A stretch of 60,996 nt of DNA, from NCBI GenBank assembly GCA_030426085.1, contig JAUHYW010000065.1, positions 1-60,996 of the forward strand. Reading direction: 5' to 3'. A model generated the notes under the pieces. That model ran no database searches. It was not told where the DNA came from and worked only from the letters and a program-made list of their open reading frames with translations. Shown here piece by piece: positions 1-60,996 of the stretch (position 1 is the stretch's first letter; each line of letters starts with the position of its first letter). The DNA comes from a bacterium. GTDB lineage: Bacteria; Myxococcota_A; Bradymonadia; UBA7976; UBA1532. Position numbers and translations under genes: made by a program.

Positions 1-1400
1 CCGAGCCGCCATCGCTCCACACCCCGAGCGACGCCACCCCCGGCCCGAGCCGCCGACCCGCCACTTCACGGGTGGCCCGATCGCCGCCCGAGCCGCCATC
101 CCGGTACCCGCTGAGCAAGCCATTCCCGGCCCGAGCCGCCGACCCGCCACTTCAAGGGTGGCGCGATCACGGCCCGAGCCACCGTCGAGCCACACCCCGA
201 GCGACACCACCCCCGGCCCGAGCCGCCGACCCGCCACTTCAAGGGTGGCCCGATCCCCGCCCGAGCCGCCGCCGAGCCACGCCCCGAGCGACGCCACCCC
301 CGGCCCAAGCCGCCGACCCGCCACTTCAAGGGTGGCGCGAGCCCGGCCCGAGCCGCCATCGCTCCACACCCCGAGCGACCCCACCCACGGCCCGAGCCGC
401 CGACCCGCCACTTCGCTGGTGGAGCGCTGCCCGCCCGAGCCGGCGTCGATCCATACCCCGAGCGACGCCCCCCTCGGTCCGAGCTGCCGACCGGCCGCTT
501 CGTCGGTGGACCGCTGCCCGCCCGAGCCGGCGTCGATCCATACGCCGAGCGACGTCCCCCTCGGTCCGAGCTGCCGACCGGCCGCTTCGCCCGTGGACCG
601 CTGCCCGCCCGAGCCGGCGTCGATCCATACCCCGAGCGACACCACCCTCGGCCCGAGCCGCCGACCGGCCGCTTCGTCGGTGGACCGCTGCCCGCCGGAG
701 CCGGCGTCGATCCATACCCCGAGCGACATCCCCCTCGGTCCGAGCCGACCATCGCCCACCATGGCCATAGATCCGCCCGCGCCCGGCGCGGCATCGTCCC
801 ATACCCCGAGCGACACCCCCCTCGGCCCGAGCCGGCCATCGCCCACCATGGCCATAGATCCGCCCGCGCCCGGCGCGTCATCGTCCCATACCCCGAGCGA
901 CGCCCCCCTCGGCCCGAGCCGGCCATCGCCCACCATGGCCATAGATCCGCCCGCGCCCGGCGCGTCGTCGTCCTATACCCCGAGCGACGCCCCCCTCGGC
1001 CCGAGCCGGCCATCGCCCACCATGGCCATAGATCCGCCCGCGCCCGGCGCGGCATCGTCCCATACCCCGAGCGACACCACCCTCGGCCCGAGCCGACCAT
1101 CGCCCACCATGCCCGTCGATCCACCTCGGCTCCGGCCGACGACCGCCTACCCGGCGAGCGACAACACCCCTGGCTCGAGCCGGCCAGCGCCCACCCTGCC
1201 CGTCGATCCGCCCCGGCTCCGGCCGACGCCCGCCTACCCGTCGAGCGACGCCGCCCCCGGCCCGAGCCGCCCGACACCCACCCTGCCCGTCGATCCACCC
1301 TGGCCCCGGGCCACCCTGCGGCGCGCCCCGGACGATCCCGCCCGCGGCCCGAGCGCCGCAGCTTCACCTCGACCGCGGCCCGCGCCGGGCCCCGAAGGCC
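1..1400. repeat. 87-bp minisatellite array, at least 16 copies, runs off the left edge
   Basis: A G+C-rich unit recurs every 87 bp; the core CCGAGCGAC recurs near 197, 283, 370, 457, 544, 631, 718, 805, 892, 979 and 1066, with decayed copies to about 1330. Early units contain the short inverted repeat GCCAC/GTGGC; units from about 735 carry CCATGGCCATAG instead, so there are two sub-families. Because 87 is a multiple of 3 and the sequence lacks stops, several frames stay open on both strands (for example 158-1585 plus and 66-1367 minus). One early spacing is 86 bp (GTG at 72 versus 158), which breaks the frame, and neither translation resembles a known protein. I treat it as a non-coding minisatellite, although a repetitive Pro/Ser/Arg-rich protein cannot be excluded. 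Confidence 0.8.
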
Positions 1401-1663
1401 GCTCGCTCACCCATCGGGTGCCGGGCAGGACGGCGCCGTGCAGAGCGCGCCACCGTACGGCGGCGCGATCAGGGACGCCGCCGGCGGCGCGCCGAACCCC
1501 ACCCCGGCCGTCGCCGCGGGCGTCGTCGGGGGCCTCGGCGGCGGCGGGGTACGAGGCGATGGGGGTCTTCGAGACCGGCTCATGACAGGTGTTACAGGGA
1601 CCCCCGGCGGACCCCGCATCACGGGCGTCGCCCGACTGCGCTACAGTGGCCGCGGGAGGCGTG

Positions 1664-4600
1664 ATGTCGGAGCGGCCGCACGGCGACCCCAAGAGCGATT
1701 CGACCGCCGGCGAGCGGCTGCACTCCGAGCCGCAGGTCAGCGCGGTCACTTCGGTCGACCGGGAGGACGACAGCGTCACCGCTGCGCCCCGTGATGCGCT
1801 CAGCGTGTCGACCCTGCGCCCCGACACCGCGTCGTGGGACGAGGCGCCGCCGCTCGACCCGCCGTCGGGCGCGGTGGGCAGCCGCATGGGGCGGTACACC
1901 GTGCTGTCCGAGCTGGGCGCCGGCGGCATGGGGGTGGTCTATAAGGCGTGGGATCCGGCGCTGGACCGGGCGGTGGCGCTCAAGGTGCTGCTCGCCGGGC
2001 GGCTGGCGCCGCAGCGGCACCTGGCGCGGTTTCTGGACGAGGCGCGGGCCATCGCCCGGCTCGATCATCCGGCGCTGGTCGAGGTGTACGACATCGGGCT
2101 GGTCGACGGCTGCCCCTACTTCACGATGGAGTTCGTCGACGGGTCCGATCTGAACCGGCTCATCGCCGACACTCCGCTCGATCCGCTGCGGGCCTGCCGG
2201 CTGCTCGAGCCGGTCGCCCGGGGGCTCGAGGCGGCCCATCGGCAGGGCATCATCCACCGCGATGTCAAGCCGGCCAACGTGCTGGTCGACGCCGACGATA
2301 CGCCGCGGCTCATCGACTTCGGGGTGGCCCGCTTCCTGGAGTCGACCGACGAGCGCACCCGCACCGGGCAGGTGGTGGGCACCCCGGCCTACATGGCGCC
2401 GGAGCAGGCGGTGGGTGATCTGAGCGCCATCGGGCCGGCGACCGATGTGTTCGGGCTGGGCGCGTCGCTGTATCGGGCGGTGAGCGGCGCGCTGCCCCGA
2501 CGGTCGACCGAGAGCGGCGACAGCGGGCTGCCCCGGCGCCCGGCCGACACCGGCGACGGCGCGCTGCCCCGCGATCTGGCGGCGATCTGCCACAAGGCGA
2601 TGTCCCACGATCCGGGTGATCGCTATGGCTCGGCGGCGGCGCTGGCCGACGACATGGCCCGGTTCGCTCGGGGGGAGCCGGTCGAGGCGGCGCTGCCCGG
2701 GATCTGGCGGCGGTTCGGGTGGCGGGTGCGGGCGGCGCGCAGCGGGCTGATCGGGGCGGCGGTGACGGTGCTGGTGGGCGTCGTGGTGGCCCTGGCGGCG
2801 GACGCGTGGCGGGTGCACGGCGAGCGGGAGGCCCGGGCGGCCCGGGAGGCGGCGGCCGAGACCCGGCTGACCGAGGCGCTGGTCGACGGGCGGCGGCTGC
2901 GGGCGGCGGGCGATGTGTCGGCGGCCGCGGCGGTGGAGCGCGAGGTGACGCTGCGCCGCGAGGTCCAGGAGACCCGGGCGCTGGCCCGCTTCCACCTGAG
3001 CCGGGCCGAGGACGCGCTGGAGCGGCAGGATCGGTCGGCGGCCCTGGGCGCGGCGGCGAGCGCGTACGCCACGGCGACCCACGAGGCGGAGTCGTTCGAC
3101 GCGATGCTGACCCTGGGGCGGCTGTTCGTCGAGCTGCGCCGGGGCACGGCCCTGGAGACGCTGCTGGAGACGATCGAGCGGCGGTTCCCCACCCGGCGGG
3201 TCGAGCTGGGCGCGCTGGCGGTGCAGGGGGCGACGCTCGTCGGGCGGCTGGCCGTCGCGGCGCAGAGAGCTCGGGCGCTGGGGTCGGATCGGGGGCCGAT
3301 GCTGGCGGCTCTGAGCCGGGCGGCGCCCACCGACTGGACCTACGAGGCGCTCGGGGGCCGGGTGTGGACCTGGGATCAGGGGCTGGCCGACGTGGACGGG
3401 GACGGCGCGCTCGATCTGAACGTGGGCGCTCACCTGCTGAGCGCGGGGTCCCCGGCCCTGCGCCCGACCCGGGTGCCCCTGCTGCCCGACGGTCAGTTCC
3501 CGTTCCCGCTGGGGCCGAGGCTGGTGGCCGGGCTCCAGGGCGACGCGCCCCACCGGCTGCTGCGGCTGGAGGGCGGGGCCTGGCGGACGCTGGCGCCGCT
3601 GGAGCGCAGCCGGCTGCTGGCGCTGGGTGATCTGGACGGGGACGGGCGGGAGACGCTCTACGGGGCCCGCGGCTGGGGGCTGTCGGCGTTCGATGAGCAG
3701 CCGGACGGGTCGTGGCGCCGGTCGGTGCCCCACCCGCCGACCGACGCGACCCGCATCGAGCCCCGGGCGATGTTCGTGGCCGACTTCGGCGATCGGGGGC
3801 CGGCGCTGGTGATCGGCAGCGCCGAGTGGCGGACGTACGACGTGCGGATCTACACCGCGGCGCCCGGCGGCGGGCTCCTGCTGGCGGCCCGGCGCAAGCT
3901 GGGGGCGGTGTTCGACGTGCGGCCGGTGCCCCGCCCGGGGCGACCGCCGCTCATCGCCGCCGCGCTGCGCGCCCAGCCGCCCGAGCCGCGCATGTTCCCC
4001 CCCGAGGCGCCGAGCGGTCACCCGCCGGGGCTGGTCCTGCTGGAGTGGACCGACGCCGGGCTCGAGATCCGGGGGCACCTGCCGACGGCGACCGACGAGG
4101 ACGGCGACATCAGCGTGCGGGTGGGCGACTTCGACGGGGACGGGCGGTCCGATCTGGCGGCGTCTCCGACCCATGTCTTCAGCCGCGATCTGCTGGTGTA
4201 CCGGGGGCTGGCCGACGGCTGGAGCGCGCCGGTGGCCCTGCCCGGGCTGGACGCGTTGGCGGCGGCCGATCTGGACGGGGACGGGGACGACGAGCTGGTG
4301 GTGCGGGCCGCGCAGCGGTCGCGGCTGTGGGTGCTGGGCGTCGCCGGGGCGCCGGCGGTCGATCTGCCGGTGTGGCGGATCCCGGCGGCGGACGATGTGC
4401 CGCTGGCCGAGGGCGGCGGGCCCCGCGCGGCGGCCATCCGCGATCTGGTGCGGCTGGGGCTGGTCGACGAGGCGATCGAGGCCTGGCAGCATCAGGTTCG
4501 GCTGGGGCTGGCCCCGGCGGCGTCGGCGGCCAACGCGGCCCGGCTGTCCGAGCAGCGCGAGCGCTACGGAGAGGCGGCGGGGCTGTTCCTCCGGGCGGCG

Positions 4601-6211
4601 ACGCTGTACGGGGGCGAGCCGGGGGCGGTCGACGCGCTGCGCGGGGCCGCCCGGACCCAGCGGGCGGCCCGGCTGTGGGCCGAGGAGCGGGCGACCCTCG
4701 ACCGGCTGCTGGCCCACCGGCTGGCCCCGGCCGCCCGGACCGAGGCCCTGGCCCGGCGGGCGACGCTCGACGCGCGGCTGGCTCGCCGGGTGACGTTCGA
4801 TCTGGGGGGCGATCTGGATCCCCGGTGGCGGGTGCCGGTGCCCGATCGGCTGCGGGTCGACCGCGACGGGGCGCTGGAGATCACCGCCGACATGGCGGGG
4901 CCGATGGCCCGGCTGCCGGTCGAGCGCACGGGCGGGCCGGTGGCCATCGAGATCGACATGCGCGTGCCCCGGGTGGAGTACGGGTCGAGCTTCGGGGTGC
5001 AGCTCGTGGCGGTCGAGGGCGATACGCGGCGGGCGCTGACGAACGTGCTGAGCCTGGGCTGGGGCGGCGGATCGGTGGTGTATCACCGGGCGCAGCTCGT
5101 GCGGCCCGATGGGCAGCAGGTGGTGTTCTTCAACCGGCGGGTCGCCACCCCGCGGGGGCACCGCATCTTCGCCCGGGTGGAGCTCGACCCCGAGCGGGGG
5201 CTGGCGACCAACGTCGAGCGCACCGGCGAGGACTACACCACCCACCCGGCGCCGCCGCTGGCCCCCGACGCCCGGCTGTACCTCGAGATCGTCTCGGGCT
5301 CGGGCGACCGCCGCATGGGGCATCACATGCGGGTGCGCATCGAGCGGCTGGTGCTCGACGGGCTGCGGGTGGTCGACGGGCACCCGGGGGACGCGGCGGG
5401 CGATCATCCGCTGCACGGGGCCGGGCGGGCGCTGGCCCACGCCGCGCCGGCGGAGGCGCTGGCCGCGCTGAGCGGCGTCGAGGGCGAGCGGGCGGACGCC
5501 ATCCGGGCGGCGGCGCTCTACGATCTGGGGCGGTGGGGCGAGGCCGACGCGCTGGTGCTGGCCCGGCTGGCGCGCCTGGCGCCGGGGTCGCCCTTCGAGC
5601 GCTTCGTGCGCGGCCGGGTGCTGCGCGATCCGCTGCACTTCGCGCCGCTGGTGCGGCGGGGCCTGGGGCCGGCGGCCGATGAGCTGCTGTGGCGGGTGTT
5701 CATGGCGGCGTTCGACAAGCACGGGCGCGATCCGGACGTGGTGGTCGCCGCCCGGGCGGCGCTGCTGGGGGTCGAGGATCAGACCCCGGAAGAGGTGGCC
5801 CGCTCGCCGCACGCCGACCGCCGGCTGGCGCTGTGGCAGGCCCGGGCGGCGATGCACCGGGACGCCGGGCGGGCGGGCGCGGCGCGGGCCGATCTGGCGC
5901 GGTGCATGGCGCTGCTCGAGCACCTGCCGCCGCCGTCGGGCACGGCCGAGACCCAGCGGCGGGGCGAGCAGTGGGCGACGCTGTATCGCATGCAGGCCGA
6001 TGTGCACGCCGACGCCGGACGGGCCGACGCGGCGGCCGAGGCGATCCGCGCCGGGCTGGCGGCGGCCCCGGCGCCGGAGCTGGTGGCCGATCAGCTCATC
6101 GCCAGCCGCCCGCTGCGGGCCCTGCGCGACCACCCGGTGTGGGCCGAGGTGCAGCGCGCGGCGGCGTGGTCGACGCCCGCGCCGACTGAGGTCAGGGCGC
6201 CCGGGCGGTGA
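1664..6211 (+). CDS. Membrane Ser/Thr protein kinase with beta-propeller and TPR-like extracytoplasmic region
   Basis: A PknB-type kinase of about 1515 aa. A disordered N-terminus (1-74) is followed by the kinase domain at about 77-340: glycine loop GAGGMG at 85-90, VALK lysine K107, HRD with D200, DFG at D218, and an APEQ motif. A single membrane segment follows at about 361-383. The outer part has FG-GAP/VCBS-like DxDGDG calcium-binding loops (about 576, 640, 822 and 872), a beta-sandwich stretch and C-terminal helical, TPR-like repeats. It probably senses an extracytoplasmic ligand and phosphorylates Ser/Thr targets; no substrate is visible. ATG 1664 is chosen because GGGAGG (1654-1659) lies just upstream; GTG 1661 is an alternative. 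The stop overlaps the convergent neighbour by 20 bp. Kinase assignment is firm, the propeller is inferred from motifs. Confidence 0.9.
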   Translation: MSERPHGDPKSDSTAGERLHSEPQVSAVTSVDREDDSVTAAPRDALSVSTLRPDTASWDEAPPLDPPSGAVGSRMGRYTVLSELGAGGMGVVYKAWDPALDRAVALKVLLAGRLAPQRHLARFLDEARAIARLDHPALVEVYDIGLVDGCPYFTMEFVDGSDLNRLIADTPLDPLRACRLLEPVARGLEAAHRQGIIHRDVKPANVLVDADDTPRLIDFGVARFLESTDERTRTGQVVGTPAYMAPEQAVGDLSAIGPATDVFGLGASLYRAVSGALPRRSTESGDSGLPRRPADTGDGALPRDLAAICHKAMSHDPGDRYGSAAALADDMARFARGEPVEAALPGIWRRFGWRVRAARSGLIGAAVTVLVGVVVALAADAWRVHGEREARAAREAAAETRLTEALVDGRRLRAAGDVSAAAAVEREVTLRREVQETRALARFHLSRAEDALERQDRSAALGAAASAYATATHEAESFDAMLTLGRLFVELRRGTALETLLETIERRFPTRRVELGALAVQGATLVGRLAVAAQRARALGSDRGPMLAALSRAAPTDWTYEALGGRVWTWDQGLADVDGDGALDLNVGAHLLSAGSPALRPTRVPLLPDGQFPFPLGPRLVAGLQGDAPHRLLRLEGGAWRTLAPLERSRLLALGDLDGDGRETLYGARGWGLSAFDEQPDGSWRRSVPHPPTDATRIEPRAMFVADFGDRGPALVIGSAEWRTYDVRIYTAAPGGGLLLAARRKLGAVFDVRPVPRPGRPPLIAAALRAQPPEPRMFPPEAPSGHPPGLVLLEWTDAGLEIRGHLPTATDEDGDISVRVGDFDGDGRSDLAASPTHVFSRDLLVYRGLADGWSAPVALPGLDALAAADLDGDGDDELVVRAAQRSRLWVLGVAGAPAVDLPVWRIPAADDVPLAEGGGPRAAAIRDLVRLGLVDEAIEAWQHQVRLGLAPAASAANAARLSEQRERYGEAAGLFLRAATLYGGEPGAVDALRGAARTQRAARLWAEERATLDRLLAHRLAPAARTEALARRATLDARLARRVTFDLGGDLDPRWRVPVPDRLRVDRDGALEITADMAGPMARLPVERTGGPVAIEIDMRVPRVEYGSSFGVQLVAVEGDTRRALTNVLSLGWGGGSVVYHRAQLVRPDGQQVVFFNRRVATPRGHRIFARVELDPERGLATNVERTGEDYTTHPAPPLAPDARLYLEIVSGSGDRRMGHHMRVRIERLVLDGLRVVDGHPGDAAGDHPLHGAGRALAHAAPAEALAALSGVEGERADAIRAAALYDLGRWGEADALVLARLARLAPGSPFERFVRGRVLRDPLHFAPLVRRGLGPAADELLWRVFMAAFDKHGRDPDVVVAARAALLGVEDQTPEEVARSPHADRRLALWQARAAMHRDAGRAGAARADLARCMALLEHLPPPSGTAETQRRGEQWATLYRMQADVHADAGRADAAAEAIRAGLAAAPAPELVADQLIASRPLRALRDHPVWAEVQRAAAWSTPAPTEVRAPGR

Positions 6212-9200
6212 CCCGCAGCGCCGGCGGCCCCAGGGTGGGCCCGGTCTCGACGATGACGAACCACCGGCCGGCGGCGAGCGGCAGCCCCTCGACCCGGCGC
6301 TCGACGCAGGTGGCCTCGCCGGCGCCGTCCGCGCAGTCACCGCGCACCGAGAAGGCCGCGCCGATGGGATCGCCCTCCAGCTCGATGTCGACCACGGCCG
6401 GCGCGGCGAGGTCGAAGGCGGCGACGTACTCGGTCTCCCGGCCCCGGCCGCAGCTCAGGGTGAAGCGATCGACCGGCGCCCGGCGGGGCAGCGCGAGCGG
6501 GGCGCCGGGCTCGACGGTGGGGGCGGCGGCGCAGGCCAGCGCGGCGCCGTCCTCGGCGGCGACGGCGACGACCGAGAGGGTGCCCTCGGCCGGGGCCTCG
6601 CCGGCGGTGAAGCGGGCGATGTGGCGGCCGCCCTCGGCGAGCGCGGCGTCCAGGCGCAGGTCGCCGCCGTCCAGGCGCTCGGCGTCGGCCACGACCGCGC
6701 CGGCGGGATCGAGCAGCGCCAGGTCGACGCCCGCGCCGCCCGCGTCCCAGGTGGCGTCGAGCAGGATCCGGGTGCCCGCGTCGAGGTCGAGCGCGAGGTG
6801 GTCGACGTCGTCGGGGCACAGGCCGAGCGGGCGGGGCTCGAGCGCGATCGGGGTCGCCCGCGCGGGGGCGTCGTTGTCCCGCAGCCCCTCGGAGGGGTCG
6901 GGCGGGCAGTCGTCGGCGTCCAACGCGGTCAGCGTGAGGCTGTAGGGGGTCGAGGCGCCCGGCGCGCCGTCGACGGCGATGTCGACCCGGCCGGCGCCGG
7001 GGCCGACGGCGAGCACCTCGGCGCCGAACGGCGTATCGGCGTCCCGCGCGCGGCCGTCGGCGTCGGTGAGCCGCAGCCGCAGGTCGCCCGCGGCCGGGTC
7101 GTGGCGCAGCTCGACCCGCAGCCCCTCGTCGTCGGCGAGCAGGGCCCGGTAGGTGTCGGTGGTGCCATCGCAGCGCACGAGGCCGGTATAGGCCCGGCGG
7201 TCGAGCACCGGCGGGCGCTGCGCGAGGGGCAGGCCGTCGTAGGCGTCGCCGTCGCACGGGGCGGGGGCGCAGACGCCGTCGGGGTCGCACGTCCGGTCGC
7301 CGGGGCACTGCTCGGGCGCGAAGCAGAAGCCGCCGTAGCTGCACCGCCCGCCGTCGCAGATGCCGTTGCCTTCACAGTCGGTATCACCCAGGCAGCGCAG
7401 GCAGTCACCCGAGGCATCACACCGCGGCGCGCCGGGGGCGCAGTCGTCGTCGGCGGCGCAGGGGCCGTCGGTGACGCAGGCCCCCGAGGCGCAGATCAGG
7501 GCCCCGGCGCAAGCGCCCGGATCGCATTGCACCGGCACCCCGTCGGCGCAGCGGCGGTCGACGCACAGCCCCGGGCAGTCATCGTGGGTGCTGCATTCGA
7601 AGGGCACGCAGGCCCCCGCCTCGCAGGCGGTCAGCCCGGGGCAGTCGCCGTCGTCGACGCAGCGGTCGGGCGCCGTGCAGCGGGCGGCGACGCAGGTCTG
7701 TGATCCCGGGCAGTCATCGTCCCGCAGGCAGTCGTCCTGGCACAGCCCGCCGACGCAGCGGGCGCCGTCGCCGCAGTCCACGTCGGCGGCGCACGGATCG
7801 GGCACGGTCAGGCGCAGGCGGGGATCGCCGCCGGGCGGGGCCTTGGCGATGATCGCGTAGTCCCCCGCCGGCAGGAGCCGCCCCCGGATGGCATCCCCCG
7901 GCACGCACAGCAGGTCGCCCCCGCCGGGGCAGCCCCGGCGCAGGGCCAGCGCCGAGGCGAGCGGATCGGCGCTGCCTTCGAGCGTCAGATCGATCCGGGT
8001 CGGCGCGGGCAGACGCAGGTGCGCGACGGCGTCGGGCCCGTCGCCGCAGCCGATGCCGAAGCGATCGAGCGTGGGTCGCACGGGCAGCGGCGCGCCGGGG
8101 TCGAGCCGGGGCCGGGTGAGGCAGGCCCGCGCGGCGGCCTCGGGCGAGATCGCGCGGTCGAGGGTGAGGGTGACCGGCGTGGGGCCGCCCAGCTCGCTCA
8201 GCTCGAGCCGGTACAGGCCATCGGCGGTGGGGCCATGCAGCACGACCAGGGCGCCGTCGACCCGTTCGGTGCGGGCCACGGGGAAGCCGCCGGGGTCGTG
8301 CAGCGTCGCGGCCACGGCGACCGGCTCGGCGGGCTCGATGCGAAAGCGCCAGTCGATGCCCACCGCGGCGTTCAGCGCGAACCAGTCGGCGTCGCCGGGG
8401 CACAGGGTCAGCTCGACCCGGTCGACGTCGTCGGGCAGCGGCGTGGCCCGGTCGATGCGGTCGTTGCCGGTGACGCCCTCGTGGGCGTCGGGCGGGCAGT
8501 CATCGGGGCCGATGGCGTCGACGACGATGGCATACGGGGTGTCGAACCCGCCCCGCCCGGTGACGCGCACGTCGACGGCCCGCGGTTCGTCGGCCACGGG
8601 CAGCGCCACCCGGTCGAAGCCGTGGGGCCCGTCGTCCCGGGCGATCACCGTCGCCGGATCACCCGCGGCGGTGACTTCGAGGGCCAGATCGCCGAGCCCC
8701 GCGTGGCGCACGGTGATGATCCGGCCCTCGTCGGCGGGGATCTCGATCCGGTAGCGGTCGAGCGTATCGTCGCACCACATCAGGCCCCCGTAGGCTCGGG
8801 CGTCGAGCGCGGCCGGCGGGCGGGCGTCGCCCAGCGCGTCGTCGACGCAGCCCGCGTTCGGCAGACAGATCCCATCGAGACACACCCGGGCCCCGGGGCA
8901 GTCGGCGTCGGCGGCGCAGGCCCCGTCGGGCACGCAGCGGGTGTCATCGCAGCGCTCGGCGGCCGGGCAGTGGGCGTCGACGGCGCAGGCGACGCAGCGG
9001 CCGATGCCATCACAGATCGGCGCCCGCCCGGGGCAGACGAGGTCGTCGAGGCACAGGCCGGCGGGCGCGCAGACGCCGGCCGGGGTGCACGCCTGGGCCG
9101 GGGGGCACGGCGCGGCGTCGCCGCAGGTGAACGGCGGCGCGGGCACGCAGACGGCGTCGAGGCACACCCCCGCCGGGCAGTCGGCGCTGACCGCGCAGTC

Positions 9201-10613
9201 GGGCAGGCGGCACGATCCGCCGCGGCAGCGCTCGGCGCCGGGGCAGTCGAGGTCGTCGCCGCAGGGATCGGCCCCCACGCACCGCGCGTCCACGCACCGC
9301 TGGGCGCCCGGGCAGTCATCGACGCAGGCGTCGGCGCACACGCCGCCCTGGCAGGTCCGGGCGCCGAGGCAGTCGGCGTCGTCGGCGCAGCGGTCGGGCT
9401 CGACGCACCGGCCGCCGGCGCAGGTCTGGGATCCGGGGCAGTCGTCATCGGCGTCGCACACGGTCACGCAGCGGAAGGCTTCGCACACCCGGCCCGGGTC
9501 GCAGTCCCCTTCCACCAGGCAGGGGTCGGCCTCGAGGCAGCGCCCGCGGGCCCGATCGCAGGGGCGGCTGCCGGGGCAGTCGGCGTCGTCGGCGCAGGCG
9601 CTGACGCAGCGGGCCTCGGCGCAATGGGTCCCCTCGGCGCAGTCGGCGTCGCCCGCGCAGCCGTCGTCGGGGCGGCAGGCGCCGCGGTCGGCGTCGCATA
9701 CGAGCGGGTCGGGGCAGGCCCGTCCGGGGCCGCACTCGGGGCGGCAGGCGCCGTCGACGCACTGTCGCTCGGGATCGCAGTCTTCGGGCACGAGGCACGG
9801 ATCGGCCTCGGGGCACACGCCGTCGACGCACGCCCGGTTGCCGGGGCAAGCGGCGTCTTCGAGGCAGGGGTCGGCGCAGACATCGGCCACGCACAGGCGC
9901 TCGGCGAGGCATCCGCTGTCGTCGACGCAGCCGTCGGGGTCTTCGGCGCACAGGCCGTCGTCGCCGCAGATCTGACCGTCGGGGCAGACCCGGTTCACGC
10001 CGCAGGCGTCGTCGCAGATCCCGTCGGCGCACACCCGCCCAGGATCACAGTCGGTGGGATCGACGCACACATCGGACTCGACGCATCGCCGGTCGACGCA
10101 GGTCCGGGTGCCCCGGCAGCCGTCGTCCGAGGCGCAGGGGTCGGCGCAGGCGTCGCGCACGCACAGCCGGGGGCCGAGGCAGTCGACGTCGGCCGCGCAC
10201 ACCGCGGGCTCGACGCAGACCCCCGCTTCGCAGCGCTGGGCGCCGGGGCAGTCCCCGTCCACGCCGCACTGCGGGGCGGCGTCGAACGGGCCGGCGTCGG
10301 GCGGTCCGGCGTCGGCGCCCGCGTCCGCCCCGGCGTCCCCGGCGTCGGGCGCGGCATCCGAGGTGGCGTCGGCGCGGCCGCGGTCGATGACCCCCCGGTC
10401 GGTGGCGCCGTCGGCGTCGGGCGCGCAGGTGCAGGCGCCGAACGCGGCCCCGCTCTCGTCGCAGGTCTGGGCCCCGCTCGCCCCGTCGGCGCAGACGCAG
10501 CCCTGGGTCGCGCCCGGGGTGCATCGGGCGGGCTCGCCGTCATCGCAGCCCCACAGGCCGAGGGCCACGAGCAGGGCCGGCGCGATCAGCCATGAGCGAC
10601 GCATCACATACAC
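6192..10613 (-). CDS. Very large Cys-rich lipoprotein with two pairs of beta-sandwich (PPC-like) domains
   Basis: About 1473 aa. The start has a lipoprotein signal (lipobox LGLWGC, Cys 23), then a low-complexity Asp/Ala/Pro/Gly linker. Residues about 95-590 hold roughly 20 short Cys modules of the form C-x5-D-C-P-G-x3-C-x4-C, reminiscent of Dickkopf/EGF-like knots. About 600-930 are beta-rich domains resembling bacterial pre-peptidase C-terminal (PPC) domains (motif DADWFALN). A second Cys block (about 937-1110) and second beta region (about 1137-1473) repeat the plan, so the protein looks internally duplicated. It is probably a surface adhesion or binding protein. GTG 10613 follows GGAGAG with 5 nt spacing; ATG 10604 is a fair alternative. 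Its start lies 24 bp downstream of the end of the fibrinogen-like gene at 10638-13325, so the two are probably co-transcribed. Confidence 0.82.
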   Translation of the reverse strand: MYVMRRSWLIAPALLVALGLWGCDDGEPARCTPGATQGCVCADGASGAQTCDESGAAFGACTCAPDADGATDRGVIDRGRADATSDAAPDAGDAGADAGADAGPPDAGPFDAAPQCGVDGDCPGAQRCEAGVCVEPAVCAADVDCLGPRLCVRDACADPCASDDGCRGTRTCVDRRCVESDVCVDPTDCDPGRVCADGICDDACGVNRVCPDGQICGDDGLCAEDPDGCVDDSGCLAERLCVADVCADPCLEDAACPGNRACVDGVCPEADPCLVPEDCDPERQCVDGACRPECGPGRACPDPLVCDADRGACRPDDGCAGDADCAEGTHCAEARCVSACADDADCPGSRPCDRARGRCLEADPCLVEGDCDPGRVCEAFRCVTVCDADDDCPGSQTCAGGRCVEPDRCADDADCLGARTCQGGVCADACVDDCPGAQRCVDARCVGADPCGDDLDCPGAERCRGGSCRLPDCAVSADCPAGVCLDAVCVPAPPFTCGDAAPCPPAQACTPAGVCAPAGLCLDDLVCPGRAPICDGIGRCVACAVDAHCPAAERCDDTRCVPDGACAADADCPGARVCLDGICLPNAGCVDDALGDARPPAALDARAYGGLMWCDDTLDRYRIEIPADEGRIITVRHAGLGDLALEVTAAGDPATVIARDDGPHGFDRVALPVADEPRAVDVRVTGRGGFDTPYAIVVDAIGPDDCPPDAHEGVTGNDRIDRATPLPDDVDRVELTLCPGDADWFALNAAVGIDWRFRIEPAEPVAVAATLHDPGGFPVARTERVDGALVVLHGPTADGLYRLELSELGGPTPVTLTLDRAISPEAAARACLTRPRLDPGAPLPVRPTLDRFGIGCGDGPDAVAHLRLPAPTRIDLTLEGSADPLASALALRRGCPGGGDLLCVPGDAIRGRLLPAGDYAIIAKAPPGGDPRLRLTVPDPCAADVDCGDGARCVGGLCQDDCLRDDDCPGSQTCVAARCTAPDRCVDDGDCPGLTACEAGACVPFECSTHDDCPGLCVDRRCADGVPVQCDPGACAGALICASGACVTDGPCAADDDCAPGAPRCDASGDCLRCLGDTDCEGNGICDGGRCSYGGFCFAPEQCPGDRTCDPDGVCAPAPCDGDAYDGLPLAQRPPVLDRRAYTGLVRCDGTTDTYRALLADDEGLRVELRHDPAAGDLRLRLTDADGRARDADTPFGAEVLAVGPGAGRVDIAVDGAPGASTPYSLTLTALDADDCPPDPSEGLRDNDAPARATPIALEPRPLGLCPDDVDHLALDLDAGTRILLDATWDAGGAGVDLALLDPAGAVVADAERLDGGDLRLDAALAEGGRHIARFTAGEAPAEGTLSVVAVAAEDGAALACAAAPTVEPGAPLALPRRAPVDRFTLSCGRGRETEYVAAFDLAAPAVVDIELEGDPIGAAFSVRGDCADGAGEATCVERRVEGLPLAAGRWFVIVETGPTLGPPALRVTARAP

Positions 10614-10637
10614 AGTGGCTCTCCGGCGTCCGATGGG

Positions 10638-13325
10638 TCAGCGGATGTAGAGGTAGTTGTAGTCGACCCGGTGGTCGACGTTGCTGAACAAGGCATAGAT
10701 GTTGCCATTGTCGTGCAGCATGCTGAGTTGATAGCAGTCGGTGTACCAGAAGCCGCCGTTGAGCCCGACGTTCTCCGACGAGCAGTTGCGGCCCCAGGTG
10801 TCGTTGTCCCGATCGAGCGTGGTGAAGCGGGCCCCGCGCATGTTGTCGATGAGGCCCCGGGCGCCGGCGACGACCGCGTCCCAGGTCCAGGGGTGGCCCT
10901 CGGCGGCGGTGCCGATCCGCATGTTGCGCACCTTCACGTCGTCCCGGTTGGTCTGGGACCAGAAGACGTTGTTCGGGTGGGCGGTGGTCAGGGCGTTCCA
11001 TTGCACCAATGGCATCCAGAAGGCCCCGGCGTCGGTCCGCGTGCTGCCATAGCCATGGGTCGAGTAGGCGGCCCAGGTGCCCCGGCGGATGAGGTCGCGC
11101 TCGGCGGCGCCCAGCTCGGCGGCGACGGTCTTGGCCACCAGGGTCCAGCCGCCGCCGTCGCTCTCCATATCGCACCAGGTCAACACCGCGTCGGTGGGAT
11201 CGCCGGCGTTGGGATCGATCCAGTAGCGCCCGCTCCCAACGCTCTCTCCCGCGTCGCGGATCTGGATGCAGCTCCGTCGCAGCGCGTCGGGGCGCGGCGG
11301 ATCGGGGTCGGGGCGCAGGTAGATCTCGTCGAAGTCGACCCGGTGGTCGACGTTGCTGAACAAGGCGTACACGTTGCCATTGCTGTGCAGCATGCTGAGC
11401 TGATGGCAGTCGTCGTACCAGAAGCCGCCGTTGAGCCCGACGTTCTCCGACGAGCAGTTGCGGCCCCAGGTGTCGTTGTCCCGGTCGAGCGTGGTGAAGG
11501 TGTCGCCCCGCAGCCCGGCGATGATCTCCCGGTGGCCGGGCACCCCGCCCAGCCAGTCCCAGGCGTGGGCCGCGCCGGCGTCGGCGACGGTGAAGCCGCG
11601 CACCCGCACCGAGTCGCGGTTGGTGCGCGACCAGAAGGTGGTGTTGGGGAAGCGGCTGGTCAGCGTATGCCAATGGCGCAGGGGCAGCCAGTAGATCGGC
11701 GAGGCGGGGTCGGGGTCGCCGTAGCCGGTGTCGCTGTAGACCGTCCAGGTGCCCCGGCGGATGGTGTCCCGCTGCTCGGGGGTCAGCCCGGCAGAGACCG
11801 TGCGCGCGGTCAGCGTCCAGCCGCCGCCGTCGGTGAGCATGTCGCAGTAGGTGCGGAAGGCATCGGCCGCGTTGCCCCCGTTGGGATCGATCCAATACAC
11901 CCCGTTCTCTTCGACGCCCTGCTCGAGCAGGTCGAGGCAGTGCAGGCCGGCCACGTCCCGGGTGCTGCCGGGGCCGCCGCCCGCGCCGCCGCCGGCCCCG
12001 AACGGGCTCCACGCCTCGCCGTCGCAGCCCTCGAAGCGGGCGCCGGTCCAGCGGATGGTGCCGGCCGTCGCCGCGTCGCAGTCGTCGTCGCCGCCCTGCA
12101 CCACGCCCCGGGAGAGCGGCTGCCAGCGGGCGCCGTCGAAGGCCATCACCCCTCGCACGCGGTCGTAGTAGACGGTGCCCTCGACCGGATCGGCCGGCGG
12201 CGCCGCCCGCGGGGCCAGCTCGACCTGCTGCACCCGGGCGGCGCTCGATCGGACGTCCCCCGCCACGTCCAGCGCGACCCCCGGGGCGTCGACGCCGATC
12301 CCGACCCGCCCGGCGACGGTGAGCGATCCCGCGGCGAGGGCCCCGTCGATCGCCGCGCCGCCGCCGACGGCCACATCACCCCGCACGGTGAGCGATCCGG
12401 CGGTGCCGGTGTCCCGGTCGGCCCGCATGAAGACGCTGCTGTCGAGGCCATCGACCCGATCGGCGTCGACCCCCGAGCCGGCCCCGTCCACCTGCTGAAG
12501 CAGATTGCGCACCTGATCGGCGGTGCGCACGAACTGGCTGCTGTCGAGGCCGTCGAGCCGGTCGGCGTCCAGCCCCGAGCCGGCCCCGTCCACCTGCTGG
12601 ATCAGATCGCGCACCTGATCGGCCGTGCGCACGAACTGGCTGCTGTCGATCCCGTCGAGCCGGTCGGCGTCCAGCCCCGATCCCTGGCCGTCGGCGCCCC
12701 GCAGCCGCTCGAGGATCTGCTCGGCGGTGCGCACGAACGCGGTCGAGTCGTGCCCGTCGAGCCGATCGGCGTCCAGCCCCGATCCCTGGCCGTCTACGGT
12801 GCGCAGCTTCGCCAGGAGGGTCGCCGGATCGTCGCCCTCGTCGTCGCCGCCCCCGCCGAGCCCCGCCGGATCACCCACCCAGCGGCCGTTCTCGTCGATG
12901 ACCAGCCCGAAGCCGGGGATGCTCACGCTGTTGGGGGTGATGTCGCCCACCGCGTCGAGCGCGACGTCGGCGGTGAAGGCGCCGGGCACCTTGGCGATCG
13001 GGGTCCGGGGGGCCAGCTCGGCGCCTCCGTCGATCGAGATCGCGAGGTACAGCCGGCCCCGACGGAAGAGCGCGGCGTCGAGCGGCTCGACGCTGCCCAC
13101 GGCGACGGCGTAGTAGCCTCCGACGAAGGGCACCGCGGGGTGGATCTCGTCGAAGAGCGCCGCCCCGCCCCGGTCGGCGGCGAAGAGCCGCAGGCGCACC
13201 CGGTGCTCGCCGTCGAGCGGGCGGCCCTCGTCGTCGAGGACCAGCCCCTCCTGGAAGAACTGGTCGGGCAGGGCGAGCCCGGTCAGCGGCATGAGCAGGA
13301 TCAGCGTGGCGATGAGCGTACGCAT
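10638..13325 (-). CDS. Secreted tail-fibre-like protein with two C-terminal fibrinogen-like (YCDM..GGGW) domains
   Basis: 895 aa with a cleavable signal peptide (about 1-19). About 20-125 is a beta-rich domain common at the start of myxobacterial fibre-like proteins, followed by a Gly/Asp linker. Residues about 178-315 carry four copies of a 34-aa unit with the core GSGLDADRLDG, like phage tail-fibre repeats, alternating with short helices. A coiled or beta stalk leads to two tandem domains, about 458-671 and 686-895. Each has the fibrinogen-related/GGGWT signature (CDMLTDGGGWTL and CDMESDGGGWTL), then W-G-R-N-C-S-S-E-N and GGFWYxDC, and ends on an almost identical HRVD block. Such domains bind sugars or acetylated groups in animal lectins; here the ligand is unknown. 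Probably a trimeric surface fibre with lectin-like tips. Confidence 0.85.
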   Translation of the reverse strand: MRTLIATLILLMPLTGLALPDQFFQEGLVLDDEGRPLDGEHRVRLRLFAADRGGAALFDEIHPAVPFVGGYYAVAVGSVEPLDAALFRRGRLYLAISIDGGAELAPRTPIAKVPGAFTADVALDAVGDITPNSVSIPGFGLVIDENGRWVGDPAGLGGGGDDEGDDPATLLAKLRTVDGQGSGLDADRLDGHDSTAFVRTAEQILERLRGADGQGSGLDADRLDGIDSSQFVRTADQVRDLIQQVDGAGSGLDADRLDGLDSSQFVRTADQVRNLLQQVDGAGSGVDADRVDGLDSSVFMRADRDTGTAGSLTVRGDVAVGGGAAIDGALAAGSLTVAGRVGIGVDAPGVALDVAGDVRSSAARVQQVELAPRAAPPADPVEGTVYYDRVRGVMAFDGARWQPLSRGVVQGGDDDCDAATAGTIRWTGARFEGCDGEAWSPFGAGGGAGGGPGSTRDVAGLHCLDLLEQGVEENGVYWIDPNGGNAADAFRTYCDMLTDGGGWTLTARTVSAGLTPEQRDTIRRGTWTVYSDTGYGDPDPASPIYWLPLRHWHTLTSRFPNTTFWSRTNRDSVRVRGFTVADAGAAHAWDWLGGVPGHREIIAGLRGDTFTTLDRDNDTWGRNCSSENVGLNGGFWYDDCHQLSMLHSNGNVYALFSNVDHRVDFDEIYLRPDPDPPRPDALRRSCIQIRDAGESVGSGRYWIDPNAGDPTDAVLTWCDMESDGGGWTLVAKTVAAELGAAERDLIRRGTWAAYSTHGYGSTRTDAGAFWMPLVQWNALTTAHPNNVFWSQTNRDDVKVRNMRIGTAAEGHPWTWDAVVAGARGLIDNMRGARFTTLDRDNDTWGRNCSSENVGLNGGFWYTDCYQLSMLHDNGNIYALFSNVDHRVDYNYLYIR

Positions 13326-13460
13326 GGTCGGCCCTCCCGGTCCGTAGGCTCCCGAAGTGTGCCTGATACGGATATTTTCATCAAAAGTGGAATATGAGCC
13401 CCGCGGCGGGGCCCGCGGAGCGGTGTCCCGTCGACCGCAGACGGGCTATCATCCGGCGGC
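13326..13460. promoter_or_regulatory. Divergent intergenic region between the fibre gene and the second kinase
   Basis: This 135-bp gap separates divergent starts at 13325 (minus) and 13461 (plus). It contains the most A+T-rich stretch nearby (about 13355-13395, with ATATTTTCATCAAAAG and GGAATATG), the natural place for back-to-back promoters. No clear -35/-10 pair or palindrome could be assigned. Confidence 0.45.
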
Positions 13461-16400
13461 ATGCGCGAGATCCCCCGCCAGATTGGCCCCTTCACCGTCG
13501 AGGCCCCCGCCGGCAAGGGCGCCACCGCCCAGGTCTGGCGGGCGGTGCACCGGCCGAGCGAGACCCCGGTGGCCATCAAGATCCTGACCCGGGGGGCCGA
13601 GGAGCCAGGCTGGCTGTCGGCCTTCGGGCGCGAGGTCCGGGCGGTGGCCCGGCTGGATCACCCGGCGATCATCCGGGTGCACGACTACGGCACCCTGCCC
13701 GCCGGGCTGGGCCCGGCGCTCGATCGGCGGATCCCCGACGGGGCGCCGTATCTGGTGATGGACTGGCACGGCGACGGCACCCTCGACGCCCGCCGGGGGC
13801 AGGTGCCCTTCGCCGTGATCCGGGCCGCGCTGCTGACGGTGCTCGACGCCCTGGCCCACGCCCACGCCCGGGGGGTGGTGCACCGCGATCTCAAGCCGGC
13901 CAACGTGCTGCTCGGCGCCCGGGGGCCGGTGCTGTCGGACTTCGGGCTGGTCTTCGGCCACGAGGCGCACGCCGGCGAAGCGGGCGCGCCGCTGCCCTCG
14001 GGCACCCCCAACTACATGGCCCCCGAGCAGGTCAGCCACGACTGGCGGGCGTTCGGGCCGTGGACCGATCTCTACGCGCTGGGCTGCCTGGGCTGGGCGC
14101 TGGCGTGCGGGCGGGCGCCGTTCGCCGGGCTGGGGGTCAACAGCATCATGCTGCACCACCTGCACCGCGATCCGCCCGAGATGCAGCCGGTGGTGCCGGT
14201 GCCGGCGGCGTTCGAGGGCTGGCTGCGGCGGCTGCTGGCCAAGTCCCCCGCCCGCCGCTTCCGGTTCGCGGCCGACGCCGCGGTCGCGCTGATGCAGATG
14301 TCGGCGCCCGTCGCGCCGGGTGAGGCTGCGGGATCGGCGCCGACGGAGGACGACGCGACCGTGCTGTCGCCCCCGGTCTTCGTGGCGCTGGGCGAGACGG
14401 CGTGGAGCCGGGGCCCCGTCGGCGACACCCGGCCGCCCCGCCCCGAGAACTGGCGCCGCCCGCCGGGGGTCGCCGCGCCCCACCTCGCCGGCTGCGGGCG
14501 CTCGCTGGCCGAGCTGCGCGAGATGCGGCTGCGCGGGCGCCACGCCGAGCGCGATCGGCTGTGGCGCCTGCTGGGTCAGGTCGTCGATGGGCGGGGCGCG
14601 CGGCTGGCGGTGCTCGACGGGCCGGCGGGCATCGGCAAGAGCCGGCTGATGGACTGGCTGGCCGAGCGGGCCCACGAGCTGGGGCAGGCCCGGACGGGCC
14701 ACGTCGCCTACGGGCCCGGCCCGGGGCCGGCCTACGGGCTGCGGCCGCTGTTCGCCCGCATGCTGCGGTTGGACGGCCTCGCGCCGGACGTCGCCGGGGC
14801 CCACATCGCCCGCCGCCTGGGGGTCGACGCGCCCCTGGCCGCGGCGCTGGCCGCCTTGCAGAGCCCCGATCTGCGGGCGACGGTGGACGGCTTCGGCATC
14901 GCGCTGGCCGAGCGGGAGGTGCCGACGACGATCATCGACGGGCTGGCGGCGGTCACCGCCGGGCGTCCGCTGGTGCTGCGCATCGACGACGCGCAGTGGG
15001 GTGATCCGGCGGTGCGGCTGGTGCAGCGGGTGCTCGACGACCACCCGGCGCTGCCGGTCCTGTTCGTGATGACCGCCCGCCCCCCGGCCCAGCCGGCCGA
15101 GCGGGCGACGGCGCGTATGCTCGAGGCCCTCACCCGGCGGCCGGCGGCGCTGCGCATCGCCCTGGGGCCGCTCGACCCCACCAGCCAGGGCCGCAGCGCC
15201 GGCGACCGGCTGACGCTCGACCCCGAGACCGGGCGCCGGCTGGTCGAGCTGACCCGGGGCAACCCGCTGTTCGCCGGCGAGCTGCTGCGCCACTGGCTGC
15301 ACACCGACGCGCTGACCGGCACCGCCGACGGGCACCGGCTGACCGATCCCACGCCCCAGCCGCCGACCCTGAGCCACTTGATCCGTATGCGGCTCGACGC
15401 GCTGCTCGCCGGCCTGATCCCCGATCCGAGCCCGGCGCTGGAGCTGGCGGCGGTGCTGGGGACCATCGTCGATCCGACGGAGTGGGCCGCGGTGCGCGAG
15501 CAGGCCGGCGCGCCCGATCCGGCGGCGGCGGTGGAGCGGCTGCTGGACGCGGGGCTGGTCGAGCAGAGCGGCGCCGGGCTGGTCTTCCGTCACGCGGTGA
15601 TGCGCGAGGCGCTGCGCGATCGGGCGCGGGACGCCGGCCGGCTCGCCCGGTGGCACGAGGCGTGCGCCGCGGGGCTGGCGGTGCACGGGGCCCGCCACGA
15701 CCGCCCGCCCGATCCGGTGCGCCGGGCGCTGCACCTCGAGGCGGCGGGGCACGCGGGGGCGGCCTTCCCCTGCTGGCAGGCGGCGATCGAGGCCGCCGAG
15801 GACGCCTGGGGCGCGGTGACCGCGGCCGACACCGAGCTGCTCGCCGGGGCGATGCGGACCGGGCGCCGGATGGGGCTCACCCCGACCGATCCGGCGTGGC
15901 TGTCGCTCAAGATCTCGTGGTCGGCCCACCTCAACGGCCTGCGCCGGGGGCTGGGGCTGCGCCACGCCCGGCAGGCGGTCGATCGGGCGCTGCGCCGGGA
16001 TCGGGCCACCGCCGCCCGGGCCCTGCGCCAGTACGCCCGCTGCCTGCGGGACAAGGGCGATCTGGCGGGGGCCGACGCCCGGCTGGCCGACTCCGAGGCG
16101 CTGTGCGAGGCGCTGGGCGAGCCCATCTCGCTGGGCGCCACCCGGCTGCTGCGGGCGATGAACGCCTACCTGCGCGACGACCTCGACACCGCCGAGGCGC
16201 TGCTGGCGGCGCTGCTGCGGCGGCTGGCCGACAAGTCGGTGCCCCGGGTGCCCAAGCGGCGCTTGCAGATGACCAACGCCTGGAACCAGCTCGGCGAGAT
16301 CCGCCGGCGGCGGGGCGATCTGGAGGCCGCCGCCAAAGCGTATCGCCAGGCGCTGCGCATCCTCGGGCCCGACGACACCTTTCTGCCGGCGCTGCTTCAG

Positions 16401-16778
16401 CTCAATCTGGCGCTCATCGATCTGGCCCGGGACGACCCCGACGCCGCCCGCAAGCGGGCCCGCCGGGCGCACCCCCGGCTGGTGCGGGCGGGCAACCCCC
16501 GCTACCGGATCTACGCCGAGGCGGTGCTGCTCGCCTGCGCCGCCGAGGCGGGCGACGGGGCGGCCTGGGATCGGGCGTGGGGCGGCCTGGGGCCGGTGCG
16601 GGCGCTGGACTTCGTGTATCTGGACGTGGCCCGGCTGCTCGACCGGGCCGGGCGGCGGGGCGCGGAGGCGCTGGCGGCCCGAGCGGCCTCGGCCCGGGCC
16701 ATCGCGATCCGCCAGTATCGGGCGCTGGGGCGGGTCGCCGAAGCCGACGCGCTCGCGGCGCTCACCCCCGAGGCATGA
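13461..16778 (+). CDS. Ser/Thr protein kinase fused to an AAA-type (STAND-like) ATPase and TPR region
   Basis: 1105 aa, no signal peptide or membrane segment, so probably cytoplasmic. The kinase domain (about 8-280) has K40 in VAIK, HRD with D143, DFG at D160 and an APEQ motif. A linker of about 80 residues leads to an AAA_16/NB-ARC-like ATPase with P-loop GPAGIGKS (Lys 393) and Walker B at about 508 (IDDAQW). The rest is helical and TPR-like. This is the familiar myxobacterial kinase-ATPase-TPR design, often annotated as PknK/PknD-like, where the NTPase and TPR parts act as sensor or scaffold. No Shine-Dalgarno sequence is obvious before ATG 13461, but no earlier in-frame start was seen. It converges on the PfkB gene with a 25-bp gap containing a hairpin. 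Confidence 0.9.
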   Translation: MREIPRQIGPFTVEAPAGKGATAQVWRAVHRPSETPVAIKILTRGAEEPGWLSAFGREVRAVARLDHPAIIRVHDYGTLPAGLGPALDRRIPDGAPYLVMDWHGDGTLDARRGQVPFAVIRAALLTVLDALAHAHARGVVHRDLKPANVLLGARGPVLSDFGLVFGHEAHAGEAGAPLPSGTPNYMAPEQVSHDWRAFGPWTDLYALGCLGWALACGRAPFAGLGVNSIMLHHLHRDPPEMQPVVPVPAAFEGWLRRLLAKSPARRFRFAADAAVALMQMSAPVAPGEAAGSAPTEDDATVLSPPVFVALGETAWSRGPVGDTRPPRPENWRRPPGVAAPHLAGCGRSLAELREMRLRGRHAERDRLWRLLGQVVDGRGARLAVLDGPAGIGKSRLMDWLAERAHELGQARTGHVAYGPGPGPAYGLRPLFARMLRLDGLAPDVAGAHIARRLGVDAPLAAALAALQSPDLRATVDGFGIALAEREVPTTIIDGLAAVTAGRPLVLRIDDAQWGDPAVRLVQRVLDDHPALPVLFVMTARPPAQPAERATARMLEALTRRPAALRIALGPLDPTSQGRSAGDRLTLDPETGRRLVELTRGNPLFAGELLRHWLHTDALTGTADGHRLTDPTPQPPTLSHLIRMRLDALLAGLIPDPSPALELAAVLGTIVDPTEWAAVREQAGAPDPAAAVERLLDAGLVEQSGAGLVFRHAVMREALRDRARDAGRLARWHEACAAGLAVHGARHDRPPDPVRRALHLEAAGHAGAAFPCWQAAIEAAEDAWGAVTAADTELLAGAMRTGRRMGLTPTDPAWLSLKISWSAHLNGLRRGLGLRHARQAVDRALRRDRATAARALRQYARCLRDKGDLAGADARLADSEALCEALGEPISLGATRLLRAMNAYLRDDLDTAEALLAALLRRLADKSVPRVPKRRLQMTNAWNQLGEIRRRRGDLEAAAKAYRQALRILGPDDTFLPALLQLNLALIDLARDDPDAARKRARRAHPRLVRAGNPRYRIYAEAVLLACAAEAGDGAAWDRAWGGLGPVRALDFVYLDVARLLDRAGRRGAEALAARAASARAIAIRQYRALGRVAEADALAALTPEA

Positions 16779-16780
16779 CC

Positions 16781-16795
16781 CCCCGGGCTCCGGGG
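16781..16795. terminator. Short G+C-rich hairpin between convergent genes
   Basis: CCCCGG-GCT-CCGGGG is a perfect 6-bp stem with a 3-nt loop, lying exactly between the stop codons of the kinase (16778) and the PfkB gene (16804). There is no T tract, so a bidirectional terminator role is inferred from position only. Confidence 0.4.
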
Positions 16796-16803
16796 CGGTT
16801 CGC

Positions 16804-17709
16804 TCAGGGGCGGATCAGGATGAGCAGCTCTTCGAGCCGGGCCTCGACGTGGGCCCGCTCGACGGTCATCACCTTGTCCAGGCTGAAGCCCTGACAGGCG
16901 AAGCTGGCCATCACGGTGCCGGTCAGCACCGCCCGGCGCAGCGCGGGCAGATCGACCGCGCCGTCGGCGGCGAGGCTGCCCATGACCCCCGCGGCGAAGG
17001 TGTCCCCCGCCCCGGTCGGGTCGATGACCTCGCGCAGCGGCACCGCCGGCACGAAGAAGGTGCCCTCGGGGTGGAACAGCAGCGCCCCGTAGGCCCCCCG
17101 CTTGACGATGAGGATCTTCGGCCCCATCGCCCGCACCGCGTCGGCCGCCTTGAAGATGTTGTCGTCCCCGGCGAGCTGGCGGGCCTCGGTCTCGTTGATG
17201 ACCAGCAGATCGATGCGGGCGAGCACCTCGAGCAGCGCCTCGCGCTCGCCGTCGATCCAGAAGTTCATCGTATCGGCCCCCACCAGCCGCGGCGCGTCGA
17301 TCTGATCGAGCACGTCGAGCTGCAATCGGGGGTGGATGTTGCCCAGGAACACGATCGGGGTGCTGCGCCAGTCGGCGGGGATCTTCGGCTCGAAGTGCTC
17401 GAAGACGTTGAGCTGGGTGTCGAGCGTCTCGGCGTCGGCGTCCTCCGCCGCGTAGCGCCCCTTCCAGCGGAAGGTCGGGCCCTCGACCCGCTCCAGCCCC
17501 TTCAGGTCGACCCCCCGCGCTTCGAGCGCCTCGAGGTGGGCCTCGGGGAAGTCGTCACCCACCACCGCCACCAGCCGGATCGGCGCGAAGAGGCTCGCGC
17601 TCGCGCTGAAGTAGTTCGCCGAGCCGCCCAGGGCGCCCTCGCGCACCCCGTGGGGCGTCTCGAGATCGTCGAACGCGACGCTGCCGACCACCAGGATCCC
17701 ATCGGCCAT
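16804..17709 (-). CDS. PfkB-family carbohydrate/nucleoside kinase
   Basis: 301 aa, the usual length for ribokinase/adenosine kinase relatives. The protein starts MADGILVVGS, has an N-terminal glycine-rich GGSANYF segment, and carries the PfkB signature DPTGAGDTFAAG at about 230-241, whose second Asp is the expected catalytic base. The open frame extends upstream inside mtnP, but ATG 17709 is the natural start: it overlaps the mtnP stop by one base (TGATG), implying translational coupling. The neighbour makes adenine and 5-methylthioribose-1-phosphate, so a role in nucleoside or ribose salvage is plausible. The substrate cannot be read from sequence; adenosine kinase or a sugar kinase are both possible. 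Confidence 0.88.
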   Translation of the reverse strand: MADGILVVGSVAFDDLETPHGVREGALGGSANYFSASASLFAPIRLVAVVGDDFPEAHLEALEARGVDLKGLERVEGPTFRWKGRYAAEDADAETLDTQLNVFEHFEPKIPADWRSTPIVFLGNIHPRLQLDVLDQIDAPRLVGADTMNFWIDGEREALLEVLARIDLLVINETEARQLAGDDNIFKAADAVRAMGPKILIVKRGAYGALLFHPEGTFFVPAVPLREVIDPTGAGDTFAAGVMGSLAADGAVDLPALRRAVLTGTVMASFACQGFSLDKVMTVERAHVEARLEELLILIRP

Positions 17710-18611
17710 CAGATCTGCTCCCCGGGCCACACATAGTCCCCGCAGATGAGCTGCAACCGGCGCCGGGTCTCCGGCGGGATGCGCTCGGCGGGGGTCATCA
17801 CCGCCATGCCGTGCCCCAGGGCCGAGTGGCTGGGCCACTGGATGTGACCCAGGGTCGCCAGCCGCCGGCACAGCGCGCGGATCACCGACTTGGCGGTGGC
17901 CACGTTCTGCTTGATCACCGCGATGACCGCCTCGACGCTGACCTCGCCGTGCTCGGCGTGCCAGCAGTCGTAGTCGGTCGACAGGGCCAGGGTGGCATAG
18001 GCCAGCTCGGCCTCCCGGGCCAGCCGGGCTTCGGGCAGGTTCGTCATGCCGACGATGTCGCAGCCCCACGCGCGGTAGAGGTGGCTCTCGGCCTTCGTCG
18101 AGAAGGTCGGGCCCTCGATGCAGACATAGGTGCCGCCGTCGTGCACCTTCGCCCCCACCTCGCCCACCGCCGCGAGCAGCTCGGCCCGCAAGCCCTGCTC
18201 GTAGGGCTCGCCGAACTGCACATGCGCCGCGCAGCCCTCGCCGAAGAAGCTCGACGGGCGGGTGCGGGTGCGATCGATGAGCTGGTCCGGCACGACGAGG
18301 TGGCCCGGCTCGATGTCCTCGCGCAGCGAGCCGACCGCCGAGATCGACAGCACGGACCGGACGCCGAGCTTCTTGAGGCCCCAGATGTTGGCCCGGTAGG
18401 GCACCTCGGTGGGCAGGTGGCGGTGGCCTTTGCCGTGGCGGGGCACGAACACGCAGCGCACGCCCTCGAGGGTGCCCACCACGAAGGCGTCCGACGTCGA
18501 GCCGAACGGGGTGTCGAGGCTGACCTCCTCGACGTCGCTCAGCCCCTCGATGTCGTAGAGGCCGCTGCCGCCGATGACGCCGACGGTCACGATCCCGGTG
18601 CCTTCTGCCAT
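17709..18611 (-). CDS. mtnP: S-methyl-5'-thioadenosine phosphorylase
   Basis: 300 aa, full length for the MTAP/PNP family. It cleaves 5'-methylthioadenosine with phosphate to adenine and 5-methylthioribose-1-phosphate in the methionine/polyamine salvage route, in the cytoplasm. Recognisable features are the phosphate-binding GVIGGSGLYD start, RHGKGH, PTEVPYRANIWGLK, and the purine-site region CIEGPTFSTKAES followed by DIVGMTNLPEA. The start at 18611 follows a purine-rich GGGGGAGAGC sequence. It is the first gene of a coupled pair with the PfkB kinase. Related activities on adenosine or inosine cannot be ruled out from sequence. Confidence 0.93.
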   Translation of the reverse strand: MAEGTGIVTVGVIGGSGLYDIEGLSDVEEVSLDTPFGSTSDAFVVGTLEGVRCVFVPRHGKGHRHLPTEVPYRANIWGLKKLGVRSVLSISAVGSLREDIEPGHLVVPDQLIDRTRTRPSSFFGEGCAAHVQFGEPYEQGLRAELLAAVGEVGAKVHDGGTYVCIEGPTFSTKAESHLYRAWGCDIVGMTNLPEARLAREAELAYATLALSTDYDCWHAEHGEVSVEAVIAVIKQNVATAKSVIRALCRRLATLGHIQWPSHSALGHGMAVMTPAERIPPETRRRLQLICGDYVWPGEQI

Positions 18612-18639
18612 GCTCTCCCCCTCTCCCGCCGCGGCGGAT

Positions 18640-19701
<1,062 letters not shown>

Positions 19702-19933
19702 CGCGGCCCTCGTCGTGAGCGGCGCGCATGATGCACGAACGCCCGCGACGCGGCAAGGGGCGACCGCCGGGCGGGGCCGTGAACCGGCGGCCGGGGGACG
19801 TGAACCGCGATCCGTGAACCGGGCTTCACGGGCGGGGCCATCGGCGGCGTCCGGCGGGCCCCGGCGGTGTGGCACGGCGGCTGCAATCCCCTCTCGGCGA
19901 CAACGGCCGACGGCCACATCCTCGGAGAATCCC

Positions 19934-20419
19934 ATGAAGCTGTTCACCGCCGCCCTCGCCGCGTTCGCCCTGACCCTGTCCGCCGCCCACGCCGCGAGCC
20001 CGCCCGACATCGAGACCCGGGTCCTGCACGACGACAGCCCCGAGTGCTTCGAAGTCATCGCCTACGACTGGTCGCCGGGCGGTCGCCTCGACGTCGCCAA
20101 CGACTGCGAGGCCACCGTCACCCTGATCTGCCCCCTCGTCGGCGCCTGCCGGGTCGACGACGAGGCGGATCCCACCGATCGCATCGAGGTGCTGCCCGGA
20201 GACGCCCCCACCGTGCACGTGCCCGTGGGCAGCGCCGAGCTGGGCTGGGAGAGCGCGGGCGAGAGCGGCGTCATCGCGTACGTGACCAGCGACCCCTACA
20301 CCATCGAGTGCGGCATGGGCATGGGCTGCGACGCCTCGGGCGGGCAGAGCGCGCCCGCGTGGCTGGCCCTGGCGCTCTTCGGTCTGGGCCTCGGCCTGCG
20401 CCGGGCGCGGCGCGCCTGA
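19934..20419 (+). CDS. Small exported protein with MYXO-CTERM-like C-terminus
   Basis: 161 aa with a clear signal peptide (MKLFTAALAAFALTLSAAHA). The mature part is acidic and Cys-containing with no domain I recognise. The C-terminus (a GC pair, then APAWLALALFGLGLGL and RRARRA) is the pattern of MYXO-CTERM sorting signals: Cys, hydrophobic helix, Arg cluster. It is probably anchored to or displayed on the outer surface. ATG 19934 is chosen over upstream in-frame starts because it begins the signal peptide; TCGGAGAA lies 5 nt upstream. It ends 14 bp before the convergent PIN gene. Confidence 0.85.
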   Translation: MKLFTAALAAFALTLSAAHAASPPDIETRVLHDDSPECFEVIAYDWSPGGRLDVANDCEATVTLICPLVGACRVDDEADPTDRIEVLPGDAPTVHVPVGSAELGWESAGESGVIAYVTSDPYTIECGMGMGCDASGGQSAPAWLALALFGLGLGLRRARRA

Positions 20420-20433
20420 GCGGCGGCGGCTGG

Positions 20434-20913
20434 CTACTCGGCTACGGGGGCGCCCTGCCGGGCCCGGGTCGGCGCGACCAGCGCGTCCAGCATCTGGCGG
20501 GGATCGCAGCAACGCATGCCGGCCTCGGCGCACAGCGCGTGCATGCCCACGTCAAGCGTCACGACGGCGTGCACACCCCGGGCGAGCGCGCAGCCGACGA
20601 TCAAGGCATCGTACTTGATGTAGTGCTCGCGCAGGCCCATGTACCGCCGCACATCGCGCAGCAGGGTCTCGGGCATGGTCGCCGCGCAGCACTCCGCAGC
20701 CCGGCGGGTGAAAGGCACGACGTCGAACGGGGCCGCGGTGAGGCCGCCTGCGCCGCGGCCCATCTCGGCGAGCGTCGGCGCGGCCATGTGGACCGGGATC
20801 CCGCCAGCCGAGGCCGCGTCCAGCAGCCGCCGACATGCATCTGCCGGCTCGTCGTGTCGCTGTCCCAGCGCCCGGATCCAGATGCCCGTGTCGAGCAAGA
20901 GGCCCCGCGTCAT
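20434..20913 (-). CDS. PIN-domain nuclease (VapC-like)
   Basis: 159 aa, near the usual PIN toxin size. The acidic residues expected for the metal site are present: D8 (LLLDTGIW), E50 (TLAEM), D102 (YDALIVG) and D121 (TLDVGMH). PIN domains cut RNA and are often toxins of type II toxin-antitoxin pairs. ATG 20913 overlaps the stop of the upstream gene in a 4-nt ATGA, so the two are translationally coupled. The longer open frame upstream (to 21816) is an artefact of G+C richness. Being second after a larger gene is consistent with antitoxin-first order, but the partner is not a recognisable antitoxin. Confidence 0.85.
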   Translation of the reverse strand: MTRGLLLDTGIWIRALGQRHDEPADACRRLLDAASAGGIPVHMAAPTLAEMGRGAGGLTAAPFDVVPFTRRAAECCAATMPETLLRDVRRYMGLREHYIKYDALIVGCALARGVHAVVTLDVGMHALCAEAGMRCCDPRQMLDALVAPTRARQGAPVAE

Positions 20914-21698
20914 GCCCCCTCGTCCTCCTCGGATGGCCCCCGACCCAGGGCCCCCTCGACGTCGTCGACATCGTCCCAGTGGGCGAGATGCTCGCGATAC
21001 CACGCCCGCATCTCCCCGACCGACGCCCGCCGCACCGGCCGATACGCCAGCACCCGCCCGCTGATGAACCGCCCGTCGGCCTCGCGGTGGATGCGGACAT
21101 CGGCGTCGATCTGCCGGTACAAGAGCGCGGCCATCTCCCGGACGACGTCCTCCGAGGACACCGCCAGCCATCGCAACCGCGGCTCGTCGGGCATGTCGAG
21201 CTGCACCCGGGGCGGGTTGCGACCGCCCACCTTGATCACGCTCGCCCGCACCTCGTCGACCTCGTGAAAGCGATGCGCTGGCGTCGGCGCCTTCAGCGGC
21301 TCGCGGATCACCCGCAGATCGCCGCTGCGCCCCCGCTGCGCGATGCGCAGCCGGGGATCGGCCTCGCGCAGCGCCCGGGCGAAGGCCCCGGCGGCGCGGG
21401 CGGTGCCCGGGATGCGGGCCTCGCCGCGGGCCACCGCCAGCACCCGCTCGCTGACGAACGCCAGCCGCTCGGGCGGCGCGTCGCAGTTGAAGACGATCTG
21501 GGTGCACTTGTCGCGCACTTCGAAACCCCGCAGCCGCACCGGCTCGCCCTTGGTCTTCTCGGCGACCCGCTGCACCAGATCCACGAATCGCGCGGCCACG
21601 TCGAAGACCGAGCGGGGATCGATGACATCCGGATCGGCCTCGGGCCCGTCGAACTCGATGGTGAGCGGCCGTCGCTGGTCGGGGTGTGCGTCGTTCAC
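20910..21698 (-). CDS. Conserved-looking hypothetical protein coupled to the PIN nuclease
   Basis: 262 aa, soluble, no signal peptide. I recognise no domain. It has regular alpha/beta character, with segments such as VRLRGFEVRDKCTQIVF and RVQLDMPDEPRLRW, and a tail rich in Asp/Glu (about 235-262). GTG 21698 is used, preceded by GAAGG. The ATGA overlap with the PIN gene points to a common function, perhaps as the neutralising or targeting partner of the nuclease. It is about three times the size of a normal VapB antitoxin, so either this is an unusual toxin-antitoxin pair or the PIN protein serves another RNA-processing role. Confidence 0.75.
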   Translation of the reverse strand: MNDAHPDQRRPLTIEFDGPEADPDVIDPRSVFDVAARFVDLVQRVAEKTKGEPVRLRGFEVRDKCTQIVFNCDAPPERLAFVSERVLAVARGEARIPGTARAAGAFARALREADPRLRIAQRGRSGDLRVIREPLKAPTPAHRFHEVDEVRASVIKVGGRNPPRVQLDMPDEPRLRWLAVSSEDVVREMAALLYRQIDADVRIHREADGRFISGRVLAYRPVRRASVGEMRAWYREHLAHWDDVDDVEGALGRGPSEEDEGA

Positions 21699-21834
21699 CG
21701 GGGACCTTCGCTGTGCGAGGCCACGCTACCACGCATCGCAGGCAGCGGCAGCCCGAAGGGGGCATTCGCTGCCCGGTTGTCCGGCGTCGGCCCGGGCGAT
21801 AGGCTCGGCGGGTCATCGCAGCCCGGGAGCCACC

Positions 21835-22548
21835 ATGCGCGCGCTCGCCCTCCCCGCCCTCGCCACCTTGATCGCATGCCCCGTCCTGGCCGAAAAGCCG
21901 CGGCCGCTCGCCCCCGGCACGGCGGCCGGCGCCGACTGGTCACCGCAGCGGGCGACCGGGCCCCGGGATGTCTTCGCGGCGGGTGACAGCGTGAACGCAT
22001 GGGCCACCGCGCAGGCCGACGCCGGGGCCGAGTGGCTGACGCTGACCTACGCCGAGGCGCTGCCCATCGCCGAGATCCGCATCTGGCAGAACGACGCGCC
22101 GGGGGCCATCGCCCGGGTCACCGTCACCGTGGACGGGCAGGAGGTCGAGGTCTGGAAGGGGCGGGACGCGGTCGGGGCGGCCCGGGCGCCGGTGGAGAAG
22201 GTCGTCACGCTCGCGAAGCCCTACCTCGGGGACACGGTCACCGTGCACCTCGACACGGCGCGGGTGAGCGGCTGGAACGAGATCGACGCGGTCGAGATCG
22301 TCGGCGCCGACGGGCGGCGGGCATGGGCCGCGTCGGCGACGGCGAGCAGCACCTATGCGACGGCCGGCGGGGCCCCGGTCCACCCGCTGGGGCACCTGCT
22401 GGGCAAGGCGATCACCGTGCGGGTCGACGGCGAGACCGTCGCCGGTACGGTCACCGGGCTGAGCCACGATTGGATCACGCTGCGGGCGGGCGCGCGCACG
22501 GTGCTGGTCGGTATGGCCCACGCCGCGGTCATCGAGTGGCAGGAGTAG
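21835..22548 (+). CDS. Exported protein with discoidin (F5/8 type C)-like domain
   Basis: 237 aa with a signal peptide (MRALALPALATLIACPVLA; the Cys is not in a good lipobox). Residues about 30-150 resemble a galactose-binding/F5-8C-like beta-sandwich: WSPQRATGPRDV, then AEWLTLTYAEALPIAEIRIWQ and SGWNEIDAVEIVG. The last 60 residues form a small beta domain. It probably binds carbohydrate or another surface ligand. GGGAG (21825-21829) precedes ATG 21835. It is the last gene before the catalase operator region and may be monocistronic. Confidence 0.72.
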   Translation: MRALALPALATLIACPVLAEKPRPLAPGTAAGADWSPQRATGPRDVFAAGDSVNAWATAQADAGAEWLTLTYAEALPIAEIRIWQNDAPGAIARVTVTVDGQEVEVWKGRDAVGAARAPVEKVVTLAKPYLGDTVTVHLDTARVSGWNEIDAVEIVGADGRRAWAASATASSTYATAGGAPVHPLGHLLGKAITVRVDGETVAGTVTGLSHDWITLRAGARTVLVGMAHAAVIEWQE

Positions 22549-22577
22549 GCCGCCCGGCGTCGACCGAGATACCGGTG

Positions 22578-22615
22578 GACCGATATATCGGTCGATTGCT
22601 GAACGATATATCGGT
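22578..22615. promoter_or_regulatory. Double palindromic operator upstream of the catalase
   Basis: Two near-identical palindromes lie in an A+T-rich island: GACCGATATATCGGTC (22578-22593, perfect 16-mer) and AACGATATATCGGT (22602-22615). Their centres are 23 bp apart, close to two helical turns, and CATATCG follows directly. The catalase start is 135 bp downstream. The layout is that expected for two dimers of a repressor or sensor such as a TetR, ArsR or PadR type; the regulator is not in the window. Confidence 0.6.
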
Positions 22616-22750
22616 ACATATCGAACGAAGGGCGCGGGGCGTGGCGTGAGACCGCCGGCTCGGCGGGCGTAACTTCGTGGCACGGTCCCTGCTCAGAAGT
22701 GCAGGCGAGGCGCCGAGGCGCCCGATGAGACCCGCAGCACGGAGCAGACC

Positions 22751-24220
22751 ATGTCCCGACCGACCCTGACCACCGACGGCGGCGCCGCCGTCGGCACCAA
22801 CCAGCACTCGCAGACCGCCGGGCAGCGTGGCCCGGTGCTGCTCCAGGATCATCACCTCACCGAGAAGCTCGCCCGCTTCAACCGGGAGCGCATCCCCGAG
22901 CGGGTGGTGCACGCGGTGGGCAGCGGGGCCTACGGCTACTTCGAGGTGACCCACGACGTCACCCGCTACACCTCGATGAAGATGCTCTCCGAGGTGGGCA
23001 AGCGCACGCCGCTGTTCGCCCGGTTCTCGACGGTCGCCGCCTCGAAGGGGGGCGTCGACACCGCCCGCGATCCGCGGGGCTTCGCCGTGAAGTTCTACAC
23101 CGAGGACGGCAACTGGAACATGGTCGGCAACAACACGCCGATCTTCTTCATCCGGGATGGCATCAAGTTCCCCGACTTCATCCACTCCCAGAAGTACGAC
23201 CCCCACACCAACAAGCAGGAGCCGGACAACGTCTGGGACTTCTTCAGCCGCTCGCCCGAGGCGACCCACATGTTCGTGTGGCTCTTCGGCGACCGGGGGC
23301 GCCCGGCGTCCTATCGCAAGATGGATGGCTTCGGATCGCACACCTTCGCCTGGTACAACGCCGCCGGCGAGCGCTTCTGGGTCAAGTTCCACTTCAAGAC
23401 CGAGCAGGGCATCGACTGCCTGACCGACGAGGCCGAGGCGGCCCGCATCGGCGGCGAGAACCCGGAGCACTTGCAGACCGATCTCTACGAGGCCATCGAG
23501 GCCGGCGACCCCCCGTCGTGGAGCTTCGAGGTGCAGGTGATGCCCGAGGCCGACGCGCTGAAGTACCGCTTCAACCCGTTCGACGTCACCAAGGTCTGGT
23601 CCCACGAGGACTACCCCCGCATCGAGGTGGGGCGCATGGTGCTCGACGAGACCCCGGCCAACTACTTCGCCCACGTCGAGCAGGCGGCGTTCGACCCGGC
23701 GGAGTTCGTGCCCGGCGTCGGCCCCTCCCCCGATCGCATGCTGCAGGCCCGGCTGTGGGCCTACGGCGACGCGCACCGCTACCGGCTCGGCATCAACCAC
23801 GTGCACCTGCCGGTCAACCGGCCCCGCACCGACCGCGGCATCCAGAACTACGGTCGGGACGGCTTCATGAACTTCACCGAGAACGGCGGCGGCTCGGCCA
23901 ACTACGAGCCCAACAGCCGGGGCGGACCGGTCGAGACGGGTGACGTGCGCCCGGGCATCGAGGTGTCGGGGCAGGCCCACGCCCAGCCGCAGGCGAAGCA
24001 CGCCGAGGACGACGACTTCGTGCAGGCGGGCATGCTGTACCGGGTGATGAGCGAGGCCGAGCGCGGCCGGCTCGTCGACCGCATCGCCGGCGGGCTGTCG
24101 CAGGTGACGATCGACGGCGTCGTCGAGCGCTCGGTGTCGTACTTCCGCAAGGCCGACGCGGACTTCGGCGACCGGCTCGAGAAGGCGATCGCCGAGAAGA
24201 AGGGCGCGGCCGGGCGATAG
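22751..24220 (+). CDS. katA: Monofunctional haem catalase
   Basis: 489 aa, the size of small-subunit clade 3 catalases; it converts hydrogen peroxide to water and oxygen. The distal His is H54 in [15 protein letters not shown], and the Asn lies in VGNNTPIFF (127-128). The proximal haem-Tyr region is [14 protein letters not shown]. The residue after VHA is Val where Lys or Arg is usual (VHAKG/VHARG). GGAG lies 7 nt upstream of ATG 22751. An ankyrin protein follows after 50 bp. Regulation is probably through the double palindrome at 22578-22615. Confidence 0.96.
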
Positions 24221-24270
24221 CCCACGCCGCCCGAGGCATCCCCCGTCCGCCGCGGATCACTGGAGGTAGC

Positions 24271-24885
24271 ATGTCACGCCCCGAAGACATCGACGACGAC
24301 ATCCTCGCGCTGCTGCAGCGGGCGTTCGAGTACGCCCGGACCGGCGCCACCGCCGGGCTGTGCGCGCTGATCGACGCCGGCGCGCCGGCGAACCTGGCCA
24401 ATCAGCGGGGGGACAGCCTGCTGATGCTGGCCGCCTATCACGGCCACGAGGAGACGGTCGAGGCGCTGCTGCGCCGGGGGGCCGATCCCGAGCTGACCGG
24501 CGATCGGGGGCAGACCCCGCTGGCCGGGGCCGCCTTCCACGGCGATCGGGCCATGGTCGAGCTGCTCGCCCGCCACGGGGCCGACGTGAACGCCCGCGAT
24601 CCCCAGGGGCGCACGCCGTTGATGTTCGCGGCGATGTTCGATCGGGCGGAGGCGGTCGACGCCTTGCTCGCCCTCGGTGCCGACGTGCGGGCCCGGGACT
24701 CCGGGGGCCACACCGCGCTGGGGCTGGCCACGACGATGGGCGCTCAGCGGGTGCTGTCCCGGCTGTCGGCGGGGTCCGACGCCGCGCCCGCCGGTGGGCC
24801 CGGCGACGGCCGGGCGCCCACGCCGTATCGCAGCCCGAGCAGGCCGTCCAGCGACGCGGCGAGCGCGGTGTCGACGGCCTCCTGA
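24271..24885 (+). CDS. Ankyrin-repeat protein downstream of the catalase
   Basis: 204 aa, cytoplasmic, with about four ankyrin repeats between residues 30 and 165 (RGDSLLMLAAYHGHEE, RGQTPLAGAAFHGD, QGRTPLMFAAMFDR, GGHTALGLA). GGAGGT precedes ATG 24271. Ankyrin proteins encoded next to catalases are known; in Pseudomonas AnkB is needed for full KatB activity, so a catalase-partner role is a reasonable inference. The last 47 codons overlap the convergent serine-hydrolase gene by 142 bp; the tail after about residue 165 is low complexity and may be expendable. Confidence 0.88.
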   Translation: MSRPEDIDDDILALLQRAFEYARTGATAGLCALIDAGAPANLANQRGDSLLMLAAYHGHEETVEALLRRGADPELTGDRGQTPLAGAAFHGDRAMVELLARHGADVNARDPQGRTPLMFAAMFDRAEAVDALLALGADVRARDSGGHTALGLATTMGAQRVLSRLSAGSDAAPAGGPGDGRAPTPYRSPSRPSSDAASAVSTAS

Positions 24886-25976
24886 ACGCCGCCCTCCACC
24901 CGCGCCGCCCACGCCATCTCGTCGGCCAGGGCGAGGCGCAGCGTGCCCCGAGCGGCCGGCCCCCCTCCGACCCTCAACCGCACTGCGCCGCGCTCTTCGA
25001 TGGCCAGCCCGGCCCGGGTCGCCGGCCCCCGCTGGCCGTCGATGGGGGCCAGCAGCGCCTCGACCGCCTGCCCCTCGACCACCCGCCCCCCGCTGGGGGT
25101 CGCCCCCCGCGCCACCAACGCCACCGCCAGCTTGCCCAGATCGTCCAGCGACGCCCAGGCGCCCCGGTCGGGGGCGAACGGGGTGGCGAGCGCGGCGCCG
25201 GGCGGCCCGACGCTCAATGACAGCCCCAGCGGGCCGGCCACCCGGGACGCGATCTGGTCGGCGTAGGCCGCGGCGGGCTCGATGGGGGTCGAGGGGGCCC
25301 CGAGCGCGGCGAGGTAGCCCCCGGCCGCCGCGAGCACCGGGGTGGGCATCGCCTCGAGGGCGTCCCCGGCGGCGATGTGATCCCGCAGGCGGTCGAGCAC
25401 CTCGACCGGCCGCGCGGGGGGCGTGCCGGGCACCGCGTCGACGCCATAGCAGCCGCAGACCATCTCGGTGAGCGTGGGCGGCGTGCCGCCGGCCGCCCAG
25501 TCGCGGCGCAGGCGGGTGGCCGGGGCCGACCAGTCGATGTGGCCCTCTTCGATGAGCGCGGCGACGAGCAGCGCGGTGACGGTGCGGGTCAGCGATCCGA
25601 TCGGGCGGGGCGCCTCGGGGGTCAGCGGCGGGGCCCCGGGGGGCGAGGCGGGGCGGCCCGAGACGGCGCGGTCGACCACCTGCCCGCCGACGACCACGAC
25701 GCTGCTCCAGCCCACGGCGCCGGCCGCGGCCAGCGCGGCGCCGAGATCGGCCCGCCAGCGGGCGATCGCCGCCTCGTCCAGCGGGCGGGCCGCGGCCTCG
25801 GGGGGCACGACCAGGGGCAGCGCGGCGTCGGGCAGGGCGGCGTCGGGCGCGGCGTCCGGGGCGGCGTCGGGCGGGGCGGCGTCCGGCGGCGCGCGGCTGG
25901 CGTCCGCCGGGGGTCGGTGGGCGCTGCACCCGGCGAGCAGGGCGGCGACGACGAGCGTGGGGGCACGGGGGCTCAC
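24744..25976 (-). CDS. Serine-hydrolase/class C beta-lactamase-like lipoprotein with degenerate active site
   Basis: 410 aa. The GTG at 25976, preceded by AAGGAG, begins a lipoprotein signal with Cys 17 (AALLAGC). An Asp/Ala/Pro linker follows, then a beta-lactamase/transpeptidase-like fold. The segment PIGSLTRTVTALLVAALIEE aligns with the family SxxK helix (usual form GSxTKxxTA), but the Lys is Arg131, so the motif reads S-L-T-R. A clear YxN motif is also missing. Catalysis may therefore be lost or altered, and the protein may bind peptidoglycan or serve as a structural homologue. Its 3' end overlaps the ankyrin gene on the other strand. Confidence 0.75.
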   Translation of the reverse strand: MSPRAPTLVVAALLAGCSAHRPPADASRAPPDAAPPDAAPDAAPDAALPDAALPLVVPPEAAARPLDEAAIARWRADLGAALAAAGAVGWSSVVVVGGQVVDRAVSGRPASPPGAPPLTPEAPRPIGSLTRTVTALLVAALIEEGHIDWSAPATRLRRDWAAGGTPPTLTEMVCGCYGVDAVPGTPPARPVEVLDRLRDHIAAGDALEAMPTPVLAAAGGYLAALGAPSTPIEPAAAYADQIASRVAGPLGLSLSVGPPGAALATPFAPDRGAWASLDDLGKLAVALVARGATPSGGRVVEGQAVEALLAPIDGQRGPATRAGLAIEERGAVRLRVGGGPAARGTLRLALADEMAWAARVEGGVQEAVDTALAASLDGLLGLRYGVGARPSPGPPAGAASDPADSRDSTR

Positions 25977-26104
25977 GGATCTCCTTCGGCTCGACTCGGA
26001 GGGGGCTGCGGGGGCATGGTGGGGCCTGCTCGGGCCCGGGTCAACGGTGGGCAAGAGGTGAGATGACCCATTGAATCGACCCGCCCCCCGTGTGAATAAT
26101 GAGA

Positions 26105-26139
26105 GTGTTTACGGATTGCTGTCGATTTGTGACAAACAC
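26105..26139. promoter_or_regulatory. Nested inverted repeats before the giant surface gene
   Basis: GTGTTT (26105-26110) pairs with AAACAC (26134-26139), and inside the right arm TTTGT-G-ACAAA (26126-26136) is a perfect palindrome. The stretch 26092-26140 is A+T-rich for this DNA and lies just before the ribosome site (AGGGGA) of the gene at 26152. It may be an operator or promoter element; no regulator can be named. Confidence 0.4.
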
Positions 26140-26151
26140 CAGGGGACTCGG

Positions 26152-31686
<5,535 letters not shown>

Positions 31687-31722
31687 AGAGCCTGCCCCGG
31701 CGCGCGGCTCAGGACAGGCTCT
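31687..31722. terminator. Inverted repeat between convergent genes
   Basis: AGAGCCTG (31687-31694) and CAGGCTCT (31715-31722) form an 8-bp stem around a 20-nt G+C-rich loop. It begins directly after the giant gene's stop and covers the end of the convergent SelA-like gene, so it is placed for two-way termination. No T tract follows. Confidence 0.45.
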
Positions 31723-33259
31723 CGTCGAGCATCAGCCGATCGAGCGCCGCCTCGAGCACCGACAGCAGCCGGCCGCCGCGGTTGAGCGGCACCACCGTGC
31801 GGGCGTCGAGCAGCAGCGCGCCGCCCTCGAAGCGGCCGACCACCGCCGGCTCGCTGCGGGCGAGCGCCACCGCGAGCCCCCGGGGGTCGGGCCCGTGGAT
31901 GGCCAGGGCGACCGAGGGCAGATCGCTCGGGGCCCGCCCGTCGGGCCCCTCGACGTCGACCACCGCGCAATCGACGCGATCCTGAAGCACCGCCTGCCAG
32001 TGCTCGACGGCGACCCGCAGCTCGTCGAGCGGGAAGCCGCGCATGACATCGGTCGGCGTCGGCACCCCCCGCAGCCGGTCGTCGAGGGTCGCCTCGAGCG
32101 CGGCGAGCAGCACCTTGTCGAGTTGGAACACACCGTGTAGCGGGTGCTTGCGCAGCCGCTCGATCAGCGAGGCCCGCCCCACGACCAGCCCGCACTGCGG
32201 CCCGCCCACGAGGCCGTCGCCGGCGAAGCACACCAGATCGGCCCCGTCTTCGATGGCCCCGGCCACGGTCCTCGGCCCGGGCCCGCTCAGCGCGCCGATG
32301 GCGTGGTCGACCACCAGCGGCACCCCGTGCCCCACCAGCTCCGACAGCGCCGGCCGGGCCACCCGCCCCACCTGGCGGAAGGTGTCGTGCAGCACGGTGA
32401 GGATCGCGGCGATGGGTCGGTCGCCCTCGGCGTGCCGGTCGACGACCTCGGCGTACTCGTGGGCCTGGGTCCGGTTCACGGTGCCCACCGCGACCGCGTC
32501 GACCCCGCTGAGCCGGATGAGCTCGGGCAGCCGGCGGCCGTCGTCCAGCTCGACCAGATCGCCCCGCCCGACGACGACCGGGCCGCCGCCCGCCACCGAG
32601 AGCGCCAGCATGAGCGCCGCGGCGTGGCTCGAGACCGCCAGGCCCGCCTCGGCCCCGGTCAGCGCGCACAGCCGATCCTCGACCGAGCTGCCCCGGGCGC
32701 CCCAGCGGGCGCTGCCCGGGTCGAAGTCCACGTCGGCGTAGCCGGTGGCCCGGCGGGCGGCGGTCAGCGCCGAGTCGCTCCACGGCGCCCGGCCGAGGGC
32801 GTTCGACAGCACCGAACCGGTCGCGTTGATGATGCCCCGCACCCGGCGCCGCAGGCGCTCGTCGAGGGTGTACTCGACCGTGCGCCGCATCACCGGCAGC
32901 CCGCTCTCGATGCCCTCGGCCGACTCTTCGAGCACCCGTCGGGCGAGGTACTCCACCCGGCGGGCGCCGTGCTCGGCGACCCGGGCGGGGGTGCACAGCT
33001 CGTCCAGTGTCGGCAGCCGGCTGCGCAGCAGATCGCCGTCGACGACCACCGAACCGCTCGACGGCGGCTTGCGGTGACCGACGGCGACGATCTCGTGCCC
33101 GGTGTCCCACGGCGAGGCGAGGTCGTAGCCGCCCCAGTCGTAGCCCAGGGCCCGCTGGGTCCGCCGGCGGGCCATCACATCCTCCCGCATGTCGTCCAAG
33201 GTCGTCTCGCTCCGGCTGTCCCCGGGCCCGAGCGGGCCGTCGGGATCATCGTCCGCCAT
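31709..33259 (-). CDS. SelA-like (L-seryl-tRNA(Sec) selenium transferase family) protein lacking the PLP lysine
   Basis: 516 aa. SelA family motifs are clear: GIINATGSVLSNALGRAPW at 142-160, TGAEAGLAVSSHAAALMLAL at about 201-220, GTVNRTQAHEY at about 259-269, and DKVLLAALEATL near 381. SelA makes selenocysteyl-tRNA with PLP bound to a Lys in GDKLLGGPQ. Here that segment reads GDGLVGGPQCG, with Gly349 in place of the Lys, so normal PLP chemistry is doubtful. No selB, selC or selD is in the window. AGGAGG precedes ATG 33259. It may be a divergent SelA-like enzyme or pseudoenzyme with another role. Family assignment is firm, function is not. Confidence 0.85.
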   Translation of the reverse strand: MADDDPDGPLGPGDSRSETTLDDMREDVMARRRTQRALGYDWGGYDLASPWDTGHEIVAVGHRKPPSSGSVVVDGDLLRSRLPTLDELCTPARVAEHGARRVEYLARRVLEESAEGIESGLPVMRRTVEYTLDERLRRRVRGIINATGSVLSNALGRAPWSDSALTAARRATGYADVDFDPGSARWGARGSSVEDRLCALTGAEAGLAVSSHAAALMLALSVAGGGPVVVGRGDLVELDDGRRLPELIRLSGVDAVAVGTVNRTQAHEYAEVVDRHAEGDRPIAAILTVLHDTFRQVGRVARPALSELVGHGVPLVVDHAIGALSGPGPRTVAGAIEDGADLVCFAGDGLVGGPQCGLVVGRASLIERLRKHPLHGVFQLDKVLLAALEATLDDRLRGVPTPTDVMRGFPLDELRVAVEHWQAVLQDRVDCAVVDVEGPDGRAPSDLPSVALAIHGPDPRGLAVALARSEPAVVGRFEGGALLLDARTVVPLNRGGRLLSVLEAALDRLMLDESLS

Positions 33260-33437
33260 CCCTGCCTCCTGGAGAAGATCGGCGGCGATTGTGGCAGAAC
33301 GCGACGCGCAGGGACACTCCCGACGCCTGATTCTCGGGATTCGGGGCTCGCCGTAGAGGCCGGGTCGGCTTTCTGTCATCCTGGCGCCGTCCGCCCGGGG
33401 CGCCGAAGGCCCGGGCCCGCCCGCGGAGCCCATCTCG

Positions 33438-33944
33438 ATGACCGATCCCCCGCCGCCCGCGCCCCGCCCCGCCGACCCACCGCCGGCCGCGGTGCGCCGG
33501 GCCCACCGCGTCGCCCGCCTGCTCGACGACACCTTCCCCCTGCCCGGCACCGACCGCCGCATCGGCATCGACGGGCTCATCGGCCTCGTGCCCGGCATCG
33601 GCGACGCGCTGGGGGCCGCGCTGTCGGCCTCGGTGCTGCTCATGGCGGCCCACGCCGGCGTGCGCCCGGCCATCCTGGCCCGCATGGCGGGCAACGTGCT
33701 GCTCGAGCTGGCCCTGGGCGCCATCCCCCTGCTGGGCGACCTCTTCGACTTCGCGTGGAAGGCCAACCGGCGCAACGCCGCGCTCTTCGAGAAGGCCATG
33801 GCCGACCCCGAGCGCACCCGGCGCACCAGCCAGGCGATGCTGGTGGGGGTCGCCGCGACGCTGCTGGTCGCGCTCGGCGCGGTGGGCTACGGGCTCTTCG
33901 CGCTGATCGGCTGGCTGCTGGGGGCGCTGTCGGGCGGCGGGTGA
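33438..33944 (+). CDS. DUF4112 family membrane protein
   Basis: 168 aa. A Pro-rich N-terminus (1-18) precedes the DUF4112 core: FPLPGTDRRIGIDGLIGLVPGIGDALGA, then hydrophobic helices and AIPLLGDLFDFAWKANRRN, with a further membrane segment near the C-terminus (about 135-162). DUF4112 proteins are small membrane proteins of unknown function. The start has only a weak GGAG upstream. The gene lies 56 bp before the VWA gene and could share its transcript. Confidence 0.88.
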   Translation: MTDPPPPAPRPADPPPAAVRRAHRVARLLDDTFPLPGTDRRIGIDGLIGLVPGIGDALGAALSASVLLMAAHAGVRPAILARMAGNVLLELALGAIPLLGDLFDFAWKANRRNAALFEKAMADPERTRRTSQAMLVGVAATLLVALGAVGYGLFALIGWLLGALSGGG

Positions 33945-34000
33945 AAGATCGGCCGGGGGGTCGGTGTCGATGAGGGCACACGTCGACGGAGACCCGTTCC

Positions 34001-36154
34001 ATGGCCGCACCGCACCCCCGACCATCGCCCCTCGCCGCGCTGCTCACCGCGCTCCTCGTCGCCTGGGCCGCGCCGGCCGCCGCGCTCGAGTTCCGCGCCG
34101 GCCCCGACGACCCCCAGGCCGTGCTCGAAGGCTTCGAGGTCGACGCCGAGATCGTCGGCCGCTACGTCGCGGTCAGCATCGAGGCCACCATCACCGGCGA
34201 GGCCCTCGCCGCCGGCGAGCTGCGGTTCCCCCTGCCCCCGGGCGCCGCGCTGCACGAGGCGGCGGTGTGGGTGCCCGACGACGAGCGGTGGGCCGTCGCC
34301 GAGACGCTCGGCCGGCGCGAGGGCCGGCGGGTCTTCGACGAGACCCCGGCCGAGGCCCGCACCTCGCCGCTGCTCGTCCAGCAGATCGGGCGCGACTTCT
34401 ACCGGGCCAAGGTGCACGCGCCCGACGAGGCCGACCGGCTGCGGCTGCGGATCCGCTACGCGCACCTCGTCGAGCGCACCGCCGACGGCTGGGCGCTGCG
34501 CTTCGCCCTGGCCAACCCCGACCTGGGCCGCGGCCGCCCGGCGGCCCTCGCGCTGCGGGTGACCGCGCCCGCCGGCTGGCGGATGGTGGGCTGGCGCGGC
34601 CCGGGCGTGGCGGCGGTCGGCGAGACCGGCGGATCGCTGATCGACCCGGCGCACCCGCTCGACGAAGACATCTTCGTCGACCTCGAGCCGATCGAGGCCC
34701 CCGGCCCGGTCGGCGGGCTGACCTACACCCCCGACCCCGCCCCGGCCGACGCGCCCGACGCCGTGCGCGACCGCTTCCAGCCCCACAGCCACCTGCACTA
34801 CGCCCCCGACCTGGACGACCTGCCCATCAGCCCCCGCCGGCTGGTGCTCGTGCTCGACCGCTCGGGCTCGATGGGCGGGGCCAAGATGCGGGAGGCCCGG
34901 CGGGGCGTGGCCCGGGTCATCGAGCGGCTGGGCGACGACGACCAGTTCACCATCGTCGCCTTCGACGACCGGCTCGAGATCTTCACCGACGAGTTGGTCG
35001 GCGTCGACCGGGTGCCCGAGGCGCTGACCTTCCTCGACGGCATCGACTCGGCGGGCGGCACCGACATCCACCAGGCGCTGAGCGCGGCGGCCGACATCGC
35101 CGGCGAGCGGGCCGACCTCGTCCTCATCACCGACGGTCGGCCCACCGCCGGCCAGGACGACCCCGCCGCCGCGCTGCGCGATCTGGAGGTCGCCGCCCGC
35201 GCGCTGCGCATCTTCAGCTTCGGCATCGGGGCCAACCTCGACCAGCACTACCTGACCACCCTCGCCTCGGGGTCGGGCGGCGACGTCGCCTTCGCGCTCG
35301 ACGACGGCGAGATCGCCGGCGACCTGTTCGCCCTCGTCGACCGGGCGGTCGCCGGCGGCGTGCGGGACGCGACCCTCGCCGTGGGGCAGACCGACCGCGA
35401 TCTGGGCCGGGTGCTGCCGGGCGACGAGCTGCTGCTGGGCCTGATCGGAGCCCTGCCCGAGACGCTGCGCCTCACCGGCGAGGCCGACGGCGGCCCGGTC
35501 GAGCGGGTGCAGCCGGTGCCCGCCCTGCCGACCGGCGACGGCCCCCTGCACCGCGCCGCGGCGCCCCTGATGGCCAAGGCCCGGGCCGACCGGCTCGAGC
35601 GGACCATCGACCTCGAGGGCGAGACCGACGAGCGGGTCGCCGAGGCGGTGCGGCTGGCCCGGACCTACGGCATCATCACCCGCTACAGCAGCCACCTCGC
35701 GCTGATCGACGAGGCCGACTACGCGGAGCGGGGCATCGATCGCATCGCCCGCGATCCGGCGGGCATCGCCCTCGGGGTCGTCGACGGGCCGGTGGACGAC
35801 GAGGGCCGCATCGGCGGCGCGGGCACCGGAGGCGGCGGGGACGCCGACGGCGACGGGATCGCCGACGACTGGGACAACGACGCCGCCCCCGCGCCCCCCG
35901 AGCCGGAGCCGGACGTCGAAGACGAAGAGGACAACGCGCCCCCGGGCGAGTGGGCCCCCGGACCGGGCGCCGACGCCGGCGCGCCGGGGGGCGACACGGG
36001 CACCGGCGAGGACGACCCGCTGGTGGTCGTGGGCCCCGACGGCGACGGCGAGGTGCTCGGCTGCGTGGCCCACCCGGGTCACGGCCGGGGGCTGCCCCTG
36101 CTCGGCGGGCTGCTCATCGGGCTGGCGCTGCTCGGGCGCCGTCGGCGGAGCTGA
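34001..36154 (+). CDS. Secreted VIT and VWA domain protein with MYXO-CTERM-like anchor
   Basis: 717 aa with a signal peptide (about 1-28). Residues about 30-165 match a VIT domain (vault/inter-alpha-trypsin inhibitor type), with the typical RREGRRVFDETPAEARTSPLL stretch broken here into RREGRRVFDE and SPLLVQQIG. A VWA domain follows at about 282-455 with the MIDAS DRSGS at 286-290, and GGTDIHQAL and ITDGRP supply the other metal ligands. A later Asp/Gly-rich linker (DADGDGIADDWDND) precedes the MYXO-CTERM-like end (LGCVAHPG, membrane helix, GRRRRS). It probably mediates metal-dependent adhesion at the cell surface. GGAGA precedes ATG 34001. Confidence 0.92.
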   Translation: MAAPHPRPSPLAALLTALLVAWAAPAAALEFRAGPDDPQAVLEGFEVDAEIVGRYVAVSIEATITGEALAAGELRFPLPPGAALHEAAVWVPDDERWAVAETLGRREGRRVFDETPAEARTSPLLVQQIGRDFYRAKVHAPDEADRLRLRIRYAHLVERTADGWALRFALANPDLGRGRPAALALRVTAPAGWRMVGWRGPGVAAVGETGGSLIDPAHPLDEDIFVDLEPIEAPGPVGGLTYTPDPAPADAPDAVRDRFQPHSHLHYAPDLDDLPISPRRLVLVLDRSGSMGGAKMREARRGVARVIERLGDDDQFTIVAFDDRLEIFTDELVGVDRVPEALTFLDGIDSAGGTDIHQALSAAADIAGERADLVLITDGRPTAGQDDPAAALRDLEVAARALRIFSFGIGANLDQHYLTTLASGSGGDVAFALDDGEIAGDLFALVDRAVAGGVRDATLAVGQTDRDLGRVLPGDELLLGLIGALPETLRLTGEADGGPVERVQPVPALPTGDGPLHRAAAPLMAKARADRLERTIDLEGETDERVAEAVRLARTYGIITRYSSHLALIDEADYAERGIDRIARDPAGIALGVVDGPVDDEGRIGGAGTGGGGDADGDGIADDWDNDAAPAPPEPEPDVEDEEDNAPPGEWAPGPGADAGAPGGDTGTGEDDPLVVVGPDGDGEVLGCVAHPGHGRGLPLLGGLLIGLALLGRRRRS

Positions 36155-36168
36155 ACCCGGTCCCGGTG

Positions 36169-36183
36169 CCATCGCTCCGATGG
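36169..36183. terminator. Short hairpin between convergent VWA and Kelch-like genes
   Basis: CCATCG-CTC-CGATGG is a perfect 6-bp stem with a 3-nt loop, midway between stops at 36154 (plus) and 36203 (minus). It lacks a T tract; the terminator role is inferred from position. Confidence 0.4.
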
Positions 36184-36202
36184 GCGCGGTGGCATCCCGG
36201 CG

Positions 36203-37666
36203 TCACTCCCCCAGCCCCACCCGCACGCAGCGGGTCGTGGGCACCCCATCGACCCGCCCCCCGACGAAGATCGCGTCGCCGTCCGGCAGCCGGATCGCCC
36301 GGGGATCGGTCCACTCGCCGCTCAGCGCCAGATCGACCATCAACAGCCCCTTCTGCCCGTCGGCGACGTCCATGACCTCGACCGCGAGCCGGTTCGGATC
36401 CTCAGCCTGCCCGCCGAGGATCACCACCAGCGCCCCTTCACCGATCCGGGCCGCGCCCGGGCGGCTGCGGTGGACCCGCAGCTCGGGCAGCACCCGGGGG
36501 GTGCCCTCGGGCAGCTCGACCCGGCGCAGCCGCCGACCGACGGCCGCCGACGTCGCCGGATCGGCCGGGGGCGTCCCCCCGACGAGCAGGATGCCCGCGG
36601 GGGTCGGCACCACCGGCCCGTCGATATGCTCGAAGCTCCGCTCGAGCGGCACCCAATCGTCGCCATCCCACCGCAGCGGCTGCCCGCCGGCCACCGCCGC
36701 CCTGGCCTGTGAGTCCACCCGCCAACCCCCGAACCGCAACAGGGTGCCGTCGGCCAACGCCAGCAGGTGATGCCCGAACAGCTTCGGATCGCCCCGCTCC
36801 CGACCGCCCCACTGCCCGTTGTCGTCGAACTCCTCCAGCCCGGGCGGCGTCCACCCGTGGCTCTCTTGCAGGTCGCCGGTGTCATCGTGCTCACCTCGCC
36901 TCAGCCCGCCCGAGACATGGATCTCGCCCTCCTCGGCATCCCAGGCGGCGGCGTGCATCGACCGACCGAGGAAGTTGCCGTCGTCGCGCCAGCCGCCCCG
37001 AGGCCGCTCCCAGGTCGTGCGGGGGTCGAAGATGAACGACTCGCTCTGGTTGCCCTCTCCGGGGGCCGGATCCTTGCTGCCGCCGACGAGCAGCGCCCGC
37101 CCGTCGGGCAGCGCGGTCAAGGTGTGCCGGTGCACGCCCTCGTTGTCGCTCGTGAAGTTGCCCGCCCCCTGCCAGCTATCGGCCGCGGGATCGTAGAGGA
37201 AGGTCCCCGGCTCCAGCATCACGCCGCTGGGCTCGCCCCGGGTCCCGCCGGCCACCAGGATCCGGGGCGCGCCGGTCTGGCCATCGACCACCTGCACCAT
37301 CTCGTGCGATGCCCGAGGGGCCGGCAGCGGATCGCACGTCTCGACCCGAAGGCACAGGGCCAGCTCCCCCTCCGTCGGCGTGCCGCCCCCGGGACAGGGC
37401 AGCGCCATGTCGACCATCCGCTGATCGGGCGGGCGCCCGCGGTCCATCGGATCGACGTCGGGCCCCCGATCCACCGGCCCCCGATCGCGGACCGGCCCCA
37501 GCGCATCGGGCCGGATCGGCCCCACGTCGACCGGCGGCTCGCCCCGGCCCATGTCGTCGACGACCGCGCCGTCCTCCGGCTCGATCGCCACCGCGGCGCG
37601 CTCGGGCACCTCGATGCAGCCCAGCAACAGCACCCCGATCAGCGCCCCGTGCCCCGTGCTCCGCAT
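36203..37666 (-). CDS. Kelch-like beta-propeller lipoprotein
   Basis: 487 aa with a lipoprotein signal (MRSTGHGALIGVLLLGC, Cys 17), then an Asp/Pro/Arg/Gly-rich linker to about 100. The rest has repeated four-stranded units typical of Kelch/galactose-oxidase-like propellers (ILVAGGTRG, ALLVGGSKD, IHVSGGL, LLRFGGWR, ILLVGGTPP, VVILGGQA, IFVGGRVDG), about seven blades. No catalytic residues could be assigned. ATG 37666 is preceded by GAGGAG, which overlaps the stop of the upstream jacalin-like gene; a GTG at 37678 with a 4-nt overlap is an alternative. The two genes form a coupled pair. Confidence 0.85.
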   Translation of the reverse strand: MRSTGHGALIGVLLLGCIEVPERAAVAIEPEDGAVVDDMGRGEPPVDVGPIRPDALGPVRDRGPVDRGPDVDPMDRGRPPDQRMVDMALPCPGGGTPTEGELALCLRVETCDPLPAPRASHEMVQVVDGQTGAPRILVAGGTRGEPSGVMLEPGTFLYDPAADSWQGAGNFTSDNEGVHRHTLTALPDGRALLVGGSKDPAPGEGNQSESFIFDPRTTWERPRGGWRDDGNFLGRSMHAAAWDAEEGEIHVSGGLRRGEHDDTGDLQESHGWTPPGLEEFDDNGQWGGRERGDPKLFGHHLLALADGTLLRFGGWRVDSQARAAVAGGQPLRWDGDDWVPLERSFEHIDGPVVPTPAGILLVGGTPPADPATSAAVGRRLRRVELPEGTPRVLPELRVHRSRPGAARIGEGALVVILGGQAEDPNRLAVEVMDVADGQKGLLMVDLALSGEWTDPRAIRLPDGDAIFVGGRVDGVPTTRCVRVGLGE

Positions 37667-37674
37667 ACCGCTCC

Positions 37675-39567
37675 TCACCGGACCTGCGCTCCGATCGCTC
37701 GGCAGATGGGTCCCATCTGATCCAACCGGGCCCCGGCCCGCCCGAAGAGCCCGGCCATCAACTCGTCGTCCCGGCAGCGCTGGGTCGGCCGCTCGCCGCC
37801 GCCGTTGCCCCCGAAGCTGCGGCTGCCGGTGTCCGACCGGGCCAGCCGGGGCGCGCCGGGGTAGCCCACGAACTCCAGCCGGGCGCAGGTGAAGGTCGCC
37901 TGATCGACCCGGGCCCCGCTGCGCACTTGCAGCGCGTGCAAGAAGCTGCCCCCGGGGCAGACGAAGGTCACCTGCCCCCCGCCCCCGCCGCCGGCCGTGC
38001 CGGTGCGGGCCTGCCCGCCGGTGGCCCGGGTGGTGAAGCCGTGGGGCGTCGATCCGCGGTCGACCGACAGCCCCACCTGCTGGCAGATGACCTCCACCTG
38101 ATCGATCTCGGCCCCGGCCCGCACGTCGACCCCGACCGCCGCCTGCCCCGCGCCGCAGGCCAGCCGGAACGCGCCGCCGCCGCCCCCGCCGAACGCGGTC
38201 AGGTTGCGGTCGGCCCCGGTGCGCACCGCGCTGGGGCAGCCATCGTCCACGGTGCCATCGCAGTCATCGTCCCCATCGTCGCAGATCTCGCCCCGCGGGC
38301 CGGGGCTCGGCTGGCACGACAGCCCGCCCTCTTCGCACACCCGCACCCCGGTCGCGCAGCGCCCCGGCTCGCCGGTCTCGCAGGCGACCCCGGCCCCGGG
38401 ATCACCCTCGTCGATGTCGCCGTCGCAGTCCTCGTCGCTGCCGTCGCACGTCTCGGGCAGCGGCTCGAACCGTCGCTCGCAGACGATGGCCCCCGCCTCG
38501 CACGCCGTCGAGCCCGCGCCGCAGCGCCCGGGATCGCCCGTCTGGCACAGCTCGTCGGCCCCCGGCCGGCCCTCGTCGACGCTGCCGTCGCAGTCGTCGT
38601 CCACCGCGTTGCACACCTCGGCCACCTCCGGATCGCCCTCGCAGAAGTACTCGCAGCCGTTGTCCAGCCGCCGGTCGAGGTCGTAGCGATCGGGCAGGCA
38701 CGGCCCCAGCGCGCACTGCCCGCCCTCGCACAGCGCCTCGGCCCCCTCGAAGCGGCACTGCACGTCGCACGCCCCGCAGGTCATGGGATCACCCATCAGG
38801 TCGAAGCCTTCGTCGATGCCACCATCGCAGTCGTCGTCGGCGCCGTTGCAGATCTCGTCGGCCCCCGGCGAGACCGCCTCGTCGTCGGGCGCGCAGTCTT
38901 CGCCGAGGCAGTCCTGCCCCACCCCGTAGCCATCGCCGTCGGGGTCGAAGCACCCGCTGCACACCATCTCGAGCGGGACGCACTGCGGCCGCGCGCCCTC
39001 CTCGCCGAACGAGCACCCGTAGCCCTCGGGGCACGCCCGCAGGTCGCACGCCCGCCCGCAGAAGTCGCCGTCGATCATCGGCACGCACTGGTCGGAGAGG
39101 CCCCCGCAGTCGCTGTCGTCCTCGCACGCCCGACACAAGAATTCAGCCGCTGGGAAGCACAGGAAGGTGCGATCGGGCCCGGCGTTGCTCACCGCCGCGC
39201 AGACGAAGCCCTCGGGGCAGGCGTCGTCGTTGGGGTTGCACGGCCCGGTACACACCCGCCGCCCGTCGCCCGCCGCCTCGATGCACGGCCCGGTGACGCA
39301 GTCGTCGCCGTCGTCGCACGGATCCCCGATGACCCGGATCGGCGCCATGTCGGGCAGCGGCCCGGCGTCGACCGCCGCGTCGATCGGCGGCGGGGCCATG
39401 TCGGCCAGCGGGCGGCAGGCCCCGTCGACGCACCGCTGATCGGCGAGGCAGTCATCGGCCGTCCGGCAGACGTCGCCCGGCGGGGCCTGGCTGTCCGCGC
39501 AGCCCGCCCCGAGGCCGAAGAGCAGGACCCACAACAGTGAAGCGAAGCGGCTCGGACCCGCGCGCAT
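37675..39567 (-). CDS. Lipoprotein with four MopE-type motifs and a C-terminal jacalin-like lectin region
   Basis: 630 aa. The lipoprotein signal ends LGAGC (Cys 23). A Cys-rich region (about 25-200) is followed by four MopE-type metal-binding motifs between about 239 and 445 (NGADDDCDGGIDEG, NAVDDDCDGSVDEG, DGSDEDCDGDIDEG and DDGDDDCDGTVDDG). The C-terminal 175 residues look like a jacalin-type beta-prism: FGGGGGGAFRLACG, VGVDVRAGAEIDQVEV, GGGGGGQVTFVCPGG and ALQVRSGARVDQ. It is likely a surface sugar-binding protein. ATG 39567, after a G-run, begins the signal; the longer open frame upstream is spurious. It precedes and overlaps the Kelch-like gene region. Confidence 0.85.
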   Translation of the reverse strand: MRAGPSRFASLLWVLLFGLGAGCADSQAPPGDVCRTADDCLADQRCVDGACRPLADMAPPPIDAAVDAGPLPDMAPIRVIGDPCDDGDDCVTGPCIEAAGDGRRVCTGPCNPNDDACPEGFVCAAVSNAGPDRTFLCFPAAEFLCRACEDDSDCGGLSDQCVPMIDGDFCGRACDLRACPEGYGCSFGEEGARPQCVPLEMVCSGCFDPDGDGYGVGQDCLGEDCAPDDEAVSPGADEICNGADDDCDGGIDEGFDLMGDPMTCGACDVQCRFEGAEALCEGGQCALGPCLPDRYDLDRRLDNGCEYFCEGDPEVAEVCNAVDDDCDGSVDEGRPGADELCQTGDPGRCGAGSTACEAGAIVCERRFEPLPETCDGSDEDCDGDIDEGDPGAGVACETGEPGRCATGVRVCEEGGLSCQPSPGPRGEICDDGDDDCDGTVDDGCPSAVRTGADRNLTAFGGGGGGAFRLACGAGQAAVGVDVRAGAEIDQVEVICQQVGLSVDRGSTPHGFTTRATGGQARTGTAGGGGGGQVTFVCPGGSFLHALQVRSGARVDQATFTCARLEFVGYPGAPRLARSDTGSRSFGGNGGGERPTQRCRDDELMAGLFGRAGARLDQMGPICRAIGAQVR

Positions 39568-39670
39568 GGCATTCCCCCCGCGTTCTCCAGCCGGCACGAT
39601 ACCGCATGTGGCCCGACCCTTGCGCCGAAGACGGCGATGCCCGACAACCGAACCGACGAAGGGAGGGCCC

Positions 39671-40678
39671 ATGACCTGGTTCGAGGCGCTGATGGGCTTC
39701 GCCGAGCGCGAGGGGATCCACGACCGGATCACGGTCGACGGCGATCGCATGACGAGCGCGGCCAACGGCCGGACCTTCGGCTGCGGGCGGCTCGAGACGC
39801 CGCGCCTCGCCGAGCTGCGAGCCCGACTCGACGCGGCGAAGCTGCCGCCGGGCCGCCCCGCGCTGCGCGAGGCGGTGGGCGACGTGCAGGCGATGCACCT
39901 CGACCCGCAGAACGCGGGGGCGGTCTTCCAGGCGGCCTCGCAGTTCAACCTGCTCGAGATGACCGACTACAGCGTGACCCCCGAGGCCGGCGTCGGGATC
40001 TACGAGCGCGACCGGACCCAGGGCCCGGCCTGCGCCATCGCCTGCGGAGCGGGCACCATCTACCGCAACTACTTCGCCCCGGTGGGCGGCGGCCGCGGCC
40101 AGACCGCCGACCGCCAGATCGACTGCCTGGCCGACGTGGGCGAGGCGCTCGGCAACCGGGGACAGCTCTGGACGATGGCCAACGGCTACGCGCTGCTCTC
40201 GCCCGCCGGCCGGGCGGCCATCACCGACCGGCTCGCCGCGAGCGACGCCGCCGAGCGCGACCGGCTGCGGGGCCTGCTGCGCGTCGGGCTGCACCATGAC
40301 GTCGAGGTCACGCTGAACGGCGCCGGCCACCGGGTGACCCAGATCTATGGCTCGGCGCTGCCGGTGGCCTATGGCAGCGGCCGCCCGGCGCAGTGGGCCC
40401 CCTTCGCCCGGCTGGTCCTCGAGGCGTCCTACGAGGCGACGCTGTACGCCGCGGCGCTCACGGCGGCGCAGAGCGGCAACCCCCGGGTCTTCCTGACCCT
40501 GCTCGGCGGGGGCGTCTTCGGCAACGACCGGGCGTGGATCTTCGACGCGATCACCCGGGCGCTCGACGCCGTGGCCGCCCGGGGCGGCGGCGCGCTGGAC
40601 GTGGCCATCGTCAGCTACGGGCGCTCCGACCCCGCGGTGCGGGCCCTCGCCGAGCGCTGGCAGACGGGGCCGGGCTGA
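39671..40678 (+). CDS. Conserved protein of unknown function
   Basis: 335 aa, soluble, no signal peptide. It has highly regular, conserved-looking motifs: FQAASQFNLLEM, YERDRTQGPACAIACGAGT, YRNYFAP, GQTADRQIDCLADVGEALGN, and near the C-terminus LTLLGGGVFGNDRAWI. The glycine-rich final motif is reminiscent of macrodomain ADP-ribose loops, but I could not confirm the fold. I recall this as a widespread uncharacterised family; no function is claimed. GGGAGG at 39661-39666 supports ATG 39671. It is divergent from the jacalin-like gene and 65 bp upstream of the HupE-like permease. Confidence 0.75.
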   Translation: MTWFEALMGFAEREGIHDRITVDGDRMTSAANGRTFGCGRLETPRLAELRARLDAAKLPPGRPALREAVGDVQAMHLDPQNAGAVFQAASQFNLLEMTDYSVTPEAGVGIYERDRTQGPACAIACGAGTIYRNYFAPVGGGRGQTADRQIDCLADVGEALGNRGQLWTMANGYALLSPAGRAAITDRLAASDAAERDRLRGLLRVGLHHDVEVTLNGAGHRVTQIYGSALPVAYGSGRPAQWAPFARLVLEASYEATLYAAALTAAQSGNPRVFLTLLGGGVFGNDRAWIFDAITRALDAVAARGGGALDVAIVSYGRSDPAVRALAERWQTGPG

Positions 40679-40742
40679 TCGCGTCGGCGTGCGCCGCCGC
40701 CCGATTCGGGATACCGTGCCGGCGTTCCACCCGGAGGACGCC

Positions 40743-41807
40743 ATGCCCACCCGCCTCGCGCTCTGCGCCCTCGCTGCGCTGATCGTCGCCGCCCTGCGCC
40801 CGACGCCCGCCACGGCCCACGACGCCGGCGAGGCCCGGCTCGACGTCCGGGTGACCGCCGACGGGGTGCGGGCCGAAGTTCTGCTGGCCCGGGTCGACGC
40901 GCTCGACCTGCTCGGGCTGGACGAAGACGCCGCCATCGAGGACGACGCGCTGTACCGGGCCATCGCCCGGGCGCTGCCCGAGTGGCTGGCGTTCGAGGGC
41001 GGCTGCCGCTGGGCCGAGACCGCCGTCGAGCCGCGGGGCCTGCGGGGCATCGCCGTCGTGGCGTCGGCCCCCTGCCCCGACGCCACCGCCCTCGACTGGA
41101 AGGCCGCCCGCCACCCCCGGCTGAAGCTGCGGGCCATCGGATCCCTGACCCTCGGCGACGCCAGCGCCCCGTTCACCCTGGGCCGGGCCGACCCGCCGCT
41201 GGCGCTCGCGGGGGGCGACGCCTCGTTCGGCGCCTTCCTGCTGTCGGGCGTCGAGCACATCCTGATCGGCTGGGATCACCTGGCCTTCCTGCTGGCGATC
41301 CTGATCGGCTGCGGCACCCTGCGCCGGGTCGTGGCCGTCGTGACCGCCTTCACCGTGGCCCACAGCATCACCCTGGCGCTGGGCGCGACCGGGGTGCTGG
41401 TGCTGCCATCGGGCCCGGTCGAGGCGCTGATCGCGGCCTCGATCGCGGTGGCCGCGGCGGTGGGCCTCGCCCGGTGGCGGGCCGGTACGCTGGATCACCC
41501 CGGCGGCGACGGCCCTCGGGGATCGGCGGCGGCCGCGATCGCCATCTGCTTCGGCTTCGGGCTGGTGCACGGCCTGGGCTTCGCCGGCCTGCTCGCCGAG
41601 ATGCTGCCCCCCGACGGGGCGGTGCTGGCGCCGCTCGTCGCCTTCAATCTGGGGGTCGAGATCGGCCAGATCGCCGTCGTGGGCGTACTGTTTCCAGTGC
41701 TCGCGTTCGCGGGGCGCCACCCGATCGCCCGCCGCAGCCTGCCGATCATGCTCACCGGGCTGGTCGGCCTGGGCCTCGTGGTGACCGGGATGCGGATGTT
41801 CGGATGA
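40743..41807 (+). CDS. HupE/UreJ-family membrane protein
   Basis: 354 aa with a signal peptide (to about residue 25), a periplasmic domain of about 130 residues, and six or so membrane helices. The HupE/UreJ signature is clear: GVEHILIGWDHLAFLLAILIG, then VAHSITLALGATG, FGFGLVHGLGFAGLL, and a final NLGVEIGQIAVV. Members are thought to be nickel or cobalt permeases or to support metalloenzyme maturation, but many have no proven substrate. CGGAGG precedes ATG 40743. The next genes are Cys-rich and DUF4331 lipoproteins; HupE/UreJ-like, DUF4331 and TPR genes are often near each other in other bacteria, as far as I recall. Confidence 0.9.
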   Translation: MPTRLALCALAALIVAALRPTPATAHDAGEARLDVRVTADGVRAEVLLARVDALDLLGLDEDAAIEDDALYRAIARALPEWLAFEGGCRWAETAVEPRGLRGIAVVASAPCPDATALDWKAARHPRLKLRAIGSLTLGDASAPFTLGRADPPLALAGGDASFGAFLLSGVEHILIGWDHLAFLLAILIGCGTLRRVVAVVTAFTVAHSITLALGATGVLVLPSGPVEALIAASIAVAAAVGLARWRAGTLDHPGGDGPRGSAAAAIAICFGFGLVHGLGFAGLLAEMLPPDGAVLAPLVAFNLGVEIGQIAVVGVLFPVLAFAGRHPIARRSLPIMLTGLVGLGLVVTGMRMFG

Positions 41808-41909
41808 TGCGGCGTCATCAGAAGCCATCCGACAGTCGTCACTGATTGTCGCCTTGATCGCGGGCCGGGAATGCAGTGTGCTACGGAGACTACCCGGGGG
41901 GAGACCGAG

Positions 41910-44774
41910 ATGAATCCGATCAGAGTTCTGGTGTGGCTGGCGCTGTGCGCGCTCGGCATGGGCGTCGTGGGCTGTGACGACGACCCGCAGGACCCCGTCG
42001 TCGACATGGGCGGCGAAGGCGAGGGCGAAGGCGAGGGCGAAGGCGAAGGCGAGGGCGAGGGCGAAGGCGAGGGCGAAGGCGAAGGTGAGGGCGAAGGCGA
42101 AGGCGAAGGTGAGGGCGAAGGCGAAGGTGAGGGCGAAGGCGAAGGTGAGGGCGAAGGCGAGGGTGAGGGCGAAGGCGAAGGTGAGGGCGAGGGCGAGGGC
42201 GAAGGCGAAGGTGAGGGCGAAGGCGAGGCCGCCTGCCAGGCCTACTGCGCCCTGATGGCCGAGAACTGCCCCGACAGCTACCCCGCCGAGGTCGACTGCA
42301 TGGCGGTCTGTGGCACCCTGCCGTTCGACGGCGAGGAGGGCGACGAGGCCGGCAACACCGTGCAGTGCCGCACCTACCACGCCGGCGTCGCCGCCGACGA
42401 TCCCGACCTGCACTGCCCCCACGCCGGCGCCAGCGGCGGCGGGGTCTGCGGCACCTACTGCGAGGCCTACTGCGCGATCACCGAAGACTCGTGCCCCGGC
42501 CTCTACCCCGACGCCGAGACCTGCGCCGCCGAGTGCGCCGCGCTGCCCCAGGACGGCGAGCCCGACACCACCGCCGGCGACTCGGTGCAGTGCCGCATCT
42601 ACCACGGCTCGTTCCCCGCGCTGGGTGATCCGGAGACCCACTGCCCGCACGCCAGCCCCACCGGGGAAGACACCTGCGGCGAGTACTGCGAGGTCTACTG
42701 CAACCGGGTCGAGGCCAACTGCGGCGACCTGTACCCCGACCGCGACACCTGCATGGACTTCTGCGGCCAGATCCCGCTCGACGGCGAGCCGGGTGACGTG
42801 GACGGCAACAGCGTGCAGTGCCGCATCTACCACGCGACCCTGCCCGCCGAGCAGGACGCCGACCTGCACTGCCCGCACGCCTACTTCAGCGGCGGCGGCG
42901 TCTGCGGCTCGTGGTGCGACAACTACTGCGATCGGGTCGAGGCCAACTGCGACGACCGGCTGGGCTACCCCGACCGCATCGCCTGCATGAACGCCTGCGA
43001 GGCGTTCCCCGACGACGGCGACCTGTTCGCGCTCGACGGCAACTCGGTGCAGTGCCGCATCTACCACGGCAGCGTGCCCTCGGCGCTCGACCCCGACCTG
43101 CACTGCCCGCACACCGCGCCCGACGGCGGCGACGGGGTCTGCGGCACCGGCTGCGAGGGCTATTGCAGCCAGATGATGACCCACTGCCCCGACACCTACG
43201 GCAGCCTCGAGCAGTGCATGGTCGCCTGCGAGGTCATCCCGGCCGACGGCGAGCAGGGCGACACCGAGGGCAACACCCTCCAGTGCCGGACCTACCACGG
43301 CAGCTTCCCCGCGGCGGTCGACCCGGTGCTGCACTGCCCCCACGCCGGCCTGACCGGGGGCGACGTGTGCGGCGAGTACTGCGACGTGCTGTGCGACTTC
43401 TACGACGCCCACTGCGGCGAGCAGGACCCCGCGGGCAACCTCACCTGCGGGGCCTCGTGCCTGCTGTACTCCACCGACGGCCAGGACGGCGACACCGTCG
43501 GTGACTCGGTGCAGTGCCGCATCTACCACGCCAGCTTCCCCGCGGCGGCCGATCCGGTGCTGCACTGCCCCCACGCCTCGGCCGACGGCGGCGGGGTCTG
43601 CATCGGGCCCAACCTGTGCGAGTCGTACTGCGACCAGATGATGGAGAACTGCCCCGGGGCCTACCCCGACGCCGAGACCTGCATGGACGTCTGCGACCTC
43701 TTCCCCACCGACGGGGCCGACGGCGACACCGACGGCGACACCGTGCAGTGCCGCATCTACCACGCCGGGGTCGCCGCGGACGACGCCGCGCTGCACTGCC
43801 CCCACGCCAGCATGAACGGCGGCGGGGCCTGCGGCAGCTACTGCGAGGCCTACTGCAACATCGTCGGCCAGACCTGCCCCGAGACCTACCCCGACGAGGA
43901 GACCTGCATGCAAGAGTGCGGGCAGCTGCCCGACGACGCCCCGTTCGACGCGGTGGGCGGCGACTCGGTGCAGTGCCGCACCTACCACGGCAGCTTCCCC
44001 GCGCTGGCCGATCCCGCGCTGCACTGCCAGCACGTCACCCCCGAGGGCGGCGGCGTGTGCGGCGACCGGTGCGAGGTCTACTGCAACCGCATGGACGCCA
44101 ACTGCCCCGACAGCTACCCCGACCGCGACACCTGCATGAACGCCTGCGCGCTGTTCCCGGCCGACGCGCCGGCGGGCAGCACCGAGGGCGACTCGGTGCA
44201 GTGCCGCATCTACCACGGCAGCTACCCCGCCTCGCTCGACCCGGCCCTGCACTGCCCCCACGCGGGCAACACCGGGGGCGGCGTCTGCGGCGGCTACTGC
44301 GAGGTCTACTGCCGGACCTACGCCGACCAGTGCGGCGAGACGGCGCCGATCTACCCCGACGAGGCGTCGTGCATGGCCGCCTGCGAGGCGTTCCCCACCG
44401 ACGGCGAGGACGGCACGGTCGAGGGCAACTCGGTGCAGTGCCGCATCTACCACGGCAGCTTCCCCGCCGCGGCCGACCCCGCGCTGCACTGCGCCCACGC
44501 CTCCATCGGCGGGGGCGGGGTGTGCGGCGGCATCTGCGACGCCTACTGCGACCAGCTCGACGCCCACTGCACCGGCGACGACGCCCAGTACCCCACCCGC
44601 GCCGCCTGCCGGGCGGGCTGCCTCGAGCTGAACCAGGACGGGCCCTTCGACGCCACCGGCGGCGACTCGGTGCAGTGCCGGGCGTATCACGCCAGCTTCC
44701 CGGCGGCGATGGATCCGGCCCTGCACTGCCCCCACGCGGGCTACGACGGCGGCGGCGTCTGCGTCGACGAGTGA
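41910..44774 (+). CDS. Lipoprotein with a Gly-Glu tract and eleven Cys/His repeats
   Basis: 954 aa. The signal ends GMGVVGC (Cys 22), followed by an Asp-rich stretch and a Gly-Glu dipeptide tract (35-106). From 107 to the end are eleven repeats of about 75-80 residues. Each has a C-x2-Y-C start, spaced cysteines, then the invariant blocks QCRxYH and LHCPHA (repeat 8 has LHCQHV, repeat 10 LHCAHA), and ends VCG. The regular Cys and His spacing suggests disulfide-stabilised domains or a metal/haem site, but this is inference. GGGGGGAGA precedes ATG 41910, a better start than the upstream ATG at 41871. The Gly-Glu tract is probably a flexible acidic spacer at the cell surface. Confidence 0.88.
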   Translation: MNPIRVLVWLALCALGMGVVGCDDDPQDPVVDMGGEGEGEGEGEGEGEGEGEGEGEGEGEGEGEGEGEGEGEGEGEGEGEGEGEGEGEGEGEGEGEGEGEGEGEGEAACQAYCALMAENCPDSYPAEVDCMAVCGTLPFDGEEGDEAGNTVQCRTYHAGVAADDPDLHCPHAGASGGGVCGTYCEAYCAITEDSCPGLYPDAETCAAECAALPQDGEPDTTAGDSVQCRIYHGSFPALGDPETHCPHASPTGEDTCGEYCEVYCNRVEANCGDLYPDRDTCMDFCGQIPLDGEPGDVDGNSVQCRIYHATLPAEQDADLHCPHAYFSGGGVCGSWCDNYCDRVEANCDDRLGYPDRIACMNACEAFPDDGDLFALDGNSVQCRIYHGSVPSALDPDLHCPHTAPDGGDGVCGTGCEGYCSQMMTHCPDTYGSLEQCMVACEVIPADGEQGDTEGNTLQCRTYHGSFPAAVDPVLHCPHAGLTGGDVCGEYCDVLCDFYDAHCGEQDPAGNLTCGASCLLYSTDGQDGDTVGDSVQCRIYHASFPAAADPVLHCPHASADGGGVCIGPNLCESYCDQMMENCPGAYPDAETCMDVCDLFPTDGADGDTDGDTVQCRIYHAGVAADDAALHCPHASMNGGGACGSYCEAYCNIVGQTCPETYPDEETCMQECGQLPDDAPFDAVGGDSVQCRTYHGSFPALADPALHCQHVTPEGGGVCGDRCEVYCNRMDANCPDSYPDRDTCMNACALFPADAPAGSTEGDSVQCRIYHGSYPASLDPALHCPHAGNTGGGVCGGYCEVYCRTYADQCGETAPIYPDEASCMAACEAFPTDGEDGTVEGNSVQCRIYHGSFPAAADPALHCAHASIGGGGVCGGICDAYCDQLDAHCTGDDAQYPTRAACRAGCLELNQDGPFDATGGDSVQCRAYHASFPAAMDPALHCPHAGYDGGGVCVDE
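42012..42227 (+). repeat. Hexanucleotide microsatellite (GGN GAR)n coding Gly-Glu
   Basis: About 36 repeats of GGC/GGT GAA/GAG inside the Cys/His lipoprotein gene, making an uninterrupted Gly-Glu dipeptide run. The unit is 6 bp, so length changes would keep the frame. Codon choice varies between GAA and GAG, so the tract is not perfectly homogeneous. Confidence 0.9.
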
Positions 44775-44932
44775 GCGACGCGTCATCCGATCGGATGGCT
44801 GCCCCGTACCCGTAGAGAGAGGACCCCCCACCCCCGGCCGACCCGCGCGCACCGTCGGCCGACGACCCGCCCCGGCCCGACCCGCGGCGGTCGACATCAA
44901 CCGCCCCGTTCATCGAACGGAGGAGAAACCAC

Positions 44933-46228
44933 ATGCGACGACGCGAACGGCGCCTGTCGATCACCCTGCTGGCCTTCGCGGCCCTGGTGATCGGCGGGTG
45001 TGAAGGCGCCCAGGGCCCGGCGGGCCCGGTGGGCGACGCCGGGCCGCCCGGCCCCGAAGGCCCCGAAGGGCCGCCGGGGGACAAGGGCGAGCAGGGCGAA
45101 CAAGGCCCCCAGGGCGAACAAGGCCCCCAGGGCGAGCAAGGCGAGGACGGCGAGCAGGGGCCGCAGGGCCTCTCCGGCGAGGACGGCCAGGACGGCGAGC
45201 AAGGCCCCGCCGGACAGGACGGCCAGGACGGCGAGCAGGGGCCCCAGGGCGACCCGGGTGAGCAGGGCCCCGCCGGCCAGGACGGCCAGGACGGCGAGCA
45301 AGGCCCCGCCGGACAGGACGGCCAGGACGGCGAGCAGGGCCCCGCCGGACAGGACGGCCAGGACGGCGAGAACGGCCAGGACGGCCAGGACGGCCAGGAC
45401 GGCCAGGACGGGGCCAACGCCCTGGTCGACACCGTGCCCGAGCCGCCGGGCGTCAACTGCCCCGACGGCGGCGTCGCGCTGCTCGCCGGGGTCGACGACG
45501 ACCGCGACGGCGCGCTCGACGAGGGCGAGATCGACGACGTCTCCTACGTGTGCAACGCGCCCTCGCCCAACGCCGTCGGCGACCGCCGCATCCGCGAGCA
45601 GGCCGACGTCGACGCGCTGCGGGGCGTGGCCCGCATCGACGGCGACCTCATCGTGATCGACAGCGCGCTCGTCGACCTCTCGCTGCCCGCCCTGAGCGCC
45701 GTCACCGGCCGGGTCGAGATCAGCAGCAACGCCGACCTGCTCACCGTCGACCTCGGCGGCCTGAGCGCCGTCGGCGGCGGGGTCGACATCGACCACAACC
45801 CCGCGGTGACCGACCTCTCGCTCGCCAGCCTCGAGTCGGTCGGCGGGCACCTCTACATCGGCGACCACCCCGACCTCGAGCGCATGTCGCTCGGGCGCAT
45901 CAACCGGGTCGTGGGCAGCTACATCGTCAGCACCGCGTCCGAGGCCGCCCCCGGCATCGACGGCCTGCCCGACTTCGTCTCGGGCGACGCCTACATCGGC
46001 GACAACGACGGCCTCGCCGGCCTGCGGGTCGGCGACGGCTTCGTCGGCGGCGACCTGACCATCCACGGCAACGGCGCCCTCGGCGCGCTCCGGCTCGACG
46101 GCCTCCTGTTCGTCGGCTTCGACCTGTACGTGACCCGAAACCCCGCGCTGCCCGAAGACGACGCCATCGGGTTCGCCCTCGACGCCCAGGCCAATGGCGA
46201 CCTGACCGTCATCACCGGAGGCAACTGA
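44933..46228 (+). CDS. Collagen-like lipoprotein with a C-terminal leucine-rich L-domain-like region
   Basis: 431 aa. The signal ends GGC (Cys 23). Residues about 26-160 are a Gly-X-Y collagen-like helix, rich in GEQGPQ, GQDGQD and GPAGQD triplets, with internally repeated DNA. A short acidic domain with a Ca-loop-like DDDRDGALDEGE precedes about 215-431, which resembles a receptor L-domain (LRR-like beta-helix): IDGDLIVIDSALVDL, VEISSNADLLTVDL, LYIGDHPDL, AYIGDNDGLAGL. A strong GGAGGAG lies 8 nt before ATG 44933. The stop overlaps the DUF4331 start (TGATG). Collagen-like proteins from bacteria form triple helices; this one is likely a surface stalk carrying the L-domain. Confidence 0.88.
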   Translation: MRRRERRLSITLLAFAALVIGGCEGAQGPAGPVGDAGPPGPEGPEGPPGDKGEQGEQGPQGEQGPQGEQGEDGEQGPQGLSGEDGQDGEQGPAGQDGQDGEQGPQGDPGEQGPAGQDGQDGEQGPAGQDGQDGEQGPAGQDGQDGENGQDGQDGQDGQDGANALVDTVPEPPGVNCPDGGVALLAGVDDDRDGALDEGEIDDVSYVCNAPSPNAVGDRRIREQADVDALRGVARIDGDLIVIDSALVDLSLPALSAVTGRVEISSNADLLTVDLGGLSAVGGGVDIDHNPAVTDLSLASLESVGGHLYIGDHPDLERMSLGRINRVVGSYIVSTASEAAPGIDGLPDFVSGDAYIGDNDGLAGLRVGDGFVGGDLTIHGNGALGALRLDGLLFVGFDLYVTRNPALPEDDAIGFALDAQANGDLTVITGGN

Positions 46229-47685
46229 TGAAGACCCCCATCCGTATCACCCTCGGTCTGCTCGGCGCCGCCGCGCTGACCACCGCCGCCTGGGCCTCGA
46301 GCCACCGCGAAGCGCCGCTCATCGCCCAGGACCCGACGGCGGACTCGACCGACGTCTACGCCTTCCTCAGCCCCGACGGCCCCGACCCCGGCGACGGCGC
46401 GCGCATCACGCTCATCGCCAACTACGTGCCGTTCCAGGAGCCCGCCGGCGGCCCGAACTACTTCGACTTCGCCGACTCGGTGCTCTACGAGATCAAGGTG
46501 GACAACACCGGGGACGCCGTCGAAGACGTCGTCTTCCAGTTCCGGTTCACCACCGAGGTGCGCAGCGGGGGCACCTTCCTCTACAACACCGGGCCCATCG
46601 GCGCGCCCGACGACCCCAACCGCAACGTCGTGCAGCGCTACACCGTCACCCGGGTCGACATCGACGGCGACGGCAACCACCAGCGCACGGTGATCGCCCG
46701 GGACATCCCCACCGCGCCGGCCCGCATCGGCCCCCGCTCGAACCCGGACTACGCCGCGACCGCCCAGCAGGCGGTGTGGATGGGCGACGGCTACAAGATC
46801 TTCGCCGGGCCGCGGGACGAGGGCTTCTACCTCGACATCAACGCCATCTTCGACCTGCTCAACATCAGCCGGGTCGCCGGCCTCGGCAGCGACACCGCCG
46901 TCGACGGCACCGCCGGGTTCAACGTGAACACCCTGGCCATCGAGCTGCCGGTCGCCGCGCTGACCAACGGCGGCGTCGAGCCCACCTTCGACCCGGTCGC
47001 GCTCGGCGGCCCCGACGCCGTGCTCGGGGTGTGGACCACCGCCAGCCGGCGCAAGCACCGCGCGCTGCGGCGCTACGCCGACCCCCGGGACTTCGGCCCC
47101 TGGATCCAGGTCAGCCGGCTCGGCCTGCCGCTCATCAACGAGGTGGTCGTGCCGCTCGAGTTCAAGGACCAGTTCAACCGGACCCACCCCGCCGACGACC
47201 TGGGCAACATCGCCGGCTACGTGGTCGACCCGGAGCTCTCGCGGCTGCTCGCCGGGGTGCACGGGCTCGAGGTGCCCTCGGCGCCCCGGGGCGACATGGT
47301 GGCCGTCATCAGCTTCCTGCCGGGCACCGCCACCAGCCGGGAGGACCTCCAGCCGGCCGACCTGCTGCGGATCAACGTCGCGGTGCCCCCGGTGGGCATG
47401 GGCGAGGGCGGCTACGACCCCCTGGGGGTGATCGCCGGCGACTTCGGCGGCTTCCCCAACGGCCGGCGGGTCGGCGACGACGTGGTCGACATCCTCGAGC
47501 GGGTCGTCGGCGGCGGCATCCTCAGCGCCGAGCCCACCGCGGGCGGGGGCACGTTCGGCGAGCTGGCCCCCAACAACGCGCTCAACGACGGGGTGAATGG
47601 CAACGACGTGCCCTATATGGCAACCTTCCCCTGGCTCGGCATGCCCCACGAGGGCTTCGTACACCAGCACGACGACGCAGATTGA
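46228..47685 (+). CDS. DUF4331 family secreted protein
   Basis: 485 aa, with a signal peptide (about 1-24). The DUF4331 opening ASSHREAPLIAQDPTADSTDVYAF is recognisable in parts (SSHREAPLI, DSTDVYAFLS), followed by ITLIANYVPFQEPAGGPNYF and, near the end, VNGNDVPYMATFPWLGMPHEGF. Members are secreted or periplasmic, of unknown function. CGGAGG (46216-46221) precedes ATG 46228, which shares a base with the collagen gene's stop; the stop overlaps the TPR gene's start. It is the second gene of a four-gene overlapping operon. Confidence 0.93.
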   Translation: MKTPIRITLGLLGAAALTTAAWASSHREAPLIAQDPTADSTDVYAFLSPDGPDPGDGARITLIANYVPFQEPAGGPNYFDFADSVLYEIKVDNTGDAVEDVVFQFRFTTEVRSGGTFLYNTGPIGAPDDPNRNVVQRYTVTRVDIDGDGNHQRTVIARDIPTAPARIGPRSNPDYAATAQQAVWMGDGYKIFAGPRDEGFYLDINAIFDLLNISRVAGLGSDTAVDGTAGFNVNTLAIELPVAALTNGGVEPTFDPVALGGPDAVLGVWTTASRRKHRALRRYADPRDFGPWIQVSRLGLPLINEVVVPLEFKDQFNRTHPADDLGNIAGYVVDPELSRLLAGVHGLEVPSAPRGDMVAVISFLPGTATSREDLQPADLLRINVAVPPVGMGEGGYDPLGVIAGDFGGFPNGRRVGDDVVDILERVVGGGILSAEPTAGGGTFGELAPNNALNDGVNGNDVPYMATFPWLGMPHEGFVHQHDDAD

Positions 47686-49022
47686 CCCGCCCGCCCCGCC
47701 ACCGCCGCCGACCGCGCATCGTCGTCCCGGCGGCGGTCGGGCTGACGCTGCTCGGCGGCTGTCGGTCCGAACCCCCTCCCCCGCCCGCGCCCGACGCCTC
47801 GCCCGCGGCCCCCGCCGCGGAGACCCCGGCGCTGACCCCGCCGCCCGCCGGCACCCCCACCGCGCCCGAGCTGGCCGCCCGCATCGCCGCCGCGCGGGCC
47901 CTGCCCGAGCGGGCCGACGGCTGGGTCGACCTCGGCCGGGCCTGGATCCGCACCGCCCGGCTCGCCCAGCGGGAGGACCTCTACCGCCGAGCCGACGCCG
48001 CCGCCGCCGAAGCCCTGAAGCGCCGCCCGGGGCACCCCCAGGCCCTGCACATCCGGGCCCTGGTCCACCGGGTCGGCCACCGGTTCGCCGAGGTGCGGCG
48101 CATCGCCGAGACCCTCACCGCCGCCGATCCGAAGGACACCGCCGCCTGGGGCCTGCTGGCCGACGCCGCGCTCGCGCTGGGCGACATGCCCGCCGCCGAG
48201 GCCGCCATCGACCGCATGCTCCAGCAGCGCCCGGCCCTGCCCGCCTTCAGCCGGGCCGCCTGGCTGCGCTGGCTGCACGGCGACATCGACGGCGCCTTGC
48301 AGATGTGGGGCGAGGCGCTGCGGGCCAGCGGCCGGACCGACCCCGAACCGCGGGCCTTCGTGCTCAGCGAGATCGGCCACCTGCACTGGCATCGGGCCCG
48401 GCTGGACGACGCCGAGGCGGCCTACCGGGCGGCGCTGAAAACCCTGCCGGAGCACGCCGGGGCCCTCTTCGGCCTCGGCCGGGTGCAGCTCGCCCGGGGC
48501 GACGCCGCCGGGGCCGCGCAGACCTTCGCCGCCTCCAACACCGCCCGGCTCTCGGAGCAGACCGCCGAGTGGCGCGCCCTCGCCCTGCGGGCCGCCGGGC
48601 AGACCGCCGAAGCCGACGCGCTCGACGCGAAGCTGGCCGCCGCCGGGGCCTTCGACGACCCCCGCTCCATCGCGCTGTACCTGGCCCACCGCGCCATCGA
48701 ACCCCAGACCGCCGTCGAGAAGGCCCGGGCCGACTTCGAACAGCGCCAGGGCGTCTACGCCCACGACGCGCTGGGCTTCGCGCTCTTGCGGGCCGGCGAC
48801 CTCGACGCCGCCGCCCGCCACCTCGAAGCGGCCACCGCCCACGGCACGCCCGACGCCACGTTGATGGCCCACCGGGGCCTGCTCGAGAAAGCCCGCGGCC
48901 GCGACGCCGAGGCCCGGAAGTGGCTCGACCGGGCCTGGACCCTCAACCGCCACGCCCACCCCCGACTGATGGCCGAGGTCGCCGCCGCCCGCGGCGCCGC
49001 GCCCGCAAAGGACCGCCCGTGA
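47682..49022 (+). CDS. TPR lipoprotein in the DUF4331 operon
   Basis: 446 aa. The TTG at 47682, overlapping the DUF4331 stop in TTGA, starts an Arg-rich signal ending LTLLGGC (Cys 27). No ATG or GTG before the signal fits. A Pro/Ala linker precedes a long helical region with repeated TPR motifs (for example AWGLLADAALALGDMPAAEA, EIGHLHWHRARLDDAEAAYR and GALFGLGRVQLARGDAAGAAQ). It is probably anchored in the outer membrane and scaffolds protein contacts, perhaps with the DUF4331 and collagen-like products. Because the start is a rare TTG and no clear Shine-Dalgarno sequence is seen, the exact N-terminus is the least certain part. Confidence 0.8.
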   Translation: MTRPPRHRRRPRIVVPAAVGLTLLGGCRSEPPPPPAPDASPAAPAAETPALTPPPAGTPTAPELAARIAAARALPERADGWVDLGRAWIRTARLAQREDLYRRADAAAAEALKRRPGHPQALHIRALVHRVGHRFAEVRRIAETLTAADPKDTAAWGLLADAALALGDMPAAEAAIDRMLQQRPALPAFSRAAWLRWLHGDIDGALQMWGEALRASGRTDPEPRAFVLSEIGHLHWHRARLDDAEAAYRAALKTLPEHAGALFGLGRVQLARGDAAGAAQTFAASNTARLSEQTAEWRALALRAAGQTAEADALDAKLAAAGAFDDPRSIALYLAHRAIEPQTAVEKARADFEQRQGVYAHDALGFALLRAGDLDAAARHLEAATAHGTPDATLMAHRGLLEKARGRDAEARKWLDRAWTLNRHAHPRLMAEVAAARGAAPAKDRP

Positions 49023-49726
49023 CCCGCGCCGCCCTGCTGCTGACCGCCCTCGGCCTCACCGCCACCGGCTGCCGGGGATCCGACGACGCCCCGAAGGCCG
49101 AGGCCCCGGCCACCGCCGAGACCGCCCAGGCCCCGAAGGCCGCCCCGAAGCCCGCCGAGCCCGCCCCGAAGCCGACCCCCAAGCCCCCCCCGAAGCCCGA
49201 CCCCCGCCAGCCGCGGGCCTTCGCCGAAGAGTGGGCCCGCCTGCGCAGCGTGCCGCCGGCCCAGCTCGATCGGCAGTCGAGCGAGGTGCGCGAGGCGTGG
49301 CACGACCGCATCTACACCTGGACCGGCTACGCCCTGCCCGGCCTGTGCATCGACGCCCGGCGCACCTGCGCGCTGCACGTCTTCGAGCGGCGCACCACCC
49401 CCGCCGAGGCCCGCCTCGACGGCTACTTCCCCCCGGTCGCGTTCACCGAGCCGGCCTACGCCGCGCTGAAGACCGCCTGCAAGGGCAAGACCGGCTGCGT
49501 CGTCACCTTCCGGGGCCACCTCGCCGAGAGCAACACCCACCCCGGCGAACCCCTGCTGCTGCGCTTCGCCGACGCCACATTCGTCGAGGGCCGCGACCCC
49601 ACGCCCGAAGAGCAGTGGTTCGGCCGCCGCCCCGGCGAGGCCCCACCCAAGAGAGCCCCCAGCGCGAAGCTGCGCACCGGCGAGCCGCGCCCATCGGCGG
49701 TCACGGTGAAGCCCCGCACGTTCTGA
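49019..49726 (+). CDS. Small lipoprotein of unknown function, last gene of the DUF4331 operon
   Basis: 235 aa. GTG 49019 overlaps the TPR stop as GTGA. The signal ends LTATGC (Cys 18). Residues 20-62 are a Pro/Lys/Ala-rich linker, as in periplasm-spanning proteins. The folded part (about 65-215) has four Cys in two pairs (CIDARRTC and CKGKTGC), likely disulfides, with no domain I recognise. The tail is basic. Confidence 0.8.
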   Translation: MTRAALLLTALGLTATGCRGSDDAPKAEAPATAETAQAPKAAPKPAEPAPKPTPKPPPKPDPRQPRAFAEEWARLRSVPPAQLDRQSSEVREAWHDRIYTWTGYALPGLCIDARRTCALHVFERRTTPAEARLDGYFPPVAFTEPAYAALKTACKGKTGCVVTFRGHLAESNTHPGEPLLLRFADATFVEGRDPTPEEQWFGRRPGEAPPKRAPSAKLRTGEPRPSAVTVKPRTF

Positions 49727-49753
49727 ACCCGCCTCCCCGACCATCGGAGACCC

Positions 49754-50416
49754 ATGATCACCCTGCACCACCTCGAGAACTCGCGCTCGCAGCGCATCGC
49801 CTGGCTGCTCGAAGAGGCCGGCGTCGACTACGACGTGAAGCGCTACCCCCGCGACGCCATCAACAAGCTCGCCCCGCCCGAGCTGAAAGACGTCCACCCG
49901 CTGGGCAAGTCCCCGGTCATCACCGACGGCGACACCACCGTCGCCGAGTCGGGGGCCATCATCGAGTACATCGTCGAACACTACGCCCCCGACCTGCGCC
50001 CCACCGACCCCGACGCGCGCCGGGCCTACACCTACTGGCTGCACTTCGCCGAAGGCTCGATGATGCCGCTGCTGGTCATGAAGCTGGTCTTCGGCCGGCT
50101 CGCCGGCCCGCCCATCCCGTTCATCCTGCGCCCGATCGGCAAGCTCTTCGCCAAAGCCGTCGGCGAGAACTACCTCGACCCCTCGCTCGACGCGCAGCTC
50201 GACCTCGTCGACGCCACGCTCGCCGCCGGGCCGTGGTTCGCCGGCGACACCTTCAGCGGCGCCGACATCCAGATGAGCTTCGGCCTCATGGGGGCCCGAG
50301 CCCGAGCCGACCTCTCGAGCCGCCCCGACATCCTGCGGTTCCTCGAAGCCATCGAAGCCCGCCCCGCGTGGAAGGCCGCCGTCGACCGGGTCGGCCCGCT
50401 CGAGATGATCGACTGA
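49754..50416 (+). CDS. Glutathione S-transferase family protein
   Basis: 220 aa, normal length. The thioredoxin-like N-terminal domain has HHLENSRSQRIAWLLEE, giving a likely active-site Ser (S10 or S12), cis-Pro at P54 in KSPVI, and the glutathione-binding ES pair at 65-66. The all-helical C-terminal domain has a normal N-capping region (FAGDTFSGADIQMSF). It probably conjugates or reduces small electrophiles with glutathione. It follows the DUF4331 operon after 27 bp and may be co-transcribed, but is not obviously related. Confidence 0.93.
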   Translation: MITLHHLENSRSQRIAWLLEEAGVDYDVKRYPRDAINKLAPPELKDVHPLGKSPVITDGDTTVAESGAIIEYIVEHYAPDLRPTDPDARRAYTYWLHFAEGSMMPLLVMKLVFGRLAGPPIPFILRPIGKLFAKAVGENYLDPSLDAQLDLVDATLAAGPWFAGDTFSGADIQMSFGLMGARARADLSSRPDILRFLEAIEARPAWKAAVDRVGPLEMID

Positions 50417-50484
50417 CCCCCCTGCGGCGCGCGACCGGCGGGCCGCCCCTCCCATCCAACACCCCCACCATCGACGAGGCTCGA

Positions 50485-51804
50485 ATGCGCACCCGCACGC
50501 TCTGCATCTGCCTGCTGCTCGCCGCCGCCGCCGGCTGCGACGACGACACCGCCGACGACCGCGACGCCAGCCTGCCCGACGCCGCCGCCGACCGCGGCGT
50601 GCCCCTCGACCTGATGCCCGAGACCGCCCCGCCGATCGACATCGGCCCCCAGCCCGACGCCGCGCCCGACATGGCGCCCGACACGGCCCCGCCCGACGCC
50701 GCGCCCGACATGGCCCTGCCGCCCGCCGAGTGCCAGCGCGTCGCCCGGGGCTACGGTGACCCGGGCGAGGTCGACGTCGACGTGCAGATCGTCGCCCAGG
50801 GCCTCGACGTCCCGTGGAGCATCGGCTGGCTGCCCGGAGGCGACCTCATCGTCACCGAGCGCGACGGGGCCCTGCTGCGCATCGACCCCGCCGCGCCCGG
50901 CGACCGGATCGAGCTGGCCCGGGTGCCGGTCAACGAAGCCGGCGAAGGCGGCCTGCTCGGCCTCGCGCTGCACCCCGACTTCGCCGCCAACCGCTGGATC
51001 TACCTCTATTACACCGCCCGGGGCCCGGCGAACCGCGTCGAGCGGTGGACCCTCGCCGAAGACGGCCAGAGCGCCGAGGCCGACCGGATCATCCTCGACG
51101 ACATCCCCGCCCGGCAGTACCACAACGGCGGCCGGCTGCGATTCGGCCCCGACGGCCACCTCTACGTCGGCACCGGCGACGCCGGCAGCCCCGACACCTC
51201 GCAGGACACCGACAGCCTCGCCGGCAAGATCCTGCGCATCACCGACGAGGGCGCCATCCCCGACGACAACCCCCTCCCCGGCTCGGCCACCTGGCTGTAC
51301 GGCATCCGCAACACCCAGGGCTTCGACTGGCTGCCCGACGGGCGCATGGTCGTCACCGACCACGGCCCGAGCGGCATCCCCACCGAAGGCGGCCGCACCG
51401 GCCACGACGAGATCACCATCGCCGCCCCCGGGGACAACCTCGGCTGGCCCGACATCTACGCCTGCGAGACCGCGCCCGACATGCTCGCCCCGGCGATGAC
51501 CTGGGCCAACGCCATGCCCCCCGGCGGGGCCGCCATCTACACCGGCGACGCCATCCCCGAGTGGCGGGGCGACACCTTCATCGGCGTGCTCGGGTTCGGC
51601 GACGACATCGGCCACCTGCACCGCATCCGATTCGACGCCAACGGCGACGTCGTCACCAGCGAGACCTACCTGCGCGGCGACTACGGCCGCCTGCGCGACG
51701 TCGTCATGGGCCCCGACGGCGACCTCTACGTGACCAGCAGCGGCTGCGACGGCCGGGGGAGCTGCGGCGCGGGCGACGTCATCCTGCGCGTCACCCGGGA
51801 GTAG
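50485..51804 (+). CDS. PQQ-type soluble aldose sugar dehydrogenase-like lipoprotein
   Basis: 439 aa with a lipoprotein signal (LLLAAAAGC, Cys 18) and an Asp/Pro/Ala linker to about 80. The rest matches the GSDH/YliI six-bladed propeller family: GLDVPWSIGWLPGGDLIVTER, GEGGLLGLALHPDF, YHNGGRLRFGPDGHLYVGTGD, GIRNTQGFDWLPDG, and a final GPDGDLYVTSSGCDG. Such enzymes oxidise aldose sugars with PQQ and calcium at the periplasmic side. The Cys in the last segment is common in the family. ATG 50485 follows GAGG. No PQQ synthesis gene is in the window. Confidence 0.9.
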   Translation: MRTRTLCICLLLAAAAGCDDDTADDRDASLPDAAADRGVPLDLMPETAPPIDIGPQPDAAPDMAPDTAPPDAAPDMALPPAECQRVARGYGDPGEVDVDVQIVAQGLDVPWSIGWLPGGDLIVTERDGALLRIDPAAPGDRIELARVPVNEAGEGGLLGLALHPDFAANRWIYLYYTARGPANRVERWTLAEDGQSAEADRIILDDIPARQYHNGGRLRFGPDGHLYVGTGDAGSPDTSQDTDSLAGKILRITDEGAIPDDNPLPGSATWLYGIRNTQGFDWLPDGRMVVTDHGPSGIPTEGGRTGHDEITIAAPGDNLGWPDIYACETAPDMLAPAMTWANAMPPGGAAIYTGDAIPEWRGDTFIGVLGFGDDIGHLHRIRFDANGDVVTSETYLRGDYGRLRDVVMGPDGDLYVTSSGCDGRGSCGAGDVILRVTRE

Positions 51805-51977
51805 GCGCGGCCCGATCCTCGCCCCCGCGCCCCCCCCCTGCAATTCTGCACACCGCGTGTTCGGAATCGACCATTCCCGCGCGCCGCCCCGGCCCCTACA
51901 GTGAGGACATCCCAAACACGGGACCCATCGACGGCCAGCAGCCATCGATGACAGCCATACACATCCGGGAGGACGCC

Positions 51978-53171
51978 ATGACTCCGCGCCGCGGCACCGC
52001 TGCTCTGTATCTCTCCGCCCTCGTCGCCACCGCCGCGCTCGTCGGCTGCGGCGAAGACAGCGACACCCCGACCCCCGCCGACCCGGCCACCGCCTACGTC
52101 GAGCGGGGCCCGCACGCCGTCGGCCACCGCGTCGACGACGCCGACGGCCTGACCATCAAGGCGTGGTACCCGGCCGCCGCTGAGGCCGACGGCGACATCG
52201 AATACGCCTTCGTGCTCAAGTTCCCCGGCTTCCCCGCCGACCCGGTCGCGGCCCACGGCCGGGCCCTCGCCGACGCCGACGCCGCCCCCGGGCGCCACCC
52301 GATCGTCGCGCTGTCCCACGGCTTCGGCCTCAACCCCGAGTGGTACCACCAGCTCGCCGAGCACATGGCATCCCATGGCTTCGTCGTGGTGGCCCCCGAG
52401 CACACCGAGCACGACTGGGCCCCCGACGTCGTGCGGGCCTCCATCGCCCGCCCGGCCGACATCTCGGCCGCCCTCGACTTCGCCCTCTCGGGCCCGCTGA
52501 GCGCCCACGTCGACCCCGAGCACATCGCCGCCGTCGGCCACTCCTACGGAGGCTACACCGCCCTCGCCCTGGCTGGCGCCCGCTTCGACATGCAGGGCCA
52601 CGCCGAGAGCTGCGCCGACGTCGAAGACCCCTTCGTGCAGGGCTACCTCTGCGACCCGTTCACCGAAGACGCCCTGACCGCCGAGATGGGCCTCGACGCC
52701 GCCCCCGAGGGCCTGTGGCCCACCCTGGCCGACGACCGGATCGACGCCATCGTCGCGCTGGCCGGCGACGCCCACCTCTTCGGCGCCCGGGGCCTGGCCG
52801 AAGTCACCGTGCCCGCGCTGCTCATCGGAGGCACCGCCGACACCGGCTCCCCCTGGGACTGGGGCACCGGCCTCGCCTTCGAGCACATCGGCAGCGCCGA
52901 CCGCACCCTGGTCGCCTTCGAGGGGTCGGAGCACTTCGTCGGCGTCTCGTCCTGCGACGATCTGCCCTTCATGCAGGGCTTCCCCGAAGAGATGCGGGCC
53001 TACATCTGCGACGACCCCGCCTGGGACAAGCCGGCCGAGCTGGCGCTCGTCGACCACCTGACCACCGCCTTCCTGGCCAAGACGCTGCGCGGCGAGCCCG
53101 AGGCCGCCGCCGCGCTCGACCCGGCGGTCTACGCCGAGGTCGAGGGGCTGAGCGTGACCGCCGGGCGGTGA
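51978..53171 (+). CDS. Alpha/beta-hydrolase lipoprotein (PAF-acetylhydrolase/dienelactone hydrolase-like)
   Basis: 397 aa; the signal ends LVGC (Cys 24). The nucleophile elbow is GHSYGG with Ser189. The likely Asp lies in GGTADTGSP and the His in EGSEHFVG. The oxyanion region is ALSHGFG. Two pairs of Cys suggest disulfides. The family hydrolyses esters, including phospholipid- and plastic-type esters; the substrate is unknown. GGGAGG (51967-51972) precedes ATG 51978, preferred over an ATG at 51948. A 173-bp gap upstream sets it apart from the previous gene and probably holds its own promoter. Confidence 0.9.
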   Translation: MTPRRGTAALYLSALVATAALVGCGEDSDTPTPADPATAYVERGPHAVGHRVDDADGLTIKAWYPAAAEADGDIEYAFVLKFPGFPADPVAAHGRALADADAAPGRHPIVALSHGFGLNPEWYHQLAEHMASHGFVVVAPEHTEHDWAPDVVRASIARPADISAALDFALSGPLSAHVDPEHIAAVGHSYGGYTALALAGARFDMQGHAESCADVEDPFVQGYLCDPFTEDALTAEMGLDAAPEGLWPTLADDRIDAIVALAGDAHLFGARGLAEVTVPALLIGGTADTGSPWDWGTGLAFEHIGSADRTLVAFEGSEHFVGVSSCDDLPFMQGFPEEMRAYICDDPAWDKPAELALVDHLTTAFLAKTLRGEPEAAAALDPAVYAEVEGLSVTAGR

Positions 53172-53179
53172 GGCCCGCG

Positions 53180-53971
53180 TCAGCCCGGCCCCGCCACCTT
53201 CCGGGCGACGATCCAGCGCTCGACCCCCGCCAGCAGCGCCTCGACCTCCTCCCGCTCCGAGCGCGGCCCCAGCAACCTCACCGCCTCTCGCAACCAGGAT
53301 CGCAGGGCGACGCTGTAGGCGACGTCCCGAGCGATCTGGTTCAGGCGGATGATGTCGGCCTTGTGCTGGGCCAGGCGGTTCGTCTTGTCATCCAACCGGA
53401 CGACGGTCTCTTCGTGCTCGTGCAGGAGCAGGTCCCGATCCAGCCCACACGTGGCCGCGATCACCGCCAGCCGATGGATCTGATCGCTGTCGAGCGGCCG
53501 ATCGGCGACCTCATAGCGCACGATCACCCGCGGCGGGCCCTCATCCGGGGCCGACGCGGCGAACGACTGCCGGGCCGCCGCGATGCCATCGGCCGTCGCC
53601 CGCAACGAACGCTCCAAGAGGTGCAGCCGGTCGCCCAGCCCACGGCGGACCCGAGACTCGAACCCCGCCAGCCACAGCGCCCGCTCGCTGCTCCGGGGAT
53701 CCAGCGGCGCGATGGCATCGAGCGGCACATCCCCTTCTGGCAGGTCGAACCCCAGCCCCCGCAGCGTGGGCCGGATCTCGCGCCGCAGCGCGCCCATCGC
53801 CTCGTCATCCCAGGCGCCGCCCCACTCGGCCTCCAGCGCCCGGCCCTCGGCCACCAGCCCCGCGACGTCCACCGGCTGATGCCGGCGCCGCCAGTACCGC
53901 TCCGGCGACACCAGCACCTGCCGCAGGCAGTCCATCTCGACCGTCAACTGCTCTCGCTCGGTGAGCGCCAT
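53180..53971 (-). CDS. Hypothetical protein divergent from the CHAT-STAND gene
   Basis: 263 aa, soluble, helical and Arg/Glu-rich. No domain is recognised. Notable segments are IVRYEVADRPLDSDQIHRL and a heptad-like DDKTNRLAQHKADIIRLNQIA that may form a short coiled coil. ATG 53971 is preceded by GGGAGGGG; the ATG at 54001 is less likely. It ends 8 bp from the convergent hydrolase and lies head-to-head with the CHAT-STAND gene, sharing a 144-bp intergenic region. A shared role is possible but unsupported by homology. Confidence 0.75.
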   Translation of the reverse strand: MALTEREQLTVEMDCLRQVLVSPERYWRRRHQPVDVAGLVAEGRALEAEWGGAWDDEAMGALRREIRPTLRGLGFDLPEGDVPLDAIAPLDPRSSERALWLAGFESRVRRGLGDRLHLLERSLRATADGIAAARQSFAASAPDEGPPRVIVRYEVADRPLDSDQIHRLAVIAATCGLDRDLLLHEHEETVVRLDDKTNRLAQHKADIIRLNQIARDVAYSVALRSWLREAVRLLGPRSEREEVEALLAGVERWIVARKVAGPG

Positions 53972-54037
53972 GCACCCCTCCCGGTCCGTGCCCGCCAGCA
54001 TGCCACCACGCCGCCCGCGCCGGCACCCCCACGCCCA

Positions 54038-54051
54038 TTACGGCCGTGTAA
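54038..54051. promoter_or_regulatory. Candidate operator in the divergent promoter region
   Basis: TTAC-GGCCGT-GTAA forms an inverted repeat, itself flanked by two direct copies of ACGCCC. It lies between divergent starts at 53971 and 54116. The symmetry is short (4-bp arms), so this is a weak candidate. Confidence 0.3.
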
Positions 54052-54115
54052 CGCCCGAGTCATCGCCATCCGCCCGCCGTTGATCCATCCTGCACGCCCC
54101 CGCAGGAGACCGCCG

Positions 54116-57100
54116 ATGACCTTCCGCGACGCCGACCACCACGCCCCGCGCCCCGACGGCCCCCCCGCGCCCGCCGCCGCGCCCACCCGGGCCGCCGAGG
54201 CCTTCACCCGCGGTGGCCGCGACCGCCTGCGGGTGCTCGTCGTCACCGCCAACCCGCTCTCCGAAGACGCCCCGCTCGACATGCGCGGCGAGTGGGACGG
54301 CCTGTGCGCCGCCGCGAAGCAGGGCGGGCTGCCGGTGACCCTCTTCCGCCTGCAACCCCCGACCTTCGACGCCCTCAAAGGCGCCCTCGTCGCCTGCAAG
54401 CAGGCCGGCCGCCCCCCGCACGTCCTGCACTTCGCCGGCCACGGCGGCCCCCGCTCGCTGCTCTTCGAGGACCCCGTCGGCAACCCCCACAAGGTCGACC
54501 GGGAAGACATCACCAAGGCCCTGCGCGACGCCGGCGTCGAGATCGCCGTGCTCAACGCCTGCCACTCGGCCTCGTCCTCCACCCGGGGGCTGGCCCAGGT
54601 CCTCGCCGACGGCGACGACGCCCGGGGCCGCCCCGTCCCGGTCGCCATCGGCTACGACGCCCCCATCGCCGACCGCAGCGCCGTGGCCTTCGCCGGCGCG
54701 CTCTACCGGGCCTTGACCGAGGGTCAGCCCACCGACGTCGCCGTCGAGAGCGCCCGCACCGCGCTGGCGAAGGTCGACCCCCCGGCCGCCTTCCGCCACC
54801 TGCACCGCTACGGCGCCCTCGGCCACCGCATCCCCGGCCCGTTCGGCGCCGACGACGGCCCCCGCGTCTACGACGGCACCACCGCCGTCGGCCAGCGCCC
54901 CGAGGTCCCCCGCTTCTTCGGCCGGGCCGCCGAGTCGGCCCGCGTCGGCGGCTGGCTGGCCGACCCCAACCTGCGCGGCGTGGCCATCGTCGGCGTCGGC
55001 GGCATCGGCAAGACCACCCTCTCCCGGGCCGTCGCCCAGCGCCACGCGTGGCGCTTCCCGGGCGGCGTCGTCGAGGCCAGCGCCCGCATGACCTGGGACG
55101 CGCCCACCGCCCGCGAGCTGCTCGACCTCGCCCGGGCCGCGCTGCTGCTGCCCGCCGAAGAGCGCACCGGCCGCATCGTGCAACGCCTGCTGACCCACGC
55201 CGGCCAGCACCCCACGCTCATCGTCTTCGACAACCTCGAGACCCTGGCCGACGGCGCCCTCGAGCACCTGCTGCGCTTCGTCGAGCAGCTCCCGCTCAAC
55301 GGCAGCAAGGCCATCCTCACCCTGCGCCCCTCGCCCAAGGCCCTGCACGAGTGGCCCTGGATGAAGGTCGAGGCGCTCACCCGGGGCCTGGGCCGCCACG
55401 CCGGCCCGCGCTACGTGATGCACGTCGCCCGCCAGCGCGAGCTGACGCAGTTCGAGGTCGCGCCCGACGACCGGGGCCGCGTCGGCGGCCTGCCGGCGGC
55501 GCTCTCGGCGGCCGTCGCCGGCCACCCCAAGATGATCGAGGTCGCCGTGGGCCTCGTCGCCCAGGAGGGCCTGCCCACGCTGCGGGCCGAGCTGCCCGAG
55601 GTCGAGCGCCCCCCGGCCCAGGCCCGCAAGCTGGCCGCCGACGCGCTCGAAGACAAGATGCACGGGCTGTTCGCCTCGTCGACGGCGCTGCTCGACGAGG
55701 CCGGCCGGGCGCTTCTGCGGGCGCTGCCGGCCTTCCCGGTGGGCACGCTCGCCGAGCCGGAGGCCATCGCCGCGCTGGCTGCCCTGGCCGGCGCGGCCCC
55801 CGACGCCGAGGCCCCCGACCTCGAGGCCGCCGCCGACCGCTGGACCCGGGCCCGGCGGGGCGCGGTCCGGGCCGGGCTGATGCAGTGGGACGCCGCGCAC
55901 GGGCTGGCGTCCTTCCACCCCACCGTCGCCGAGTTCGCCCGGCGCGCGCACCCGCTGAGCCCGGACGAGGCGGCGGCGGTCGACGGCGCCCTGCTCGCCG
56001 CGGCGCTGGCCCATGTGCAGACCCACGCGCGCGACGGCTACCAGCTCGCCCGGCGGGTGGAGCACCTGTTCGCGGTGTTCGAGCGGGGCTGGCGGGCGAG
56101 CGGGCCGGGCACCGACGTCGGCAAGGCGATCGCCGGGGCGGTGGACGCCTGCGGGGCCTACCTGCACCGCGCGGGGCTGTGGTCGCTGATGATGCACTGG
56201 CGCGAGCGGCTCGAGGCCGCCGGGCACGACGAGGGCCCGGCCAAGGGCTGGCGGCTGCGGCGGGACGCCACCCTCCTGCGGGACCGGGGCGCATGGGAAG
56301 AGGCCCGTAAGCGGTATTCCGAAGCCGAAGCGATCTTCGAGGCGTGCGGTGAAAAAAAAGGTCTGAGCGGGGTGTGGTTCGACCTTTCCTACGTGGAGTC
56401 CCAGAGTGGGAACCACGATGAGGCCCGCCGCCTCCTCCGTGCATCCATCGCCGTCAAAGAAGAGCTGGGGGACCGCCAGGGACGGGCGGCCTCGCTGCAC
56501 CAGTTGGCTCGCATCGAGTTCCAACAGGGCCGCCCCGACGAGGCCCGCCGCCTCCTCCGTGCATCCATCGCCGTACTCGAAGAGCTGGGGGACCGCCAGG
56601 GACGGGCGGCCTCGCTGCACGAGTTGGCTCGCATCGAGTTCCAACAGGGCCGCCCCGACGAGGCCCGCCGCCTCCTCCGTGAATCCATCGCCGTTGACGA
56701 AGAGCTGGGGGACCGCCAGGGACGGGCGGCCTCGCTGCACCAGTTGGCGAGCATCGAGTTCCAGCAGGGCCGCCCCGACGAGGCCCGCCGCCTCCTCCGT
56801 GAATCCATCGCCGTCAAAGAAGAGCTGGGGGACCGCCAGGGACGGGCGGCCTCGCTGCACGAGTTGGCTCGCATCGAGTTCCAGCAGGGCCGCCCCGACG
56901 AGGCCCGCCGCCTCCTCCGTGAATCCATCGCCGTCGCAGAAGAGCTGGGGGACCGCCAGGGACGGGCGGCCTCGCTGCACCAGTTGGCGAGCATCGAGTT
57001 CCAACAGGGCCGCCCCGACGAGGCCCGCCGCCTCCTCCGTGAATCCATCGCCGTACTCGAAGAGCTGGGGGACCGCCGAGGGATGGCGATCTCACTCGGC

Positions 57101-58168
57101 ATGCTGGGCCAGATGGTGTTCGCCGCGGGCGAGCGCGCCGCCGGTGTCGGGATGCTGGAGCGCGCGGTCAGCCTCCTGAAGTCGCTGGGCGCCGACCGCG
57201 ATCTGGCCGCGGTCGAACAGACGCTCGAGATGATGCGGTCGATGGGCAATGCCCAGCCCTCCACCCCCTCCGGCCTCGCCGCCGCCCAGGCCGCCCTGCG
57301 CGCCGGCCGCCCCGCCAACGCGCTGGGCATCGCCGAGGCCGCCGAGCAATCCGCGCTCGACGCCGGCGACCACGCCGCCGCCGCCGCCGCCGTCCTCACC
57401 GGGCAGGCCCTCGCGCCCCTCGGCCGGGCCGACGACGCCCGCGCCGCCTTCACCCGGGCCGCCGAGCGCCTCGACGCCCTCGGCCAGACCGACAACGCCC
57501 GCGCCGTCCGCCAGGCCCTCGCCGCGCTCGACGCCGCCCCCTCCCCCGCCCTGCGGGCCCTCGCCGCCGCGCGGGCCGGCGACCTCGACCGGGCCGACGC
57601 GCTGGCCACCGCCGCGCTCGACGCCGGCCCGCCCGACCGGCAGCAGCTCGATCTGCTCACCGTCCGGGGTCAGGCCCGCGCCGGCCTGCGCCGCTTCGCC
57701 GAGGCCGACGCCGACCTCGACCGCGCCGCCCGCCTCGCCGCCCGGCTCGCAGCCCCCGACGAGCGGGACGACATCGGCGAGCAGATCCGCGCCCTGCGGC
57801 GGCAGATCGCCGAGCAACACGCCCGCCACGCGCTGACGACCGCCCCGCTCGCCGACCTGCTCGATGGCCCACAGCCCGCGCCTCAGCGGATCATGCAGCT
57901 CTCGTTGCGGCTCACCGCCCAGATCGAGGCCGGCGACCTCGACGGCGCCGCGGCCACCGCCGACGCGGCGCTGCCGCTGCTCGACGGGATCGACGACGCC
58001 GACCTGCGGCTGACGCTGTGGATCCCGACCATCCAGCTCCGGGCGCTGCGGGGCGACGCGGACGGCGCCCGGGCGCTGCTGGCCGAGGCGCAGGCGGCGG
58101 CCGAGGTCTCGCCCCGGGCGGCGGCGGTGGTGAAGCAGGTGGCCGAAGCCATCGGCGAGGGCGCGTAG
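54116..58168 (+). CDS. CHAT protease / STAND NTPase / TPR protein
   Basis: 1350 aa, no signal peptide. The N-terminal third (about 35-245) is a CHAT caspase-like peptidase: His109 in LHFAGHGGP and Cys149 in LNACHSAS form the expected catalytic dyad. A STAND/NB-ARC-type NTPase follows (about 265-560) with P-loop GVGGIGKTT (Lys299) and Walker B at 372 (LIVFDNLE). Residues about 560-745 are a helical linker, and about 766-1000 a TPR array built from six near-identical 40-residue units; more divergent helical repeats run to the end. The layout matches bacterial NLR-like sensors in which ligand binding by the repeats drives NTPase assembly and activates the effector. An anti-phage or cell-death role is inferred, not shown. 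AGGAGA precedes ATG 54116. Confidence 0.93.
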   Translation: MTFRDADHHAPRPDGPPAPAAAPTRAAEAFTRGGRDRLRVLVVTANPLSEDAPLDMRGEWDGLCAAAKQGGLPVTLFRLQPPTFDALKGALVACKQAGRPPHVLHFAGHGGPRSLLFEDPVGNPHKVDREDITKALRDAGVEIAVLNACHSASSSTRGLAQVLADGDDARGRPVPVAIGYDAPIADRSAVAFAGALYRALTEGQPTDVAVESARTALAKVDPPAAFRHLHRYGALGHRIPGPFGADDGPRVYDGTTAVGQRPEVPRFFGRAAESARVGGWLADPNLRGVAIVGVGGIGKTTLSRAVAQRHAWRFPGGVVEASARMTWDAPTARELLDLARAALLLPAEERTGRIVQRLLTHAGQHPTLIVFDNLETLADGALEHLLRFVEQLPLNGSKAILTLRPSPKALHEWPWMKVEALTRGLGRHAGPRYVMHVARQRELTQFEVAPDDRGRVGGLPAALSAAVAGHPKMIEVAVGLVAQEGLPTLRAELPEVERPPAQARKLAADALEDKMHGLFASSTALLDEAGRALLRALPAFPVGTLAEPEAIAALAALAGAAPDAEAPDLEAAADRWTRARRGAVRAGLMQWDAAHGLASFHPTVAEFARRAHPLSPDEAAAVDGALLAAALAHVQTHARDGYQLARRVEHLFAVFERGWRASGPGTDVGKAIAGAVDACGAYLHRAGLWSLMMHWRERLEAAGHDEGPAKGWRLRRDATLLRDRGAWEEARKRYSEAEAIFEACGEKKGLSGVWFDLSYVESQSGNHDEARRLLRASIAVKEELGDRQGRAASLHQLARIEFQQGRPDEARRLLRASIAVLEELGDRQGRAASLHELARIEFQQGRPDEARRLLRESIAVDEELGDRQGRAASLHQLASIEFQQGRPDEARRLLRESIAVKEELGDRQGRAASLHELARIEFQQGRPDEARRLLRESIAVAEELGDRQGRAASLHQLASIEFQQGRPDEARRLLRESIAVLEELGDRRGMAISLGMLGQMVFAAGERAAGVGMLERAVSLLKSLGADRDLAAVEQTLEMMRSMGNAQPSTPSGLAAAQAALRAGRPANALGIAEAAEQSALDAGDHAAAAAAVLTGQALAPLGRADDARAAFTRAAERLDALGQTDNARAVRQALAALDAAPSPALRALAAARAGDLDRADALATAALDAGPPDRQQLDLLTVRGQARAGLRRFAEADADLDRAARLAARLAAPDERDDIGEQIRALRRQIAEQHARHALTTAPLADLLDGPQPAPQRIMQLSLRLTAQIEAGDLDGAAATADAALPLLDGIDDADLRLTLWIPTIQLRALRGDADGARALLAEAQAAAEVSPRAAAVVKQVAEAIGEGA
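56352..56359 (+). other. A8 homopolymer at the junction before the TPR array
   Basis: An uninterrupted run of eight A in very G+C-rich coding DNA (GGT GAA AAA AAA GGT). Loss of one A gives an immediate TGA at 56364-56366; gain of one A gives TGA at 56419-56421, just where the repeats begin. Both would leave only the CHAT and NTPase parts. Confidence 0.9.
56401..57120 (+). repeat. Six-copy 120-bp tandem repeat encoding TPR units
   Basis: Copies begin at 56401, 56521, 56641, 56761, 56881 and 57001, each exactly 120 bp, almost identical. The first has a divergent first 20 bp and the last a divergent final 35 bp. Differences are limited to a CAA/CAG switch, GCA/GAA, the codon pair after GCC (variable codon at 56456, 56576, 56696, 56816, 56936, 57056), CAG/GAG, and GCTCGC/GCGAGC. 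This is a recent amplification with selected or shuffled variation. Confidence 0.95.
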
Positions 58169-58192
58169 CGCGGCGGTCGCGCCGGGTGGGCC

Positions 58193-58306
58193 CGTCGGGT
58201 AGAGGCCGTCCGGCCGAAGGGGCCGCGGGCCGTCGGGTGCGGGCCGCCCGGCCGAAGGGACCGCGGGCCGTCGGGCGCGGGCCGCCCGGCCGAAGGGATC
58301 ACGGCC
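58193..58306. repeat. 38-bp tandem repeat, three copies
   Basis: The motif CGTCGGG...GGCCGCCCGGCCGAAGGG recurs at 58193, 58231 and 58269, exactly 38 bp apart, directly after the CHAT-STAND gene's stop. Each unit is self-complementary in part (GGCC/GGCC rich) and could fold. 38 is not a multiple of 3, so it is not a coding repeat. Confidence 0.75.
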
Positions 58307-58363
58307 CGTAGTGGGCGCCGTCCGGGGTGGGTCGACGACGCGGGAGAGCGCCGCCCCCGCCCC

Positions 58364-58573
58364 CTACCCGCGCGACGCGCGCAGCGCCGCGCAGACACAC
58401 ACCCGATAGTCATCGAGCCATCGCGGCCCGAGCGTTCGCGCGGCCAGCAGTGATGCCAGGGCGGGATCACCCCAGCTCTCCGCGGCCTGGACGGCGGCGT
58501 CCTGCATGTCGATGGATGGGAACTCCGCTGTCAGGCGCACCGCCGACCGAAGCCGGTCGAGCGCGCAGCGCGA
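58364..58573 (-). pseudogene. Possible remnant or small ORF in a mostly non-coding 900-bp gap
   Basis: The minus-strand frame ending at 58364 has a protein-like last 60 residues (VRLTAEFPSIDMQDAAVQAA, then WLDDYRVCVCAALRASRG) but upstream it dissolves into Arg-rich low-complexity sequence with no good start or ribosome site. The region 58580-59067 around it has repeated GCGAGCGAGCGC-like strings, a CCCCC-GTAA-GGGGG hairpin (58771-58784) and no other gene. It may be a decayed gene end or chance. Confidence 0.3.
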
Positions 58574-59067
58574 GACGCGAGCGCGCCCGCCTAGGCGAGA
58601 GCCACCGCTCACCCCGCCCGTGGCCAGCATGTACGACACCCGCATGGAGCGCGCGAGCACGCGAGCGCCAGCGAGCCGCCGAGCGCAGCGAAGGCATCCG
58701 GCTACGCCGGACGGGTCGGAGCAACGACGCAGCGCGAGCGGAGCGAGCGCGAGGAGGCGCGGAGATCCCGCCCCCGTAAGGGGGTGCCGGAGACGAGCAC
58801 GGCACAAGCAACGCTGTTGGCGCGTCCCGAGTCACCGAGAGCCGGCCCGCCGTGCCCACCCGCAGCGCTGCCCGGGCCGTCGCCGGGCCGTGCTCTTCTC
58901 AAGTCGAGCCGGGAGACCGACCGCGCGCGTGCGCGACGCCGTCTTCGAACGGCGCCGCGGCCAGCGCGGCCTGCGCCCGGGCGAGCGCCCGGTCGCAGGC
59001 CGGGGGCGGCGCGGCGGTCGGATCATGTGGGGGGTTCGGTGAGGGTGGGATGGGCACGGGCGGGCCG
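58574..59067. other. Non-coding stretch with hairpins and GCGAGC-rich sequence
   Basis: About 490 bp with no gene I can support. It has short, GCGAGCG-rich, partially repeated sequence, the hairpin ATCCGGC-TAC-GCCGGAC near 58700, and CCCCC-GTAA-GGGGG (58771-58784). All open frames here are low complexity. Confidence 0.5.
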
Positions 59068-60033
59068 CTACTCCGAGTCGCTGCGCGGCGGCTGGACCGG
59101 CTGGAGCGGCCGGCGGCTGCTGCCCGGCTCGACGTCGGGCGCGGGGGCCTCGGGCGCGGCGGCCTCGACGTCGCCCTCGACGTCGCCGTCGACCTCGCCC
59201 TCGGCCGCCGCCGCGGCGGCTTCGGCCTCGGCCTCGGCCGCGCGGCGGGCCTCCTCCAGCGCGGCGCGGGCCTCTTCGTCGAGGTCGATGTCGTCGGTGT
59301 CGACGTCCTCCTCGCCCCCGGCGCTGCCCCGGCGGCGGGCGGAGAACAGGGCGGCGAGCTGGGCGTCGTGCTCGAAGAGCGGGGCGAGCAGCTCGGCCCG
59401 CAGCTCGGCGTCGGCGATCATCACCACCACCCAGCCCACCACCTGGAGCAGCCCCACCTGCATCGCCTCGTAGGCCATGGCCAGCTCGGCCGCGCTGACG
59501 GCGCCGTCGGGGGCGAGCGCGTCGCGGTACAGCGGCAGGTGGGCCTCGACCCGGGCGACGAGGCGCTCCAGACCCAGCAGCTCGATGGCCTCGCCGTGCT
59601 CGGCCCGCATGAGCGGCATCATGTTCTCGACGACGGCCAGCTCTTCGTCATAGGGGATCTGGGTGATGGGGGCGACGCCGTTGGCGAAGAAGGCGTCGAC
59701 GAGCGCCCGGGCCGCGTCGCCCGACGGGGTGTTGGGGAAGCGCTCGGCCTCCTTGCCGGCGATGTGGGACATCTCGGCGATGTCGTCGTCGATGACGCGG
59801 TCGACCTTCCTCGCCTCGCCCCCGCCGCGGCCCACGCGGCGGAGCTGGCGCCGGCGGCGCAGGTCGACGTAGCGCCGCACCCGATCGAGGCCGGTCTCGA
59901 CCCGCTCGATGAGCTCGTCGAGGGCCTCGCGGATGGCGAGCATGCGCATGGCGAGCAGCACGGTGAAGAGCCGGCCCGGCGGGAATCGGCGGAGGCCGAA
60001 GATGCGATCGAGGGTGGTGAGTTCGGACTGCAT
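59068..60033 (-). CDS. Hypothetical protein with acidic Ala/Glu-rich tail
   Basis: 321 aa. The folded part (about 1-235) is helical, with basic clusters near 60-75 (RRRRQLRRVGRG) and mildly hydrophobic helices, for example MQVGLLQVVGWVVVMIADAEL, that may be a membrane or interaction helix. The tail (about 240-321) is Asp/Glu/Ala/Pro-rich and probably disordered. I recognise no family. ATG 60033 is preceded by GGAGGG; an ATG at 60045 is less likely. An upstream A+T-rich region (60140-60200) probably contains its promoter. Confidence 0.78.
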   Translation of the reverse strand: MQSELTTLDRIFGLRRFPPGRLFTVLLAMRMLAIREALDELIERVETGLDRVRRYVDLRRRRQLRRVGRGGGEARKVDRVIDDDIAEMSHIAGKEAERFPNTPSGDAARALVDAFFANGVAPITQIPYDEELAVVENMMPLMRAEHGEAIELLGLERLVARVEAHLPLYRDALAPDGAVSAAELAMAYEAMQVGLLQVVGWVVVMIADAELRAELLAPLFEHDAQLAALFSARRRGSAGGEEDVDTDDIDLDEEARAALEEARRAAEAEAEAAAAAAEGEVDGDVEGDVEAAAPEAPAPDVEPGSSRRPLQPVQPPRSDSE

Positions 60034-60045
60034 GGGTCCCTCCAT

Positions 60046-60330
60046 AGAGTGATGGCCACAGACGCACCCCGACCTTCTTCGGGCGGCGCAGGCGACCGTT
60101 CGTTGACTGATGCCCCAGGGATGAAGCCCACCCAGATTAGCGCGGCCGCAGAAGATTGCAAGCAGATTTTGAAACGAAATCGTCAGTGTTCAGATTCTGG
60201 ACACATCCACAGCGCCGACCCACCGCGAGGGCCGGCGGCCGGCGGCGGATCGGGGCCGTCGGTCCGCGGTCGGTCACGCCGCGGATCGCGGGGTGACCCC
60301 GTCCACGCGAGGTCGACGTCGCCGCGAGAC
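60046..60330. promoter_or_regulatory. Upstream region of the hypothetical gene at 59068-60033
   Basis: 285 bp with no gene. The segment about 60140-60205 (GAAGATTGCAAGCAGATTTTGAAACGAAATCG) is markedly A+T-rich relative to the surroundings and is the likely promoter of the leftward gene ending at 59068. No defined -35/-10 pair is assigned. Confidence 0.4.
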
Positions 60331-60866
60331 GGGGGGTGACCTCGTGTTCGAGCGATCGACCTCGGCGCGGAGCGGGGGGTGACCCCCTTCGAAGGGCAGT
60401 GACCTCGGCGCAGAACGGAGGGGGCGCGGATTCCGGGCGAACGACCTCTGACGATCGGCGACCCCCCGCGGCGTCCACCGGGTTCGACCTCGGACGAGCG
60501 CGGGGGGTGACCACATCACGACGAGGTCGATCGCTCGAACACGAGGCCACCCACCACTGTGCAGCGAGGTCGATCGCTCGAGCACGAGGTCACCCACCAC
60601 TCTCCAGCGAGGTCGATCGCTCGAGCACGAGGTCTCCCACCACTTTGGGGCGAGGTCGATCGCCCGAGCACGAGGTCGCCCACCATCTTGCAGCGAGGTC
60701 GATCGCTCGAACACGAGGTCACCCCCCACTTTGCAGCGAGGTCGATCGCTCGAGCACGAGGTCACCCACCACTTTGCAGCGAGGTCGATCGCTCGAACAC
60801 GAGGTCACCCCCCACTTTGCAGCGAGGTCGATCGCTCGAACACGAGGTCACCCCCCGTTCTCCGCC
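60331..60866. repeat. 43-bp tandem repeat, eight copies, with an inverted copy to the left
   Basis: Copies start at 60523, 60566, 60609, 60652, 60695, 60738, 60781 and 60824, exactly 43 bp apart. The shared core is GAGGTCGATCGCTCGARCAC followed by GAGGTCACCC. An inverted copy lies at 60331-60364, and partial, degraded inverted pieces lie to about 60520, so the left side can pair with the right. There are no unique spacers, and 43 is not a multiple of 3, so it is neither CRISPR nor coding. Confidence 0.9.
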
Positions 60867-60921
60867 GAGGCCCACGCGATCCGTATCCGACGATTCGGGG
60901 TGGTCGATCCTTAGTCACTCC

Positions 60922-60981
60922 GGCGGCCAGAGAGGCCGCCGCTCGGCCGGGCACAACGGCTTGGAACCCGCCCGGCCGAGC
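60922..60981. other. Two adjacent perfect hairpins near the right edge
   Basis: GGCGGCC-AGAGA-GGCCGCC (60922-60940) is followed immediately by GCTCGGCCGGGC (60941-60952) pairing with GCCCGGCCGAGC (60970-60981) around a 17-nt loop. They could be a terminator for a gene beyond the edge or part of a structured RNA. The window ends 15 bp later. Confidence 0.6.
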
Positions 60982-60996
60982 GGACTTACAACCGGA

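Follow-up and report, generated by a model that had tools for sequence, protein, structure and literature searches.

The window analyzed here, a stretch of 60,996 nucleotides from contig JAUHYW010000065.1 (assembly GCA_030426085.1, Myxococcota_A), encodes a CHAT-STAND protein with an array of near-identical TPR repeats, and the question it raises is whether this array is a recognition surface in the course of diversification or a product of copying without selection. The reading we favor, at a probability of about 0.58, is that of a bacterial NLR-like receptor with a near-identical TPR sensor in which a few ligand-groove sites would be reassorted to produce new specificities.

Gene and domain architecture

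The gene and its surroundings comprise the following features.
53183..54001, reverse strand: divergent neighbor of 273 aa with a weak EAD5-like C-terminal domain (Pfam EAD5, E 0.0054, 17 bits, below the cut-off of 27)
54116, forward strand: ATG of the CHAT-STAND-TPR gene, with AGGAG upstream (54104-54108)
54116..58168, forward strand: gene of the predicted CHAT-STAND-TPR protein (ORF, 1350 aa; Pfam)
54341..54784, forward strand: predicted CHAT (caspase-like) domain, aa 76-223 (Pfam CHAT, E 7.9e-13, 48.9 bits, cut-off 24)
54911..55294, forward strand: putative STAND-type NTPase core, aa 266-393 (Pfam AAA_16, E 1.3e-7, 32.7 bits, cut-off 32.6)
57122..58165, forward strand: C-terminal helical region (helices in the AF2 model; GC3 returns to 0.96)

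The CHAT domain, a predicted protease, was assigned from the Pfam score above the cut-off together with the motifs HFAGHG (aa 105) and NACHS (aa 147), which we take to be the His/Cys dyad. The NTPase core exceeds the AAA_16 cut-off by 0.1 bit, with NB-ARC (E 0.0058) and nSTAND1 below their cut-offs; it contains GVGGIGKTT (aa 293) and LIVFDN (aa 368), presumably Walker A and Walker B, and the combination of a Walker A motif of the form GxGGxGKTT, a Walker B motif of the form hhhhD, and an AP-ATPase-like domain identifies it as a predicted STAND NTPase. The protein also matches TPR_MalT and, weakly, PPR, the latter matches being taken as probable by-products of TPR similarity, and Pfam detected no DNA-binding domain in it. 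PADLOC yielded no match to an Avs model for this protein, just two generic TPR models (E 0.01). The immune-type architecture suggested by the first-pass annotation is borne out by these predictions, which combine CHAT, STAND, and TPR in an NLR-like order. The divergent neighbor is a possible partner of the CHAT-STAND-TPR protein; it resembles the EAD5 region of an EAD5-NB-ARC-TPR protein of the same genome (36% over 86 aa, E 3e-6, BLASTP) and has no meaningful match to the EAD5-bearing C79 protein (best E 0.43).

Repeat array and variable codons

The following features, all on the forward strand, define the array.
56282..56401: diverged TPR unit preceding the array (agreement with the array consensus at 53 of its 120 bases; GC3 already lowered)
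56402..57121: six TPR units of 40 aa and 120 bp each (TRF, reading frame; units 2-5 near-identical)
56441..56443 in unit 1, then every 120 bp: variable codon 14, TPR position 26 (A,A,E,E,E,E in units 1-6)
56455..56458, then every 120 bp to 57055-57058: hypervariable 4-base block, TPR position 31 (K,L,D,K,A,L)
56501..56512 in unit 1, recurring at 120-bp intervals through unit 5: variable codons 34 and 37, TPR positions 6 and 9 (Q/E; R/S)

The near-identical 120-bp TPR array in a CHAT-STAND protein was confirmed by Pfam, the reading frame, from which unit borders were set starting at 56402, and TRF, which reported 56416-57083 with a period of 120, 5.6 copies, 94% matches, and a score of 1157. 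The units had been described as exact, which is true of their spacing, exactly 120 bp, but not of the copies: any two of units 2-5 are distinguished by 4-9 of 120 bases; 10-15 bases separate unit 1 from these, its codons 2-6 having diverged, and 21-34 bases separate unit 6 from all the other units, its last third being a diverged cap. At the amino acid level, the array is 92.8% self-identical at an offset of 40 over 220 aa.

Codon 19 and the base in front of it, the third of codon 18, make up the hypervariable block, which reads CAAA, ACTC, TGAC, CAAA, CGCA, and ACTC in units 1-6; the codon series originally given, AAA, CTC, GAC, AAA, GCA, CTC, is correct for codon 19, and the silent third base of codon 18 (valine) changes in step with it. 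The alternation of Gln/Glu and Arg/Ser that had been described was found in units 1-5, with Q,E,Q,E,Q at codon 34 and R,R,S,R,S at codon 37, but not in unit 6, which has M and Q, respectively. Codon 36 changes silently along with the R/S choice at codon 37, the two codons reading either GCT CGC or GCG AGC. Reassortment of variants between units is visible in the array, as the initial suggestion of shuffling implied: codon 14 (A/E) and codon 19 (K/L) occur in all four combinations. The variation at codon 14 and the silent linkages at codon 18 and at codons 36-37 had been overlooked in the first reading.

Base composition and selection

Along the target gene, GC3 is 0.98 before the array, 0.84 within it, and 0.96 after it, with a value of 0.75 in 56276-56515. 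In the gene of the C79 protein, GC3 likewise falls in the array alone (0.95/0.79/0.93), and the fall is absent from seven other TPR proteins of the same genome. It is not general, the G234 array being higher in GC3 and the G125, G111, and G001 C43 arrays about level.

Pooled over units 2-5, pN/pS was 0.53, and simple counting thus gives no excess of amino acid change; the changes that do occur are confined to a few codons. In three arrays chosen after inspection for their sparse variation, silent variation was found beside variable codons in 6 of 9 cases, compared to 1.6 expected (P 0.0008); in the full set of nine arrays, this was so in 26 of 43 cases, compared to 20.9 expected (P 0.03). Given the post hoc choice of the three and the result for the nine, this clustering is only suggestive.

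Predicted fold and ligand-contact positions

An AF2 model of aa 683-1350 had a mean pLDDT of 88.4, with 93-98 in the array blocks. Its top fold matches were LGN TPR structures, for example, 4wnd (VIA-align Z 33.2, rmsd 4.5, 317 residues), and this region is accordingly modeled as an LGN/KLC-like TPR superhelix with helix pairs of about 40 aa. The closest solved sequence was 4y6c (E 1.4e-15), labeled 'ANSERINA PUTATIVE KINESIN LIGHT chain', which we take to refer to Podospora anserina, and the AfsR chains 8k60 and 8jke were among the sequence matches.

Positions 6 and 9 of TPRs are known ligand contacts (available text of PMC1261162). Two of the four variable sites of the target (6 and 9) are within the six published contact positions, a placement that is not significant by hand calculation (about 0.10). 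In the alignment to LGN, array position 9 falls on the Asn of the triplet that anchors peptides (PMC3438535, as far as its available text goes). Positions 26 and 31 may lie on the concave side. The original proposal of a diversifying ligand-recognition array is partly supported, namely, by the small number of sites, the contact positions 6 and 9, and the variability of position 31 in other arrays, but not by an excess of amino acid change.

Arrays in the same genome and in relatives

A TPR_12 search of the own genome, with 150 of 787 candidates scored, led to 64 TPR ORFs (adjacent matches in one ORF merged, ten places left out), three of which contain near-identical arrays, all in immune-type proteins, namely, the target CHAT-STAND protein, an EAD5-SIR2_2-CHAT protein, and an nSTAND1 protein with a TIR match below the cut-off. 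Pfam detected CHAT or EAD5 in 3 of 29 ORFs taken in random order from the 58 other TPR ORFs, with four longer than 1600 aa set aside; at the E of 1e-5 used in these scans, the TIR of C170 (2.2e-5) would be missed, and its nSTAND1 would appear. A Fisher test by hand of the link between arrays and immune-type domains in this genome gave about 0.004, for a domain list picked post hoc. Position 31 varies (S/K/L) in the C79 array, which was reduced to two units in the comparison of differences among arrays. The link holds only in the own genome: six array proteins elsewhere (G001 C43, G001 C32, G234, G125, G111, G189) had no match to CHAT, TIR, SIR2, or STAND, and the near-identical-array protein G001 C43 carries PDZ.

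Searches with the CHAT-STAND part of the protein, in 56 relatives and in one pattern scan of genome contigs, yielded no orthologue. Partial matches at no more than 39% identity were present in five of the 56, the other genome of the same genus not being among them, and the scan of the contig collection, which may omit records close to the own genome, produced 13 matches, none of which was confirmed; at the target locus itself, the comparison covered one genome of the species. A wider sample of the phylum (377 genomes) was queried by the array alone, and at most nine candidates were scored per genome, so that arrays are under-counted. The units of the target share 68% identity with the array of G291 C5, in which both position 31 (N,T,R,R,L) and position 9 (I,I,S,S,L) vary.

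The strongest support for a diversifying recognition array comes from g194, one orthologous locus in four species of another genus, with an array of ~1 kb of the same repeat type as the target. In the flanks, 33 of 35 alignment windows average 90-98% identity and the remaining two 84 and 89, compared to 50-66% in the eight windows of the array (42-74% for single pairs), and a control TPR gene, whose P-loop motif and TPRs were assigned by reading the translation, has no identity drop in three of these species. Among the 40 positions of 36 units, entropy is highest at 12, 13, 9, and 31, position 26 ranks 24th, and entropy is higher at the helix-A contact positions than elsewhere (nominal P 0.002). 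All six proteins in this parse, which left out the G378 array, have six units with differing residues; given this constant copy number, expansion, which was part of the original proposal, is not supported by g194 as the main mode. Repeats inside one g194 array are mostly not near-identical, and the N-domain had no Pfam match; the g194 proteins show sensor turnover, not the near-identical state of the target.

Proposed mechanism and alternative explanations

Under the NLR-like receptor reading, the N-terminal CHAT domain would be a protease-like effector, the STAND NTPase a switch, and the C-terminal TPR superhelix the sensor, made of LGN-type 40-aa repeats that would be near-identical through recent copying. 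Recombination between units would hold the framework uniform, and positions 6 and 9 (helix A) and 26 and 31 (helix B), on or near the ligand groove, would retain alternative residues and have them reassorted between units, so that the array could quickly gain new binding specificities. Binding of the ligand, perhaps a phage or non-kin protein, would release the NTPase and lead to oligomerization, switching on the protease, which might then cut a partner and cause cell death or arrest. More tentatively, and with the odds against it, g194 and the target could both belong to a phylum-wide system of exchangeable TPR cassettes, in which intracellular receptors with constant effectors swap and reshuffle whole arrays through recombination that involves no reverse transcriptase, the window protein being a CHAT-STAND member just after array amplification. 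If so, every lineage would acquire, through cassette exchange, a private surface for recognizing phage or for telling self from non-self.

Recent neutral amplification, with a single TPR copied through slippage or unequal crossing-over, would leave codon differences that reflect drift and old variants without selection, as would fit the pN/pS of units 2-5, the small number of units, and the scattered differences in the relatives' arrays of G111, G125, and G001 C43, which occur without immune-type domains. We consider it somewhat unlikely, however, since differences in the target are not scattered (across five rotated units, 9 of 120 columns vary, including a contiguous run of four), position 31 is variable also in the C79 and G291 C5 arrays, the near-identical arrays of the own genome reside in immune-type proteins, and the orthologous g194 array is hypervariable. 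Diversification of STAND proteins by diversity-generating retroelements (DGRs) is known elsewhere (available text of PMC10907252), and the genome has five RVT_1 matches, four above the cut-off and two (C70, C73) with an IG..SQ motif, but all five are on other contigs. Rewriting of array adenines by such a reverse transcriptase is hardly credible and was rejected on the adenine columns: 3 of 19 adenine-majority columns vary (rotated units), along with six non-adenine columns.

Were the protein a sensory STAND regulator of the MalT or AfsR type, with an array tuned to one metabolic or developmental ligand, the AfsR chains and TPR_MalT matches would be accounted for, and similar TPR folds (LGN, Rap, NprR) bind defined peptides; yet a DNA-binding domain was not found by Pfam, CHAT is the likely output, and the genome's other near-identical arrays come with EAD5, SIR2_2, CHAT, and nSTAND1, all of which makes this role very unlikely. 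An assembly artefact, compatible with any other reading, would mean that a longer array had been collapsed or rearranged during assembly from short reads and that K,L,D,K,A,L is not the true order. In Podospora, Illumina assembly breaks down on arrays of this kind (available text of PMC12222747), and other arrays stop at contig edges (G000 C48, G000 C170, G001 C32, G001 C56). We judge this unlikely for the target array, which does not reach a contig edge, is bordered by a unique cap at either end, and keeps its variants in frame; moreover, an artefact would touch the number and order of the variants, not their existence.

Comparison with known systems

Fungal WD40-type NLRs with near-identical repeats take part in fusion partner choice, and Marold et al. 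(2015) reportedly worked on 42-residue repeats. Fungal NLRs with repeats of high internal conservation include Podospora HNWD and NB-ARC/TPR proteins (available text of PMC4986451 and PMC12222747), and the threshold used in the former, >85% identity over at least 100 aa, is passed by the target array (92.8% over 220 aa). The target has the same layout of effector, STAND/NOD NTPase, and C-terminal superstructure-forming repeats, and, judging from these texts, near-identical repeats with few variable positions and inferred concerted evolution are common to both; the nearest solved sequence to the target carries the 'ANSERINA' label. Unlike the fungal NLRs, whose TPRs are mostly 42 aa in the same sources, the target has 40-aa repeats and a CHAT effector, gave no significant sign of positive selection in the pN/pS count, and was covered in one genome of the species; it is bacterial, the window lying in a prokaryote genome with prokaryote relatives and thus outside the fungal gene family.

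Avs and bNACHT proteins are also tripartite, with a C-terminal sensor such as TPR, but Avs bind conserved phage proteins (available text of PMC10907252), whereas the target array looks changeable and its output would be CHAT. The same text describes DGR-diversified STAND sensors, which resemble the target in having a diversified C-terminal sensor, with CHAT among the domains named, and differ in that their diversity is in a C-type lectin fold; that of the target is in TPR repeats and has no adenine signature. The EAD conflict systems of multicellular prokaryotes share STAND, TPR, and rapidly varying modules with the target, and the likeness extends to its weak EAD5-like neighbor; the available text of PMC7159879 and PMC8195603 describes no TPR arrays of near-identical units in which variation is restricted to certain codons. 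A one-residue code of the TALE or PPR kind was considered, and no TPR precedent was found in the available text of PMC11417379. LGN/Pins and kinesin light chain, with TPRs of about 40 aa like those of the target, are eukaryotic, with defined ligands and mutually diverged repeats.

By analogy, the target probably works like the fungal NLRs of high internal conservation, without being counted as a member, and would represent a fungal-type repeat-receptor design in a bacterial CHAT-STAND protein. Together with g194, it suggests that bacteria, too, build fast-changing intracellular receptors via repeat recombination, and it provides a concrete locus for asking whether such receptors are directed at phage defense or at kin recognition.

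Domain architecture and gene neighbourhood

The array under study lies in a 1350-aa protein with three parts, a CHAT domain, an NTPase and TPRs. It carries the motifs HFAGHG, NACHS, GVGGIGKTT and LIVFDN, which we take to be catalytic.

Features of the locus
53183-54001 (-): divergent neighbour, 273 aa; its C-terminal domain weakly resembles EAD5, scoring under the Pfam cut-off
54116-58168 (+): CHAT-STAND-TPR gene, 1350 aa, ATG at 54116 with AGGAG upstream
aa 76-223 of its product: CHAT domain (Pfam)
aa 266-393 of its product: AAA_16/NB-ARC-type NTPase (Pfam)
59071-60045 (-): multicopy-family protein, 325 aa

The divergently encoded 273-aa product is a possible partner of the CHAT-STAND-TPR protein. 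The 325-aa protein is matched 12 times within its own genome and 19 times within the genus's other genome, and has no Pfam match at E 0.001. Tandem arrays occupy both contig ends (1-1300, 87 bp units; 60522-60853, 43 bp units) and may be why the contig ends there; other long tandem repeats lie at 26822-28081 and 42575-44574, with units of 144-147 bp and 228-465 bp. The CHAT-STAND part yielded no orthologue in the genus's other genome, among the remaining relatives searched or in a scan of further genome contigs.

Variable codons within the array

The tandem TPR array proposed in the first-pass annotation was recovered by TRF (56416-57083, period 120 bp, 5.6 copies, 94% matches), with in-frame units starting at 56402. 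Its description of the units as nearly identical holds for units 2-5, which differ at 4-9 of 120 bases, and fails for codons 2-6 of unit 1 and the last third of unit 6, which have diverged. The single codon said to change from unit to unit is codon 19, which reads K, L, D, K, A, L across units 1-6, and the alternating Gln/Glu and Arg/Ser sites correspond, in units 1-5, to codon 34, reading Q, E, Q, E, Q, and codon 37, reading R, R, S, R, S. Codon 14 also varies (A, A, E, E, E, E), and codons 18 and 36 each change silently at the third base together with the adjoining codon. All four combinations of A/E at codon 14 with K/L at codon 19 are present among the units, a pattern that suggests reassortment or recurrent mutation. 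Because pooled pN/pS for units 2-5 was 0.53, positive selection is not shown by counting alone. The array is known from one genome of its species; a search there at E 0.001, in which 40 of 148 candidates were scored, detected no second copy of its DNA.

Position of the variable residues in the predicted structure

Residues 683-1350 were modelled with AF2 from 24 sequences (mean pLDDT 88.4; array blocks 93-98). Each 40-aa unit forms a predicted helix pair, with helix B at residues 5-22 and helix A at 25-41. The best structural matches were LGN TPR structures, several of them in complexes (4wnd, Z 33.2, rmsd 4.5, 317 residues), and the closest solved chain by sequence was 4y6c (E 1.4e-15), labelled 'ANSERINA PUTATIVE KINESIN LIGHT chain'. 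With numbering anchored on the turn G as 15, the variable residues fall at standard TPR positions 6, 9, 26 and 31; ligand-contact positions of TPRs are given as 2, 5, 6, 9, 12 and 13 (PMC1261162). Position 9 lines up with the Asn belonging to the LGN triplet reported to anchor peptides (PMC3438535).

A hypervariable locus in genus g194

In a 377-genome sample, the best match to the window units outside their own genome (68%) was a TPR protein of G291, a genome of another genus, g194; its array reads N, T, R, R, L at position 31 and I, I, S, S, L at position 9. The N-terminal domain of this family was found in all six g194 genomes, single-copy in five and in two copies in G291, and at 35% identity in an array protein of G001 (C32). 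It differs from the N-terminal part of the window protein.

Across four g194 species (G338, G367, G369 and G377; loci L180, L182, L183 and L205), flanks mostly 90-98% identical enclose an array of about 1 kb that has diverged strongly. In 120-bp windows averaged over six pairs, 33 of 35 flanking windows fell at 90-98% (the others at 84 and 89%), one boundary window at 80% and eight array windows at 50-66%. At the protein level, N-domains are 91-97% identical, whereas residues 200-450 are only 38-44% and the last 50 residues 64-74% identical. A three-species comparison in 150-bp windows placed the array at 45-69%; beyond 3.2 kb downstream, G338 was 61-78% identical to the other two in most windows. 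One TPR gene with a P-loop motif served as control; compared in three of the four species, it was 87-98% identical throughout. GC3 was 0.71-0.79 in the arrays versus 0.87-0.95 in the N-domain (G338, G369, G367 and G291 C5).

Six proteins were parsed (G378 left out), giving 36 units. Variability was highest at positions 12, 13, 9 and 31, and the six contact positions were more variable than all others (nominal P 0.002, with units that are related to one another). Every parsed g194 protein has six units; change at this locus therefore affects residues or entire arrays and leaves length alone.

Near-identical arrays and immune-type domains

The window's own genome has at least 125 TPR_12 matches, and 3 of 64 distinct TPR ORFs read, the window array included, carry near-identical arrays.

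Other near-identical arrays of the own genome
C79: EAD5, SIR2_2, CHAT and TPR; 129-bp units; position 31 = S/K/L
C170: nSTAND1 and TPR, plus a TIR match that falls short of its cut-off; at a contig edge

C48, likewise at a contig edge, fell under the threshold. Pfam found CHAT or EAD5 in 3 of 29 other TPR ORFs scanned, one being a CHAT-AAA_16-TPR paralogue with diverged repeats (C69). The 53183-54001 product did not match the EAD5 of C79. GC3 in the window gene falls from 0.98 in the N-terminal part to 0.84 across the array and returns to 0.96 past it; a like drop is seen in the C79 array and is absent from seven further TPR proteins of this genome. The association of arrays with immune-type domains here rests on small numbers. 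Five reverse-transcriptase matches (L084-L088; C7, C108, C112, C70 and C73) were also recorded, two of which (C70 and C73) carry the IG..SQ motif, a trait of diversity-generating retroelements.

Near-identical arrays also occur in G001 (C43, C32 and C56), G234, G125, G111 and G189. None of six such proteins scanned matched CHAT, TIR, SIR2 or STAND, which is evidence against a general link between arrays and immunity; G001 C43 has a PDZ match. Positions with at least three residues inside one array, read by eye, were -1, 6, 12, 13, 27/28, 31 and 34 (units of 41 aa move the helix-B numbers by one). The block TATCGC is common to two G001 arrays despite their different framework codons, and in each the remaining variants there end with AGC. 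In G234 (C201, L184), a long N-terminal region lacking a Pfam match precedes an array of nine TPR units, each 120 bp long and 97.5% identical, in which position 13 is S or D and position 27 is E, R or M.

Comparison with known systems

Searching a limited literature by title and abstract found no description of such arrays in bacterial CHAT-STAND proteins, which is not proof of absence. Our preferred reading, somewhat probable (about 0.58), is that the window protein serves as an NLR-like bacterial receptor whose sensor array recombines and that it would work like those fungal NLRs whose repeats are highly conserved among themselves. For these fungal repeats, positive selection on concave-side TPR positions and repeat-number polymorphism are reported (PMC4986451). 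A fungal two-gene cluster in which a TPR-bearing CHAT protease activates gasdermin (PMC12881547) offers a plausible model for what the output of the window protein might be.
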